Below are positions 1 through 64,000 of a DNA stretch of 64,000 nt, piece by piece. Source of the stretch: Phorcus lineatus (lineage: Eukaryota > Mollusca > Gastropoda > Trochida > Trochidae). A model generated the notes under the pieces. The model was not told where the DNA came from. It searched no databases and saw nothing but the letters and a program-made list of their open reading frames with translations. The position numbers and the translations under genes are program-made. The first letter of the stretch is position 1. The number at the start of each line of letters is the position of its first letter. Where the stretch lies: positions 36,491,484 through 36,555,483 of the forward strand of contig OV121095.1 in NCBI GenBank assembly GCA_921293015.1, written 5' to 3'.

Positions 1-128
1 GGAGCCTTGCTTTGGTACATTTTCAGTTCACTACAGAATAAAGAATGGAACAAATCAAATTGAAACAAAAACATTTTTCCTTGGACCTTAAGAATGTCAA
101 GCCTGAAATCACTAAGAACAAAATAAAA

Positions 129-1772
129 GGTACACCTACAGAATACCGGATACCTACCAGCCATATTGTTTAGTAGCACGTGCACTTCCTATATATAAGA
201 AGCACGAGCATTAAAATTCGAAAAAATAAAGCAACGCTGAAATAAAAAATAAACATAAAAATCGGCTTCCTTGAGCTGACTTCCGGTTAGTAAAACTAAC
301 CAATGATTTTTAGATCCAAAGGTAAGCTATCGCAAATAAAAAAGATATGTCTCTTTGAAAAATCGGAGCTACAGAATTCTGGGAATTGGAAGGAATGAGC
401 GTGGGAAAATTCTGACAGGTAAGTCCTCCGTGATTGGTCAATTTTCGCTTACGTCATAACCTAGTAACAGCCATATTTGGACACTTTACTATGGAATCGT
501 AGTATTTTCAGCGTTCGGGTATGCGTTTGTGGGACGTCTTTAAGTTATCAGAAGATAAAGAAGAATTATTTCGATTTTTAAGGAACAAGCAACTGTTAGG
601 CAACTGGGACGGGAAAACCTGTGGGAAATGCTCTATTGGTAAATTTTATTTGTGTAGAGACAAAAGCTACAGCAAAGATCACTACTGCTGGAAATGTAGC
701 AAGAAATCGTGTGGTAAAAAACTTTCCATTCGTCACAATTCATGGTTTGAAAATAGTAAACTTGACTGTGGGAAGATTTTATTGCTCACGTACTGCTGGG
801 TATGGAAGCTTTCCCAAGATTTTGTGCGCCGGGAGCTTGACATATCGTCTTGTAACACTTCCGTGGACTGGTACCACTTTTGCCGTGAGGTTTGTGTGTG
901 TGTTGTTGATGGTGACAGTGCTAAGATAGGAGGGGTGGGAAGGGTTGTCGAAATAGACGAATCAAAATTTGGAAAAAGAAAGTTTAATCGGGGGAAAAGA
1001 GTTGAGGGTCAGTGGGTTTTCGGGGGGATCGATCGGGAATCAAAAGAATGTTTTTTCACTTGTGTTGAAAAGCGTGACTCGGACACTCTCATACCAATAA
1101 TCAAAAATCACATCAAACCTGGAACCACAATCATAAGCGATTGTTGGAAAGCCTATGACTGTCTCAGTAAGGAAGACTTTCACCATTTGAAAGTTAACCA
1201 CTCGATTAACTTCAAGGACCCCGAGACAGGAGCACACACTAACACTATCGAGTCGTCGTGGGGTGCATTGAAGAGATCTCTTCCTCGGTCGGGAACCACA
1301 AAATTATTGTACTCATCTTATTTCGAGGAATTCTGTGTCCGAAGGAAATACCTGAGTGAAAGAGGAGACAAATTCATTGCTTTTTTAGAACTTATTTTCC
1401 GCATTTATAACCCACATGACCGAGATCATGAAATTGTTTGTGTGAGACGCCCACTCGCTGCACTGCAACCTACCCCTGAGGCTGATGCGAATGATGGTGC
1501 CGATGATTTTATTCTGTAAAGGTAGGTAAGAGTTGGTACTAACCCTTAGTCTTAAGCTAACCCTAACCCTAGAATAACACAAAGTGATAGACTTGCTGAA
1601 ATCCAAGGGATAAACTTCAAAGTAAGTGAGTAATCGAAAGCGTTTGTCTCGTAAAGAAAGTCGAAATGCAGTTGCTAGGGAAGTAAGTTGTGCATACGAT
1701 TTGCGCAGTTCCAAAATAAACTCGCGTGCTTACAAAAATGGCGGAAGGTATCCGGTATTCTGTAGTCTTTCC
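129..1772 (+). mobile_element. Merlin-superfamily DNA transposon, apparently complete
   Basis: A 1,644-bp unit begins with GG and ends with CC. Its terminal inverted repeats of about 40 bp share ACTACAGAATACCGGATACC-type sequence (5' end at 129-168, 3' end at 1733-1772 read in reverse complement), with a few mismatches. It is flanked by a perfect 8-bp direct repeat AAATAAAA at 121-128 and 1773-1780. A GG start and an 8-9-bp target duplication are known traits of Merlin (IS1016-related) elements. The single open transposase frame lies between the ends. High terminal identity and an unbroken frame suggest a recent insertion. A CCAAT-like ATTGG and a TACGTCA site lie upstream of the frame and could belong to its own promoter. 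Confidence 0.92.
521..1519 (+). CDS. Merlin / ISXO2-like DDE transposase, 332 aa
   Basis: This frame encodes the transposase that would cut and paste the surrounding element. An N-terminal zinc-ribbon-like cysteine cluster (C34-x2-C37 and C56-x2-C59-x4-C64) is followed by a DDE catalytic domain of the ISXO2 type. Candidate catalytic residues are D146 (in VVEIDESKFGKRK), D207 (in TIISDCWKAY) and E244 (in HTNTIESSWGALK), giving D-60-D-36-E spacing. The tail after about residue 300 is acidic and poorly conserved in appearance. The start at 521 is the first in-frame ATG. A strong donor (CAG|GTAAGT, 418/419) and an acceptor (TTTTCAG, ending at 511) could remove a 93-bp 5'-UTR intron just before it. 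No stop or frameshift interrupts the frame. Confidence 0.9.
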   Translation: MRLWDVFKLSEDKEELFRFLRNKQLLGNWDGKTCGKCSIGKFYLCRDKSYSKDHYCWKCSKKSCGKKLSIRHNSWFENSKLDCGKILLLTYCWVWKLSQDFVRRELDISSCNTSVDWYHFCREVCVCVVDGDSAKIGGVGRVVEIDESKFGKRKFNRGKRVEGQWVFGGIDRESKECFFTCVEKRDSDTLIPIIKNHIKPGTTIISDCWKAYDCLSKEDFHHLKVNHSINFKDPETGAHTNTIESSWGALKRSLPRSGTTKLLYSSYFEEFCVRRKYLSERGDKFIAFLELIFRIYNPHDRDHEIVCVRRPLAALQPTPEADANDGADDFIL

Positions 1773-2180
1773 AAATAAAATTATAAAAATAATTTTATGG
1801 CATTCCGCATAAACTAATTTCATTTTGATGTACATGCACAGAACCACAAGCAAAATACTTCAGTTCAACTACTTTTACCAAAGTTTTTGCCTACAGCATC
1901 AAAATCATTAAATTTGATCCTTTCAGGCCTGATACAGTATACTAGATTTAGTTTAGAAATTTTAATTACCAAAACTGAACCAAAATCACAGAACAAATGA
2001 AACCATTCTAAACAATGATTTTATTGGGTTTGGGTTTTTATCAGAAACTTGCATATTTGAGTTTAAGTTCACTATGGAAACAAAGAGCATAATGGTATAC
2101 ATGAGTTTAAACCATAGAGAGCAAGTCAAACCAATTCAAATGGTTCAGTGATATTGAGAAGTGTTTCATAGTGCTCTCAC

Positions 2181-2259
2181 CTGAGGGAAGAATAGCTGGG
2201 AGAGTACCCTGATGCACAGGTCCACCTGTGGGGGGCTGATTCACCTTGGGTCGGATGGT
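2181..2259 (-). CDS. Internal coding exon of an unrecognised minus-strand gene
   Basis: Read on the minus strand this 79-bp segment is bounded by a good acceptor (TTTACTTGCAG|) and a good donor (CCCTCAG|GTGAGA). It stays open in the frame that continues, without a phase break, from the exon at 2851-3024. It encodes TIRPKVNQPPTGGPVHQG followed by TLPAILPS, a proline/glycine-rich, probably disordered segment. It starts in phase 0 and leaves one nucleotide for the next exon, which should lie further left and was not found. The family is not recognised. Confidence 0.55.
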
Positions 2260-2850
2260 CTGCAAGTAAATTATTACCAGCATGTTTGAAATGTGAACAA
2301 GAGAATTGCAACTAAAATACTTACACTTATCACTTTGGCTAAAACTATTCAGCAAAAAATTGCAAAGCTGATCAAAAGCTTATTCTGACTATTAATTTTA
2401 CATTCAACTTATAGATAACCATACATGTGAAAGATATTACTTTAAGTTCTGGAGGTTATGGTTCTTTTGTCTCAAGATTGTATTTTAGATGGATTATTTT
2501 CTCCCTAAAAGTAACCAAATTTGATCAATCAAATTACATAAAAGAAGTCTTTTTCTTTATCCATTATCAAGTATCTTGCAAAAACTGCTGGCAAACATTT
2601 TATTGTGAAAAACTAGCATTTGTTAGGGAGATTGATTCTTAAAGCAACTTAACCAAACTTTGTACGTGCACGTAAAAATCCTTACTATTGTTTAAAATAG
2701 ACTGCCTTGATAATGGTTACACTTGTTTCACTTTTCATGAGATACTGCAAATCTCAAAGAAAACACCCTATATTGCTTTTAAGGGTATTTTCAGATGGAT
2801 AACCTGCTCAAATGAATCAACTAACAAGACAGAGAGACCTTTCTCTTTAC

Positions 2851-3024
2851 CTGGAGAGTCTTGATATCCATGATAGGCTGTGCAGACAGGAGATGAGCAG
2901 CGTGTGAACTGGTTAGAGCTGGAGCCCCTGTGACAGGGAGATTCTCAGATGTCGCTTTCTCCTCCCCCCTCTTGTCTCCTCCGCCTCCCCCTCCGCCGCC
3001 AGAGAGTGTGCCACTACTCATCAC
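2851..3024 (-). CDS. Internal coding exon with a glycine run, unrecognised minus-strand gene
   Basis: A 174-bp minus-strand exon lies between an acceptor (CTCTGACCAG|) and a donor (CTCCAG|GTAAAG). It is open only in phase 0; the other two phases hit stops at once. It encodes 58 residues: VMSSGTLS, a run of eight glycines, a charged stretch DKRGEEKATSE, and a tail ending QPIMDIKTLQ. Splicing to 2181-2259 gives a continuous frame. The glycine run comes from GGA/GGC triplets and may vary in length. Low-complexity composition suits a linker, stem or regulatory region. No domain is recognised. Confidence 0.6.
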
Positions 3025-3165
3025 CTGGTCAGAGCATTCAAAGGGTCGAATTAGTACAGTTATGGAGATACAGACAATCTGTGATACCATGCATGTAGCG
3101 GTTATACTAAATAAGAACAATGATTCCTTATGTGGCAGGGTGAAACATAAGCATTTCTACTGGCT

Positions 3166-3240
3166 TTGACCAGAGGGATGGGTAGAGTGTAGGACTCTCA
3201 CCTGGAGGTCCCGGGTTCGAATCCTGCAGGGGGTGAATTC
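3166..3240 (+). repeat. tRNA-derived SINE head (tRNA-like)
   Basis: The segment carries an A-box-like GGGTAGAGTGTAGG and a perfect B box GGTTCGAATCC about 35 bp downstream, with an anticodon-arm-like GACTCTCACCTGGAGGTC between them. This resembles tRNA-Glu. The acceptor stem does not pair well, so it is called a SINE head or tRNA pseudogene, not a working tRNA. Confidence 0.5.
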
Positions 3241-4134
3241 ACTTCTGTTACATTTACAATACATTTCATGTTACCTAAAGTTCTTTTTACTTTTTTCAAT
3301 ATACAATATATTATGATACAAACAACCTATTATGATTTATTTATCATCTAATTTAGTATCACTATGAACAATACTATGATGTATAGTCACAACTTTAGAA
3401 CATAATATTTGACCTGATGTCAAATTAGAATTTGCAAAACTTAGCAAGAAAAGACTACTTTTGTGCACAAATCACTCTTTAAAATAAAGGTTTTCTCATT
3501 TCTACCTCACATGAATTCTGGATAGAGATATTACACTAAGAATAATTATAAATCCCCAAATGATAATTCATAAATAACTTTTAGGGATCATGGTTGACAT
3601 GCCTATGAAGCTTAATGAAACTAGCATAAGTTTTGGAGATGTGTTGCAGAAAAAATTATCCTTTAATGAAATACAAGTAAGATATATCCCTGAGATCATG
3701 ATACAAAATGGAAAACATTTTCTTTTAAAAACATAGATGTTTTAGCTTTTTCCAGTGACAAATTAAGACTTGAGGGTGGAAACCACACCATGCTGATGTC
3801 TGAAAATTTGAGCTTCCTATCATATGTCAACTGATTTTGGTTTTGGTAAACCATTCTAAAGTTGTTCCCCCTTGCTACAGCCTCATTAAAAGGGTTGGAC
3901 GACAATATTTATACTTAGTCTAAATGTTACAAAAGTTATCTTCATAAAAGTTGATATTTCTGTTTTATGTTTCTTTGAAAAATAGTAAATGAAGATTTGA
4001 AGGCAGACACCCTGCCACACCAATTTGGGGGGTCGGTCATGAAAAAATGTACTAAGGCCTCCCTGTAACAAAGATAACATTCTGAAAATTTTACCTTCCT
4101 TCTGTTGAAGTTGATTAAAGATCTAACCTTACAG

Positions 4135-4336
4135 GCCTATTGAGCTAAAAAGATGCATACATATGGATCATGCTTGGCAAGTTTGACACACAGGGATAAT
4201 AAATATGAAGTATATGGAAATGAAAGATTTTATGAGAGCTTCATTCACAAGATTGAAGAAAACAAGAAGACATGGTCATCAACTTTCCCTGGTTCTCACT
4301 ATAACTCACAACATTTTCCTAAATTTCCTGAAACAG
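4135..4336 (+). CDS. Possible plus-strand coding exon, unrecognised
   Basis: An acceptor (AACCTTACAG|, ending at 4134) and a donor (GAAACAG|GTTAAT, 4336/4337) bound a 202-bp segment. From the ATG at 4153 it is open for 61 codons plus one base. The peptide has protein-like composition (for example DNKYEVYGNERFYESFIHKI and TWSSTFPGSHYNSQHFPKFP), rich in aromatic residues and charge. A stop precedes the ATG within the exon, so this would be a first coding exon. It lies between minus-strand exons, so it would be a nested opposite-strand gene. No partner exon was found and the donor is only moderate. Confidence 0.3.
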
Positions 4337-4435
4337 GTTAATAAAACAAAACAAACAATAACTTAGAAAAAATTAAACAATTATTATGTGTTTCCTATTT
4401 TCTTAACTCCATCAAGGTAGTTTTATCCTAAAGTC

Positions 4436-5110
4436 ACACACCAAATATCAGGAATTGGGAAAGACACCTTTGATTATGGTCCAATTATAGGGCTTTTAGT
4501 CATTTTCAGAATTTTGAATGGGCCATTCCCCTTATTAGCAATGGTAAAATTTCAAATTGGCCCCTGCTTTTCCCAATCCCTGCAAATATTGTATTCCTAT
4601 CTTTAAGAGTTTCTGAGAAAAGTTGTTCACTTTGAAGATACCTTCCAACTTAGTCAAAGAAACAGAACAAAATAACCCAAGAAAAAAACAATTGAAAACT
4701 TTGTAAATAGTTTCTTAGAAAGGCTGTCCACTTTGAAGATTGCCTCAAACTCAACATAGAAAAAGGGTAACCTGGGAAAAAATAATTTCTTCTCAGTTTC
4801 AAACTCCATCAAAATATTGATACCCCCAGGGCCACATGCCAAAGTTGGTAATCCTACCTTTTCTAGTTTCTGATAAAGCTGTCTCTTCCCTCAAACTAAG
4901 CCCAAAAGTAACAGAAAAGGGGCAATTGTGGAAAAATAATTTTCTCATTTTCAAACTCCATTGAGGTGTTCGATATAAGTTGTCCTCTTTCGAGATAGCC
5001 TTAACCTAAGTGCAAAAAAATTTAAACAATGGCAATAACTCTTTGGAAAATAATTGCACGCTTCTCAATTTCGATCTCCATCAAGGTATAGCTACGCACA
5101 AAATTGCAAG
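4436..5110. repeat. Diverged tandem repeat, units of roughly 120-170 bp
   Basis: Recurrent blocks such as CAAACTCCATCAA, TTTCTGAGAAAAG / TTTCTTAGAAAGG, CCACTTTGAAGATTGCCT and GGGCAATTGTGGAAAAATAA return four times in the same order with heavy divergence. The block including ACAATGGCAATAACTC followed by CGATCTCCATCAAGGTA resembles a repeat I associate with bivalve genomes; that attribution is from memory and unverified. Open frames here (for example minus 4654-4842) are by-products. Confidence 0.6.
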
Positions 5111-6690
5111 AAACGTTTACAGACAAATGGACACCAGATCCTTACCATCAACGTCACGATTCAATGTAATTTAGTGGAATTTTTAAAACAAAAAAAAGCC
5201 TTACTACACTCCTAGTGAACCTAGTCAATGAAAAATCTAATCTGAACCTAATGATGAGTAATCTGAAAAAATAAACATAAGGTCTCTACATCAGGATGCA
5301 TATCATTAACTTCATATTGTTTATTTTGTATTAAAATCAAAGTGTTTGTCAAATGTTTATCTTTTCTTTTTTTTTAAATCCCTGGAAATTATGTATGTGA
5401 CATTTGACATATCTTATATCAAATGAGATATCATGATACGTACATGATACGTATCCTATCAAGAAATGTCATTATATATACAGTTCTAATGAAGTGGTAA
5501 AAATGAATGTTCAATAAATTCTTTCTTTGATGAATTGGAGTGATATTTTATGGATGCATCATTTCAATATTATAATCAATAAGAATGTTGCAGTTCATCA
5601 CAGTCTACCTTTTGTAAATACTTTTATTACATCTTTAAATACAAAGAAAAAGAAAGAAAATTATCTTAATCGATTGTATTCTATCATAAAAATAAGCAGG
5701 TGAGTTAATGTTTGACACCACTTGGGCAGTATTTCAGCCATTTACAGCAATGATAAAAATACATGTTGTCAATAATGTTAAGAAGAATACTGTCATTCAT
5801 AATCAACAAAGGTGATGTCTTATTGACAACATTCATACAAACATGGTTTATGACTCATATACCGGTGCTTCAAAATTTGTAACGAGTCAAGATACATATC
5901 CCTACTTCTTAACAGAAAAAGGCACATCCAATTTTGTTTGGTAGAGATATTGAGTTATCCTATTTTCTAACTTGAGGACAGTCCTTCTTTAACAGTCCCA
6001 GACAGCAGAACAGAAAATACTAATAAAGGTTTTCTTTCAAATTTCTGCAACAGCGGATATGACACAGGACAAATGTTTTACAGCTTTAGCCTAATAATAA
6101 GAAAACAAAACATTCGACCTTTTCATCAGATTTGTTCAAAATAAATTCTTGTCCCGAGATATTTACTATGACAACCCTTACTTCATAAATTCAAGATTAA
6201 TTTTAGCAGGACAAAATTTGAACCAACTGTCAATGTCAAAATTCTGGTTAGAATTTTATTCATATTTCACATTCTAACTAATATGTACCCTGTTCCAGGG
6301 AAAAGCAAGAATGAAACATCAATAATGGTCACAATATATTAGGTAAATCCTTATGAATAGTACCTCACTGTTACATTGAGGAAATATGAAATGCCACGAT
6401 AGCTTTTGACTTTTGTTGTCATTTTGGCGTTTTGCCAAATCGGGATACAAGACAAGGCCAGTCACATGTTCAATTCTCGTCTTTGATAAAGATACATCAT
6501 AAACTACTTTAAATGAAAACCTTGTCGAAAGTTTCGAAACAAAAACTAGCTAAAGAGTGTAATATGTCACTTCTTCGTCGACAAAACATTACAAAAACGA
6601 AAACACAGCTGACCAGTTCGGCGTCATGTCGAAAATATATCCAAAATCTCAAAAGCAAACACGTACAAATGTTACAAACGTGATGAAAAG
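5111..6690. other. A+T-rich intron or spacer, no gene seen
   Basis: I see no convincing exon on either strand. It holds a short tandem ACATGATACGTATC-like repeat near 5440-5460 and scattered splice-like sites. One minus-strand stretch (about 5965-6045) is open for some 25 codons after a fair acceptor, but it is too short to support. Confidence 0.4.
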
Positions 6691-6699
6691 ACATCTTAC

Positions 6700-6809
6700 C
6701 CGCTATCTTGTTCATGTGCAATCAATAGAGATATTATTTTGACCGGAAAGACCCAAGAAATAACGATGATGATGTAGAAAGTTTGATATTTCGCTCGTAA
6801 ACCAAGCAT
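6700..6809 (-). CDS. Probable first coding exon with a signal-anchor-like start, minus strand
   Basis: From the minus-strand ATG at 6809 a frame runs for 36 codons plus two bases to a strong donor (GCGG|GTAAGA, 6700/6699). It begins MLGLRAKYQTFYIIIVISWV and continues FPVKIISLLIAHEQDS. The hydrophobic core of about 20 residues after a short basic N terminus looks like a signal peptide or type II membrane anchor. A second ATG at 6715 in another frame would give only MNKIA. The exon lies just inside a CCAAT/E-box promoter. Its phase does not match the exon at 2851-3024, so an intermediate exon is missing or they are different genes. Confidence 0.4.
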
Positions 6810-6905
6810 GGCAGACCAACATATACAAGTTGTAAACGAACCTCTGATTGGCTATAGCAAGCCACGTGACAGGTGCGCGTTTTCGCTGAAAATCTTTGCA
6901 TCATT
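6810..6905 (-). promoter_or_regulatory. CCAAT/E-box promoter for the minus-strand gene
   Basis: Read on the minus strand, GCGCACCTGTCACGTGGC is followed by AGCCAATCAG about 15 bp later. An E-box CACGTG and a CCAAT box near CpG-containing sequence, directly upstream of an ATG and a strong donor, are typical of an animal promoter. The start site was not identified. Confidence 0.5.
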
Positions 6906-8235
6906 TAATCTTATTTATCAACATCTAGTGGTTCATAATTTAGGTAAAGAATAATTTCAATTAAAGAAATGTGCAATATGCCTATTCATAACTTAGTATT
7001 TCAAAATGTTTTGCCAAATAAATAAGGTACTATTTTTAATTGCGGACGGAAGTTCACGGTAGGTATTACCAGTTACTTCCGACTGTATGAATGGCATTCA
7101 ATCGTACGTTTTACAATGTTATGTTGGAGTGTTGTAGCTTTGCGAAACTTTATATCGTTACAGGATCAATAACAACATAATAAAGAATTGTACCAAACAA
7201 CTATTTTCAATTTCATCTTCAGGTTTAAAACGACATTTGGTAAGTTTGAAAAATACGACGCGGAAGAGTTCCAGCCGAAGCGTCGTCAGCTAGATTTACT
7301 CGACTGCGCATGACTAACCTACTCTTGGAGTTATTCGCCCTTGAATGATCCAGTTTGTGGATAGATCTACCAAGGAGTATTTCAAGCTATCAATATTAGA
7401 TGTGATATTTGTAACTTATAGGGGTCTTTACGGGACATTTATGGACGTTAGCAGGCTTTCATGAAAAAATAATTTCCGACTGTGAGGATTTAGGCAAATA
7501 TTTTAGACAAAATTTAAAAATTACATTTTTTGAAAGGCAATTTCTTCCACAAATACAAATTCATTGGAATCAGGTTCTTCTGTTAATGACTGAAGTCCTA
7601 ATATTTATTTTGCAACATGCCATCACCTCTGATTGATTTGGGCTTTTTAAATAAAAACTTCATAGACCCCTAACTAAATTAACGGAATGCGGCTCACAGC
7701 CTTACATGTAAAACATGAACATTTATTAAATACAAACTTATTTATTAAGTAATAAACATAATTTTATTCTTTAATTATGTGATGCATATGGGGAATTTGT
7801 TCTTTTTCTTAAATGAGAATAGTTACTAATGAGCGTGAACAAGGAAAAAGGCGTTCCTTTTTTCACTTATAATGATATAATCTCGGACATTGATTAATGG
7901 CATTTTTTTTTTAAAAAGTAAGAAATGAACTGGAAATGTCCTATCTAGTATAACCTATTTGTCATCAATGATGAGTTAGTATATCCCTATATCAGAGTTT
8001 CTCTATTCATTATCTGGCTATACTTCGTTTATCGTTAAAACCTATAGAAATTGTTTTATCACCACTTTGAGATTCTACTACGACCGGAGGTTTTACCAAC
8101 AATTGAAATTTAACCCCATGCTAGGTTAGAAGTCAACCTTTAGTAAGACCTACATGAAAATATCTTTCACTACACGATTTACAAGCATTATTATTGTGTA
8201 TGCTTTTCTACCGCCAAAATTCCAAAGATTAAATT
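6906..8235. other. Spacer with a small CpG-rich patch
   Basis: Most of this is A+T-rich without coding signal. The segment 7230-7330 is richer in CpG, contains an NRF1-like CTGCGCATG and a donor-like TTTG|GTAAGT at 7234-7239, and could be another promoter. No exon can be assigned. Confidence 0.35.
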
Positions 8236-8239
8236 TTAC

Positions 8240-8312
8240 ATCGTACTGTCAGTTGGAATTGAACCCGCAATTTTGCGCTCCGATCCCAAACCATTAGACC
8301 ACATTACGCTGC
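8240..8312 (-). repeat. tRNA-derived SINE head, minus strand
   Basis: On the minus strand an A-box-like GTGGTCTAATGGTTTGGG and a B box GGTTCAATTCC are spaced as in a tRNA gene. Stems are imperfect and no complete acceptor stem is visible, so it is a SINE head or tRNA relic. Confidence 0.45.
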
Positions 8313-9717
8313 TGTTCAGAATAAAATGACTGTTGTACCGTATTCTGCTTTCACGTCGAAGAGGGTTGCATTTTATGTGCGCTTTACAAGTGGATGACGT
8401 GCTCTGTACAATTATATATTTCTTTAAAAATGCATAACGCTCTAATGGGTTTTGGTAGCAAATATCAATTCCTAGCAAAGTAATTATACGCATCGCTTTA
8501 TTAGATTTATAGTAACAGGTTATTTTTAAACACAAAACACAGTTTTCATTTTGGAATAAAGATGAAATTTGAATATTCATTAACGAATAAAAATGACAAT
8601 TACTATTCCTTGTTTAGAATGACACAGATTATGTTTTATGGGGTTTTTTATGTGGCTTAAATAAGAGCCAAAATACATTATGTCTTACGCTTAGTTTAAA
8701 TCGCCCCTCTAAAGTTATAATCATAAACAAATTATAATAATTTCTAGTTTTCAAAGATTTATGAAAAAACGGCAATATAAATGTCAGGAAGCCATATTTC
8801 TGCGCCCAATTTACATCTATATTAGTTGAATTACCTACTTAACAATACCAATCAATATTTGACTTTGTGTCTTCAGTAAATAAGTTTCCAAAATTACATT
8901 TCAGTCATGGGTGCGCGCCAGTGTCCGGTTTTCGACCACAAATCACGACTTAGCCTGTGTATTGTCACTATACTGAACTAATAAGTACTGAGATGATAAG
9001 ATGCCGATTTTCAAAACCAACTTGTACTTCTCAATAAAATAACACCATTTATGAAGTTTGAAATATTTGACTTCAACAACATACTTTGTGGCCCTTTGAA
9101 AAATGCTCGAAAAGCTTCCTTGAAACCTAATCCTTGATAAGTTTCCCACACAAACCCGAAACCATAAGTAGATAAATGAGTTCTTCCATGGTACATCCAA
9201 GTTTAACTTCCAACTCTATCTAAATAAAACATAATAGTAGATATATGTGGGCCTTTTTGTACATATCCATTGGCGTTCAAGCAAACTAATTAGACATTTA
9301 ATTACTGAAATCAAACTTGTATAAGCTTACTTAGATTTGTTGAACTGTAAACCACTTTTGATAACCAATTTTCCCGATACATATAAAGAATATCGGATTT
9401 GTCTGAACATCATAATTTCAAAGAGAGCCGAAAGAGAGAGATTCTGATTAATTATATTTTAAGGTTTTGACAAGAAGGTTTACTGAGAATATAGTATTTG
9501 AGGTTTTGTTAACTATTTCAGACGGATTACTGACGAAGGAATGTACGAAATGTCGTGTTTATCACACGTAAAGAAGTTTGAGTGGAAGTTGCCATTACAA
9601 GAAGACAAGGAAATTTTATGGATTATCAACTTCTTTATTGTACTGATAGCTACGTTTCGGTATAGCTTCTTATACCTTTTTCAATCATCAAACCTATTAA
9701 ACACCATTTTCTTACCA
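8313..9717. other. No gene seen
   Basis: A+T-rich DNA without bounded open exons. The segments around 8880-9070 and 12850-13030 share diverged blocks (for example GACTTCAACAACATAC / GACTCCAACAACTCAC), so an old dispersed repeat flanks the interval. Confidence 0.35.
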
Positions 9718-9757
9718 TAGAGGTAGGTGAAGGAGCTACCTCTGTCAGTAGAGAATG
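9718..9757. mobile_element. Fragment of the 460-bp TIR element (MITE family A)
   Basis: AGGAGCTACCTCTGTCAGTAG followed by AGAATG closely matches the terminal 30 bp of the complete element at 20573-21032. Only one end is preserved here. Confidence 0.6.
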
Positions 9758-12040
9758 TTATAACACAGATTTGATTGAATTTTCCCCCAGATATTTCGGT
9801 ATCTCGGCGATTATTTCGTATTCTTGACCGCAATTGAAGTTTGAATGCAAAATATTCATTGACCAGCATTTCCCAAACTTGTTTCTAATTTTTTTGGAGT
9901 AAAATTCAAATTTGAAAGATGAGTGTATATGAGAAATATTAAGTAATTTTTATATTGTCAGTCGAAATGTATGTTTCTGTAAAGCTATATTATTTGAATG
10001 AGGTGTAATCTCAAAACGATCACGGAAACTATTCTATTTTGATTGAAATATTTATTCATCAAAACTTCTTTGCTAGTTGTATCTTAGGTGATATCAAAAT
10101 TACATGAAATGATTTATCGATGTAACATTCATAACTTTTATAGTCCTAAACGCGTGAAACAGATTACTATTCTTACGGGTTCATTCATGGTTGTGAGTGT
10201 CAATAGCGCATGGTTGTCATGGCAAGGCACCAGCAACTGCGTCTTTCCGTGTAAACATCGATGCACGCGTCTGTTTGCCCTCATTGCTGATTGTGTCATC
10301 AGTTACGACATATTTCTGCATGTGTTGCAAATATGAAAATTATTATTACGTGGCACTTTTAAATATCTTTACATGACCTATTTCCGTGACCAACTTGTGA
10401 AAAACTTACATAATTTTTTTAGAATCACATATATTGAAGACCTAAATAAATTTAGACCAACAGTTTTTAATGTCGTGTAACTGTAATAACATACTGTAGA
10501 GGTTTCGATCCAAATTTATTTAGATTGATATATTGATCGAGTAATAGAAGCATTGACAACTAAATCGTTTTGAAAAAATACATTTCCGTGAGTGCTACAG
10601 GCAGTGGCATATCGTCAATATCATATTAGCGATGAAAATTGACTCCCTGGTAAAACTCAGTCACTTTAGTTACGCCTTGCGAATATTAAATCAATATGAA
10701 TTATGTACATGTTTCATGTTAATTATCTATATTCATTCATTTATCTTATACTTTTGTATTCACTGTTAATAGGAACGCTTCTGCATGAATCAAATTCATA
10801 AAGTTTTATTTTTCATGTTAAACAGGTGTGTTTGATGTTGGTTGACGTTTATTCACTGGCTCTCGCGCCAACATAAAATCACAACATAATGACGGAGTTT
10901 CTTCCCTTAGACCAAAACTTCTCTATCAAGCTTGTACGCTCGTCGGTGATATTGCAAAAGAAATATACTTTTTATGGACTTTTATCCATAAAACCATTAG
11001 AATAGAAAATAACAGTAAATGATCTTGTGGGTATATATGTCTAAAATAATTTAAAATGCTCTCTCTCGATAAAATCAAATTTTAGGAGACATCGCTGATT
11101 GTACCAAAATTTGTTATTTTAAACGATTTGTTAAACATAAGGATGTAAGTTTGGTTATTATATCATATATTTTATCAATCATCTGGTGGAAGAGCAAGGG
11201 ACAGCCCAGAAATGTCAATAATAACAAAATTGCAATCCCAACATACAATGTTATATCACCTACCGACTTCTTATATCTACCAAGCATCTACTCAGGAGGC
11301 AATATTAAAATCATTTTCATATTGCACCAAATCATTCGAAGGGTATCGATCGAATCATTTCAGATGATCAACCAAAATGAAATAATCAGATATAAGAATG
11401 GCAGTTAACGCAGAATATGGGCTGATTTTATTGATCTATTAAAAAGAACACGAAGAACGATCACAGGAATAGCATGTTTCCCCCAAAATTATGTTGAGGA
11501 CAAAGCGAATATATATATTTATTTTTACAGCAAATGACAATACGAGTAGGTTTTCAGTGTCAAAACTGCATAAACCTTCCTGTCATGTAATGAATGAAAT
11601 GAAAAAAAGTCGGATGAATAAAATCTCGAATACATCTTTTTACAACTTTTTCCATACATAGAATACGATGTTAAACAGCAAATTTTGAGTATTGATGTGG
11701 GTTTGTGATTATCTTCTTTATCTATCAACATAATATGCATAAAGAGAGTGCGCTTTTGAAGCTGATTCCGACCTTGTGATAAACTAAGTTTAGTAAATCG
11801 TCTTTGCAATGTTTGAAAATTTTGAAAAAGATTGGTCAATTTAAATCTACCAGCAAACGTTCAAATTAACCCAGCGTATTTTATTGACAACCATGTATTA
11901 CACTGGATTCAGATTTTATAAATAAAGATATGAAATTGCACATGATCAAATCATAACATTTTCACACAACTCTGTTAGGTGCCGTGGGAGAGTTGGCTCC
12001 CCGCAACTTTCCGTATGCACTGGTTCATTCTTCAGAAAAT
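9758..12040. other. No gene seen
   Basis: Open frames at 10088-10336, 11151-11408 and minus 11525-11839 lack exon boundaries and protein-like composition. A slightly richer patch at 10180-10330 has no recognisable function. I see nothing else. Confidence 0.35.
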
Positions 12041-12060
12041 CCCCCCCCCCCCCCCCCCCC
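12041..12060. repeat. Homopolymer C tract
   Basis: About 20 consecutive C residues. Similar G tracts occur near 23286, 48389 and 48767. Length is probably unreliable in any assembly. Confidence 0.9.
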
Positions 12061-12169
12061 ATATAATGATGCAATAAAGACACCCTCTGTGTGAAATGCA
12101 TCGCAATTGGTAAGATATTTACCGAAAGTGCGCAAGCCGTAGTGTTGCCAAAGACCCGAGTAACGTTAT

Positions 12170-12378
12170 TCGATCTGTGATTGGTTGATATAAATAGCAA
12201 TCTGCGACTCGGAGCAAGTATTCCCCTTGTTATCAAACTTTTCGTGGAGGGGAAGGACCTGATATCAAGTTGACCAGGAATGCCACGGATTTTCCCCATT
12301 AATAACGTTGTCATGTCTACATTTGGGAAGTTGGCATTAGTTTGAAGTTTCCAGAAATTCAACAATTAGTCCTGAAGG
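12170..12378 (+). promoter_or_regulatory. TATA-containing promoter and possible non-coding first exon of the ASB-like gene
   Basis: An inverted CCAAT box (GTGATTGGTTG) is followed by a canonical TATA box TATAAATA at 12189-12196, predicting a start near 12220. A donor CTGAAG|GTATGG ends a possible untranslated exon at 12378. A matching acceptor (polypyrimidine, TTAATTTTCAG) ends at 13408, and the exon beginning at 13409 carries the ASB start codon. The link is inferred from order and splice signals only. Confidence 0.4.
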
Positions 12379-13513
12379 TATGGACCGACCATGGTACCCG
12401 AGACGCAAAACTCTTTGTTCTTAGGTGGGGGGAAGTATGTTGCTTATTTACATAACTGCATGTGTGTACGTATTTGTGTTTGAGAAATGTTTATGGTACC
12501 TCTCATTCTAAGAAATTATATATGATGATATATACGACTTAATAAATGAAATGTTACCAAAAAACTCACATTAAAACATTATTTAAGAGCCACTCCGTGA
12601 TTTTCATAACATTTTATTTATCTTTGATACGAACCTAAATGTCATATTTGGTGATATAAAATGAAAACATCTTAGTTTTTCATGTCCAAAAGACATATAT
12701 ATGACGAATACTGGTTTGCAATGAAAATCTAAAAACAGCCTTATAAATGCACAGAGGTGTAGATATCACGTCCAATATACATGGATACTAGTTATATAGC
12801 CTAGCAAACACTATCGACTCCTAACTGCCCTCCTGGTTGTTTTAGATAAGTCTCCAAAATTATGTTTGACTATTTAACGAGCGCCACTGTCCTGTTTTCG
12901 ATCATAATTGTGTCGTTCTACCTTCATATTGTCACTGTAAAAAACCAACAAGCTTTGAAATGTGTCTTTTTGGTAACAGTCGATACTTCGCGATCAAATG
13001 ACACCATTTATTAAGTTTGGCATATATGACTCCAACAACTCACGGATGTAAGCTTACATCATTTGACTTATACCAGTAACTGTATTTATGTTGAAGTTTG
13101 ACAGTAATCTCTGCACCTTATGCATTCAATACATATGAAATGTTAGCAAACTTGTATAAGAGCTATTCATCTCCATACAATTGGCTCTGATCATTATGTT
13201 TGAGACTGCTATAAGTTTTCTGTGTTGAAGTAATTGACAAGGGCATTGAATTGCATTTCTGTGTTCAATATATTTGTTAATCTGATGTGGTTACATGACT
13301 TTCTTATGTTACACTTTCTTTACGTTTATGTGTTTTTTCTACTTTATAATTTTGAAAATGGAAATTGACAACATTAATTTTCAACCTTTTTTACCTATTA
13401 ATTTTCAGATGAGACAGTTATAATAGGAAAACTTCAGAAAGGTGTATTTAATACATACGTGATGCTCCACATATATGTTTGTGAATAAAAAATCATTAAA
13501 ATAATTGTCCACA

Positions 13514-16500
13514 ATGGATAATCGGCTAGAGAGTGACTTATACAAGGCTATGGTGTGTGAAGATCTCCAACTCTTCATATCACTTCTAGAAAACGGGGCA
13601 AATGCAAACGAATACTATTTTGATTCAGAATATGACAATGTGGTCTCACTTCTTCATGTTGCGTGTGAGATGGGCAAAATCAACTTTGTTCATGAACTTA
13701 TCAAACATCGGGCAACTCTGGATGTTGCCGACAACAATGGACTGACACCGTTAATGTATGCTCTCACTCAGCACAAGACAGATGTCGCAGACCTTCTTCT
13801 AAAAACCAAACCAGAGCTGGCCCATGACGAGGACTGCAATGGTTTCACTGCGGTCGACCTGGCGGCCATTGACGGCAATGTGGAAGCAGTGTTCCTATTG
13901 GCTGGGCATGGCGCGGACATGAATCACACAATGTTTGACGGAACGACCCCGGTCATGAGGGTGATATGGCAGGGGATGATGAAGGACCCCGGGCCGGTTC
14001 TCCAGGCATTTGTTGACTGTGGAGCAGACGTCAATGTGAAGGACAAGAAGTGCAGACGCTCAGCCTTACAGGTAGGACCCTCAGTTGCTTAGCTTTACAG
14101 GTAGGACCCTCAGTTGCCCAGCCTTACAGGTAGGACACTCAGTTGCCCAGCTTTACAGGTAGGACACTCAGTTGCCCAGCTTTACAAGTAGGACACTCAG
14201 TTGCCCAGCTTTACAGGTAGGACACTCAGTTGCCCAGCTTTACAGGTAGGACACTCAGTTGCCCAGCTTTACAGGTAGGACCCTCAGTTGCTTAGCTTTA
14301 CAGGTAGGACACTCAGTTGCTTAGCTTTACAGGTAGGACACTCAGTTGCCCAGCTTTACAAGTAGGACACTCAGTTGCCCAGCTTTACAGGTAGGACACT
14401 CAGTTGCCCAGCTTTACAGGTAGGACACTCAGTTGCCCAGCTTTACAGGTAGGACCCTCAGTTGCTTAACTTTACAGGTAGGACACTCAGTTGCTTAGCT
14501 TTACAGGTAGGACACTCAGTTGCCCAGCTTTACAGGTAGGACACTCAGTTGCCCAGCTTTACAGGTAGGACACTCAGTTGCCCAGCTTTACAAGTAGGAC
14601 ACTCAGTTGCTCAGCTTTACAGGTAGGACTCTCAGTTGCTCAGCTTTACAGGTAGGACACTCAGTTGCCCAGCTTTACAGGTAGGACTCTCAGTTGCCCA
14701 GCTTTACAGGTAGGACACTCAGTTGCTCAGCTTTACAGGTAGGACTCTCAGTTGCTCAGCTTTACAGGTAGGACACTCAGTTGCTCAGCTTTACAGGTAG
14801 GACTCTCAGTTGCTCAGCTTTACAGGTAGGACACTCAGTTGCTCAGCTTTACAGGTAGGACTCTCAGTTGCTCAGCTTTACAGGTAGGACTCTCAGTTGC
14901 TCAGCTTTACAGGTAGGACACTCAGTTGCTCAGCTTTACAGGTAGGACACTCAGTTGCCCAGCTTTACAGGTACATAATTAGTTGTAAGTATGAAGGAAA
15001 GGATCAGGGGCTTCAAAACGTCACTCTGTCACTAAAAGGTTCTGATTTTTTAGGGTTTCAAGGCAGTGTAGCATGAATTTGATGCTAGTTATGAACATGG
15101 ATATGCATCTTGTTAAGCTAAGACTTTAACTCTATATGGTGCTTATGATTTTCATTAGGGATAAATTGCACCCGTATCACTTGCTAGTATAATTCTTGCT
15201 GTATTCAACAAATTCACAGTTTAAAAGCAGACCTTTATTGACATTTCTTTGTAACCACCAGCAGATCTGATTGGACTATTTTGTTCAGGTGTTCGATTTT
15301 ACCAGTTATTGAAACCACACACCAGAATTACATATAATCTTTTTCATAAAATACTCTGAAATTGAACATCCACAAGTATTTTTGATATATTATGTAATAA
15401 ATATTCACTTAAATTGTTACCAACAGCTTGCATCTTTGAAGAAGAACACAAAAGCTGCTGAGGTTCTGTTATCTGCTGGCGCCGACATGTATTCACTGGA
15501 CAGTGGCGCCAAGACTCCATTGACCAATATGATGCTGCAACATGTGAGAAATAGGAACGGATCCTTATTCATCCACGAGGACATCTGGACAATACTTCTT
15601 CTGATGGAGCATGCTGGGATTGATTACGACCGCTATGTTTTTGAGGATGCTGATCCAATGGCAACAGCTGCTCTTCTGAAAGCAGAACCTCTAATCAGGT
15701 TTTTCTTGGCCAACGGCGCCAACCCTAACAAACAAAGTGAGTTGTAGAGGAAAGCAAAGTTTAATTTTTGTTGTGTTCTTTGTATTAATTTTCATTTGGT
15801 TTCAGTGTGAAAATTTGACTGTTAAACAAAAATGAGTCGTGAGTTAATTCTGCACAAGTGCAAGGTTTGATACAAAATAATTTACTGAAATGGAAGATTC
15901 TATCAAAGAGAAAACATCAAAGATATCATGAAACTGTTTATTCTCTTCACAGCTGTTGTGGAATGACATTTTAACAAAATATCATGAAAATATTAAAGTT
16001 TATTGTCAAATATTTCAGGATATAGCATAAGATGATTAAATAATTTATATCTTCCAGCTGCCCTAGGTGCAACTACACTGCTGAAGTGTGCTAGCAGAAA
16101 TGACTTCCCTTCAGTCAAAACCCTTGTAGAATGGAACAGCAACCTCCATTTAAAGGGGAAATACTATAAGAAGTTGGAGGACTATGAGTACACAGTTGAC
16201 GCTTATGAGGTGGCCATTCTTCAAGGACATTTCAACATCGCCAAATTTCTGATCGATGCAGGCTACCTCGACTTCCAGAAGCCGTACCTCTTTGACAAAG
16301 CTCCCCTGCCTAAAGCCCTAGCTGAAGATCCTGAGATGGTCGAGTGGTTAAGGGAGAGATCCTCCAATCCTGAAAGTTTGACTCTTTTGTCTGTGTTTGC
16401 TATTAGGAGGGTGTTGAGACTGGATGCTGTGTCAAGTGTTAAGAAGTTGCCCTTGCCGCCTAAATTGCAGAGAATGGTTATTCTGAAAGACCTTCTGAAT

Positions 16501-16518
16501 TTGGATGTGGACATTTGA
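13514..16518 (+). CDS. Ankyrin repeat and SOCS box (ASB-like) protein, three coding exons, 442 aa
   Basis: Coding exons are 13514-14071, 15427-15736 and 16058-16518. Donors CAG|GTAGGA and CAAA|GTGAGT and acceptors CAACAG and CTTCCAG join in phase 0 and phase 1 to give 443 codons including the stop. The ATG at 13514 sits in ACAATGG. Residues about 15-350 hold degenerate ankyrin repeats, clearest at 44-73, 75-106, 109-140, 142-177 and 182-213 (for example NNGLTPLMYAL). A C-terminal SOCS box follows: a BC-box-like SLTLLSVFAI at 396-405 for Elongin B/C and a Cullin 5 box LPLPP at 420-424. ASB proteins select substrates for Elongin-Cullin 5 ubiquitin ligases in the cytosol and nucleus; the substrate here is unknown. 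Ser replaces the usual Cys of the BC box. The exact ASB subtype cannot be named. The 5' UTR probably begins in this exon at 13409. Confidence 0.85.
14072..14970 (+). repeat. 31 x 29-bp minisatellite made of copied splice donors
   Basis: The array fills exactly 899 bp, 31 units of 29 bp. Unit: GTAGGACACTCAGTTGCCCA then GCTTTACAG, with a few positions varying (ACAC/ACCC/ACTC; CCCA/CTCA/CTTA; CAAG for CAGG). Each unit ends TTTACAG|GTAGGA or a near copy, repeating the ASB exon-1 end CTTACAG|GTAGGA. The first unit begins at the true donor, and a further CAG|GTACAT closes the array at 14970/14971. Only the first donor keeps the ASB frame open; a stop lies in the first unit. Confidence 0.95.
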
Positions 16519-16927
16519 TTCAATAACTGAGCAGGGCCAGGAATTGGAAAAGCATTTCTAGCCAAGGCCCAAAGAGATTCTTATGTCACCTTTTCCAATG
16601 TAATCTCTGTGACAAGTAAGTGACAAGGAATCTGTATTTCTAGCCATGAAACAGTTCCGGACAAGTGACATGGGAAACTTGATTTCAGTAACCACTGAAG
16701 AGAGATGACTAAGGTGATTGATTTATCTTTGTTTTGTAAATAACAGACACTGCTAGGCCAGGGGGGCTGTAATATAATTTGTGTAAATAGTGTATACACA
16801 TAACATTAGTTGAGCTTATGATTAATTCATAAGATAGAGGAAATATTATGTTTCAATATTACATTAAACATTGTACATAGGGAGAGGGTTTTACTGTTGG
16901 ATTACTAGTATCCAGTCCTTTCTTTTA

Positions 16928-16933
16928 AATAAA
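16928..16933 (+). terminator. Polyadenylation signal of the ASB-like gene
   Basis: AATAAA lies about 410 bp after the stop codon with no better earlier match. A further GAAATAAAATC near 17550 could serve a longer transcript. Confidence 0.5.
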
Positions 16934-16939
16934 TATGTT

Positions 16940-18590
16940 TGAATTAATAGACAAAAAACTTATGAACTAATACTAGTTTAAAATTGAAAAACAATTGAAA
17001 GCAGAGAGGATATTATTCTTAAAACTTTGGATGCTTTCATACTTAGTTGATGTTATGTGCGTCTCTTTCTGATTTGTCTTCAAGTGAAAGGTTAATATTT
17101 AACTCTTTGAAAGACTTAGATATGTATTGCTAGCACTTTGTGTTTTGAAGACAGCGGTTGAATTTGTTACTTCATCTTCTGAATTTGAATGTTTCATTTT
17201 GTGATATTACCATTTGTAAAGGCTGTGATATTGATATATGCAATTTTCCAAATGTGGACCTCTTAAAATTTTTATGGATGTTTATCTATTCTGTGACAAT
17301 ATTCTGTTATAATTATCATTGAAGTAATTAATTCTAGTCTTTTATTTTCTCAATTTGACCAGGTTTAAGGCCGTAACAGGAAATTTCTATCTGCTTGTGC
17401 AAGTGCCGTTTTGTCAAACTTTAGAAACAATCGTTTATAAAAACACCTGTGAAACTGGATGTGAATATTTGATTTGTGTTTTATTGCATTTTAGGAATGC
17501 TTTGATATAAAGTGATATATCCAGTGATCAAAAATATATGATAGATGAAATAAAATCTATCCTTTGTCTGATGTCCATGGTAGAACAAAGAGTGGTACTT
17601 TGATCATTTTAAAATGTTATAGTGACACAGAGTATGTTTCATGAATTTTGTATGTGGCTTTAACAGAGTCAAAATACAATATGACTTGAGTTAAGTTCAA
17701 ATATGCTATGTCAGGTAGCATCTTTATCTCTTAAATGCCAAATTTATTAAATTCTTTTGTTAACGATTGTAAATTACAAACAAGTCAAAGTCGCAAAAGA
17801 TTAAATGAGATTTTTAATTGAAAACTGGAAAATGGCACAAACCAATTACTCAAACATAATTTTGGAAACTTTTATACAGCATATACTATGACAAATAGAG
17901 CTTAGTACGTCATTTAACTAATATGCATTTATGTTTGACGCAGAATTATGACCTCTCAACATTTATATGGCCATTTTTAAAATTACGATTGAAAATAAAA
18001 ATATATAATATTTTTGACATTTTAGCAATAATGAGGTAAACTTAAGAAAAGTGACATGAAGTTAACTCAGGACATTTTTTTTGTATTTTGCTCTCATTTA
18101 AGTCACTTACAAATTAATGAAAGAAGCTCTGTGTCAATTTAAACAACAATCGAGTCTAGGCTTTTAAGGGCATTTATAAGTGGCATACATAAGAAAGCAA
18201 GGTTTTATGGATGACACCATCTATACTGTGGCAAGAGAGGATATATTTTGTTTGTTGCTGTTTTGTAATACCAGAATGTGTATGGATACATTATGATCTC
18301 TTTGAAAAAGTTATTATTGATAATAATATAATGTCTCATCACATGATGCATGATGTTTAAATTGTCCTCTATAATTATCAAGTTGTACAGAATCTCATAT
18401 TGTTGTTGTATTAATGGGTTTTTTTCAGAAGTACTACCGGTATATGCTTATGTCTGTCTCCCTCCCTTTTATTTCATGTAATTATTGGCATAATTTATAT
18501 AAATGGATTGTTTTTTTACTTATAATTTCTTCCTAAATAATAATGATAATAAAGGAGAAAGAAAATTTTCCTTGTGGTTCTGCTTTATAA
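16940..18590. other. 3' flank of the ASB-like gene, no gene seen
   Basis: A+T-rich sequence. The block near 17620-17700 (GTTTCATGAATTTTGTATGTGGCTT) loosely echoes 8625-8690, an old dispersed repeat. No exon is supported. Confidence 0.35.
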
Positions 18591-18592
18591 AT

Positions 18593-18735
18593 TTTGACCT
18601 TATCAAAGATTTTGACCTTATCAAAGATTTTGACCTTATCAAAGATTTTTACCTCATCAAAGATTTAACCTTATCAAAGATTTTTACCTTATCAATGATT
18701 TTTACCCTATCAAAGATTTTTGCCCTATCAAAGAG
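18593..18735 (+). repeat. 18-bp tandem repeat, about eight units
   Basis: Units of the form GACCTTATCAAAGATTTT repeat about eight times with small changes. Each unit contains a GATA-type core (TTATCA). An open frame through it is a by-product. Confidence 0.85.
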
Positions 18736-18929
18736 GCTTAGAAAGGATAAAAAGAGATACTGAAAGGCCTGATGAGCTGTCTATTCTGTCCATTAGTCTG
18801 TCCATAAATTGTTCACCATTTCACCAGAACCATTGACTCTGAAATCTGAAATCTGAAATCTTGTGTCCAGAATCCTTGACTAATGAGGTTTTTAATTTAT
18901 ATATTTGGTGACACTGTGACCCCACACCA

Positions 18930-19352
18930 ATAATCTTGATCATCCAAATCATTGTCATATTGTTTGAATTTATCATCATCAATATAATCAGTATGACACA
19001 TGCTCACATTGTGATTGTCATAATATTTCACTATTAAATCCATCAGCATTATTATGGTATCATTAACATCAATATCAGCTTCATCAACAATATCAGCTAC
19101 ATTTTCATCATTAAATTGATCACTTTTATGCGCTTAGATACAGTCTTTCATCAACATATCCACCATTTAGTTGGTCATTGTGAATGTTATCATCAAATTC
19201 ATTTTCATCATGAATATGATTCAGATCATACATGTAAATAATAGGAAATCAAGGCCATTGTTATCACAATCTTAAATTTTACAATTTAATTATCATCATC
19301 AAAGTGATCAATAGCTCACCTGTTAGAACACATTGTCAACATTCAGTTAACA
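18930..19352. repeat. Degenerate ATC/TCA-rich low-complexity tract
   Basis: ATCATC, TCATCA and ATCAAC motifs recur through this tract at decreasing purity away from the pure array to its right, as expected for an ageing microsatellite flank. Confidence 0.6.
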
Positions 19353-19361
19353 ATAATCATC

Positions 19362-19393
<32 letters not shown>

Positions 19394-19409
19394 CACCATC
19401 ATCATCATT

Positions 19410-19464
<55 letters not shown>

Positions 19465-19538
19465 CCATCATCATCATTATCATCATCATCATCATCACCA
19501 TCATCATCATCATTGTAATCATCATCATCGTAATCATC
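19353..19538. repeat. (ATC)n microsatellite
   Basis: About 60 ATC triplets with rare ACC and ATT interruptions. It creates spurious poly-His and poly-Met frames on the two strands. Confidence 0.95.
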
Positions 19539-20058
19539 TTGATCACCATTATTACATCAACATCATTATTGTCTTCATCCTGGTCACCTTCAAAAACGTT
19601 ATTATCACAAGTAGAAACTCTGGGAATTTAAAACTGACAAATACTGTAGAGGTGCGCTCCTGATCAACATGTTCTATTATAAAGCAATGTTAATCATGAA
19701 TGAATGTTAGATTATTTATGACAATGTAGCAAGCAGGCCAGAATGATTTGCTTTATATATGTAAATTTCCAAAAAAGGAGAATTTTTATGGTTTAATTAT
19801 TTGAAATAATGACAAAATAATTTCCAGGAAAGTTGTCTTGACATTTTTGTTTACTTTGAAAACATGCAAATTCGTCATAGTAGATGAGTTGATTAATACT
19901 AGAAAACAAAACAGGATTAACATGTCACACAGATGCTAAGTTTTGTATATAGAGTACACTTAACAAATTGAGTTAAACATGAAAGTACAAGATCAGTCCA
20001 GAAGTCATAACATCTAAAAGTTTCTGACAGTCTTGTTATTGAGAAAATAAGATTGTAA

Positions 20059-20244
20059 AATACATGGCCCATGATGGGGGCACCGGATGTTGGTAACATG
20101 GTAACCATGGTCTGCCCAACTGATAGCACCAGTCATTCACAAATTATACAGTACAATGTGAGTGATGGTGATCCTACCGAGTTTCTAGTCCATGACCCAG
20201 ATACAGAAACACGTGTCTATGCCCCAGCTATGCATTCCATGTAG
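20059..20244 (+). pseudogene. Coding-like stretch of unknown origin
   Basis: The frame starting after a stop at 20056 is open for 61 codons with protein-like composition, for example VGNMVTMVCPTDSTSHSQII then QYNVSDGDPTEFLVHDPDTE, and ends in a stop. No acceptor is visible, though AAT|GTGAGT inside could be a donor. The YNVSDGDPTEF part faintly recalls extracellular cadherin-type repeats; that is only an impression. It may be an exon relic or a chance frame. Confidence 0.2.
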
Positions 20245-20572
20245 ATAGGTCACCCCATCAGTCAAGAAGGTCACTGACCATCTCCTTGTTGTATTTCGGT
20301 CGTAAAAAGAGATGAAGATATGAAGCTAATAGGACGGGTTCTTATGGCCGATGACCATTCTAAAAAACCCACGTTTGCCTTGTCTATGACTGAGAAGATA
20401 TACAGGTTGTGCTTTGTGTCAGATGTATATATCATGCATATAAAAGGTACGGTAGATCACCGCTCCCGGACAGGTATCTGATTATTTACATTTTGGTCAG
20501 AATGTAGTGAACAATCTATCTCTTGTACCACTAGGGAAAAAATTGAAATAATCAATAGTAGAATAGTCTTTT

Positions 20573-21032
20573 CATTCTCTCCCAACAGAGGTAGCTCCGT
20601 CATAAATTCCTATACTACCTCTGTCCTAATACGAAGGTTTCTTGTGCTTTAGGCATATGCCCCTACCGGCGCGATATTGCAACTTAAACTACCTGGCAAT
20701 ATTTCAACCAATGAAAACACCGAATGCATGAATAACATATTTGTTGACACACAGACCTATGTAATGATGCAGTTGCAAAAATGAGGGGTTTTTGTTCTAT
20801 AAAGAAGACTCAAAGTGCCATCTGCATATTCGGAAAAAAATTTGCTTTTGGAAAGCTTACGGAAATAATTTAGACGATTTAAATGATACATTTTGAAACG
20901 GCGTCGCTGATTGCACAACTAACTTTGATTGCATCCAATCAGATTTCTACATTTCGTGCACAAGAAACCTTCGAAATGGGACAGAGGTAGTATAGGAATT
21001 TATGACGGAGCTACCTCTGTTGGGAGAGAATG
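20573..21032. mobile_element. Non-autonomous TIR element (MITE family A), complete, 460 bp
   Basis: Inverted ends of about 70 bp begin CATTCTCTCCCAACAGAGGT and continue through AGCTCCGTCATAAATTCC. A perfect 9-bp direct repeat TAGTCTTTT flanks it at 20564-20572 and 21033-21041. Long inverted ends with a 9-bp target duplication suggest a Mutator-like (MULE) origin, though transposase-free elements cannot be placed with certainty. No coding capacity. Related copies: a truncated inverted one at 51570-51845 and a fragment at 9718-9757. Confidence 0.9.
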
Positions 21033-21402
21033 TAGTCTTTTAGGCTTTTCATAAGATAAAAGCCTGAGCATGTATCAAAAGAGAGAGAGAGCTTGAAAAA
21101 TATCTCAATATCCTTTTCCTTGTATTAAGGTTTTTGTTTTTAAATTATATATTTAAAAAAAATAAATTTCCATTTCAGAGACTAACTGTTAGTCCAACTT
21201 GTAACGTGTTGATTTTAAAAACTTCCATAAACGAAATCATAGCATCACTTTTTAAAGAGCTGTATACCCCTAACATTGGCAACACTTCAAAGAATTTATC
21301 CGCCACCTAAATGTTTTTCTTCCTTATGGGGCGCGAGATTTATAAACCAAAGACATATATGTCTGAATATCTAAAAGATACGACTCTCTGTAGACAATGC
21401 CT

Positions 21403-21405
<3 letters not shown>

Positions 21406-21438
<33 letters not shown>
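21406..21438. repeat. (TA)n microsatellite
   Basis: About 16 TA dinucleotides. Shorter TA runs occur near 22335, 32490 and 45257. Confidence 0.9.
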
Positions 21439-21440
<2 letters not shown>

Positions 21441-22349
21441 CCGATATCGGTGTGGAGAAGTTTCTCTTGTAAAGCGTACGTATAATCATAGCTTAAGGTT
21501 CTGTGCAAACCGGTGCTTGCAAAAGATATTCCTTTATACTCACATACTTCCATTTTACAGGTGACTTCACGATGATGAATTCTATACAAGCAATGTCTAG
21601 GTTCCTGAAAATGAAGATCCCTGTCATTTATTGTCTATTCATCTGTTACATATATGAGGATCCTTTCAGAGGGTTAATTAAATCAATGAATGCGGGTTTA
21701 TATTCCTAATCACTCACGATTTCAAAATATATACATTTTTTTAAAGGTAAATAACGTGATAGTCTACTCCAATGATTGTTATTCGTATACTGAAAACTTG
21801 GTCTAAATTTGGAATGAGCAATATCTGAGGTCCGATTTTCTGGGTCTCCTTTCAGTATTTTGTTTAATATCAATTAAAGAATCACGTTTAAATATACTGA
21901 GTGTTGCACTGGAGTTGTCGATTAATATGAAAAGATATCTGCTTCAGTTCATTTGAACATTTCTACCAAATGTAGTTTAAGGGCGTATTTTTCATCGTTT
22001 TGTACCTTCAAGAAAAGATTAAATTCATGTATCAGATGCAAAATTGAAACTACAATAACATGCTGTTCAGTTCACATCAAATCGCAGACACTACAACTGA
22101 ATACTCTTTTGCATGCAATGATAATGTAATATGATGCATGTAGACACAATAACGTATATAAGTGGCGAGTACATCAACACAAACATGAATAGTATTAGCC
22201 GATATGTTATTGTAAGTGTGTTTATATATACGCTATGCTATGGATAATATTTAGTCACGCATGTGTTAGACACGCACTTGTTAATTCTCTTGTTTATGGT
22301 TTGTGTTTGATTGATTTAGGGCAAAGTTCGAGTATATATATATATATAA

Positions 22350-22655
22350 GAGGCTCAGCAATCCTGTTTACCGTCAATCTCACATTCACATGAAATAACT
22401 ACATGTTTGTAGAATGTTTATAACTATTAGTCCACTATGATATCGTTATATTTAGGATCACACTATCTGCAGTATCACATCGCATAGTGTGATATAAAAT
22501 ATTAGTTGGAAGAGAGACTCAGCTATTCTGTTTACTGTAAACAGCAATAAACTTTCGAATATATATGTACGTAATGTATTATAACTAACAGCCTATTGTA
22601 GCATGGTTACATTTGGAATCAAACCATCTGCAATTTTACATCTCCAATACATATA
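22350..22655. repeat. Diverged direct duplication, unit about 160 bp
   Basis: Blocks GGCTCAGCAATCCTGTTTAC, ATAACTATTAGTCCACTATG and GGATCACACTATCTGCAGT at 22350-22480 return as GACTCAGCTATTCTGTTTAC, ATAACTAACAGCCTATTGTA and GGAATCAAACCATCTGCAAT at 22515-22640. No gene is seen in 21440-23200 apart from this. Confidence 0.6.
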
Positions 22656-23202
22656 TTATAACAATGTTACATTTCTTCACTACCTAAAAGGCATGTTTTT
22701 CTAATACCTGACTATTGTCCAGACCGTGATAACGAATAAAAGCAAGCATATCACATTCTAGCATGATCAATATAAAAATATGTGGAAATGGATGGAACTC
22801 CTCAAGTTTAACTTGATTTTATTTTCTTACTTTGCGTTTTGGGAAATTGCTTTCAAGATACTTTTTCCTTACCGAATTACAGAATTTAAATGCGATGCTT
22901 TTGGGCATAAGACTAAACAGTAAAACAATTTAGATTTCTTTAATGACTTCCCGACAAGTTTCTATCTATGAAATATGGATTATCCTATGAATTTGAAATA
23001 ATTGTGCACATTAACAAACTGATTTTCAAAAAAGGTATACCAAATACCGACTTATCATGTTTTTTAACAATATAAAATCATTCTAGCTTGTTCCCTACAA
23101 ATTCAACCATACAAACTACACAGTAGTATTTAATAGACGTTATGGTGACTAGTATTTTAATCATGCTTCACTACATATTGAATATGTCGACTTCTAAACA
23201 AC

Positions 23203-23450
23203 AATAAATAGTATATGTAAAGATAACTGGTATAAAATGTAACATTTGTTTTAAACTGCATTTATTTCCATAGAGTAAAAAAAAAGGGGGGGGGGGGGTT
23301 ATAAACAGGATTGCCCCTAGATAAATAGTGCTATAAGTATATGTAAAGAAAACTGGTAAAAAGTGTATGAATTAATTCAAACTGCATTTGTTTCCAGATG
23401 GTACCGGAAAGGGGATTTACAAACAGGATTGCATCCGGATGAATATCGTT
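23203..23450. repeat. Direct duplication, unit about 130 bp, with a poly-G tract
   Basis: AGTATATGTAAAGATAACTGG ... ACAGGATTGCCCC recurs as AGTATATGTAAAGAAAACTGG ... ACAGGATTGCATCC. The first copy carries a run of A then G at 23278-23299 that the second lacks. Confidence 0.7.
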
Positions 23451-23459
23451 ACCCGTGTA

Positions 23460-25035
23460 TGAATTGCAGAATATATTTCTTTAACTAAAGAGCTATTTGA
23501 TACCAAGCATATGAAATTTTCTTGTTATTTCTAGGAATATAAGATGAAATATGCATTTCAGTGCCTTTGAAACAAATTTCATTAACAATACTCAATCTAA
23601 ATGAACGACTTAAAAACGATTAATCACGAATTAACAATAACGAGTTAAATGTATGAAATATCTTTTGGACATTAGTAAAGTCCAGTTAGAAAAAGAACTG
23701 ACCATTTCGAAATGGCCCAGGGTTGATACAGACGCTGACCTAAACGTGCATGACCACCTGTATAGCGCTTCAAGTGGCACTTAATGGAATATACTTAAGC
23801 ATAAGTGACCCAATCCTGGCTGTTAAGTGGCATGTAACAGCATATCCAAGATACACTGCTTCAGGAGACACAAATGTATCTATTTTCAGTTCAGCATATT
23901 TAGTTATGAATTATTCATATATTTGAACGTGGATTTTTAATTTTTGTTTGCTTTTTTTTGCATTTTGCACTTTTGTGCATTAGGACTAAAATTATTATGG
24001 TTAACAATACTTTTGATTTGTAATATTCTTCCAATGCTTTTTAATTTATTGTTTTCATTTTGCACGTCCATAAATATAAGGTTACAAATAATAAGGTTAT
24101 CAACATTGTTGTTTTGTAGGTATTCTTCCAAGGCGTGTTCCTTTAGGTTATATCTTCAACATTCACAAGATTTTTGTTTTGAAATTAAAATGCTCTGTAT
24201 CATCTTTGCTTTTTTGCCTTGCAATTGGTTCGATTTTTTTACTTATTTTCGTGATGACCTTATATTACCAGAGAAAAAAATTGCTATAGTGCCTTGAAGA
24301 AGCTTTGCCATATTTACTAATAAAACGATAAAAATAAGTGGTTCGTAAGTGTCTTTTTTTACATAAAATGGTATGCATTTCAACCAATTGCTATGACAAA
24401 GTACATATATTTATATAACTCTGACATCTCTATACGTATATCTCTATACGTAACAACAAATAAGATTGATGTTTATATATATAGAAATAACGCTTACGAT
24501 GCAAGAATAGTTATACATTTATGAAACATCCTTCTGAAAATATTCTTGCATCCATGTAAAGTTGAATAATAATGTGATATATTATATAAAATAATAATTG
24601 TAAACTTGACCTTTAAATATTTACACTTGAATACGTTTTTCATGTTATGTCAAATAAAACACTTTACTCCATTTATTTAGTTTTCCCTTACAATGTGACC
24701 TCCGTCGTTTCAAAGTGATAAAACGGAAGCCAAACAAAATATCACAATCCTCCATTCATTTAGCCAATACATGATTCACATAAGGTTGCAGTGACATAAA
24801 GTTTCCCAAGTAGCAAACACTTCTTCTAGAATTATCTTTATTGAAGAAATTACACTTTACACAAACTTGTTGAAGGGTATGTAGATTGATAAGTGTAACA
24901 TTTCTCAATCAAGAAAAAATTACAATTATTTGTATTCTTACATTGTTTGCTATTGCCGTATACCAGTAACATACGAAGTGAATTATATACACAAGTTTTG
25001 TCCATTTCGTTTAAAGAGGGTATGTTTCTATGGAC
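23460..25035. other. No gene seen
   Basis: A+T-rich. The open frame at 23944-24297 is low-complexity Phe/Leu/Cys-rich and has no exon boundaries. A short tandem ATCTCTATACGT repeat sits at 24428-24452. Confidence 0.35.
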
Positions 25036-25038
25036 AGG

Positions 25039-25112
25039 AGTGGTGGGCCAGTTGGTTAGTTGTTGGTACATCGGTACCAAGGGTATGGGTTCCAATCCTC
25101 CAAAGGACTCAA
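25039..25112 (+). repeat. tRNA-derived SINE head
   Basis: TGGGCCAGTTGGTTAGTTG (A box) and GGGTTCCAATCC (B box) are spaced like a tRNA gene. Stems are incomplete and A-rich sequence follows, suggesting a SINE fragment. Confidence 0.5.
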
Positions 25113-25415
25113 CCAAAAATTACAAGAATTTGTACTATTGCAGAAAGTATGATCCAAAATATAAATTAATTAATTTATCAATTAACTACCAATCGATGAC
25201 ACTCATAGCCTGTAACACATTAGTACGGGAAAACTGGACCAATATGAGACTAACTGGGCCAATACCTTACATGGAGATAGAACAGGCTATCGCTTCAAAA
25301 CTTTCATCAGTTATATCTTTCCACCATTCTCATTAACAATTTAAATTTTTATGAAAATGAACTCTTTACGATGGTGCAAGTAAGATAAAAGGAGGTTAGT
25401 TTATAAAATTATCAT

Positions 25416-25550
25416 TAACTAAGTATTTCCTTGTTGGCAAAGTTAAAGGTCTTAGGAAGGTCCGTTGTACCGACCCTCGAGCTCGACTCTCGTGTCAATA
25501 CAACGGACCTGGGAGCTGTAACTGGGCCAATACGGAAATACTTAATTAAT
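25416..25550. repeat. Short palindromic element, about 135 bp
   Basis: Outer arms TTAACTAAGTATTTCC...GGC and GCC...GGAAATACTTAATTAA pair, and an inner GGTCCGTTGTA pairs with TACAACGGACC. Whole-length folding is expected. No target duplication was clear. No gene is seen from here to 27880. Confidence 0.65.
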
Positions 25551-27888
25551 AACATAATGATATGGACAGGAAATTTCAATGCTAGTGTAATGTCATCTAT
25601 GCCTGGTTCTCTGTGTTCTTGTTCTCGTCCTCTTGTGCTTAGATGTTTTTTTCCTGGCAGGCAGTTTGGTAGACTATAGTCTGTCTTGTGTCTGTGGTGT
25701 TTTTAAGTTAGTATCAAGGAACAATCGTAAATCCAGATTTGAAAGTCAATGAAGACCTTTAAGTGCTTTGAAATAAATGTGAAAGGTCGGTTGGGTGCTC
25801 TTGCATACTGGTCGGTCAGTGGTTTTGTATTTGCTGTTGTTATATGTCCATTTATGTCTAATGGAATGGTAATATTGTTGAAAAAAAATCAGTCTGGCTA
25901 AAACTAACTGTACCTTTACTGAATGTCCGATAGACCTCGGAAATTATTACGATATTATAATATCTGAGGTATATACAAGGGGCGTTCATTAAATATTTAC
26001 TGGAACGAAACGTCGCAAAGTGACTAGTCATTCTCTACACTTGTATCTAATAGTTTTATTCAAATATTGAGTGCTTGCTTGAAGAGGTCCGTAGGTTGCT
26101 TATCAAACCATCACTTCATTTCAAAAATTACATCTAGTTTTAAGTAGATTGAGAAGAAATGCAGAAATGTCGTTTGTTGTTCCCGCAGGCAAATGACAGA
26201 GTCGCTTGTTTGAATAAAATATGTTCTTTTCAGGCGTCCATTGCTGTGTATTGAAGTAATATTGTTTGAGAAGATATTTTAAAACATCACCGACAGGTGT
26301 TTATTGTCCTTTCCCTCATTGTTCTTAGCAATTCGGATAAAATTCGTTAAATTCTCCAGATCATTGCACATATGTGCAGTTTCAAAGATAGTGTAATCGA
26401 CGCTTCGATCTACGTCTAATTCAATACAAGTAGACTTTCTGGAAATAATTCTTGATATTAATATTAGCTGGTATGACGCCCAGACCATCATAAAAGTCAA
26501 TGTTATATAGGGTTCTATAAAGCTTGATATAAAATAAAGAGATGAGAAAACTAATTTTCATTATACACATGTATATCTGTCAACCTAAACATTTATCCTA
26601 CATATTGATTTTAAAGACTAATTTAATGTAAGTCTTCAAAACATTCATTAAAATAAGAAGTCCGATCCACACATAAATATCTTTTCTCTTACCATTTAGT
26701 TAAGAATTCAGAGACTTTCTACCAGTATTCCACGGAATGGACACTCATTTTAACTATTCTTCTTACCAGCTTAGGAACTTGAGCAACTCTTAGCAATATT
26801 TCATCCTGTCTTTTTTCTTTCAATATAATATCTAAATTAATGTTTTCAACTTTATCAAAAACGTTAACATATTCGACAATTGTATAGAAAAGTCAAAAAA
26901 TATTTAAGCATCATGTTGTTCTTCTATATGTAATTGACGTTTACAGTATACTATAGACCAAAGAAACTTATGCCATGAAATGAAGACCTTGGAAATCATT
27001 AAGTATTGTTTTAATTCGTTTTACCCTTACAACAAAATAACATTCAAAAACGCCAAACATGTCATAATCTTAAAAAATATTCTATTAAAGTGAAATAGTA
27101 AAGGAAATGGTTTGATGATGATGACTTCTTTGTATGCAAAAATGACAATACCTTTAAATTGATTTGAAATTACTGTATATGTTATCACTTCAGTTTGTAT
27201 CATTTATAACACATGTTCACCGTTTGATGAAGGTGTTCGCATAATCATGGTATCTCTCATAATAAAGGATTAGCAATATGTCAACAATCGATTGTTTCTT
27301 AAAGTCTCTCAACGATTGTATTTTATATCAAACATTCTAGAGTCGTGTTCTTCTTGTCCTGTTATTCAGATGAAGCTTCTACAGGGAAATGACACATTTC
27401 TTAAAATAGAGAAAATCTAGAAAGTCAAGAAAAGTTTCCGGTTTCTACTAAGCACTTGTCTACCCTTACAGTTTAGATGTAACATTTCATGGGGGCGTGT
27501 ACAAATTGATGACGTTCAAAACACTCGTTGCACTTTTAAATTCGAATTTTTTTCTTCAACTTCATCTTCTAAACGACATCCTTATACTTAAGTCCATATA
27601 AGAAAAACTCAGATTTTCTATTCCAGTAAGTTTAAAGATCTTCATATAAAAGTATTACATTAAAAAACCCACATACATCTCGTTTCTTCTGCATACACTG
27701 GAACAACCAATCGTCAATCGCAATGCAGTTTAACACTAATTTTAAAAAGCATTGATTGACAACGGAAAAGTGGAATGATTGCCTCTTAGTTGTACAATTG
27801 TCCACAACAGTTTACTATTTTCTAAAACCCACTCACTAGGTAATGAAAAGAGGAAATTCCAAATACACGGTGGACTATTGTAGAAGGG

Positions 27889-28580
27889 TGAATGTATGAA
27901 TGGATGACGTATGAATGGATGATGTGTGTCTGGATGACGTATGAATGGATGACGTATGTCTGGATGACGTAGGAATGGATGACGTATGAATGGATGGTGA
28001 CGTATGAATGGATGGTGACGTATGGATGGATTACGTATATCTGGAAGACGTTTGGTTGGATGACGAATTAATGGATGACGTATAGGTGGATGACGTATGG
28101 ATTGATGACGAATTAATGGGTGACGTATGGATGGATGACGTATAAATGGATGATGTATTAAAGGATGAAGTATGGATGGTTATTGAATGAATTATTGGAT
28201 GAATGACGTATGAATGAATGACGTATAATGAATGACGTATTAATGGACGGTGACGTTGGGTTGGATAACGTATGGATGGATGACGTATTAATAGTTGACG
28301 TATGGATGGATGACGTATGGATTGATAACGCATGTATGGGTGGGTGATGTATTAAAGGATGAAGTATGGATGGTTATTGAATAGAAGACGTATGGATGGA
28401 TATATGGATGGATGACGTATGGATTGATAACGCATGTATGGGTGGGTGATGTATTAAAGGATGAAGTATGGATGGTTATTGAATAGAAGACGTATGGATG
28501 GATATATGGATTGATGACCTATGGATGGATGACGTATGAATGGATATATGGATGGATGACGTATGGATGAATGACGGACG
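27889..28580. repeat. TGACGTATGGATGGA-type minisatellite, about 15-bp unit
   Basis: Nearly 700 bp of variants of GGATGACGTATGAAT, with about twenty GACGTA cores. A higher-order duplication of about 100 bp is visible: the block with ACGCATGTATGGGTGGG at 28328 returns near 28430. Confidence 0.9.
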
Positions 28581-28958
28581 CTTGCTGGGTAAACGAGGAT
28601 TTTATTGATGATTTTCAAACTCTCTGGTTTTAACATCCTGAAACACTTACATAACAATAAATACAACCAATCAATATATGCACACACATCACTTACTAAA
28701 TACATACAAATTGATATTTATGATAAGAGCATATTTTAAGTATTAGCCTTTAATATGGCCTTTGTCTTACGAGCAAATCTTTGTGTTTGTTAGGAGGGTA
28801 ATCAACGATGACGACGACCCAAAAAACACGGAAATATATACCTGAAAGGAAATGTTGCAAAACCAAGTCTTTCTTGGAATCTTTCTTTGTTCTGAAATCC
28901 ATATGAACACATCAGAGTTTCCAGGTTATATAAAGAGCTCTCCTGATAAATACATTGT

Positions 28959-28998
28959 CAGACAGACAGACAGACAGACAGATAGACAGACAGACAGA
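28959..28998. repeat. (CAGA)n microsatellite
   Basis: About ten CAGA tetramers with one GATA interruption. Confidence 0.95.
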
Positions 28999-29604
28999 AG
29001 TATTTTATTATCAAAATGTTATGGAACATAAGGTCTCACAAACAGCTCAACCTCTAGTTCAGTATAAAAGAGGGGAAGTTTAACGTCAACCATTTGTACC
29101 CACCAAATACTGACTTTCTTGTTGTTTTTGAGTGTCTCAGTAATAAATCTAAGTCACTAAATGTCGACATCCAACTCTACTTGCTTCTACCTACGTTACT
29201 GTTACATTAAAAAATTTTCGACATTGCAATTTTGCTTTTTAACAAGGGTTACGTCGATGTCTATTTCTGTAATGATAAATGTGGGTATTTAATGAAAAGT
29301 TAGTTGGTTTTAATATCTTCAGACATGGTTTAACCTACGAACACTCAAATATGAATATTAGAATACCAATAGCTTAAATCCAAACAGTCATTGAAAAAGC
29401 AGACGTTGTAATATTGTTTTCCAGGTGTATATGTGGAGCCAATTTAGTTTCGTATGTACACGAGTGAAGAGAGACACCGATGGTTCGCAATAAAGCATTA
29501 TCAACTTTCTCAGATTCTCAATGTCTTTAAGGATCAGTGTATTTTTTCCTGAATATACACTCATTTGAATAGTATTATGTTTTATTACCCATATAATCAA
29601 TCAT

Positions 29605-29800
29605 AAGTGATGACATATTTTCAATATGAGCACATGTGCACATATCGCTTTTGCCTTTCAACGATTGTTTCATCGCGAGTTACCGTATTTCGTGGTACCG
29701 TATTTCACTCTCGCTCGGGTAATAAAAAATTCACATTCGTTTTGTAAAAGTCATATGACACAGTGTAATAATCTTTATGACTGATCAATCATATGTCTTA
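29605..29800 (+). repeat. Dispersed repeat B, copy 1
   Basis: This segment matches the reverse complement of 49010-49345. Shared blocks include GACATATTTTCAATATGAGC, AACGATTGTTTCATCGCG, TTCACTCTCGCTCGGGTAAT and AAAGTCATATGACAC. Copy 2 has an extra internal part of about 130 bp. The family is unknown. Confidence 0.75.
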
Positions 29801-30072
29801 TGGCATTTCTTTCCTCAAATTGTACTTTTGTAGTGATAATTGCTTCCTGTGAAAGGAAAGTTGGATGCTGTGGAGGCATGTATCAAGTAAAACCAATCAG
29901 ATCTACACCCTGAATCTGTGACGGAGAAGAATAACCAGGAAATTACGTACAGTGCTGATGGCAAGGTTAACACGCAACCCTTTACATGTATATGTGTTCA
30001 GGTTTGGTGAAACCTACACCTTGAAAGATCGTCCATATACTCCATTCGCTATTCCTATCGTAATAACTTGTT

Positions 30073-30181
30073 AAATGTAAATGCAAAATAAAAATTGTAT
30101 TATAAAAATCCTAAAATTAGTAAAATGTTAATGCAAAATAAAAAATGCAATTAAAAAATCCTAAAATAATGAAATTTTAAT
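30073..30181. repeat. Two-copy tandem repeat, unit about 53 bp
   Basis: TGTAAATGCAAAATAAAAATTG ... AAAAATCCTAAAAT occurs twice in a row with minor changes. Confidence 0.7.
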
Positions 30182-30432
30182 TCTTCAGATTAAATTCTAA
30201 TATCATACGATGATGCAAGATCTGATTTGTTTGTAACTGTAAATGGCGCATGCAGTATCTACTTGGTTGGTCATGTGGAACAGGAACATATCACCACTAC
30301 GTGACGTACAAAGGATGCCCTGATGTGGAATAACTATCATAACATTCGTTTCTTCTGTCAGTTGATAATAGTAAATATCTTCCGATTATTAGCTTCCCTA
30401 CACGTTTGTTTTCCTTATGAAATCTAAATAAA

Positions 30433-30434
<2 letters not shown>

Positions 30435-30520
<86 letters not shown>
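30435..30520. repeat. (CT)n microsatellite
   Basis: Forty-three uninterrupted CT dinucleotides, which create a spurious Arg-Glu repeat frame on the minus strand. Confidence 0.97.
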
Positions 30521-30525
<5 letters not shown>

Positions 30526-30828
30526 TTTGTGTCTTTGGTCACCTGACAAACTCATATTGCATTGCCTAATGGGTAATGTGTAGTCTGAAGTAGGAAAAAA
30601 ATTTAAATGAAAACTAAATGAGCGCATATATCATCCGGCCTGCCTGTACTATACTTTCATTATACACGGATGGCAGCTTCGTCGCGAGTCGACCAGATAT
30701 TATCCCACCTTTCAAGATAAATGGCAGTTAAGTTGAACATCTTTGCGCTTGTCTCAATGAAATGATCGGTATTAGAAAAAGATCGATAAATACACCAGGG
30801 GCGGTGTGCATTGCTCGTTTTGCAGTCC

Positions 30829-31105
30829 TATTAGTGATATTACACGCTGAAGCCAACAAAACGTAACACAATGTATTACCATAACAAAACTGGCTATGAA
30901 TCAATTGAAAACTATTAGTAACAACTCTGGCATAATGTAACAATTATAAACAAGTCGACCAAAATGTTACAATTTCCTCCGTATTTCACTTCTATTAGTT
31001 GATATTACGCTGAAGCTTATGAAATTCGCCACAATGCATTACCATGACAAAACGGGCACAGAATCAATCGAAATTAGTCTGGCAAATTGTACCAATTTGC
31101 AACAA
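30829..31105. repeat. Direct duplication, unit about 166 bp
   Basis: ATTAGTGATATTACACGCTG ... CAATGTATTACCATAACAAA at 30829 returns as ATTAGTTGATATTACGCTG ... CAATGCATTACCATGACAAA at 30995. The second copy abuts the CpG-rich promoter. Confidence 0.75.
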
Positions 31106-31179
31106 AACAGCTCCAATGTAACAAATTAAGACCTACTGGGTCAAAAAGTAACAATTTGCTCCCAGATCAAAAGGTAGGT

Positions 31180-31404
31180 GACAGGCGACTACAAATTGTG
31201 CGCAGCCCCTCGACTCACGAGGGTCACAGCCGTACTTCCGGTTTACATGTCAGTCTATGGCGGAAGACTGACGCGAGTGGTCCTGTAAGTCCAACCACCG
31301 ACTTAACGTGCATTTTGCTTAAAACACGGATACCTGCGTCTTTAAGCTGCATTTTGAAAACATCTTGGATACGATCTAGGCGCAGCAAGTTTCATAACTG
31401 AGAG
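31180..31404 (+). promoter_or_regulatory. CpG-rich promoter with possible first exon
   Basis: This patch is much richer in CpG than its surroundings. It contains an ETS-type ACTTCCGG at 31234-31241 and ATGGCGGAAG at 31257. An ATG at 31247 opens a frame reading MSVYGGRLTRVV for 12 codons plus two bases to the donor TCCT|GTAAGT (31284/31285). A second strong donor GAGAG|GTAAGA lies at 31404/31405. It could start the gene ending at 35239 (the phase fits) or be an untranslated exon of the CASK-like gene 18 kb downstream. Which is unresolved. Confidence 0.5.
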
Positions 31405-31409
31405 GTAAG

Positions 31410-33724
31410 AAAGAAATAACGCGGTTATTTGACCCCGGTCCTTTTCTTGGGTCCTAAGTTTACACTGCACGACCGCCGTGATCCCAAGATCACATGAAGT
31501 TAGTTTTTAATGTACAGCGTGCATTTTAAGTTTTATAACTGTCGGTGGTAGTTTGTTTACATGTCATACTTTACACGTGGCAGTTTGTATATACTTGCAC
31601 GCGAAAGCTTGTGTATTCGCTACACTTGACAGTTCAGTGATAAAGAGGTGTTAGGATGATAAGTGCTCAAAGATAAACAAAAACTTGCATGGAAAGATAT
31701 TGACTAATATTTCTGATATTTAACTTCCTTTACATACTGTAAGTATTTTGTGAATAATATTCGTCAACTTTGCACTATAAACAATGTAAACAACAATCTT
31801 TGACATGTGGTTGTACTTTATGAGCATGGAGCTTGCTGACAAACGCTATATCAGTTATCTCCCTTTGAATGAAAACTTTTAATAACAGTGTTACTTATTG
31901 CAAACAATGTTGCAGTAATGATAGGAACTTAAAATAATAATCGTATTGCTTCACCATAAATATATGTTAAGTGTAATATTTGGTGTTGGGATTGGTTATA
32001 AGTGAAATAATTCAATGTGGTTGATGTAAATAGATATTTTGTTATAATATGTAAATGTATGTCCTGTTTAGGATAACTAATGTGTGTCCTCTTCAGAATA
32101 TATATATAGATAATATGGACAAAAAAATTGGTTTTATTTTAAGAAATAATAGATTATGTAGTAAGTTGAATGCTAAAAAATCTATGTATGTAGATTCATT
32201 TTTTCATTAAAAAATAAAGGTTGGTTATACATTTCAGGAATGATTTTATATAGACTGGGATCAGAGAGCCAATTGCACATAACAGTTGATACAATGTAGT
32301 TACTCTTTAGAGAAATTAATGTCATGGTTATCATACTTTTACTTCTTAAAATCCTTAGGCAAGTCATGGTGGTCGGATTGATTTAAAAAGAACTTGCATT
32401 TAATTTGATTGTGTGTCCTATATTGATATTTCAATGTGAATCCAGAGAAATGTTTGACAGGTCACTCTATGAAGATTGTATTCGCATATATATATATATA
32501 TGTAAAGATAGTTGTCTTGTCATTTCTTGCTGTTTTGGATGAATATATGGTTGGGATCAGGATCTTAATGGGGTGATCAGGCGATCTACAGGAAATAAGG
32601 AGTGGGATGAGAATATTGAAATTCAGTGCAAGGCCACCCTTGGTGAATCGACTCCTTAGTCGTCAGTAGTAGAACCAGAGGAGAGGATGGTGTTATTAAA
32701 AGAAGCACTTAAAAGGTTAACCCTCCTGTATCAAAAAGTGAAGCCCCATACCCCAATTTAAAAATTCCCTGATCCGCTACTGCTCTGACTGCTGATATTG
32801 ATCTTAAGCTTCAATTCTTAGTAGCAAAAAAAAATTTTCATTTCGACTAAACTTTTCATACCCTACCTCCCATAAGAAACCACTAAAAACCTGAAACATT
32901 TTTGAACAAGCATTTCATTTTGTGTGGTTTAGTTTTGATGAAAGCTACATTGAAGCTGAATGAAGGACCCAGTGATTCATTGTTTCCATTAAATATTGGT
33001 AGGTTTCACTGCAGTAGATAGTCACTATGGTAGAGTGGCCTTTCCTCCTGCTGTTTTAGGCTACTAGCTGCTTGAAAGAATTACTCAGAACCTCGTAATT
33101 GTATCATTATATCTATATCTATGCTAGCCCACAGATGGGTCTATTTATTATTTGATTATCTGATGGTATTTTTAGCAACAAACACAAATCCAAAATTTGC
33201 CAGCTGTGATAAAATTTAACATTAAAATAAAATCATTCTTGCTGACCCACATCATGTGATAAAATTTTTAAAAAGGAAATGGCATAAACTGGACTGACCT
33301 AAAATGAGACCAATTATCAATTAACTCCCATCTCACTGCAGTCAAACTGAACTGCCAAGCATCTATTCATTGCAAAGTTTTCCAGCAGGGATACACATTA
33401 AATGAAGCATCACTAAGCTCATTAGATGCTTAACTGGATAGTTCTCTAGTGCGATATCATAAGTCTTCTCAAACCAGCATCAAACAGATGAGCTTATTTG
33501 ATGGAAACATTAAGAATCAATAAGATCATGGTGGGAGAGCATGATCAAGAAAATTATTCTGAAAAATTTAAATACTGAAAAAATAAAGTTTTATGTATCG
33601 TCGACCATGCTGAATCAGCTAGTTTCATGTTATGCGTTCAAAGTTTGATTCAATTTCATGCACTTCTGTTGAAATATATTTAAATGAATCGTTGCCTTAA
33701 TTGAACTTTCATCATGTTCATCTT
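31410..33724. other. Probable intron, no exon seen
   Basis: A+T-rich. A short (TA)n lies at 32489-32501. The block 32560-32720 is less A+T-rich but full of stops. No exon is supported. Confidence 0.35.
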
Positions 33725-34440
33725 AGCATGTAAAAAGGACAGTCTTATCGGGGTATTTTTTGTGGAAACAAAATTCAAGGAGGCATTCCATTTATACAAG
33801 TATGTTATTAGTATATAATTAAAAACAACCTAGTTGAAACATGTTACTAAGGGTAACCTTTTCGTTGATTTAGATTGTACAACTAGATAAATGAGAGCTC
33901 ACACTCCGTCATCCTGCTACCTCAGCGTAATTGAATCCGCTGATCGAGTTCCTTCCATATACCCTGATCTCTTTCGGACCAAATCCCTCGTTCGGCTGGC
34001 CATGCTTCATATTTGTGGCTATGCTCACCTGTTATTTTTTCAGCCAATGAAATGTCGTTCACCAAGCAGCTTGAAGCTACTAGCTTGTACTCAAAGGAAT
34101 TTTACATCCGGGTTGTGCCGCTGTTGCTGAATGCGAGTCGTCTCATTGGCTGGTTAGATTGCTAGCGATACGAGACTTTTGGCCTAAAGGAGATCAGGGT
34201 ATATGGAAGGAGCCGATCAGCGGATTCAATTACGCTGATGTAGCAGGGTGACACTCGGTAAAACAAAACAATAATAAGAAGTGAAGCCATTCATTGGAGG
34301 TACGAGCGTGAAAAGTCTAGTTACAGGAGTACAGGGCATTGTTGATAAATCTTATCATGAATCATTTGTAAATGTTTGGATATTCTATTCATACTTATAG
34401 TTTATTTTCATAATGTTATAAAGTTAGTAAAAGTACAGCA
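33725..34440 (+). repeat. Dispersed repeat C, copy 1, interrupted by a MITE
   Basis: 33725-33909 and 34251-34440 together match 51190-51560. Shared blocks include AAAAGGACAGTC, ATAAATGAGAG, GAATCATTTGTAAATGTTTGG and AGTTAGTAAAAGTAC. The 341-bp element at 33910-34250 sits in the middle of this copy only. Family unknown. Confidence 0.75.
33910..34250. mobile_element. Non-autonomous TIR element (MITE family C), 341 bp
   Basis: Inverted ends of about 80 bp: CATCCTGCTACCTCAGCGTA on the left and, in reverse complement, CACCCTGCTACATCAGCGTA on the right, continuing through GATCTC near both inner limits. A 9-bp direct repeat flanks it with one mismatch (ACACTCCGT at 33901-33909, ACACTCGGT at 34251-34259). 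The paralogous segment at 51190-51560 has a single ACATGCAGT there, an empty site. The 9-bp duplication suggests Mutator-like mobilisation. Confidence 0.88.
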
Positions 34441-35046
34441 CCATGGCAGACTTTAGCCGATAGGTCAGCCTCTTTAAGTACTTTATCTATTTGAGAACAT
34501 ATGAAATTACGTACCTTGAAAATAGGTAGCATGTTTTGAAATTAACTTTTAAGAGAAGTTAATTATATTCATTTGAGTGATTAACAGACTTGATAGCATT
34601 CCAAAATTAGAAAGTGACTCCAAAAATAAATTACAGTGAGTCTTCATGTTTGTCCATTTAAATAGTTCTGGAGTGGTACAGTTACTTACATAGCAAACAA
34701 CTGTTTTTGCATAGGTTTTCAAATAAAGCACTTTTTTTTTTATGGGAGTACATCATCAGGAAGAGATTTTCTTGTCACCTTTTTTAGATTGGATTTTCTG
34801 AGAATTTTAGCATTATTTATGTATTTCAATTTGATTAAAAAATACCTTAAAATTTTGTTAAAAAGTTTAAAAATCAATGAAAATAGTGTTACTTTGATGC
34901 TGAGTTAGAGATGAAAAACAAGAAGAAGAAGAAATGTTTACAGATTCACCGAACAAATGGCAGATGGACCAACTCCTGATAATAACATAATTCAATTTGT
35001 GTAACACTAACTTGTCCATATTTTCCTAATAATCTCCTTGCTGCAG

Positions 35047-35239
35047 GCAAATTACATTACCATACCTGGCATACAGACCATATGCATACTTACAACTATC
35101 CACATTGGTGGATGGAACATGGGTGATGCACAGTGATGGGCTTGTCATATCCCTCCCACCAGTGTGTGATATCACCAGATATCTTCAGCCCTGTGTGTCT
35201 GTCATACAATACACCCTAGTTCCATTGACCAATAAATAA
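35047..35239 (+). CDS. Terminal coding exon of an unrecognised gene
   Basis: A strong acceptor (CTCCTTGCTGCAG|) is followed by 63 open codons beginning after one base, ending TAA at 35237-35239. The peptide includes QITLPYLAYRPYAYLQLSTL, VDGTWVMHSDGLVISLPPV and CDITRYLQPCVSVIQYTLVP. Composition and codon variety look like a real protein C terminus. AATAAA overlaps the stop codon (35231-35236 and 35235-35240), giving a very short 3' UTR. The exon needs a donor in phase 2; the candidate exon at 31247-31284 has that phase and would give a 76-aa protein, but other exons may intervene. No family recognised. Confidence 0.5.
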
Positions 35240-35242
35240 AGA

Positions 35243-35396
35243 ATATTTGACATTTTAGTCGAATACCATGTATATATCATTGAGTGAAGTAGATATTTTT
35301 ATTTTCACTAGTGGCCCAGTAACAAATGTAAATATAAAATTTCTACTCCATGAGATGAGATATACATGGTATTTGATAGGAAATGTCAAATGTTCT
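35243..35396. repeat. Palindromic element, about 150 bp
   Basis: AATATTTGACATTTTAG...ATACCATGTATATATCAT pairs with ATGAGATATACATGGTAT...GAAATGTCAAATGTTC. The centre holds CACTAGTGGCCCAGTAAC. It begins right after the terminal exon, so it may supply the transcript's 3' end. No gene is seen from here to 36630. Confidence 0.7.
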
Positions 35397-36629
35397 CTAT
35401 CCTCCAATGTGTCACAATTAATTTTATGAATGGAGTAGCCGAATTGCTTTGCTGTCACAGGCATCTATGGTGTCATTCATTTCATGATGTCACAGATGAC
35501 GTCATATGATTGTAAGGTTATTTCACTTAGTTGAATTGCATTGTTAATTCACACAGTGAAAAAATACAGATTTTATTTTCACTGATAAATGGCATATTTC
35601 ACCATGGAAAAATTTGATAATTCTTAATATTTGGTCGGTCCACTGTTGGTGAACAATCCAGTCCATGGGGGGAATAATGAAGTTGGATACATATATATCC
35701 CAATACATAGTAAAGAAAGGGTATGTATGAAGGGAAATGTCAAACATGTGTATACATATCACAACTACTTTTGCGCCATTTAGTTTACTGTGTTGCATGA
35801 CTTTTATTATGGGCAGTTTAAACAATTATTACATCACAATAAAACGTTGTAATAAGCTTTGACAAGACTTGGATATGAAGCATATCCAATGAATATTTTT
35901 GGAGAGAAATGTGTTGAAAGTGCTTAAGAGTTGATAACAAATGAAAAAATGTTCTTTGTCATGTTTATTTTTGGACCTCGATGAAATCTCCTGTCAATGC
36001 TTGAAGTCCTCATGTTGATGGCATATGCTCATTGATGACTATTTTTAATGTTATAGAGGATACGTTTCAAATCAGATATTTTTGTTTTTAACTTTAGCAG
36101 CTGAATCAATCTAGCGGTATTCAATGACATATCCTTTAAGAAAAATGTTGCAAAGCTTTTCTCGTTATTGATTTCTTAGTCTTGTAATTTTATATGAATT
36201 CAGATCAGTGTAGACTTGCTGAATTAGGATATAGATGCCTTCAAGGGCTTTTTTAATATACAGTCATGAAGTGAGACAATGACAAAAACTGATGAAAGTT
36301 GCCAATTTGAGACACCACAAATTGATTAAAGAGAAAATAATGAAAAATACAACAACATTTGTGTTCATTATTAAAAAAATTACCAAACAAATGATCTAAC
36401 TGTGAAATATATTATATTGTGAGTGTGGAGAGTTAACTTTATATATAATATAAATATGTCTCTCCAATAATAAACAAAGAATTTTGATATAATTTATTAC
36501 CTACGAGGACAATCATATCAGGGTTAATATTTTTCATATGATGCCCTAGGGCAAAATATTACTTTTTTAAGTTGTTCCAAATGAGCCAATGCCTATGCTT
36601 GGATGTTGATTTTGATTAGGTTCTTTGAC

Positions 36630-36785
36630 GTATCGACAGAATATCATATACTTGTCCATGACATACTATGTTTACACCACTTGTGCCTTAATATCAGTAT
36701 ATCCCTCGCACATGTGTGGGAAATAGTAATATTAAGCTTGTATCCTAAACATAGTATGTAATGGACACTCATATAATATCCTCTA
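36630..36785. repeat. Imperfect palindrome, about 150 bp
   Basis: ATATCATATACTTGTCCATG, ACATACTATGTTTA and CTTGTGCCTTAATAT pair with ATATTAAGCTTGT, TAAACATAGTATGT and a partner near 36780. Probably a small foldback element. Confidence 0.6.
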
Positions 36786-36884
36786 TTTATTACTCGCCCG
36801 TGTAAAATACTGCAGTGTAATATTTATACGGCGATATTAAACTATTCTAATACCGCTGCACGTATGACATTATAATATTGTGTT

Positions 36885-36940
36885 GTTGTGACGTCACAAG
36901 GTTGGAACTGCTGTCACAATGGCGGCCAAGTCGCGGTACA
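36885..36940 (+). promoter_or_regulatory. CRE plus YY1-like cluster
   Basis: A full CRE TGACGTCAC (36889-36897) is followed 20 bp later by ACAATGGCGGCCAAG, a YY1-type site, then CGCGG. The pair is promoter-like, but no exon follows, and it may belong to a repeat. Confidence 0.3.
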
Positions 36941-37309
36941 CTTTTGGCAATCATGCTTGATGCTTGATTACTGATTACTGAGGTCAAAAAATAAACAGAA
37001 TACTAAACTTCCTTCAATTTGATACTATTTTTATTAATCTTGTTAATGATCTGGTATCAAACAAGTTTTTACTCTTTTTATACCCAATCATTAACTGGTT
37101 TAATAAAAAAAGTATTAAATAGAAGGTCGTTTAATATCCTCTATTTATGACCTTGAGCTTGCTTGTACATATTCCTGACTAAGATCATATCAGTTGGTAT
37201 GAAGTGTGTCTCATGTAATCATTTGCAGTTGCATAAATGCACAATACATCATGCTAGACAGCAATTCATCATGTTGGCAGTCACCTTTATAGGAGAGTGC
37301 ACTGTTTCA

Positions 37310-37960
37310 ATTAAGGATAGTGAACTATATGTTGATATATAAAATCTAAGAAGAGTGAAATATTCAATGGATTTGAAAATGAACTATTTCTATGTATGTA
37401 TGAATAAATCTTATGGTGCGTGATATCTCTATGTTAGGATAGTGAGCTAAATGTAAGGATATCTTACATTACTCGTAGGAGAGTAAACCATCTCAAATTA
37501 GGATAGTAAACTATTGGAATGCAAATCTCTTTAATAGTGAACTATATCTACCGGTAAGTATATATCAATCTTAGGAGACGGAACAATTTCAGTGTTGTGA
37601 TAGTGAAATATTTCTAATACCTTTTCAGACCCCCTTTACCCCCGGCGTGTATTCGAGACCCGGCGTCTATTCGAGGCCGGCGTGCATTCATATTTAAGTA
37701 GCAAATTTCGTCCAGGTCAGAAAATTAACACACTATGGGAACATTAATAAATCAACTTATTACCCGGCGTGTATTCGAGACCCAGCGTCTAATTGAGACC
37801 CGGCGTGTATTTACCTAAAACAGTCATACCCCCATCGTATATTCGAGGCCCGGCGTCTATTCGAGGAAATACGGTATATCTAAAAGTAAGGGTTAATTTA
37901 AGAGGGTTAATTTAAGAGAGTGAACTACTATGGATAGTGATAGTAAGTTTATCAGTTAAG
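37310..37960. repeat. Degenerate tandem array of GATAGTGAACTAT-like units
   Basis: GGATAGTGAACTAT, GGATAGTGAGCTAA, GGATAGTAAACTAT, AATAGTGAACTAT, TGATAGTGAAATAT and AGAGTGAACTACT recur at roughly 60-bp spacing, often near CTTAGGAG. The array is split by the element at 37631-37875. Confidence 0.55.
37631..37875. mobile_element. Repeat element of CCGGCGTGTATTCGAG units ending AAATACGGTA
   Basis: CCCGGCGTNTATTCGAGACC-type 16-20-bp units occur seven times in two clusters, and the element ends GAGGAAATACGGTA. Its sharply higher G+C and CpG compared with its flanks marks it as an insertion. The family is not named. Confidence 0.65.
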
Positions 37961-39090
37961 ATAGAATACAATTTCTTTCACTTGTTTTGTAAAGCTATTT
38001 ATTATGATGGTTTATGTGGTTTTGATACTAATGCCCCAATAACGTATGTGTTAATATGATTTTAGAGTCTCTCATATTTGGCTTGCATATCAATCCCTAA
38101 ACATGTTGACTATATGACAATTTTGTTTTCTATGAAAATTTAAGAAAATGCTTATACATGTGCAGAATTTGAAATCACAAGACTTATGTTCTCACCAAAT
38201 TTCTATCTGTCTGATTGACATGAGTTAATAATTTACAAAATGAACACTGATAATTATTAAGCATTAAATGATAATTTTCACCAACAGGCCGTTTACAATT
38301 TTGACATATGTGACTTACATCAATTTCACTTTAATTGCATGCAGATGTTACTCCATTTAAGTTTAGATTATTATTTGATATGTTTAATTCTGTTATTTAG
38401 ATGATCTTAGTTAGATCTAATTGTACTGTATAAATCTTAACACTGCAGCTGCAATAGATGAGGTAATTCAACACAACAGAAAAGTAAAAGGACTCTCCAA
38501 AGTTTAAATATATAGTAATTCAGTGGGAAATAATACAATTGTGGTAATGCTTTAATATTGAAAGTAACAACAGCTGTAACTATTATGTTGAGCATATTGT
38601 GGAGTCTAAGAGTCGGGGCCTCATGAGCGTAGTGTAGTCAGTACTGTAGGCCTAAATATTACTGAATGTAACAGTCATAAAGCATATATGAGTTTGGCAA
38701 CTTAGATTGTATGCAGCAGGCAGAGAGTTAAAGATTTGGTTGTGTTTTTTTACATGATAGTTATGATAATTTCCACTCCTAGGGTAAATTAACTGTATTT
38801 CTTATTTATTTGATATTTACTGACCTTCATTTTGTACCAGAGGTCAAGCAACTTTTTAAGAAAAATGCTGTTGGGTAAGGCTTCAGTTAGGTCAGAAGTT
38901 CACAGTGGAGTTTTTGAAGAGGAAAATCTTTAGAGCTTATAGCTTCGAAACAAATAGAAGTGTTCCTGATAATTGATAATCTGCTGGTGCTTATAGAAGG
39001 TAATAGCTTCCATAAAGAGTAGTTTAGCAGGTTTTATTTCGCAGTGACATGATGAGAATGTCAACAGTTTTCTAAATCATTTATAGATCT

Positions 39091-40000
39091 AGGCCTCCCT
39101 TCAGATTTAAACCTTTACTAAGGTGAACCTTAACTCAAATTCTTAAACATTGCACTAAGGTTTCCTCAGGGACTTCTGACAACCTTAGAACTTTGGATGC
39201 CAAAGGACGCCTAAGTCATCTAACTTGCTGCCATCACTGAATTATAGTGTAAGCATATGCTAAACCCAACAAGATTAGGTCACCTTGTGTTATATTCTAG
39301 ATTTAATTGCTTTTTGAATAAACAAGATTTTAAAAACATTTTTGTAGATAGGATTCTACAAGTTTTTCAGCATTCACTCATGGAATGGACTTTTTAAAGA
39401 CGTAAAGTGATAAAAATGATGTTTTATTGCTGTGTGATTTATGAATCTTCCCTTAGTGTCATTTTGACTCTAATATTATGCTTTTTATTTGACATGCTAG
39501 TTTATTGGAATGAAGGGGAACCTTTATTTACAATATACTTGAGTGTTAGATACTTGGTTCGATCAGTGAAGAAAACCCTGTTTCAGGATACAGTGCTGGC
39601 CTTCCGTTCACAAAACAACCTTTACTAAGGTTAACCTTAACTCCCATTCATTAACATTACATTAAGGTTACCTTAAGGACGATCACCTAAGGGCTTTGTG
39701 AAAGGAGGCCCTGAGTTATAAGGATTGAACAGGTCCTCCTTTCACAAAGCAACCATTTACTAAGGTTAACCTTCCATTCTTTAACATTTTACTAAGGTTA
39801 CCTTAAGGTCTTACGTTCACTTCAAGGCTAATTTCAAAATTATCCCTCTTGGCTCTTGGCTCAATATCTACCACTTTTTTGCCATTTCGGAACATTATTG
39901 AAGGTCCTAACGGACCCAAGTGCAAAACCAGCTGTGCTGGAAGCCCTTGTAAAATCTCCAACCTAATCATCATTTAAGGCTTTGTGAAAGGGGGCCCAGG
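39091..40000. mobile_element. Cluster of three TTTACTAAGGTTAACCTTAA elements (MITE family D)
   Basis: Copies lie at about 39091-39180, 39596-39712 and 39732-40000. The latter two have inverted ends of the type GGCCTNCTTTCACAAAGC ... GCTTTGTGAAAGGNGGCCC. The internal motif TTTACTAAGGTTAACCTTAA is itself partly palindromic. The third copy holds an extra internal stretch. Confidence 0.7.
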
Positions 40001-40513
40001 TATTCCACATCATTATTATTTACATATCTGTAAAATAATGATTTCCAATTTCTCTTATCAATAATTTCATCAAAGAAGGGAGTCGTTTGATTTTCAATGG
40101 AAAAAAAAGATTTATCTCCTACCGTATTAAAAAAGTAAACAAATACAGTAGAGCCATAAATTGCCAAATTCCTTCTCTTTACCTTCATGATTCTAATGAA
40201 ATATTGACCAAGCAGTGCTTGACACTAACTTTATTCTATCTAATATAACTCAACCAAGTCTAGTCTGTCTCCCATTGATTGCCTGCTTATTTAATAAACA
40301 TTACCTTTGTTCAGAATATGATATAAGAATATATCAGATTTACCTTGCTGGATATGAGAATCATTTATGGGCATAGAAACTATCATGACACCAACCCTAA
40401 ACCCAATAGATATCACGTTATAAAATTAGATATTTAATCTTTACTGTTATTATTATTTATTCATTCAAGTGGACAAGAAATGAATGAATATTTAGATGCT
40501 GTGTGTCTAGTGT

Positions 40514-40691
40514 AAAAAAAGGGGGGTGTATCCGCCAAACAACAGAAAGATGACGAGAGGTACATAGGGGTAGTTATGTATTACGTTTCGGGGAGCGGTG
40601 GCTCCCCTTCATCAGACCACGTAATATATAACTACCCGTATGTGCCTCTCGTCGTCTATCTGTTGTTTGGCGGGCACACCCCCCTTTTTTT
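40514..40691 (-). mobile_element. Near-perfect 178-bp palindrome with a hammerhead-like core (element H1)
   Basis: The ends are a run of seven A plus six G and its complement. The arms (CCGCCAAACAACAGA, GACGAGAGG, GGGTAGTTAT, ATTACGT) pair almost throughout. On the minus strand the apex reads GGT-CTGATGA-AGGGGAGC-CACC-GCTCCCC-GAAAC-GTAATAC (CTGATGA at 40615-40609, GAAAC at 40589-40585). CTGATGA, a stem and GAAAC are the conserved hammerhead-ribozyme core. Stem II is strong and a long stem III is available. A normal helix I and a GUH cleavage triplet are not evident, so activity is doubtful. Related to 46266-46530 and 48759-48889. Confidence 0.75.
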
Positions 40692-40695
40692 GTAC

Positions 40696-41705
40696 CTTTA
40701 TTAGTGTTTTACCGCGTTAGCGTACCCGCTAGTATCCTTAAGTGGATCCTTCACAATCTCGACCCACCACCACCCACCCACCGCATATTCCCCGTGGATA
40801 AGCACCCGCCCTTATTATGTGTGTCTAGTGGCATCCTCTGCTCAAAAGAGTCTTTGTCTCATTTATTATTCACATCCGCTCCAAGCTGTAACCCAATTAA
40901 CAATTCTCATTGTTTTGTATAATAACAATCCTTTTTAATGACCAGTAAAACTAATTATTGTTGTCACTTTCAATTTTCAAATGTTGCTGTTTTCATGTGA
41001 GCAAGGGAATTCAATAATTGCCTTTAGTATAAATGAAACAAAAAGTAATACTTTTTTTTATAAATGAAAAAAATTTGGAGCTAATTTGCTAATTGAAAGG
41101 TGGCTCCATGGGAAAAATATGTCAATCTTTTGTTTCAGTTCTTTTAGTGATTAAAAGAAAAAAGGAAAATAACCTTTTAGTGAGATTATTAGGGTGAGGA
41201 ACAAATTTGGTGGAATCTTTAATGATGGAAGCACTAATTTTTTCAAACATGCTTGTCATTCTAGAGATATTGATATTGATATAGACATACAGGGGGTCAG
41301 GGGGTGGGGCTTTGGGGAGAACAAGTCAAAAGGGCAACATTACATTTTGGAAAAGAATAAAGGCCTTGAAAAGTGAAAAAGAGTCACCAACTCCTAGTTG
41401 GACCAAAAGAGGGCAGATAATTATAAACAGTTGAAACACCATACCAAAAAAGACAAAAGGGACATTATTCTGTTTGTCAAAGCCAAATAGTGTTCCAAGC
41501 CCTTAATCAAATGGGATGTTGTCATAAGGGCCACTATCCCATAAACAAGGTCTACAATTAACAAGCTAAAAGAAATTCCTGCTCACAAGGGCCCAAAATA
41601 CCTGGACAAAAGTGGTGAGCCTATGATTGAAATGTCATCAACCCAATCAGTTTTTTATACCTTCTGTTTGCATCTGAGTATTTCTTGACTGAAATGATAT
41701 AAAAA
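40696..41705. other. No gene seen
   Basis: The stretch 40704-40922 is open but Pro/Ser-rich and lacks exon boundaries. The block at 41180-41400 is purine-rich. Nothing supported. Confidence 0.3.
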
Positions 41706-41710
41706 AGGTG

Positions 41711-42030
41711 GGGGCGGGATATCACAGTGGTTAGTGCGCTCAGCTTAAATTAGGATCAAGAGGTCCGGAGTTTGAATCTCGCCAGGGGTAACTTTGTCTG
41801 CAGTTGAGAACTGTTCTACACACAGTAAGGTTTGGGTGCAATGCTACACTGAATTTCAACGCAGTACCACCCATGGTTTGCTAGTTCCAGTGTATGCTTG
41901 CAGGTTTCACTGCCTGCATAGCCACAATGGCGTTGCGGGCTTTATCCCTGCAATAATTCCAGCAGCCGTGATATAAGTGAAATAACGTTGGAAGCAGAGT
42001 TAAATCCCATATTACCTCACCTCGCCTGGA
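41711..42030 (+). mobile_element. tRNA-derived SINE (family S), near full length
   Basis: A tRNA-like head (CACAGTGGTTAGTGCGCTCAG as A box, GGAGTTTGAATCTCGCC as B box) is followed by a body with GGTGCAATGCTACACTG, GCATAGCCACAATGGC, GATATAAGTGAAATAACG and a tail CCCATATTACCTCACCTCGCC. The body matches 57395-57690. No coding capacity. Confidence 0.75.
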
Positions 42031-42929
42031 CCTTGACTGAAAACTGGACAATGGATCAAACGTGATTATGTTAACTTACTCAAAGCAGGCTAAAGGACAG
42101 ATATGAGTTGAAAGTGTCTAATAGGTTATCTTTATGTAATAAGTATTCCTGTAAATTGGACATGTGATTTTGCCTTCTGCACATGTGAGAATGTTGTTCA
42201 CTTTCATTGAAAATTATCATTTGTCATTTATTTGGAATCCTGTGATGAATATGTGAGATGTTTTGTATTATTTGTATTTTGGCACATACCTAAGCAAATA
42301 AAATGTCCTGAAACTCACATAGTGTATGAAAGAGAAAATTTTGAGGAAATTCTTATTGGATCTATCTGATTTAAGGGTTTTTAATTCAACCAACAAAAGA
42401 CCTTGTTTGTACTTTAATTCTATCCTGCTCGATAATGTGCAGGGCTTTCATGTGATCAACTATTGAAAACTCAGAAATTCAATCAATGTTTCTTAATGGC
42501 TAAGAAAGCAAAATTAGTTTAAGGAAGATTTTATCAGTTCTAATCAAATCTTTAACACCTTAATAAAAATCTTGAGCATTAGTTTGGAAGATTTGTGAGC
42601 TTTGTTAGTTATTTCCCAATTATTTCAATCATTATTTCCTTGAAAAAGAACAAAGATTTTTTTTTAGAAAACCACCTAATTTCTGCATTTATTTCATGAG
42701 AGAGAAGGTTTATAGAATATTTCAAAATCGACATTTAGGTACAAATTATCTAAACAGTGAAATGTCAACACAAGCTAATGTATCTGTAAAATGTTGCAGG
42801 ATATTTTAGGTTGATTTTTTAAGTGGAATTTGGTGATGTAAAACATAAGATATTGCTATATTCATTGAACATTCATGCCCCTGTGATGGGAAGTAAATTG
42901 TAAAAAACTACAGTCAAATGTTAACTCAA

Positions 42930-43345
42930 CATGAATGGTATAGGTAGCTGTGGTGACATTGATTGAAGTACATTTCTTGTTGAGAAAAATTCAAATCTGC
43001 TTGCAAAACATGCACAGAATGTTCAATTACTCTTAAATAAGCCATTGTAAAATACTGCAATTATATATTTACATACTATTAATGGAATAAGTGTCCTCGT
43101 GGTCAGTGATTGAAATTGATTTTTCTTTAAGTGAAACTAAATCTGCAAGGGGAGTCCACATCCATAATGATTGACCCTTTAGTTAGAAATCATAAAATAC
43201 TAAAATGTTAATAAGAAATTCAAAATAAATATAATAAAATGTTTATACGTAATAAATGAAATAGGTATCTTTGGTAACATTGATTGAAGTAAATTTTTCC
43301 TTTATCAAAATTTTAATCTGCTACTTGAACCCAAAATGGTAAAGG
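42930..43345. repeat. Three diverged copies of a unit about 160 bp long
   Basis: GTGACATTGATTGAAGTACA at 42953, GTCAGTGATTGAAATTGA at 43101 and GTAACATTGATTGAAGTAAA at 43274 each precede TTTTCTT... and an AATCTGCT/AATCTGCAA block. No gene is seen in 42030-44200. Confidence 0.5.
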
Positions 43346-44224
43346 AGATAATGAGGATGTTGTAATAAAATTTTGAAACAAAAGAAATGATAAAAAAATT
43401 CATCAAAGGATGTACAACATTGCTATCTTTGATTTTTTCCCCATACACTTCAGATCCACAGGTAAATCTCGATAATAACGAATAGTGCTACGACGAAGGA
43501 AGTGAGACTTTGTGAAAAAGTACCGCTGGAAGTTACCTTACAGTAATGGCAAAGCTATGGTTCCGAGTCTTGCATCTTTGTGGTTGATTTTCTCATAATA
43601 TTTAGATATGCATGCAAGAACACAACATCAATAAAGGTTGCGATAGCACACTACTGTAATAATGGTTGCGATAACACCATTAAAAGTGCAGTGTAGGAAC
43701 ATTGCACTCCTATTTTATACAGACAATCAATGGTAAAAAGCATTTCTAAAGACTGGTAAATTATTTTTTTTATAAATCATTAATAGAGGATAGTTCAATT
43801 GCGGTTGATTATTCTCACTGAAATTGAAAATGAAAAAGTGCTGCAACAGTGAAAGTTGCAATAGGACCATCAAACATGCCTTGTGAAAAAATTGCGATCT
43901 TATCTTTTACATATATATGGTAAAATGCATTTCTAAAGGAAATGATTCTATGACATTTTTAGTTTTGATGGTATGTGGTTGAAATGTGGAAATGGTATAT
44001 ATAAGCAAAACATGGTAGCAAAATTGCTTTGGCTTCATTGAAAGGACTTGTAAAATTGTGCTTGTAATGTTTTTTTGTAGAAATATACAATAGGCCACAG
44101 CATCATAGATATTTCAATCACTTGAACCAATTATGACACTGTGAGGCAATGCTGTCCAAACTGAACACATTATATTTCTTGAAATCACAACACTGTGGAA
44201 TATAAAGAGGGGACGAATTATCAA

Positions 44225-44485
44225 AACAGCAGTAATCACAGGAGTGAAAGTCACAGGTTTTTTTATATTTACGTATGATGTTTTTTCTCAGTTTATTTGA
44301 GTATTGCCGAGCTTCAAATCAATTAAAAAACCCAGCAACATTCTCAGTAGTGAAAGTCATAGGATTTTTAATATATTGTAATATTGCTGTGCCTCAAATC
44401 AAGTGATGAATTAACAAAACAGCAACATTCTCAGTAGTGAAAGTCACAGAATTTTTAATATTTACGTATCATGTTAATTCTGTAT
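44225..44485. repeat. Three tandem copies of an approximately 100-bp unit
   Basis: AGCAACATTCTCAGTAGTGAAAGTCA, a T-rich stretch and TTGCNGNGCNTCAAATCA recur three times. No gene is seen from here to 46260. Confidence 0.6.
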
Positions 44486-46265
44486 AAATCAGGTGGGACA
44501 CTGCAGAACAACACTGTCCAAGATCAACACCTGAAAATAGTTAAACACCTCACAAAATTTGTAAGCTGACACTGTTATTGCCAGAGAATATTCACTTGCT
44601 AACGGACAATTCTGAAGCGCAGGATCAGTTTTCTAATAATGTTCTATTCTTCACAGTCATGTGTGTTGGGAAGATTTCTCCATCAACTTTGTTTGAAGCT
44701 ATGTCGATCATAAAATCTTGATGGAAAAACCTGAGCTGTTGTCTATGTGTTGTCTGTTTTGTGCTTGTAACTCTGTCAGCATATAATCTTCACATGGGCT
44801 GTCCGTTTGTCCATTTCTCCGTGAACTCATTTGTCTGTAGGCAGGTTTGTTTGCAAGTCTAGTTGTCTGTTTTGTTATTCTGGGCTGAAAAATATTAGCA
44901 ATTTATTTCCATGGTTTTAGGTACAGACGATACAGCCAATTAATTTATTTTCTATTAGCCAATTTTAGGTCTTAATGTTTGGTGGTATATTTCCCTTTTC
45001 TTTGGTAGTGTCTTTGTCTGTAAATATTCCTCCAATCTCCAATCTGTAAGTCCTTCTTCAATTACCTGTCATCAACAGTTCTGTCAGATACTGTATATCG
45101 ATCATTAGTCTATGGCTATTTTCAATTAAATCTGCTTTGATGATACCTACAATTGATTGATTTTATTTTTTCTTAATAAATTAAACAGGTAAAGGATTCT
45201 CATGATTTTCTGCTAGCTATTCAACTTGCTGATTTAGCACAAAAAAATCAGTCATATATATATATATGTATATTTAACTTTGCCTGACTTACACAACTCC
45301 AAAGGTCCAAGAGTTGCATTAGAATTTAGTAAGGGGTTAAAAATAATAATTTATCTGATCTCTCTTAAAGGTTTATGAAATACATATTTATCTAATGTTC
45401 AAAACTGATTAATATTAAAATCATTATTAAAGTGTAATATCAACATTATGCTAAAGCAAGCCAAACATCTACTCAACTTATGAACACGATAGTGTTGAGT
45501 ATTTGTCTAGAGATGCAATGAAACCAACTCAAGTTCTCATAGGTCACAGGTCTAGTTATATAGGGTAAAACTAATTAAGCGGTTGTCTGTCTCCCACGTT
45601 CACATGGTATTTATCTCAAAGCAGTACCTCACATGTTTATGTCCTTAAAGAGGCAGTAGCAAGTTATTAGATAAATAATGTTCTCATGAAAACAAAAGTA
45701 AATGTTCCAAATTGCAAGACAATGTTTTTTAATCAAAAGAAACACTTTTGAATTGAATGTACTGTGATGGGTAAAGCTAATGAATTCATGAATTCATTTC
45801 CTTACCTGAAATTATTAAAAGGTGTTCACACAAAAATGGCTGCCAGTGGTTTTTGCTTGATACTTGATTATTTTCTATTGATGATTAGTTTGAGTCATGA
45901 GATGTTTTGACCTCTGAAGATAATGATATTGGCATAAATTAATGTTTATTAGAGAAGATTTGAAGAAATAAACATGGAATAGTTTAAATCAGTTTGTTGT
46001 TGTAAACTGACTCTATTATTCTAAAAGTTTGAATGGGTCATTTATAAAGTGAGGGGAAAGGCTTGTTGTGGCTTTCGTCATATAGTCACCTTGATTCTAA
46101 TTTCTGAGCTATTTCTTAAATATTTAAATTGAGTTTTTATTTGCTTGACCATGTTAAAATTTAGATATAGAAAAAGTATACAATTGGCATCCTAAACTGT
46201 GGGATGCAGTCATTGCCATGTCTGTAATCATTTCAGTTCCAGAGCAGAACTCTTATATTGTTAAA

Positions 46266-46530
46266 GACAAACCTAACGTTAACACAACAAGACGCAAGCT
46301 TCAAATAATAAACTCATGTAATGTTACGAGTTTTAGCCCCCCATCAAATAAAATCATGTTACATTTTGGGAGCTTTAGCTCCCCTTAATCTGAAGGGGGG
46401 CTAACGCTCCCCTTAATCTGAAGGGGGGCTAACGCTCCCCTTAATCTGAAGGGGGGCTAACGCTCCCCGAAACGTAACATGAGTTTATTACTTGAAGCTT
46501 GCATCTAGTTGTGTTTATGTTTGGCGGGTC
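46266..46530 (+). mobile_element. Inverted-repeat element H2 with a triplicated stem-loop
   Basis: The arms (CACAACAAGACGCAAGCTTC ... AATAAACTCATGT and its complement at 46476-46525) pair over about 50 bp. The centre holds three tandem 28-bp units GCTCCCCTTAATCTGAAGG + GGGGCTAAC and then GCTCCCCGAAACGTAACATG (GAAAC at 46469-46473). The outer GTTTGGCGGG matches the CCGCCAAAC ends of H1. The full CTGATGA is not retained here (only CTGAAGG), so this is a degenerate relative. Confidence 0.75.
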
Positions 46531-46534
46531 TGCC

Positions 46535-48310
46535 GGTATCGTTTAGTTGATCCGTGAACCATCAAGCATTCTTTCCTTCAAAACCAACCAAGGAGAAGCG
46601 CCATTTTTGTTTTGTTTTTTCTCTAATAATGTTATATGTATCTTTGTGAAACCTTGCGTATTACCTATTGACTCTGTTCATAGACAGCTTCATTTACTGA
46701 TCAGAACTTAAAATCCATGCATCATATCTTTCTGAGACTTTGCAAGAGTATAACCCATTCACTGAAATGTTAAAAAAGTATTCATTCATTTACCCATCTA
46801 CTGAAGTGGATACTTTTAACAGTTTCAGAGATATTAATGTTTTTGTTTTTTGTTTCCTTGTAAAAGTTGAGTTAAGAGCTACGGGTACAAGTTGGTTATG
46901 TCACCTTGTGTTTGGAGTTTATAATGACTTTAATAGATTAATATTTCCTGTATCATTTTTGTGCTAACCTAGATATTTCAAAATTTAAGGGCCTGTGATG
47001 CCGACTGACAATAAAACACTGATGAAGAATGTGAAATGCATTGACCTTATGCATAATCCATTTTCTCGTATTTATTCTGTGTGTTTCAATACACATCTGA
47101 ATTATTTCTATGCAAATATGAGCAAAGTCTTGAAAAAGCTAACCTCACTGAAATTTAAAGTATTGAAAATATTGTATTTTAGATATATGGTAAAATTTAC
47201 ATGTATATTTGCCTAATAAAATACCTTTGATTTATCTTACCTCAGGATAAATTCATACCCTGCTTTAAATCAAATTATGCCAACTGGTTAAATAGCTAGC
47301 AAGCGCAGGAAAATGTGGAGAAGACCAATTAATTCTTTGGATGTTTCTCCATGTTTGTCCTTGGGCAAAAATCAAAGTAGATGGTTAATGGCATATCGAA
47401 AGTAAAAAAAACTTAAAGGAACAGCTAATGCAAAGTAAATATTCTCAATCGATGAGAAAAAACTCTAAAACTTAGAAACTTGGCCGCAATGTTGTTTTAG
47501 GTGCCGAACTTTTGAAATATTTTCCTCAAGGTATAATTCTGGATGACTTAGATGCTAGTCTATACTCAACTGTAACCTTTATATACGATTTTCACATGCA
47601 GGACAAGCTTAAATCTGACTTTTAAGAGGAGAAATTGATTTGAATTGGATAAAAAGTGCTTCAAGCAGTGAAAGGAAGTCAGGACTGATTTGGGCTTTAC
47701 ATGTTGATCGTGGGTCTTTTCATTTTAATGTGGGTATTTTTGGAGTACCCTTCAGGCTTGGTAGACAATTTTTGCAAGGCAATGTCTTTGAGTAGAGGTT
47801 TGTGGGGGTTTCAAAATCAAAATTAGATGGGAGGGGAATAGACGAGTGGTACAGGTGATTGTTAGGTATCCTAGTGTAGTTTGAAACTCTAAAATGTATG
47901 GAAATGTCATTCTTGAAATTTGATTAATTGAATGGTTTTTAGTTTTGAATAATTTTTTAATATTAGAAATTTTAGGATATTTCTTGGTAGATGGGACATC
48001 ATCATGATTTTGGTGGTGCTTTGCTAGCAATAATCGAAGGGTTGGAATTCCAAAGATATTCATATTTTAGGGGTCTGATGAAGAAATTTATTTCGGTTTG
48101 ACATCTAAGATATCTTAGATACATGTATCATGTATGGCGATTGCTAAAAAAAAGTGTACAGGAAATATATCTTTTCGTACTGACTGATTGGTCAAAACTA
48201 ATAACAAAATATCGCATTTAGATTATGAGTCTAATATTGCAAGGTGCATTTTTGACTTTGTAATGAAGAGGGTTTATCCAGGGAAGGTAAGCTAATATTC
48301 TTGTATTCTG
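46535..48310. other. No gene seen
   Basis: Open frames at 46740-46967, 46995-47216 and minus 47752-48063 lack exon boundaries and recognisable domains. No strong repeat was seen. Confidence 0.3.
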
Positions 48311-48312
48311 TT

Positions 48313-48653
48313 ACAGGCCCGTAGCACCAATTTCGAGAGTGGGGGGGCTGAAATTAGGGATTTGCTAGCTCGGGGAGGGTTGGAGGGGGGGGGGGGGGTA
48401 AGAATAACGTTTATACTTTATAGGTCATGACAGATTATTTATTTAAGAAAAACACCTGCTTACAACGTCGGTGAGACCAAATACAGGCATTTAATGTTCA
48501 CGTCACTCACAAAGTCATTAGTCCCTGTTGTGCTCAATGTTAGTGTCTATTTAACTACTTGTAGCATGCAATCAAAAAAAGTGGTTTTTTTCCGTAAAAT
48601 TATTGGGGGGGGGCTGAGCCCCCCCCAGGCCCCCCCGCTTGCTACCGGCCTGT
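48313..48653. mobile_element. TIR element with CAGGCC(C/G)GTAGC ends and poly-G tracts (MITE family E)
   Basis: Left end ACAGGCCCGTAGCACC and right end GCTTGCTACCGGCCTGT are inverted copies. G-rich left and C-rich right subterminal tracts extend the pairing. A 5-bp TGTTA may be the target duplication. Superfamily not assigned. Confidence 0.65.
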
Positions 48654-48758
48654 GTTAGTATCACCCAATCTACCAATACACGTCGATGATACTAAATGTC
48701 CTTATTGTTTTCCCCAAAAATGCATATATATCATTGGCTCTGGTTTCTAAATGATACA

Positions 48759-48889
48759 AAGGAGGTGGGGGGGGGGGGGGGGGGGGGGGTGAAAGCCAAA
48801 CATATAAAAGACAGGAGGCACAAGCTTTCAATAGCAAAGTTTAGTTACGTTTCAGGGAGCCTTAGCTCCCCTTCATCAGACCAAATGAC
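48759..48889 (-). mobile_element. Element H3 with hammerhead-like core and an 11-bp target duplication
   Basis: Minus strand: GTCATTTGGT-CTGATGA-AGGGGAGC-TAAG-GCTCCCT-GAAAC-GTAACTAAAC (CTGATGA at 48879-48873, GAAAC at 48853-48849), then sequence related to H1/H2 (ATGTTTGGCTTTCACC) and a C run ending ACCTCCTTT. A perfect 11-bp direct repeat TAAATGATACA flanks it at 48748-48758 and 48890-48900. A direct repeat of that length suggests retrotransposition-like integration. A closing helix III is poorer here. Confidence 0.75.
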
Positions 48890-49009
48890 TAAATGATACA
48901 GAAGTGTGAGATGGTGTACGTCTTCTTTCACTCTGCATATTTTGCGATGGGCACGGGGAGTTGATTGTGTCGATAACAATATTAATATGAGTAAATTCTT
49001 TGGTTTAGC

Positions 49010-49345
49010 TGTATTGATACATAGAGATTATTACCCAAGGAAGTGCGTCATGTGACTTATACAAAATGTGAATTAATATTTGGATTACCTGAGCGAGAGT
49101 GAAGGTTAAACAAAAATTTGCATGATTTTCGTAAAAATCATATGATACACTTCTTAAAGTAACAATTTCTTTATTACTGATTTTATTCCATTTCAATTCA
49201 CTTGAAATAATGTGCTACAGTTATGTCATGAAAAATGATTTATTACATCACAGATGATGAAATGCAGTGACCTGCGCTAAAACAATCGTTGCTAGGTAAA
49301 AGTGATATGTGTACATGTGCTTATATTGAAAATATGTCACTACCT
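49010..49345 (-). repeat. Dispersed repeat B, copy 2
   Basis: Reverse complement matches 29605-29800, with blocks such as GACATATTTTCAATATAAGC and TTCACTCTCGCTCAGGTAAT. Two TTCAC...TCATATGA parts in opposite orientation are visible inside, hinting at an internal inverted structure. Confidence 0.7.
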
Positions 49346-49543
49346 TAGATACGCCTTATATACAAGGTATATAATTTTGACAGCATTTTGGGGGGCTGAG
49401 AATGGGTCGCCTTATACATTGTAATATACTGTACTTATGTGTCATCCTTTTGGTAATATAAACCAATTATTTTGATTAACAGTCTTGATACGAACCAATT
49501 TTTCTGTTTTCCAGTGAGCGTTGGTCGATGTTAAAGTGGCACC

Positions 49544-49602
49544 ATGGAGTTAGAGGAGGTGTTGTTTGACAACAAGTACGACTTGTGTGAAATCATCGGA
49601 AA
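49544..49602 (+). CDS. CASK: First coding exon of a CASK-like MAGUK kinase
   Basis: The ATG at 49544 sits in a strong context (GGCACCATGG) and opens MELEEVLFDNKYDLCEIIGK up to the donor GGAAA|GTAAGT (49602/49603, phase 2). The motif VLFDNKYDLCEIIGK closely resembles VLFEDVYELCEVIGK at the start of animal CASK, immediately before the kinase glycine loop, and the exon end is where I recall the CASK gene having an intron. CASK is a membrane-associated guanylate kinase with an N-terminal CaMK-like domain that scaffolds synaptic and cell-junction complexes. An acceptor (TCTGTTTTCCAG|) at 49514 implies an untranslated upstream exon. The second exon (glycine loop) was not found in the remaining 14 kb. 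Confidence 0.72.
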
Positions 49603-49609
49603 GTAAGTT

Positions 49610-50238
49610 TATTATTTCATTTTTAATTAGATATGTACATATGTCTGGGATCGTTCCAGATCTTCATATAAGAAGTCTCTTCATCGAAATACATCACAAC
49701 ACAACACAACAAAATAGTTGCTATACATTGATCACTGTTGACAGATCATTTGCATACCACCAATAATAAATACATAATCATTTGTTTATAAGTTGAATAT
49801 CTTCGGACACCCTAAAAGCTGTTGATGTTAGAACTAAGGTCTTGAGGTCATTTAATCTTTGAAAATATAACACTTAAATGACACCTATGCCTTGTGAGTG
49901 TTTTTTTTTGGTTTTGACTGTTTGACATCATTGTTGGAAGGTTAGTATTTGATGAGGTTTTTCATAAAGCTAAAATGATGAATACATAAATGAATTTAAA
50001 AAAAATCTTTTTTTATTCACTTCATTTTGATACAATCAACAAAGTTTTGTACATTACGGTTGCTATGATGTGGTATATTATGTACGTACATCAGGTATGG
50101 CATGACTTACAATCAACATAGGGAAATGTATAAAACAAACTAATAATTAGATAGGTAGTATTTCTATAAAACTTCATTCAGAAACAGCATTCATATATCA
50201 GTCTTAAGAATATTCCACTTTTTGTTAAAATAATTAAT

Positions 50239-50296
<58 letters not shown>

Positions 50297-51189
50297 TTTT
50301 CAATTTGAAAAACGTGTTTCAGAATATCCTTATATATTGTGATATAAGGTTTTAAACCTTCATAACGTTCATAACGTAAATGTGACGTTAAGCTAACATC
50401 ATGATTCAACAAGTGCTTATTGTTGGTACTTTCTGTATACTTTTATATACCGGGTATGTATATATGTATACTGTTTACTGGTCAGGGAGCTTATAGTATT
50501 AGTGGTAGTAAAATTTATAATTCGATCATGTGTCACACGCATCATTTCAATTTTCATACAAAACATGGCATGCTGCAACATAAAACAATGCATCAAGCCA
50601 CAAACTTGCTTATGAGACACTAACAGAATAATAATTATTTGAATATAAGATATCAACACGATCAAATCAATGAGACTTCTCTTATAGTAGTCTCCTGTTC
50701 ATGAATGTTAGCAAAAATATTGCTAAAAATATGGTTTATTTTTACATCATTCAAATCCCTTGCTAATTGGACCATACATCATTATTTTCTTTTGTTCAGT
50801 TGACAAAACAAAGAGAACAAAAATCAAAACTTTTGAAAGATGAATGTTGAATGATAATTTTTTCTAATTTTTCAATTATTGTCAAATCCCAGTGCATTTT
50901 TATTTGCAAAAACCATGTAGAGTTTAAAACAAAGTTTTGTTCTTGAATCTTTCCCACCGTTAAATGCTAAATTTTGTCTAAAACTTTTGTTTCATCTGTT
51001 CATTTTTGTTTTGTGCATATTTACCTTACCTGTATACACATATCATGTTGTAAGCATGCAATATTGTTCTTATCATATTATTTTTTTCAGGTATTCATGT
51101 GTGCCTTTTAGCATTTCATTTCCAGGTTTTCTTTCAGGACAAATGTTGCATATTTAATCCAAAGTATATGGTATCCTTTTTCCTATAAA
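49610..51189. other. CASK-like intron 1, first part
   Basis: No exon seen. It contains the (AAT)n array at 50238-50293 and A+T-rich filler. Confidence 0.4.
50238..50293. repeat. (AAT)n microsatellite
   Basis: About 18 AAT triplets, giving a spurious poly-Ile frame on the minus strand. Confidence 0.95.
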
Positions 51190-51560
51190 TATCATGCTGA
51201 CATGTTAAAAGGACAGTCGGGCTATTTTTTGTGGGTACGAAATTTGAGTAGATCGACATTCAAGTTTATACATGAATGTTTTCAGTACATGATTATAACA
51301 TAAGAAAATTGAAACATGTTGGTAAACTATCTGTAATATTTCAGTATTTTGGATTTCTCAATTTGATAAATGAGAGTGCACATGCAGTGAAATAAGATAA
51401 TCAGAAGTGTCGCCATTCAGGGGCGTTACAAGTGTGAAAAACCTTACTATGGCATAACAAGGCATTGTTATTGGTCTTATATGAATCATTTGTAAATATG
51501 TTGATATTCTATCCATACATATAAGTTATCTTGATAATGCTGTAAAATTAGTAAAAGTAC
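51190..51560 (+). repeat. Dispersed repeat C, copy 2 (uninterrupted)
   Basis: Matches 33725-33909 joined to 34251-34440. The single ACATGCAGT near 51381 marks the site where copy 1 took in the 341-bp element. Confidence 0.75.
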
Positions 51561-51569
51561 ATTTTTGGC

Positions 51570-51845
51570 CGTTCTCTCCCAGCAAAGGTAGCTCCGTAAT
51601 AAATGCCTATACAACCTCTGTCTTAATACGAACGTTTCTTGGTCTAGAAATAAAGAAACCTGATTGGATGCAATTAAAGTTAGTTGTGCAATTAGCGACG
51701 CCATTTTAGCTTTCAGAAAGCTAAATCTTATTCAAATATGCACTTTGCACTTTCTTTACAGAACACTTTTGCCTTATTTAGCAACTGCATCGTTGCATAT
51801 ACATGTGTGACAACAAATATGTTATCCATGCATGCCGTGTATTTT
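51570..51845 (-). mobile_element. Truncated copy of MITE family A
   Basis: CGTTCTCTCCCAGCAAAGGT and AGCTCCGTAATAAATGCC match the family A end, followed by CCTGATTGGATGCAATTAAA and GTTGTGCAATTAGCGACGCC, which match the inside of 20573-21032 in reverse order. The other inverted end is missing. No gene is seen between this and 53420. Confidence 0.75.
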
Positions 51846-53426
51846 GTTTTTTAAATTTTTTGTGTGATAATCATGTAGTATGTCATGATTTTCACTCGTA
51901 AAGTTTTGAAATTTTGTTTTGTTACCTCAACCTTTAAAAATGAAATACATTTGTGGGCCAGATAATTTTAATATTTATTTCGTAAAGAACAATTACCAAA
52001 CTACTATTCTCTCTCAATTGAATACTTTGAATTTCAGTTTGCAACTCACTCAAACTTAATTCTGTACTTACCATTATGTTTTAATTCCTCACTTGGGAAT
52101 GAGGACATTTCTCCTCCTTCCTAAACAATGAAAACACTGATTAACTCTGGAATTTTTTAATGAACATTTGACGCCTCCACCTGAATGAGTTTTCAAGTGA
52201 ATTAGCTGTCATCTTCATTGAAACCGTTGGTTTCTTTTTGAGAATATTTAGAAGATATTTTTTACTTCTTTAAATGATAAACCTAAAATGATTTTTTGAC
52301 ATTTTCAAATGCACAAATCAATCAGATTTGTCATTTCATCTTCATGTTCCAAGTTTCAAGTTGGAGAAAATCGTTGAGAGAGGTTCCATGCTTCACAGAG
52401 CTAAATGAACCTATTTCACTTTTTCTTCAACTTAATTGGTCTTTTGAGTTCTATTAGTTTTTATTTTGCATTCTGAATAGTTTCTGGCGTGAAGAAAAAA
52501 GTTCTCTTTTGAGTTTTTACTCATTTTGGTTATAGTCCTATATTCAAATCATTCAAGTTTAGAGTTTCTTACAAGCATATCATGCATGTGAAAAGGATTT
52601 GATGAATCAGCAAAAATACTGAACAGGTTCCCGTGGTATTATAGATTACTCTTCAGGGTGCGTTATGCCTTTGAAAAGGGTTTAATAGCTTTGCAAAAAG
52701 AATTCTCTTCAGAGTAAATGTAGAAGTGTGAAACATCTGTGAATTTTACCTTGAATAGACTGTCTGTCATGTTTGTCTGATGAAAACATCGTCGAGGGAT
52801 TCCAGCTTATTTTATCTTCACAGAAACATGAAACATTCTTATTACAGGTTATTGAGAAACAGAGTGAATCTTTCCTAAACTGGACATCATACTCCCCAGG
52901 GAATTGGTTCCAGTTCTGCACAATGGGATCATGCGTCTTTTTGAACATGAAAGTGTTTGTAGCTGTCTGACAGCTGGCCTGGTAACTTCAGATGTCGGCT
53001 CCCTATGGTGTTGAGATCTGTTTTGTGACCGGAAACTTTTGACTTATTTACAATGGTAGGATGGTAGATGCAAAATGTGTAGAAAGGGACAAAGAAAATA
53101 CTTACAAGCTTTCCAATTTGGGGTATTTCTGGTTTTATGTCCACAGGCAAAACTTCTTTGAATAATTAAACTTATTACTTAATGACAATGACTTAATTAG
53201 TGCTGGACCTACAGAGACCATAACTTGGAAAATGTACAAAGGAACAAAGGAGTATACTATAGAGTTTTTATAAAAGAGAAAATTCCAATCGGTTGTATTT
53301 CTGGATCAGTTCTTCCTTAGCTAAAATACTTAAGATAATTAAACTGATTAATCAATTCCCATGCGTGTTTGACTTGCAGAGATCATAAGTTGGAAAGACA
53401 GAGTACATAGAAATTGAGTGAAAGAG

Positions 53427-53870
53427 CAGTCTGATTAAAATCGACCATGTTCTGAAGAATAAAAGTTTCAAAATATTGACTATACCGAGATTCGAACTCT
53501 ATATGTGTAGGCTATCTTCTCCACTAGGTCTGACCGCACCCTACTGTAGCGCACGTTCTAACGTAAACACAGCTAACCAATCACAATGCGTGCGGCAAAA
53601 GCCTTCGGTATCAGTAGCTAGGGGCAAGTAACTCTCATTCACCATTCGTTAACATTGACTGCTGCTATCCTTATTTTAAACGCGATGATGCGATTGGTTC
53701 GCTTATGACTAGGTTTTGTATGCTCTAAACTGGCGTCAGCACGTGCGCTACAGTAGGGTGCGGTCAGACCTAGTGGAGAAGATAGCCTACACATATAGAG
53801 TTCGAATCTCGGTAGAGTCAATGTTTTGAAACTTATATTCTTCGGAACATGGTCGATTTTAATCAGACTG
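53427..53870. mobile_element. Non-autonomous TIR element (MITE family F), complete, 444 bp
   Basis: Inverted ends of about 135 bp start CAGTCTGATTAAAATCGACC and include ACCGAGATTCGAACTCTATA and CTAGGTCTGACCGCACCC with only a few mismatches. A perfect 9-bp direct repeat GTGAAAGAG flanks it at 53418-53426 and 53871-53879. Very long inverted ends with a 9-bp duplication fit Mutator-like elements. CpG-rich ends contrast with the flanks. No coding capacity. Confidence 0.92.
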
Positions 53871-54399
53871 GTGAAAGAGTATACTTTAGAGCTTTTATTT
53901 ACAGTTGGTTGTATTTCTGCTTCAATATTTCTTCAGCAAAAGATCCTTTAAGTAATTAGGTTATTAATTAATGATAACTTCAGAGTGAACTTACAGAGAT
54001 CATAATAATATAGCAAACCATAATGGACTCTTAGCTAAAATCTGGTTTTCTTCAGAATACAGAAAGTATATATGCGAGTTATAAATGTCAAGTGATTAAG
54101 TGAAGAACTGTCAATAAAGTATATGGTGTCAAGATTATGAAATTGAAACTAAAGCTGAAATAGTATATTTAAGGACACAGACTTATTAAGCTTTCGATGC
54201 AGTAGTTCGAAGATTTAGATCACTTAAAACCATAATGTCCCCTTTAACATTACGCCTATGGGAAAAAAATGATATGTCTTCAAATGAAAGAGCGGACTTT
54301 GTACGATATATTTAGCGCGATGTTACGGACAGATTGTACACAGAATGAGCGATTTCAACGGATTTAAAAATCCCGCTGGTGGCCAGCGGAAATTCGCTG

Positions 54400-54504
54400 T
54401 TGACATAATCTAGGTCAAAGCCCAGTGCGCATGTCCGGACATATGGGAATCACCAACGTAACTGGTTCGCGCGTTTGTATGCGCACAGTGACAGCAAAAA
54501 CAAC
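54400..54504 (+). promoter_or_regulatory. CpG-containing promoter of the 59-codon gene
   Basis: NRF1-like GTGCGCATG and GTATGCGCACAGTG motifs sit about 80 and 20 bp before the ATG in a locally CpG-rich patch without a TATA box. Confidence 0.45.
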
Positions 54505-54870
54505 ATGGCTGCACTTGCTGAGTTTGTCTGCGGGCGAATTTTGAGCGATGTAATTTCCCGAGGAGGACGGCTGGGCTTTAGTCACGAGATGCCGAGGAAA
54601 CAACTGCTAAATGCCTGGTAAGAATTCCAAAGATACTCTTGCTGTGAACGTCGCAAAATTGAGATTTTCATAGCTGACACTAGAATATGACCCGTCATGT
54701 CTAGGCCTATTTCACTCTTAATTGTTAAAAAAGGTCCACTTCAATTCAGTTATTAATCATAACTTACATAACAAAATCATTATTTAATCATTGATTTTTA
54801 CAGGTCTAAATCCTTTCACGTGGACAGATGGGCTACTTGCTTCAGGGATGAGAACACACCGGATGAATGA
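54505..54870 (+). CDS. Two-exon small protein, 59 aa, unrecognised
   Basis: Exon 1 (54505-54617) starts at an ATG in AACATGG and ends at a strong donor CCTG|GTAAGA. Exon 2 (54804-54870) follows the acceptor TTTTTACAG| and stays in frame to TGA. The 59 residues read MAALAEFVCGRILSDVISRG, GRLGFSHEMPRKQLLNAW, SKSFHVDRWATCFRDENTPD and a final E. There is no signal peptide or clear membrane segment; the C terminus is acidic. It lies in the presumed first intron of the CASK-like gene, same strand. It could also be the start of a longer transcript with alternative exons. I do not recognise the family. Confidence 0.5.
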
Positions 54871-54899
54871 TTATTTTTATCTGCTTCAGATGTGCGTAT

Positions 54900-57010
54900 A
54901 CATTACATAATGAGGTCCGAATATTAACATTGGTTTTCTCAATTAAAACTAATAAAATTATTAATCTAGTATTCATTAAATTTGTATCAAATTAGTAGAA
55001 AAGTAAAAATATTTTTATGCAACATATTTTTCAAGAGAAATCTGTTTAGTAAATAAGTATAAATTACTATTTGTTGTAATTATTCATCGAAATGTATGAC
55101 GCTTTTGTGTATATAATTCTCAGTGATATGTGTTGATTTTACTTTATCTCGATTATATAAAAATTAATGAAGTGAGCCTTTATAAAAATGATGAATAACC
55201 ATAAATGTAAAACATTCTTGTCTTTATCTTGTAGATTTATTTATTGTGATTTGATTTTGTATGCTCTCGAGTCAGCAGAATTTCAAATTAATAATAATCA
55301 GTAAATCTCTGCAAATAGATGTGTGAGGGAATTAGAGGAAGTGCCACAGATGTCCATATACACTACCAGGATTCAGAGTCTTTGACCTTCTTTTTGGATG
55401 GCCTGAAGCAAAGCTTGGGTGAGTTTTGCAATTGGCAAGTACAAATGTGTAGTAAATTATTGGACTGTGCAATAAATATTGCAAGAATTTTTTTTTATTG
55501 CAATACATAACAGTAAATAATTTCAAGTCATATTTATTCAGAAAGCTTGTTCTGATTTGCTTAATGTGTAAGAAAAGCTCTTTTGCAGTGCAAAAAAAGT
55601 GATTGTTAACAATTTTTAAATGTATATGCCATCAAAATGTACTTGCATGCTTTATCATTTTAGTAATGGTCTTTATTTTGAAAGATCTCAAGGCATTTTA
55701 TCAAATGTATAATGTTTTTAACTGAAGAAAGAAGTATAAAAAGTTAGATATAGAGTTCTTTCAATATATTGCAATTTATTGCATTGAAAAAACTTGTTCA
55801 ATACTCAGTCCTAGTTGTTTAATTCAAATTTATCATTAAAAGCATTTTATCAACTATTTAAATAATTGAGCCATTGCACTAAGAAACATTTGGTTTTTAT
55901 TGTTTCTGTATTAAGTTTTTTACTCAGAAAACAATGTACTCTATTTTGAATAAACATATTGTTTTTATTCATAGGCAAGAAACATATTGATTGACTGAAA
56001 TTGAAATAATCTCAAATAGCCTTTGTAAACTATTGAATTTAAAGGCTTATTATGTGTATGAACATTGAGTGTGCTCAAATGTTTTGACTGTATTGGCAAT
56101 TAAGGAAATTGCAAAACAATTACTGTACTTTCAGGCATAGTTACTTTTGAGATGACATCTCATTTATATAAGGATCATGTCTTGACAATGGCATTTAAAA
56201 ATTTGTCAAAGTTGACACTGCATTCAATCATGTTTATTGACAGTCTTGAGGGAAATTTACCCCCAATTGAAAAGTGTTGTAGTTTTGGAAAGTAAGAATT
56301 GAAGTGTCTTCTGTCATATTTGTAACTACTTTCTAATCATTTTTCAAGCAAAGTTATTTTGTTTTGATCATTTAAAATTTTTAAAATTTATTTTCCAGAT
56401 GTTCATCATGTGTAGCAGTTTTAATTTCCATTTATCCCTCCTGAAAAGTGGCAGTCATAGTATCATCAAGGTAAATAATTAATTAAATTTAATTTAATTC
56501 AGTTAACCATATTTTATTAACCTACATTCTCTTGCGTGGTTTATATTTGTATTATTTCAAATTGAATTTAATTGAAATTGAAGGTGATTTTGGTAATCTA
56601 AACATATAGGTTACATATATATTCTTGACAAATATCATTGGCTATTCATTGCATGTTTCTTTTTATCTTGTCAGTACCGATCATGACTCATGAAGGCTCA
56701 AGACTATAAAACTCATGAAAATAGAAATAAAATTGAATTTAGCGGGTGTTTTTTATTTATCATTTTTATATATTTAAAACCGATGTTCAAATAACTAAGT
56801 TTTTCACAACTAGGCCTTTTTAAAGGTAAAAATAATTTTTGTTAGCAATAGTGTGATTTCTTATAATTTCTTTTATTTTAATAGTTTAATTTGTAAGTTG
56901 AGACAAAGGTAGATTTTATATTAAAATTACATGAGTTTGTTCATATTCTGCCATGATTCTGAAATCAGCATGCTTATGGTAGTCAGTATCTAACCTTTCT
57001 TGTTTTGTTT
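54900..57010. other. Possible further exons of the 54.5-kb transcript, otherwise intronic
   Basis: Candidate exons are about 55319-55414 (donor-like GCTTG|GGTGAG) and 56399-56470 (acceptor TTTTCCAG|, donor ATCAAG|GTAAAT). Each has stops in most frames, so they would be untranslated. A+T-rich otherwise. Confidence 0.25.
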
Positions 57011-57014
57011 CAGA

Positions 57015-57385
57015 AAGTTTGAAGAAAGCTGTTTGTAGCAGATCACCACTGTTCTGTAACAAGTTTTCATCAAGAAATGTATGGAAGAAGGAGATAGATT
57101 GTTATTTTCTTTCATCCTATAGCAGACCCATCATGTGCTTTTGGGACTATCATGGAGACCAAAATGAACTTCTTTATGTGTAATTTAATCAAGTGACATT
57201 TACATAGTAATGTGATGAGTAACTTTACCTAGAGTTTATTTGAAAATCTGTGGGAGACCAAGGTTCGAAGCTTATCAACTCTGTTATGGTCATGTCACTG
57301 TCATCCTAACCTGCTTATGTCATTATATGTATATTATCTTTTAAATCAGTAAAATAATGTTTTCAGCAGTAAATAAATAAATTCA
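57015..57385 (+). other. Possible non-coding terminal exon with poly(A) signal
   Basis: A strong acceptor CTTGTTTTGTTTCAG| at 57014 is followed by mixed-composition sequence and overlapping AATAAA signals near 57371-57381, just before a SINE. This would suit the 3' end of the transcript starting at 54.4 kb. Confidence 0.3.
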
Positions 57386-57394
57386 CTGTCAGAC

Positions 57395-57690
57395 CTATGA
57401 AGCCAGATGGGTTAATGGCATAGCCCATTATCCATTATCAGTGATCAAGCTGAGTCTGTGGTGTGAATACTGCCACAGACTCAGCAAGTTTGTCTGAAGT
57501 ACAGGTCTTGGTGCAATGCTACACTGGTTTTCAGCACAGTTTCACTCATGGTTCACTTGTTCCAGCAGTTGATCGCAAGTTTCACTGCAATGCATAGCCA
57601 CAATGATACTAGAAGTTGTTCTATATATAAGTGAAAATTTCTTGCAACGGCGGCTTCAAAAAAACCCATATCACCTCACGTTGCCTACTA
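57395..57690 (+). mobile_element. tRNA-derived SINE (family S), second copy
   Basis: The body matches 41711-42030: GGTGCAATGCTACACTGG, GTTTCACTGCAATGCATAGC, CACAATG, ATATAAGTGAAA and the tail CCCATATCACCTCACGTTGCC. The tRNA-like head is more decayed here, and a hairpin CTGTGG ... CCACAG sits near 57458-57480. Confidence 0.7.
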
Positions 57691-58175
57691 CTGCACCCCA
57701 AAAGTTAGAGATGTGACATTTTGGGTGAGTAAGTTTCATGTCAATTGACAATATTTTCAAAGCTGAATATATGTATCGATGAAGTGGGAAAATTTACTGA
57801 TTTGAATTTTGAAATAAAATAGATTTAATCAATTAACCATCCATGTTATTTTTTATGTGATATTATATATAATTATATATGTTTATTGTTAACCCATATT
57901 TGTAATGCCATATAGGCAGAAATCTGTTAAGTCATAAACAATTCCAAGAACAAGAGAGCATTTTTGGATCAAGAGAAACATGAAAACAATGTTGTAAAGA
58001 ATTTTCAACCTGCTTCAGTCACTGTAATAAGCACTGGTAATTTTTTGTTGCAGATGTATTCAATTCCAAGCAACAATGATGTCATAGTCTTTCTCCCTGT
58101 GATTATTTAGTTTGGTTTTTGTAGATGATATTTAAAATTTGATTTACAATTGATTTGAATTGGGTCTTCATATAC

Positions 58176-58558
58176 TACGGTGGCATATTAGGGCCATCTG
58201 TTTTTTTATTTTTATCTTGAAATTTCAAGAAAAAAATTGAAATTTCAACATGTCTATCTTGAAATTTCAAGATGATAAGTTGAAATTTCAAGATATTAAG
58301 TTGAAATTTCAAGATGATAAGTTGAAATTTCAAGATACTTATGTTGAAATTTCAAGATAAATAAGTTTAAATTGATAAGTTGAAATTTCAACTTAATATC
58401 TTGAAATTTCAACTTATCATCTTGAAATTTCAACTTATCATCTTGAAATTTCAACTTATCATCTTGAAATTTCAAGATGGATATGTTGAAATTTCAACTT
58501 TTTTCTTGAAATTTCAAGATAAAAATAAAAAAACAGATGGCCCTAATATGCCACCGTA
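58176..58558. mobile_element. Foldback element with 14 TTGAAATTTCAA palindromes, 383 bp
   Basis: Outer inverted ends TACGGTGGCATATTAGGGCC...TGTTTTTTTATTTTTATC are perfect over about 50 bp. The interior is 14 copies of the 12-bp palindrome TTGAAATTTCAA spaced by 7-10 bp of AAGATGATAAG / CTTATCATCTT type. The whole element folds on itself. A possible target duplication (ATATAC/ATATAG) is imperfect. No coding capacity. Confidence 0.9.
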
Positions 58559-59001
58559 ATATAGTATTCACTTGGAAAAGAATAGGTTACACATGTATCA
58601 ACTAAAAAAACTCTCCTCTAATAATGTTCAAATTTATTTAAATATTTGAAGACAAAACGTGAACAAGTAGAGAGAGGTTAAAAAAATAACATAAACATAA
58701 AATAAATAAATAAATCTATAAATTTCATTTACATAAGTTAGATGCACTTGAATGAATAGCCACACCTTTATTTTATTTTGATTATATCTCACTATCATGA
58801 TTCATGAACAGTAATTTGTCGGTATTATTTAACATAATCATTTTATTATTTATTTTATTTTATTTGGATAACAACTATTGTATGTTTTCGTATAGGTCTA
58901 GTTGAAAAAAGAATATCGATTCGCTCTAGTCTGCGTTGGGTATGAATTTTCACAGGACTCAATTTCGCACGGCACTAGAATTCAAGGGAAGCAACTCTTT
59001 T

Positions 59002-59112
59002 ATTTCATCCATCCTCCACGCAGGCGGTCTGCGCACCTCGGACTTCCGCCTTCGTAGTGCTTACAGACCCCTGCCGGTATCCGGCATAAATGCACTGCTC
59101 AAATCGAGCAGT
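59002..59112. repeat. Hairpin-forming 110-bp repeat G, copy 1
   Basis: The first 74 bp match 63683-63755 with one substitution and one indel. Inside, GCAGGCGGTCTG pairs with CAGACCCCTGC across about 32 bases. The copy ends in a hairpin CTGCTC-AAATC-GAGCAG. It lies in a CpG-rich patch. Confidence 0.7.
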
Positions 59113-59391
59113 CCGTGGTTCTCCAGTTCAAATTAGTATAAACAACATTTTTGATATCTTGAAATGACGAGACGGAACTTTATAAGAGTTTCTTTTAATA
59201 ATTATCTGTCTAATGTGAATTAATTGGATATCTAATGTCGAACTATTTGAAATCGCGGCGGTAAACAGTTTACATAGCAGCACGCTGGTTTGTTTGACAA
59301 CACGGACATGTGGGTGTGTAAAAATAGATTAATTTGGGTTCGATTGGAAAAATAAAGTCGATTTCATTAGTGTTTTGAAAGCATTTCTCAC

Positions 59392-59600
59392 CTTTATTTA
59401 TTTGAATCCAACGCGAACATTGTGAGGCTTTAGAGAACGCCAAATGAATCTCATCAAAATCATCTCGGAACCTCAAAAGCCAGCATATCCCGCAATAGAC
59501 CGATCCATTAAGCCCCGCCCCCTAACGACCGCCCCTAGCAACCGCAAACCTCGGACAAACATGCGGAAGTGTCCGACACATGTGTTTTTGAGTATTCTGC
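59392..59600 (-). promoter_or_regulatory. CpG-rich promoter and non-coding first exon, minus strand
   Basis: GC-box-like GGGGGCGGGGCTTA on the minus strand and dense CpG mark a promoter. A strong donor AATAAAG|GTGAGA ends a putative exon at 59392. The frame through the exon lacks an ATG and short upstream frames close quickly, so it is probably untranslated. The gene would run leftward against the CASK-like intron. No second exon was identified. Confidence 0.4.
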
Positions 59601-59609
59601 CGACGACTA

Positions 59610-62600
59610 CGGCTAATTAGAGTTTTGTCATGTCTCAGAAACGGTTGAATTATTGAAAATATAGTCTATTGATAATGTAACTGCAGAAATTGGAACAAAA
59701 TAACTGTTTAAAAATATTTGATCACGCGAAAACAGGTCCTCTGTCGCGTCAATGGGCCCTGATTTATATTTAATTGTGAAATCGAGCAACAATAAATTTG
59801 CTGATGATGGTTTCAGGTGTTTTTCATTTCTGAGAACTGCTGGTAAAAAACCCTGAAAAAATCGTAAAATCCTGTGGTTCATATGCATTATGTGTGCGTG
59901 CACTGCCTATTTATAGCAACACGTACGGACTGGATCACATGATTTTCATCTCGCAGACTGATCTTTTCTAAAATTGTATTCGCCTTCAACACAGTCGTTT
60001 TTAAAAAAATTAATCTAGCATCAGTGAAAATAACAAGCTTCTTTTATGAATCTATGAGTTGAAACCCGTGGAAAGTTTATGACACATCGTAACATATGTC
60101 AGTTATCTCCCTTTATAGTGTTTGATTATAAACGTTTACCAAAGATTTTATTATGCAAATATATTATTAATCTATAAGAAAAATATCGATGAAATATCAA
60201 AGTTGCATCAACGTTTCATTAGCATTCTTTTGAAGAATTTAAAGTGTTGCAGTAAGTCAAAGTTCACAAATATATACAACAGGCTGTGTATAAACATTTC
60301 TATTTATTCCTCAATATTTATGTTGAAATAGCTATGTAGTAGCCAAATATTTGAAATAGTCTAAACAAAAAGTAGTCATCAAATCATAAACAGTTAATGA
60401 ATATAAGAAATTATGAAAAAACGAACATAGGTCCTCATATAGTATTAGTTTGTACAAACACATACAATTTTAAGTATTTGACAGTGATGACTTCGAGTCT
60501 GGATTTGGACATATCTAAATGATATTTTATGTATCCAATTTAAATTATTTTATAGGCCTAAGAGTAAAGATAAAAATAGCATATTTCAAAAGATACAGCC
60601 TCTCATTGAAATGTATTTGGAATTTTTAATAAAGATTGTTCACAGATTACAAAATTAATAATAATAAGTGGTACATTAATTAAATGAGGCTATCAAGAAA
60701 GAGAAAAACACACTTCACATAACATAGGCTGTTGTGTTAAATTTTCCTTATTTGATGAATCTACTAAAATTAATCAATCTTCATGGAATAATGGCTGTTT
60801 ATGTTTTCCAGGTTTCAAAATGACAAAAATAGTAACTGGATTCAGAAAATAATATTTATCAGTCAATGGATGTTTTAGCTGCAACAAGATTCTTTTGTGA
60901 AATATATATTATATTATTTCAAGTTTAAACTTATATATAAATATCTATAAATTTATTTATTATATTATCATTATTTGTGTAAATATATCCCTTGTTACAT
61001 ACAGATCCTTCATGATGAAAGTTGATTCAAATGCATCATGTCTGTTTCACTTAAAGTCTGAAGGGAAAGATATTTTTTAGTTTGTTATTCTAGTTTCATA
61101 TTCATGAAAACTCATGAGACATTTTGCTTGATTATTACTTACATTAATTAATTACCACCTGGAGCATGATTCTTGGATACATAATATGTGAAAAAGTATC
61201 ATATAGAATCATATCCCGTGACTAACTTGATTTTTATTTTTATTTTCAAATCATAGTTTAATGAGATATTTTGCAAAACAAATTGTTTATTTACAACATA
61301 ACAAAACTTGACAGGAAACTTACCCAAATGTTATCGGGTAAAATCGCAAAAATTAATCTCAACCAACTTAAAAGGGTTCTTGATTTAAAACCTTTAGGTC
61401 ATAAAGTGACATTGTGAACAGCTTTTTAGAGCTGTCACCTTGTTAGAATTATCTTAGAGCACTTTGAAAAGTGTACAATTCTTGCAATTTTTCACCTCCG
61501 AGCACTCATCCGACTCGCGATCGGTTTTTACTTATGTTGCCCCTTTTTCACATATTCATCGATTAAAAACGATAATACTAGTTACATAACACCTCGAGAA
61601 ATACATATGCCGTAACATTGATGAATAATAAGTGTGTAGAATCATTGAATGTTATTGTTAATAATACGTGCAACCACCGTAACATATCGCCATTATCGGT
61701 TTGTTTGTCCCCGGAAGTAAAGGTGACAAATTAGCGTGGTGCTATCGCCGCTCTGATTGGCTGAAATTACGCATGCGCGAGATTTGATTGACAGACTGGA
61801 TCGGTCTATGACAATGACTATTTAAAAATTGGCTCCTACAAATGTCCATTCTTTGCCGTAAAAAATATTTTAGGCCTATATTTTTGTTTTCCTAATTACA
61901 TTATTTGAATTAAATTTTGAAACGACATGGAATATAGAATCGTCCTAGTTATGAGTCGCATTTTTAATTGTTAGAAATTTCTGGGTGAGTGCAAAAGCAA
62001 TACCGGCAGGGGGGATTCTTCAAAGAGAAAGAAATTTTCTACTCTTAATTTACAGCCTTGTGTATAAAATAATTATTTTGAAGCACATAATTATAACAGG
62101 ACTGTCATTTCACTGTTTTAACAAACACAATGTTTTCTCAGCATTGAATGTACATAATTTTCTTATCTAACTTTTCTCTATCAACGGCTTTATTTCATTC
62201 ATTCATTTGACAAGTGCAAATTTAAGGACTGTCATAAGAAAAATAGACATCAGCTAAAAATTATTCTAAATGATATTTTAAAAAATCCAATCCAATTTTT
62301 CAAGTCTTGAAATATTAAAAATGTGTGCTAATTTAAACATTGAACACACATATTCTTTTCTTTTTCTTTCTTTAGATTCTTAATCAAAAAATTGAATAGC
62401 GTATTCATATGATATATTATATGACCCCCCCCTACTCCCAATCAATATAATTAATGTAACTGTACTATATTTCCTTATTTGATTAATTCACTCTACTTAC
62501 TGAACAAGATTTTTAAAAAGTTGATTGATTAAAAAAATTAAGCAATCTCTTAACAGCATTGTTCTAGGGTCAATATAATTAACCTTAATTAGATTCTCCC

Positions 62601-63000
62601 TCATTGTACAATCTAAATTTGAAAAAACTAACAGGTTTACTAAAAAGCTTACTTTAATAATTAATGCATGAATTTTTTTAATTAGATACATTATTATTGA
62701 AATATCATTAAGCTGCTGTGACTCTGGCATTGAATTAACTTCCAGGGCTAGATAAACATGACAAAAACATATTGGATTTCCAAAAAGTCTAAAATGTTAT
62801 GCCAACAAATTTATTCAAACATCTTATAATTCTGAATTGCAATAATTCTGCAAATGAAAAGGAAGAACATTGAAGGGAAGGATTGATTTCAGTTAAGATA
62901 TTATATTCTGTATTACACTTTCTATTCTAATCAAAAGTACTGAAGTCATGAATTCAAAAAATCCTAATTCATATGAATGAATGTCAGTTTTTCAACTTAC
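59610..63000. other. Mostly A+T-rich, no firm gene
   Basis: The patch 61490-61830 is richer in CpG, with GATTGGCTGAAATTACGC and GCATGCGCGAG (NRF1-like), and may be a promoter. The open frames at 59628-59903 (minus) and 62497-62730 (minus) have no sure boundaries. A minus-strand piece ending near 62680 (acceptor CAAATTTAG|) could continue the gene below. Confidence 0.3.
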
Positions 63001-63062
63001 TTTCAGCTTTTTCAGTGACAATATATATTGAGTGAAATATGTACCAAGATTCCAAATTGCCC
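63001..63062 (-). CDS. Candidate second coding exon, minus strand
   Basis: Acceptor TTTATTACAG| and donor GCTGAAA|GTAAGT bound 62 bp. Spliced to 63433-63479 it reads in frame GNLESWYIFHSIYIVTEKAE. The agreement of phase supports it, but the segment is short and A+T-rich. Confidence 0.35.
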
Positions 63063-63432
63063 CTGTAATAAATATCTGAATATCTTAAATACAGATAAGT
63101 ACCACTGATTATATTTTCGAATGAATTGAAACAAATATGTAATTCTATTTGCTGTACATATCTTATGTATTTATTAATCAAAGGAAGGCTCATCGATTTT
63201 TGTATTTGAAAATATCTGGCTACTGCTTTAATTAAGTATGCTTGTTATATAAATCATCATATTAATTTAGGTCTAAAAAGAAACTAATAAAATTAAATAT
63301 TCTAATTATATTCAATCAAAGGAAAAGTAATATTTCTTCATTATTTTTGTAAATGGGAAAATGATGTTACCAATCAACGTAGCGTCAGAGAATCGAGGGT
63401 ATACTTTTGTTGACAGACACGGAGAATCTCAC

Positions 63433-63479
63433 CTGTCTTCATAATCCACCCCTACGAAAGAGGACTGTCCCCCATACAT
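63433..63479 (-). CDS. First coding exon of an unrecognised minus-strand gene
   Basis: ATG on the minus strand at 63479 starts MYGGQSSFVGVDYED and reaches a strong donor GACAG|GTGAGA (63433/63432) after 15 codons plus two bases. A promoter-like patch lies about 60-180 bp upstream (to the right). Joining to 63001-63062 completes an Arg codon and stays open. Family not recognised. Confidence 0.5.
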
Positions 63480-63539
63480 GCGATGATATCTATTTTCAAA
63501 CATGATTTAAAGCTTACTTAATAAAATATCCAGAAAAAG

Positions 63540-63660
63540 ATACTTTCGTAATCCCCCGCCATTTAGACGACGGCGCCATGTTTATAAGGGTAAAGGCCAA
63601 GGGTCAAAGGTTAATGGAAGCGGTTCACGGCAGGGATGTGTAAGCCGGGCTTGACATGCG
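63540..63660 (-). promoter_or_regulatory. YY1-type CpG-rich promoter
   Basis: The minus strand reads CGGCGCCGTCGTCTAAATGGCGGG, containing a YY1-type AAATGGCGG with several CpGs, upstream of the first exon at 63479. Repeat G copy 2 begins 20 bp further out. Confidence 0.45.
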
Positions 63661-63682
63661 CACATCCCTGTTTGAAGGATGT

Positions 63683-63790
63683 ATTTCATCATCCTCCACG
63701 CAGGCGGTCTGCGCACCTCGGACTTCCTCCTTCGTAGTGCTTACAGACCCCTGCCACAAAGCATTTCCTCCGCCTGCTAAAATTTAGCAG
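63683..63790. repeat. Hairpin-forming 110-bp repeat G, copy 2
   Basis: Near-identical to 59002-59075 over 73 bp, with the same internal stem GCAGGCGGTCTG / CAGACCCCTGC. It ends with CTGCTAAA-A-TTTAGCAG, whose sequence differs from copy 1 while pairing is kept. It sits next to a promoter, as copy 1 does. Confidence 0.7.
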
Positions 63791-64000
63791 AAACTTTTGA
63801 GGATACGTAAAATGAAAGGTGTAACGATATCATTTTGAAATTCTATTCGGCAATGAAAGTTCTTAAAAATGAAATAAATAAAAGTGATATTTTGGGCTGA
63901 AATTATTAAAGAAATGGTGATTAACGGGAGTGTTACCTCTTTGTGCGTAAGAAGTCTGTTGTCAAGTGGTTCTTCGGTTTGCTTATCAACAAATGAATGT

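Follow-up and report, generated by a model that had tools for sequence, protein, structure and literature searches.

Introduction

Genes may contain head-to-tail, minisatellite-like repeats whose unit spans a real exon-intron boundary and includes part of the exon, an arrangement termed a mirage, of which Canestro 2002 is reportedly an earlier account. A human counterpart is the minisatellite of 6-16/IFI6 (Turri et al. 1995, NAR 23:1854). In amphioxus, the mirages of Adh3, BflGb6/BflGb9, TnC and PGBD5 are described as minisatellite-like tandem duplications of an exon-intron boundary, in which many units repeat the AG/GT signals; the Adh3 units are 10-72 bp long (PMC3087553). The Adh3, globin and TnC mirages are reported to be harmless to splicing, and the same was inferred for PGBD5 (PMC3087553, PMC3902484). 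In BflGb6 the repeats lie on the acceptor side, and the haplotypes carry six and three units of 150-160 bp; PGBD5 has imperfect 60-bp repeats as well as 3 x 108-bp ones. Human IFI6 uses two of its downstream repeat units as donors, and the use of the repeats gives protein isoforms (PMC4526556). Variable internal tandem repeats in human segmental duplications likewise lie at exon-intron boundaries and alter splicing structure (PMC2812944). Two further systems share single features with these arrays: the recursive-splicing ratchet points of Drosophila, in which an acceptor and a donor are joined at AG/GT, and the potato RdRp gene, in which intron gain by AG/GT tandem duplication ties a duplication to intron structure (PMC4974935).

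Here we describe an array in the gastropod Phorcus lineatus, found in a 64,000-nucleotide stretch of DNA (hereafter, the window). Intron 1 of an ankyrin/SOCS-box gene opens with 31 head-to-tail units of 29 bp, and the unit spans the genuine exon-intron boundary with its exon part included. Judged by structure alone, the array is a mirage. It is not the first of its kind, being preceded by the amphioxus mirages and human IFI6, and no molluscan case appeared in the titles and abstract openings of the open-licence papers listed in a literature survey. The array extends exon-boundary mirages to molluscs, with a paralogue that displays the junction in its array-less form. It differs from the amphioxus cases in its host, which is a gastropod rather than a cephalochordate, in its 31 strict 29-bp units on the donor side as opposed to the long acceptor-side units of BflGb6, and in its regularity compared with PGBD5. 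Unlike the IFI6 repeats, whose 12-nt unit stays in frame, the 29-nt unit is out of frame and carries a stop. The array is not grouped with IFI6, since its later donors give no readable isoforms. The human segmental-duplication repeats reportedly form novel introns or lengthen exons and are not known to multiply the donor of an existing intron. In contrast to the ratchet points, the sites described here form a tandem array in a 1.4-kb intron and have other AGs just upstream. In contrast to potato RdRp, the intron pre-existed and its donor end alone was multiplied; intron creation by duplication was rejected because the host gene and its paralogue share the intron. We assign a probability of roughly 0.7 to the reading that the array is a boundary minisatellite, likely of tandem-duplication origin, in which most splicing is predicted to occur at the first donor.

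The host gene

The host gene comprises three coding exons that join into a 442-aa frame of the ankyrin/SOCS-box (ASB-like) type. Coding exon 1 (13514..14071, + strand) contains 186 codons, ends in phase 0 with ...RRSALQ, and contains the Ank Pfam matches, with Ank_2 at E 4.3e-19. Coding exon 2 (15427..15736, + strand) was placed by the joined frame and the alignment with the paralogue. Coding exon 3 (16058..16518, + strand) carries the stop codon and a SOCS box (PF07525 SOCS_box, E 1.5e-5, 25.5 bits versus a cut-off of 23.5). The ankyrin repeats and the SOCS box confirm the ASB-like identity given in a preliminary description of this DNA. Both introns follow the GT...AG rule: intron 1 (14072..15426, + strand, phase 0) spans 1,355 nt, or 456 nt without the array, and intron 2 spans 321 nt. 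The exon 1/exon 2 junction falls inside an ankyrin repeat (SALQ/LA; here and below, a slash within a motif marks the junction), and the joined frame continues this repeat and aligns with the paralogue, in agreement with the splice previously placed at 14071/14072. The gene model, including this splice, is thus supported at the level of sequence by the joined frame and the paralogue alignment. A search of solved structures returned merely general ankyrin-repeat proteins among the best 60 of 378 matches, and Rfam at the gathering threshold detected no families in the window.

A possible acceptor, TTAATTTTCAG/ATG, lies at 13408 with a rough score of 4.5. Accordingly, coding exon 1 may be internal and preceded by a 5' UTR exon, which bears on exon definition. 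The length of coding exon 1 (at least 558 nt) weakens exon definition.

Anatomy of the array

The array occupies positions 14072..14970 on the + strand, and its first unit opens with the exon-1 donor. The count of 31 units of 29 bp is exact, as originally described; the units contain no indels, and an independent TRF run reported 14061-14973 with a period of 29, 31.5 copies and 95% matches. In the unit, 23 of 29 columns are invariant; variation is restricted to columns 8, 18, 19, 21, 23 and 29, which together define nine unit types. Each unit consists of approximately 15 nt of intron start followed by 14 nt of exon end, so that the donor is repeated. The exon-end seed GCTCAGCCTTACAG (14058..14071, + strand), which encodes SALQ of the ankyrin repeat, is copied in every unit with 11 to 13 matches over 14 nt, and the agreement of 13/14 in the best units substantiates the proposal that the units copy the exon-1 donor and the last bases of the exon. 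The exon copy is perhaps 19 nt long, with 16/19 matches in the best units. On the + strand of the window, the best 14-mer outside the array reaches 11/14, at five places.

The unit ends had been described as nearly uniform, with TTTACAG followed by GTAGGA. This holds for 26/31 units and fails for units 2 (CCTTACAG), 4, 10 and 18 (ACAA/GTAGGA), as well as for unit 31, after which GTACAT comes next instead of GTAGGA. When the exon end is counted together with the 31 unit ends, the resulting 32 exon/intron-like junctions comprise 28 CAG/GTAGGA, three CAA/GTAGGA and one CAG/GTACAT. The last of these sites, CAG/GTACAT after unit 31 (14971..14976, + strand), is weaker, with a predicted U1 duplex of -7.1 versus -10.7. 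For the sequence that follows unit 31 (GTACATAATTAGTTG...), an origin as a worn unit has no clear support: 22% of shuffles align equally well.

An array-less paralogue and the direction of copying

The genome searches covered a 957.8-Mb (957,807,699 bp) assembly of 74 contigs, in which the window lies on C32 (45,137,103 bp). The published xgPhoLine1.1 assembly, built from PacBio HiFi reads, totals 957,853,961 bp in 78 scaffolds, slightly above the searched copy; an RNA-seq run (ERR10377999) and an alternate haplotype (GCA_921293055.1) also exist for the species (PMC10444997). Searched against the whole genome, the array matched itself only, among the matches listed. A 23-base unit pattern with up to three mismatches gave at least 31 genome matches, and all those listed were inside the array; the backward control of the pattern gave at least two. 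Exact unit patterns had no match in viral contigs or in contigs of bacterial and archaeal genomes.

A six-frame genome search with the host protein (the best 95 of 801 candidates scored, at least 138 matches) returned mostly matches that span ankyrin parts only. Among the matches listed, one set besides the host gene spans all three exons (C32:37787521-37791190). This paralogue (L022, G000:C32:37785500-37793500) lies on the same chromosome, 1.28 Mb away. Its exons show 40-46% identity to those of the host gene and give a joined frame of 446 aa, with the two introns placed identically. The first exon of the paralogue ends at GCTCAGCTCTACAG/GTAGTT. TRF detected no tandem repeats over the 8-kb paralogue region, and BLAST of its introns against those of the host gene gave short chance-level pieces only (best E 2.1). 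Since the paralogue has a like junction and no array, the exon end predates the array, which was likely built from it. These findings support a minisatellite born from a splice junction, as the preliminary description had supposed. Elsewhere in the genome (L010, G000:C12:24637131-24638276), one frame of 499 aa matches query residues 45-436 with 26% identity and is perhaps an intronless ankyrin/SOCS relative.

Growth of the array

The array was likely founded when some 14 nt of exon and 15 nt of intron were duplicated in tandem, and it would then have expanded as single units or blocks of several were duplicated repeatedly. Units six apart are unusually alike, a likeness equalled in 19 of 10,000 shuffles for the whole array and in 35 for units 1-19. 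This lag was selected because it ranked first among 15 tried across the full array, and the support for a six-unit rhythm is accordingly moderate. In units 1-19, lag 14 is lower than lag 6, yet it draws on only five pairs. The eye also picks out a two-unit rhythm in units 19-31, which is not supported, with 1,909 of 10,000 shuffles doing as well. Invariance extends to 8/9 donor columns and 15/20 other columns, as expected from recent copying alone; this informal comparison gives no indication that the donor is under selection.

Donor strength and predicted products

Predicted U1 pairing reaches -10.7 at 28/32 junctions, calculated with a U1 end that may differ from the species' own. Hence, 27 of the 31 extra junctions equal the genuine donor in this measure, and the array shares with IFI6 a donor strength that matches across several units. 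The three CAA junctions are predicted at -4.2, and the donor of exon 2, at -5.7, is also weaker than the array donors at -10.7. Across the window, 46 of 6,835 GT sites on both strands are as strong as -10.7, and 28 of these 46 lie in the array. RNA folding of the array revealed no special donor exposure: the accessibility of individual donors is 0.002-0.038, and the mean of the region is 0.017.

The predicted products of these donors fall into two classes. Splicing at the first donor retains the full frame, whereas splicing at any of the 31 others would give a protein of 192 aa, in which six extra residues precede the TAG of unit 1 (14090..14092, + strand). This is the first in-frame stop, and it would be met upon later-donor use or intron retention. 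The earlier statement that the first unit carries a stop and that only the first donor yields full protein is thus in accord with the predicted products. Were this stop missing, the TAG within GTAGGA would end translation after 30 nt of the array; of the nine unit types, six were tested as uniform four-unit arrays, and each of the four non-TTAG types among these six behaved in this way. Upon later-donor use, the stop sits 318-1188 nt upstream of the last exon junction. In vertebrates, a stop that far before the last exon junction is the classic setting for nonsense-mediated decay (NMD).

Donor choice and alternative explanations

By analogy with the known cases, dominance of the first donor is quite probable. 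The amphioxus mirages point in this direction, as do human minigenes with duplicated donors. In five such minigenes, with two identical strong donors, exon definition and 365-nt flanking introns, the upstream donor alone was used. In the same study, upstream preference is found in near-equal sites and exon-defined cases, downstream preference in strict short-intron cases, and approximately 60% of all human events favour the downstream donor; weakened donors caused larger test exons to be skipped. The first donor of the array would win because it is transcribed earliest and lies nearest across the exon, most copies being equal to it in predicted U1 pairing. If splicing leaked to later donors, the resulting mRNA would carry a stop far 5' of the last exon junction and is expected to be degraded. 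We propose that mistakes are consequently cheap and the array is tolerated, and the array is likely a mostly harmless repeat. Several points argue against the dominance of the first donor: the equal predicted U1 pairing of 27 copies, the long exon 1, the use of later units in IFI6 and, in the human study, the overall downstream preference and the skipping seen with weakened donors.

In an alternative that follows the preliminary description, later-donor use would rise with copy number and divert transcripts to decay, so that alternative splicing coupled to NMD sets the level of the ASB-like protein. All 31 later donors lead to the 192-aa frame with its distant stop, 27 of them match the first in predicted pairing, and in Hps1 a published choice between upstream and downstream donors controls the mRNA level via NMD. 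We nevertheless consider this alternative unlikely, as the amphioxus mirages are reported without splicing disturbance (PMC3087553, PMC3902484), identical strong donors under exon definition were used at the upstream site only, and the donor columns show no sign of selection in the informal comparison above. A real expression-tuning role for the array is improbable. The same low expectation applies to the notion of a molluscan mirage as a length-set rheostat, in which 31 out-of-frame, stop-carrying donor copies compete with the real site; if it were true, minisatellite-like mutation of array length would set the share of ASB ubiquitin-ligase adaptor transcripts that undergo decay.

A role other than that of donors, for instance as a U1-binding buffer, a splicing enhancer or another intronic element, seems less plausible still. 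The concentration of 28 strong predicted U1-pairing sites within 899 bp speaks for it: in 17 of the 23 other TRF rows, which were checked, none holds a site of -10.65 or below, and two sites of -9 or below occur in just one other array, represented by two overlapping rows among these 17. Against such a role, the array is absent from the paralogue.

Recursive splicing, in which each CTTTACAG/GTAGGA would act as a joined acceptor and donor, the array being removed stepwise and the donor rebuilt, is very improbable. The junction AG/GT is present at 28/31 unit ends. With a rough matrix, eight AG unit ends score 7.7-9.7 as acceptors, compared with 3.8 and 7.8 for the real acceptors of the gene, and the CAA unit end, the ninth of nine scored, receives -1.5. 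Comparable AG/GT sites, defined by such donor and pyrimidine values, number 28 in the array versus 13 elsewhere in the window (seven on the + strand and six on the - strand). However, ratchet points have been described in long introns, and the present intron measures 1,355 nt; each unit end offers a short CTTT in place of a long pyrimidine tract and is preceded by other AGs at -8, -16 and -25. The short intron and these nearby AGs make recursive splicing unlikely. Since the scored AG unit ends are acceptor-like, a splice within the array would restore an identical donor, and its product would resemble a shorter array, a point that matters for the interpretation of junctions.

An unrelated minisatellite inserted at the junction by chance, or an assembly error, is scarcely credible: tandem repeats are common in the window (24 TRF rows, some overlapping), but the former was rejected because the units match the exon precisely at the donor and the paralogue has its junction without an array, and the latter on the HiFi assembly and the structured, ordered unit variants, as judged from the assembly and not from the reads themselves. 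Single HiFi reads are able to span 899 bp.

The array offers a clean natural experiment on how cells choose among near-identical donors, with 28 donors of equal predicted strength that face one acceptor at mostly 29-nt steps. The products of first and later donors differ by whole units, and reads with at least some 20 nt in the exon would separate them; telling the later donors apart takes reads long enough for the units to be counted.

Other features of the window

At 503-1519, a 338-aa open frame encodes an ISXO2-like (IS1595) transposase domain (E 2.8e-19); it represents a mobile-element gene with no internal stop. Three other tandem repeats were observed. At 46378-46468, a 28-bp unit is repeated 3.2 times with 100% matches, and this perfection suggests a young tandem repeat. 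At 58212-58520, a 21-bp unit is present in about 15 copies, with a 63-bp form rich in the palindrome TTGAAATTTCAA. At 27894-28576, a degenerate GGATG-type unit of 15 bp occurs in about 46 copies with 71% matches, and higher periods of 42-102 bp are superimposed on it.
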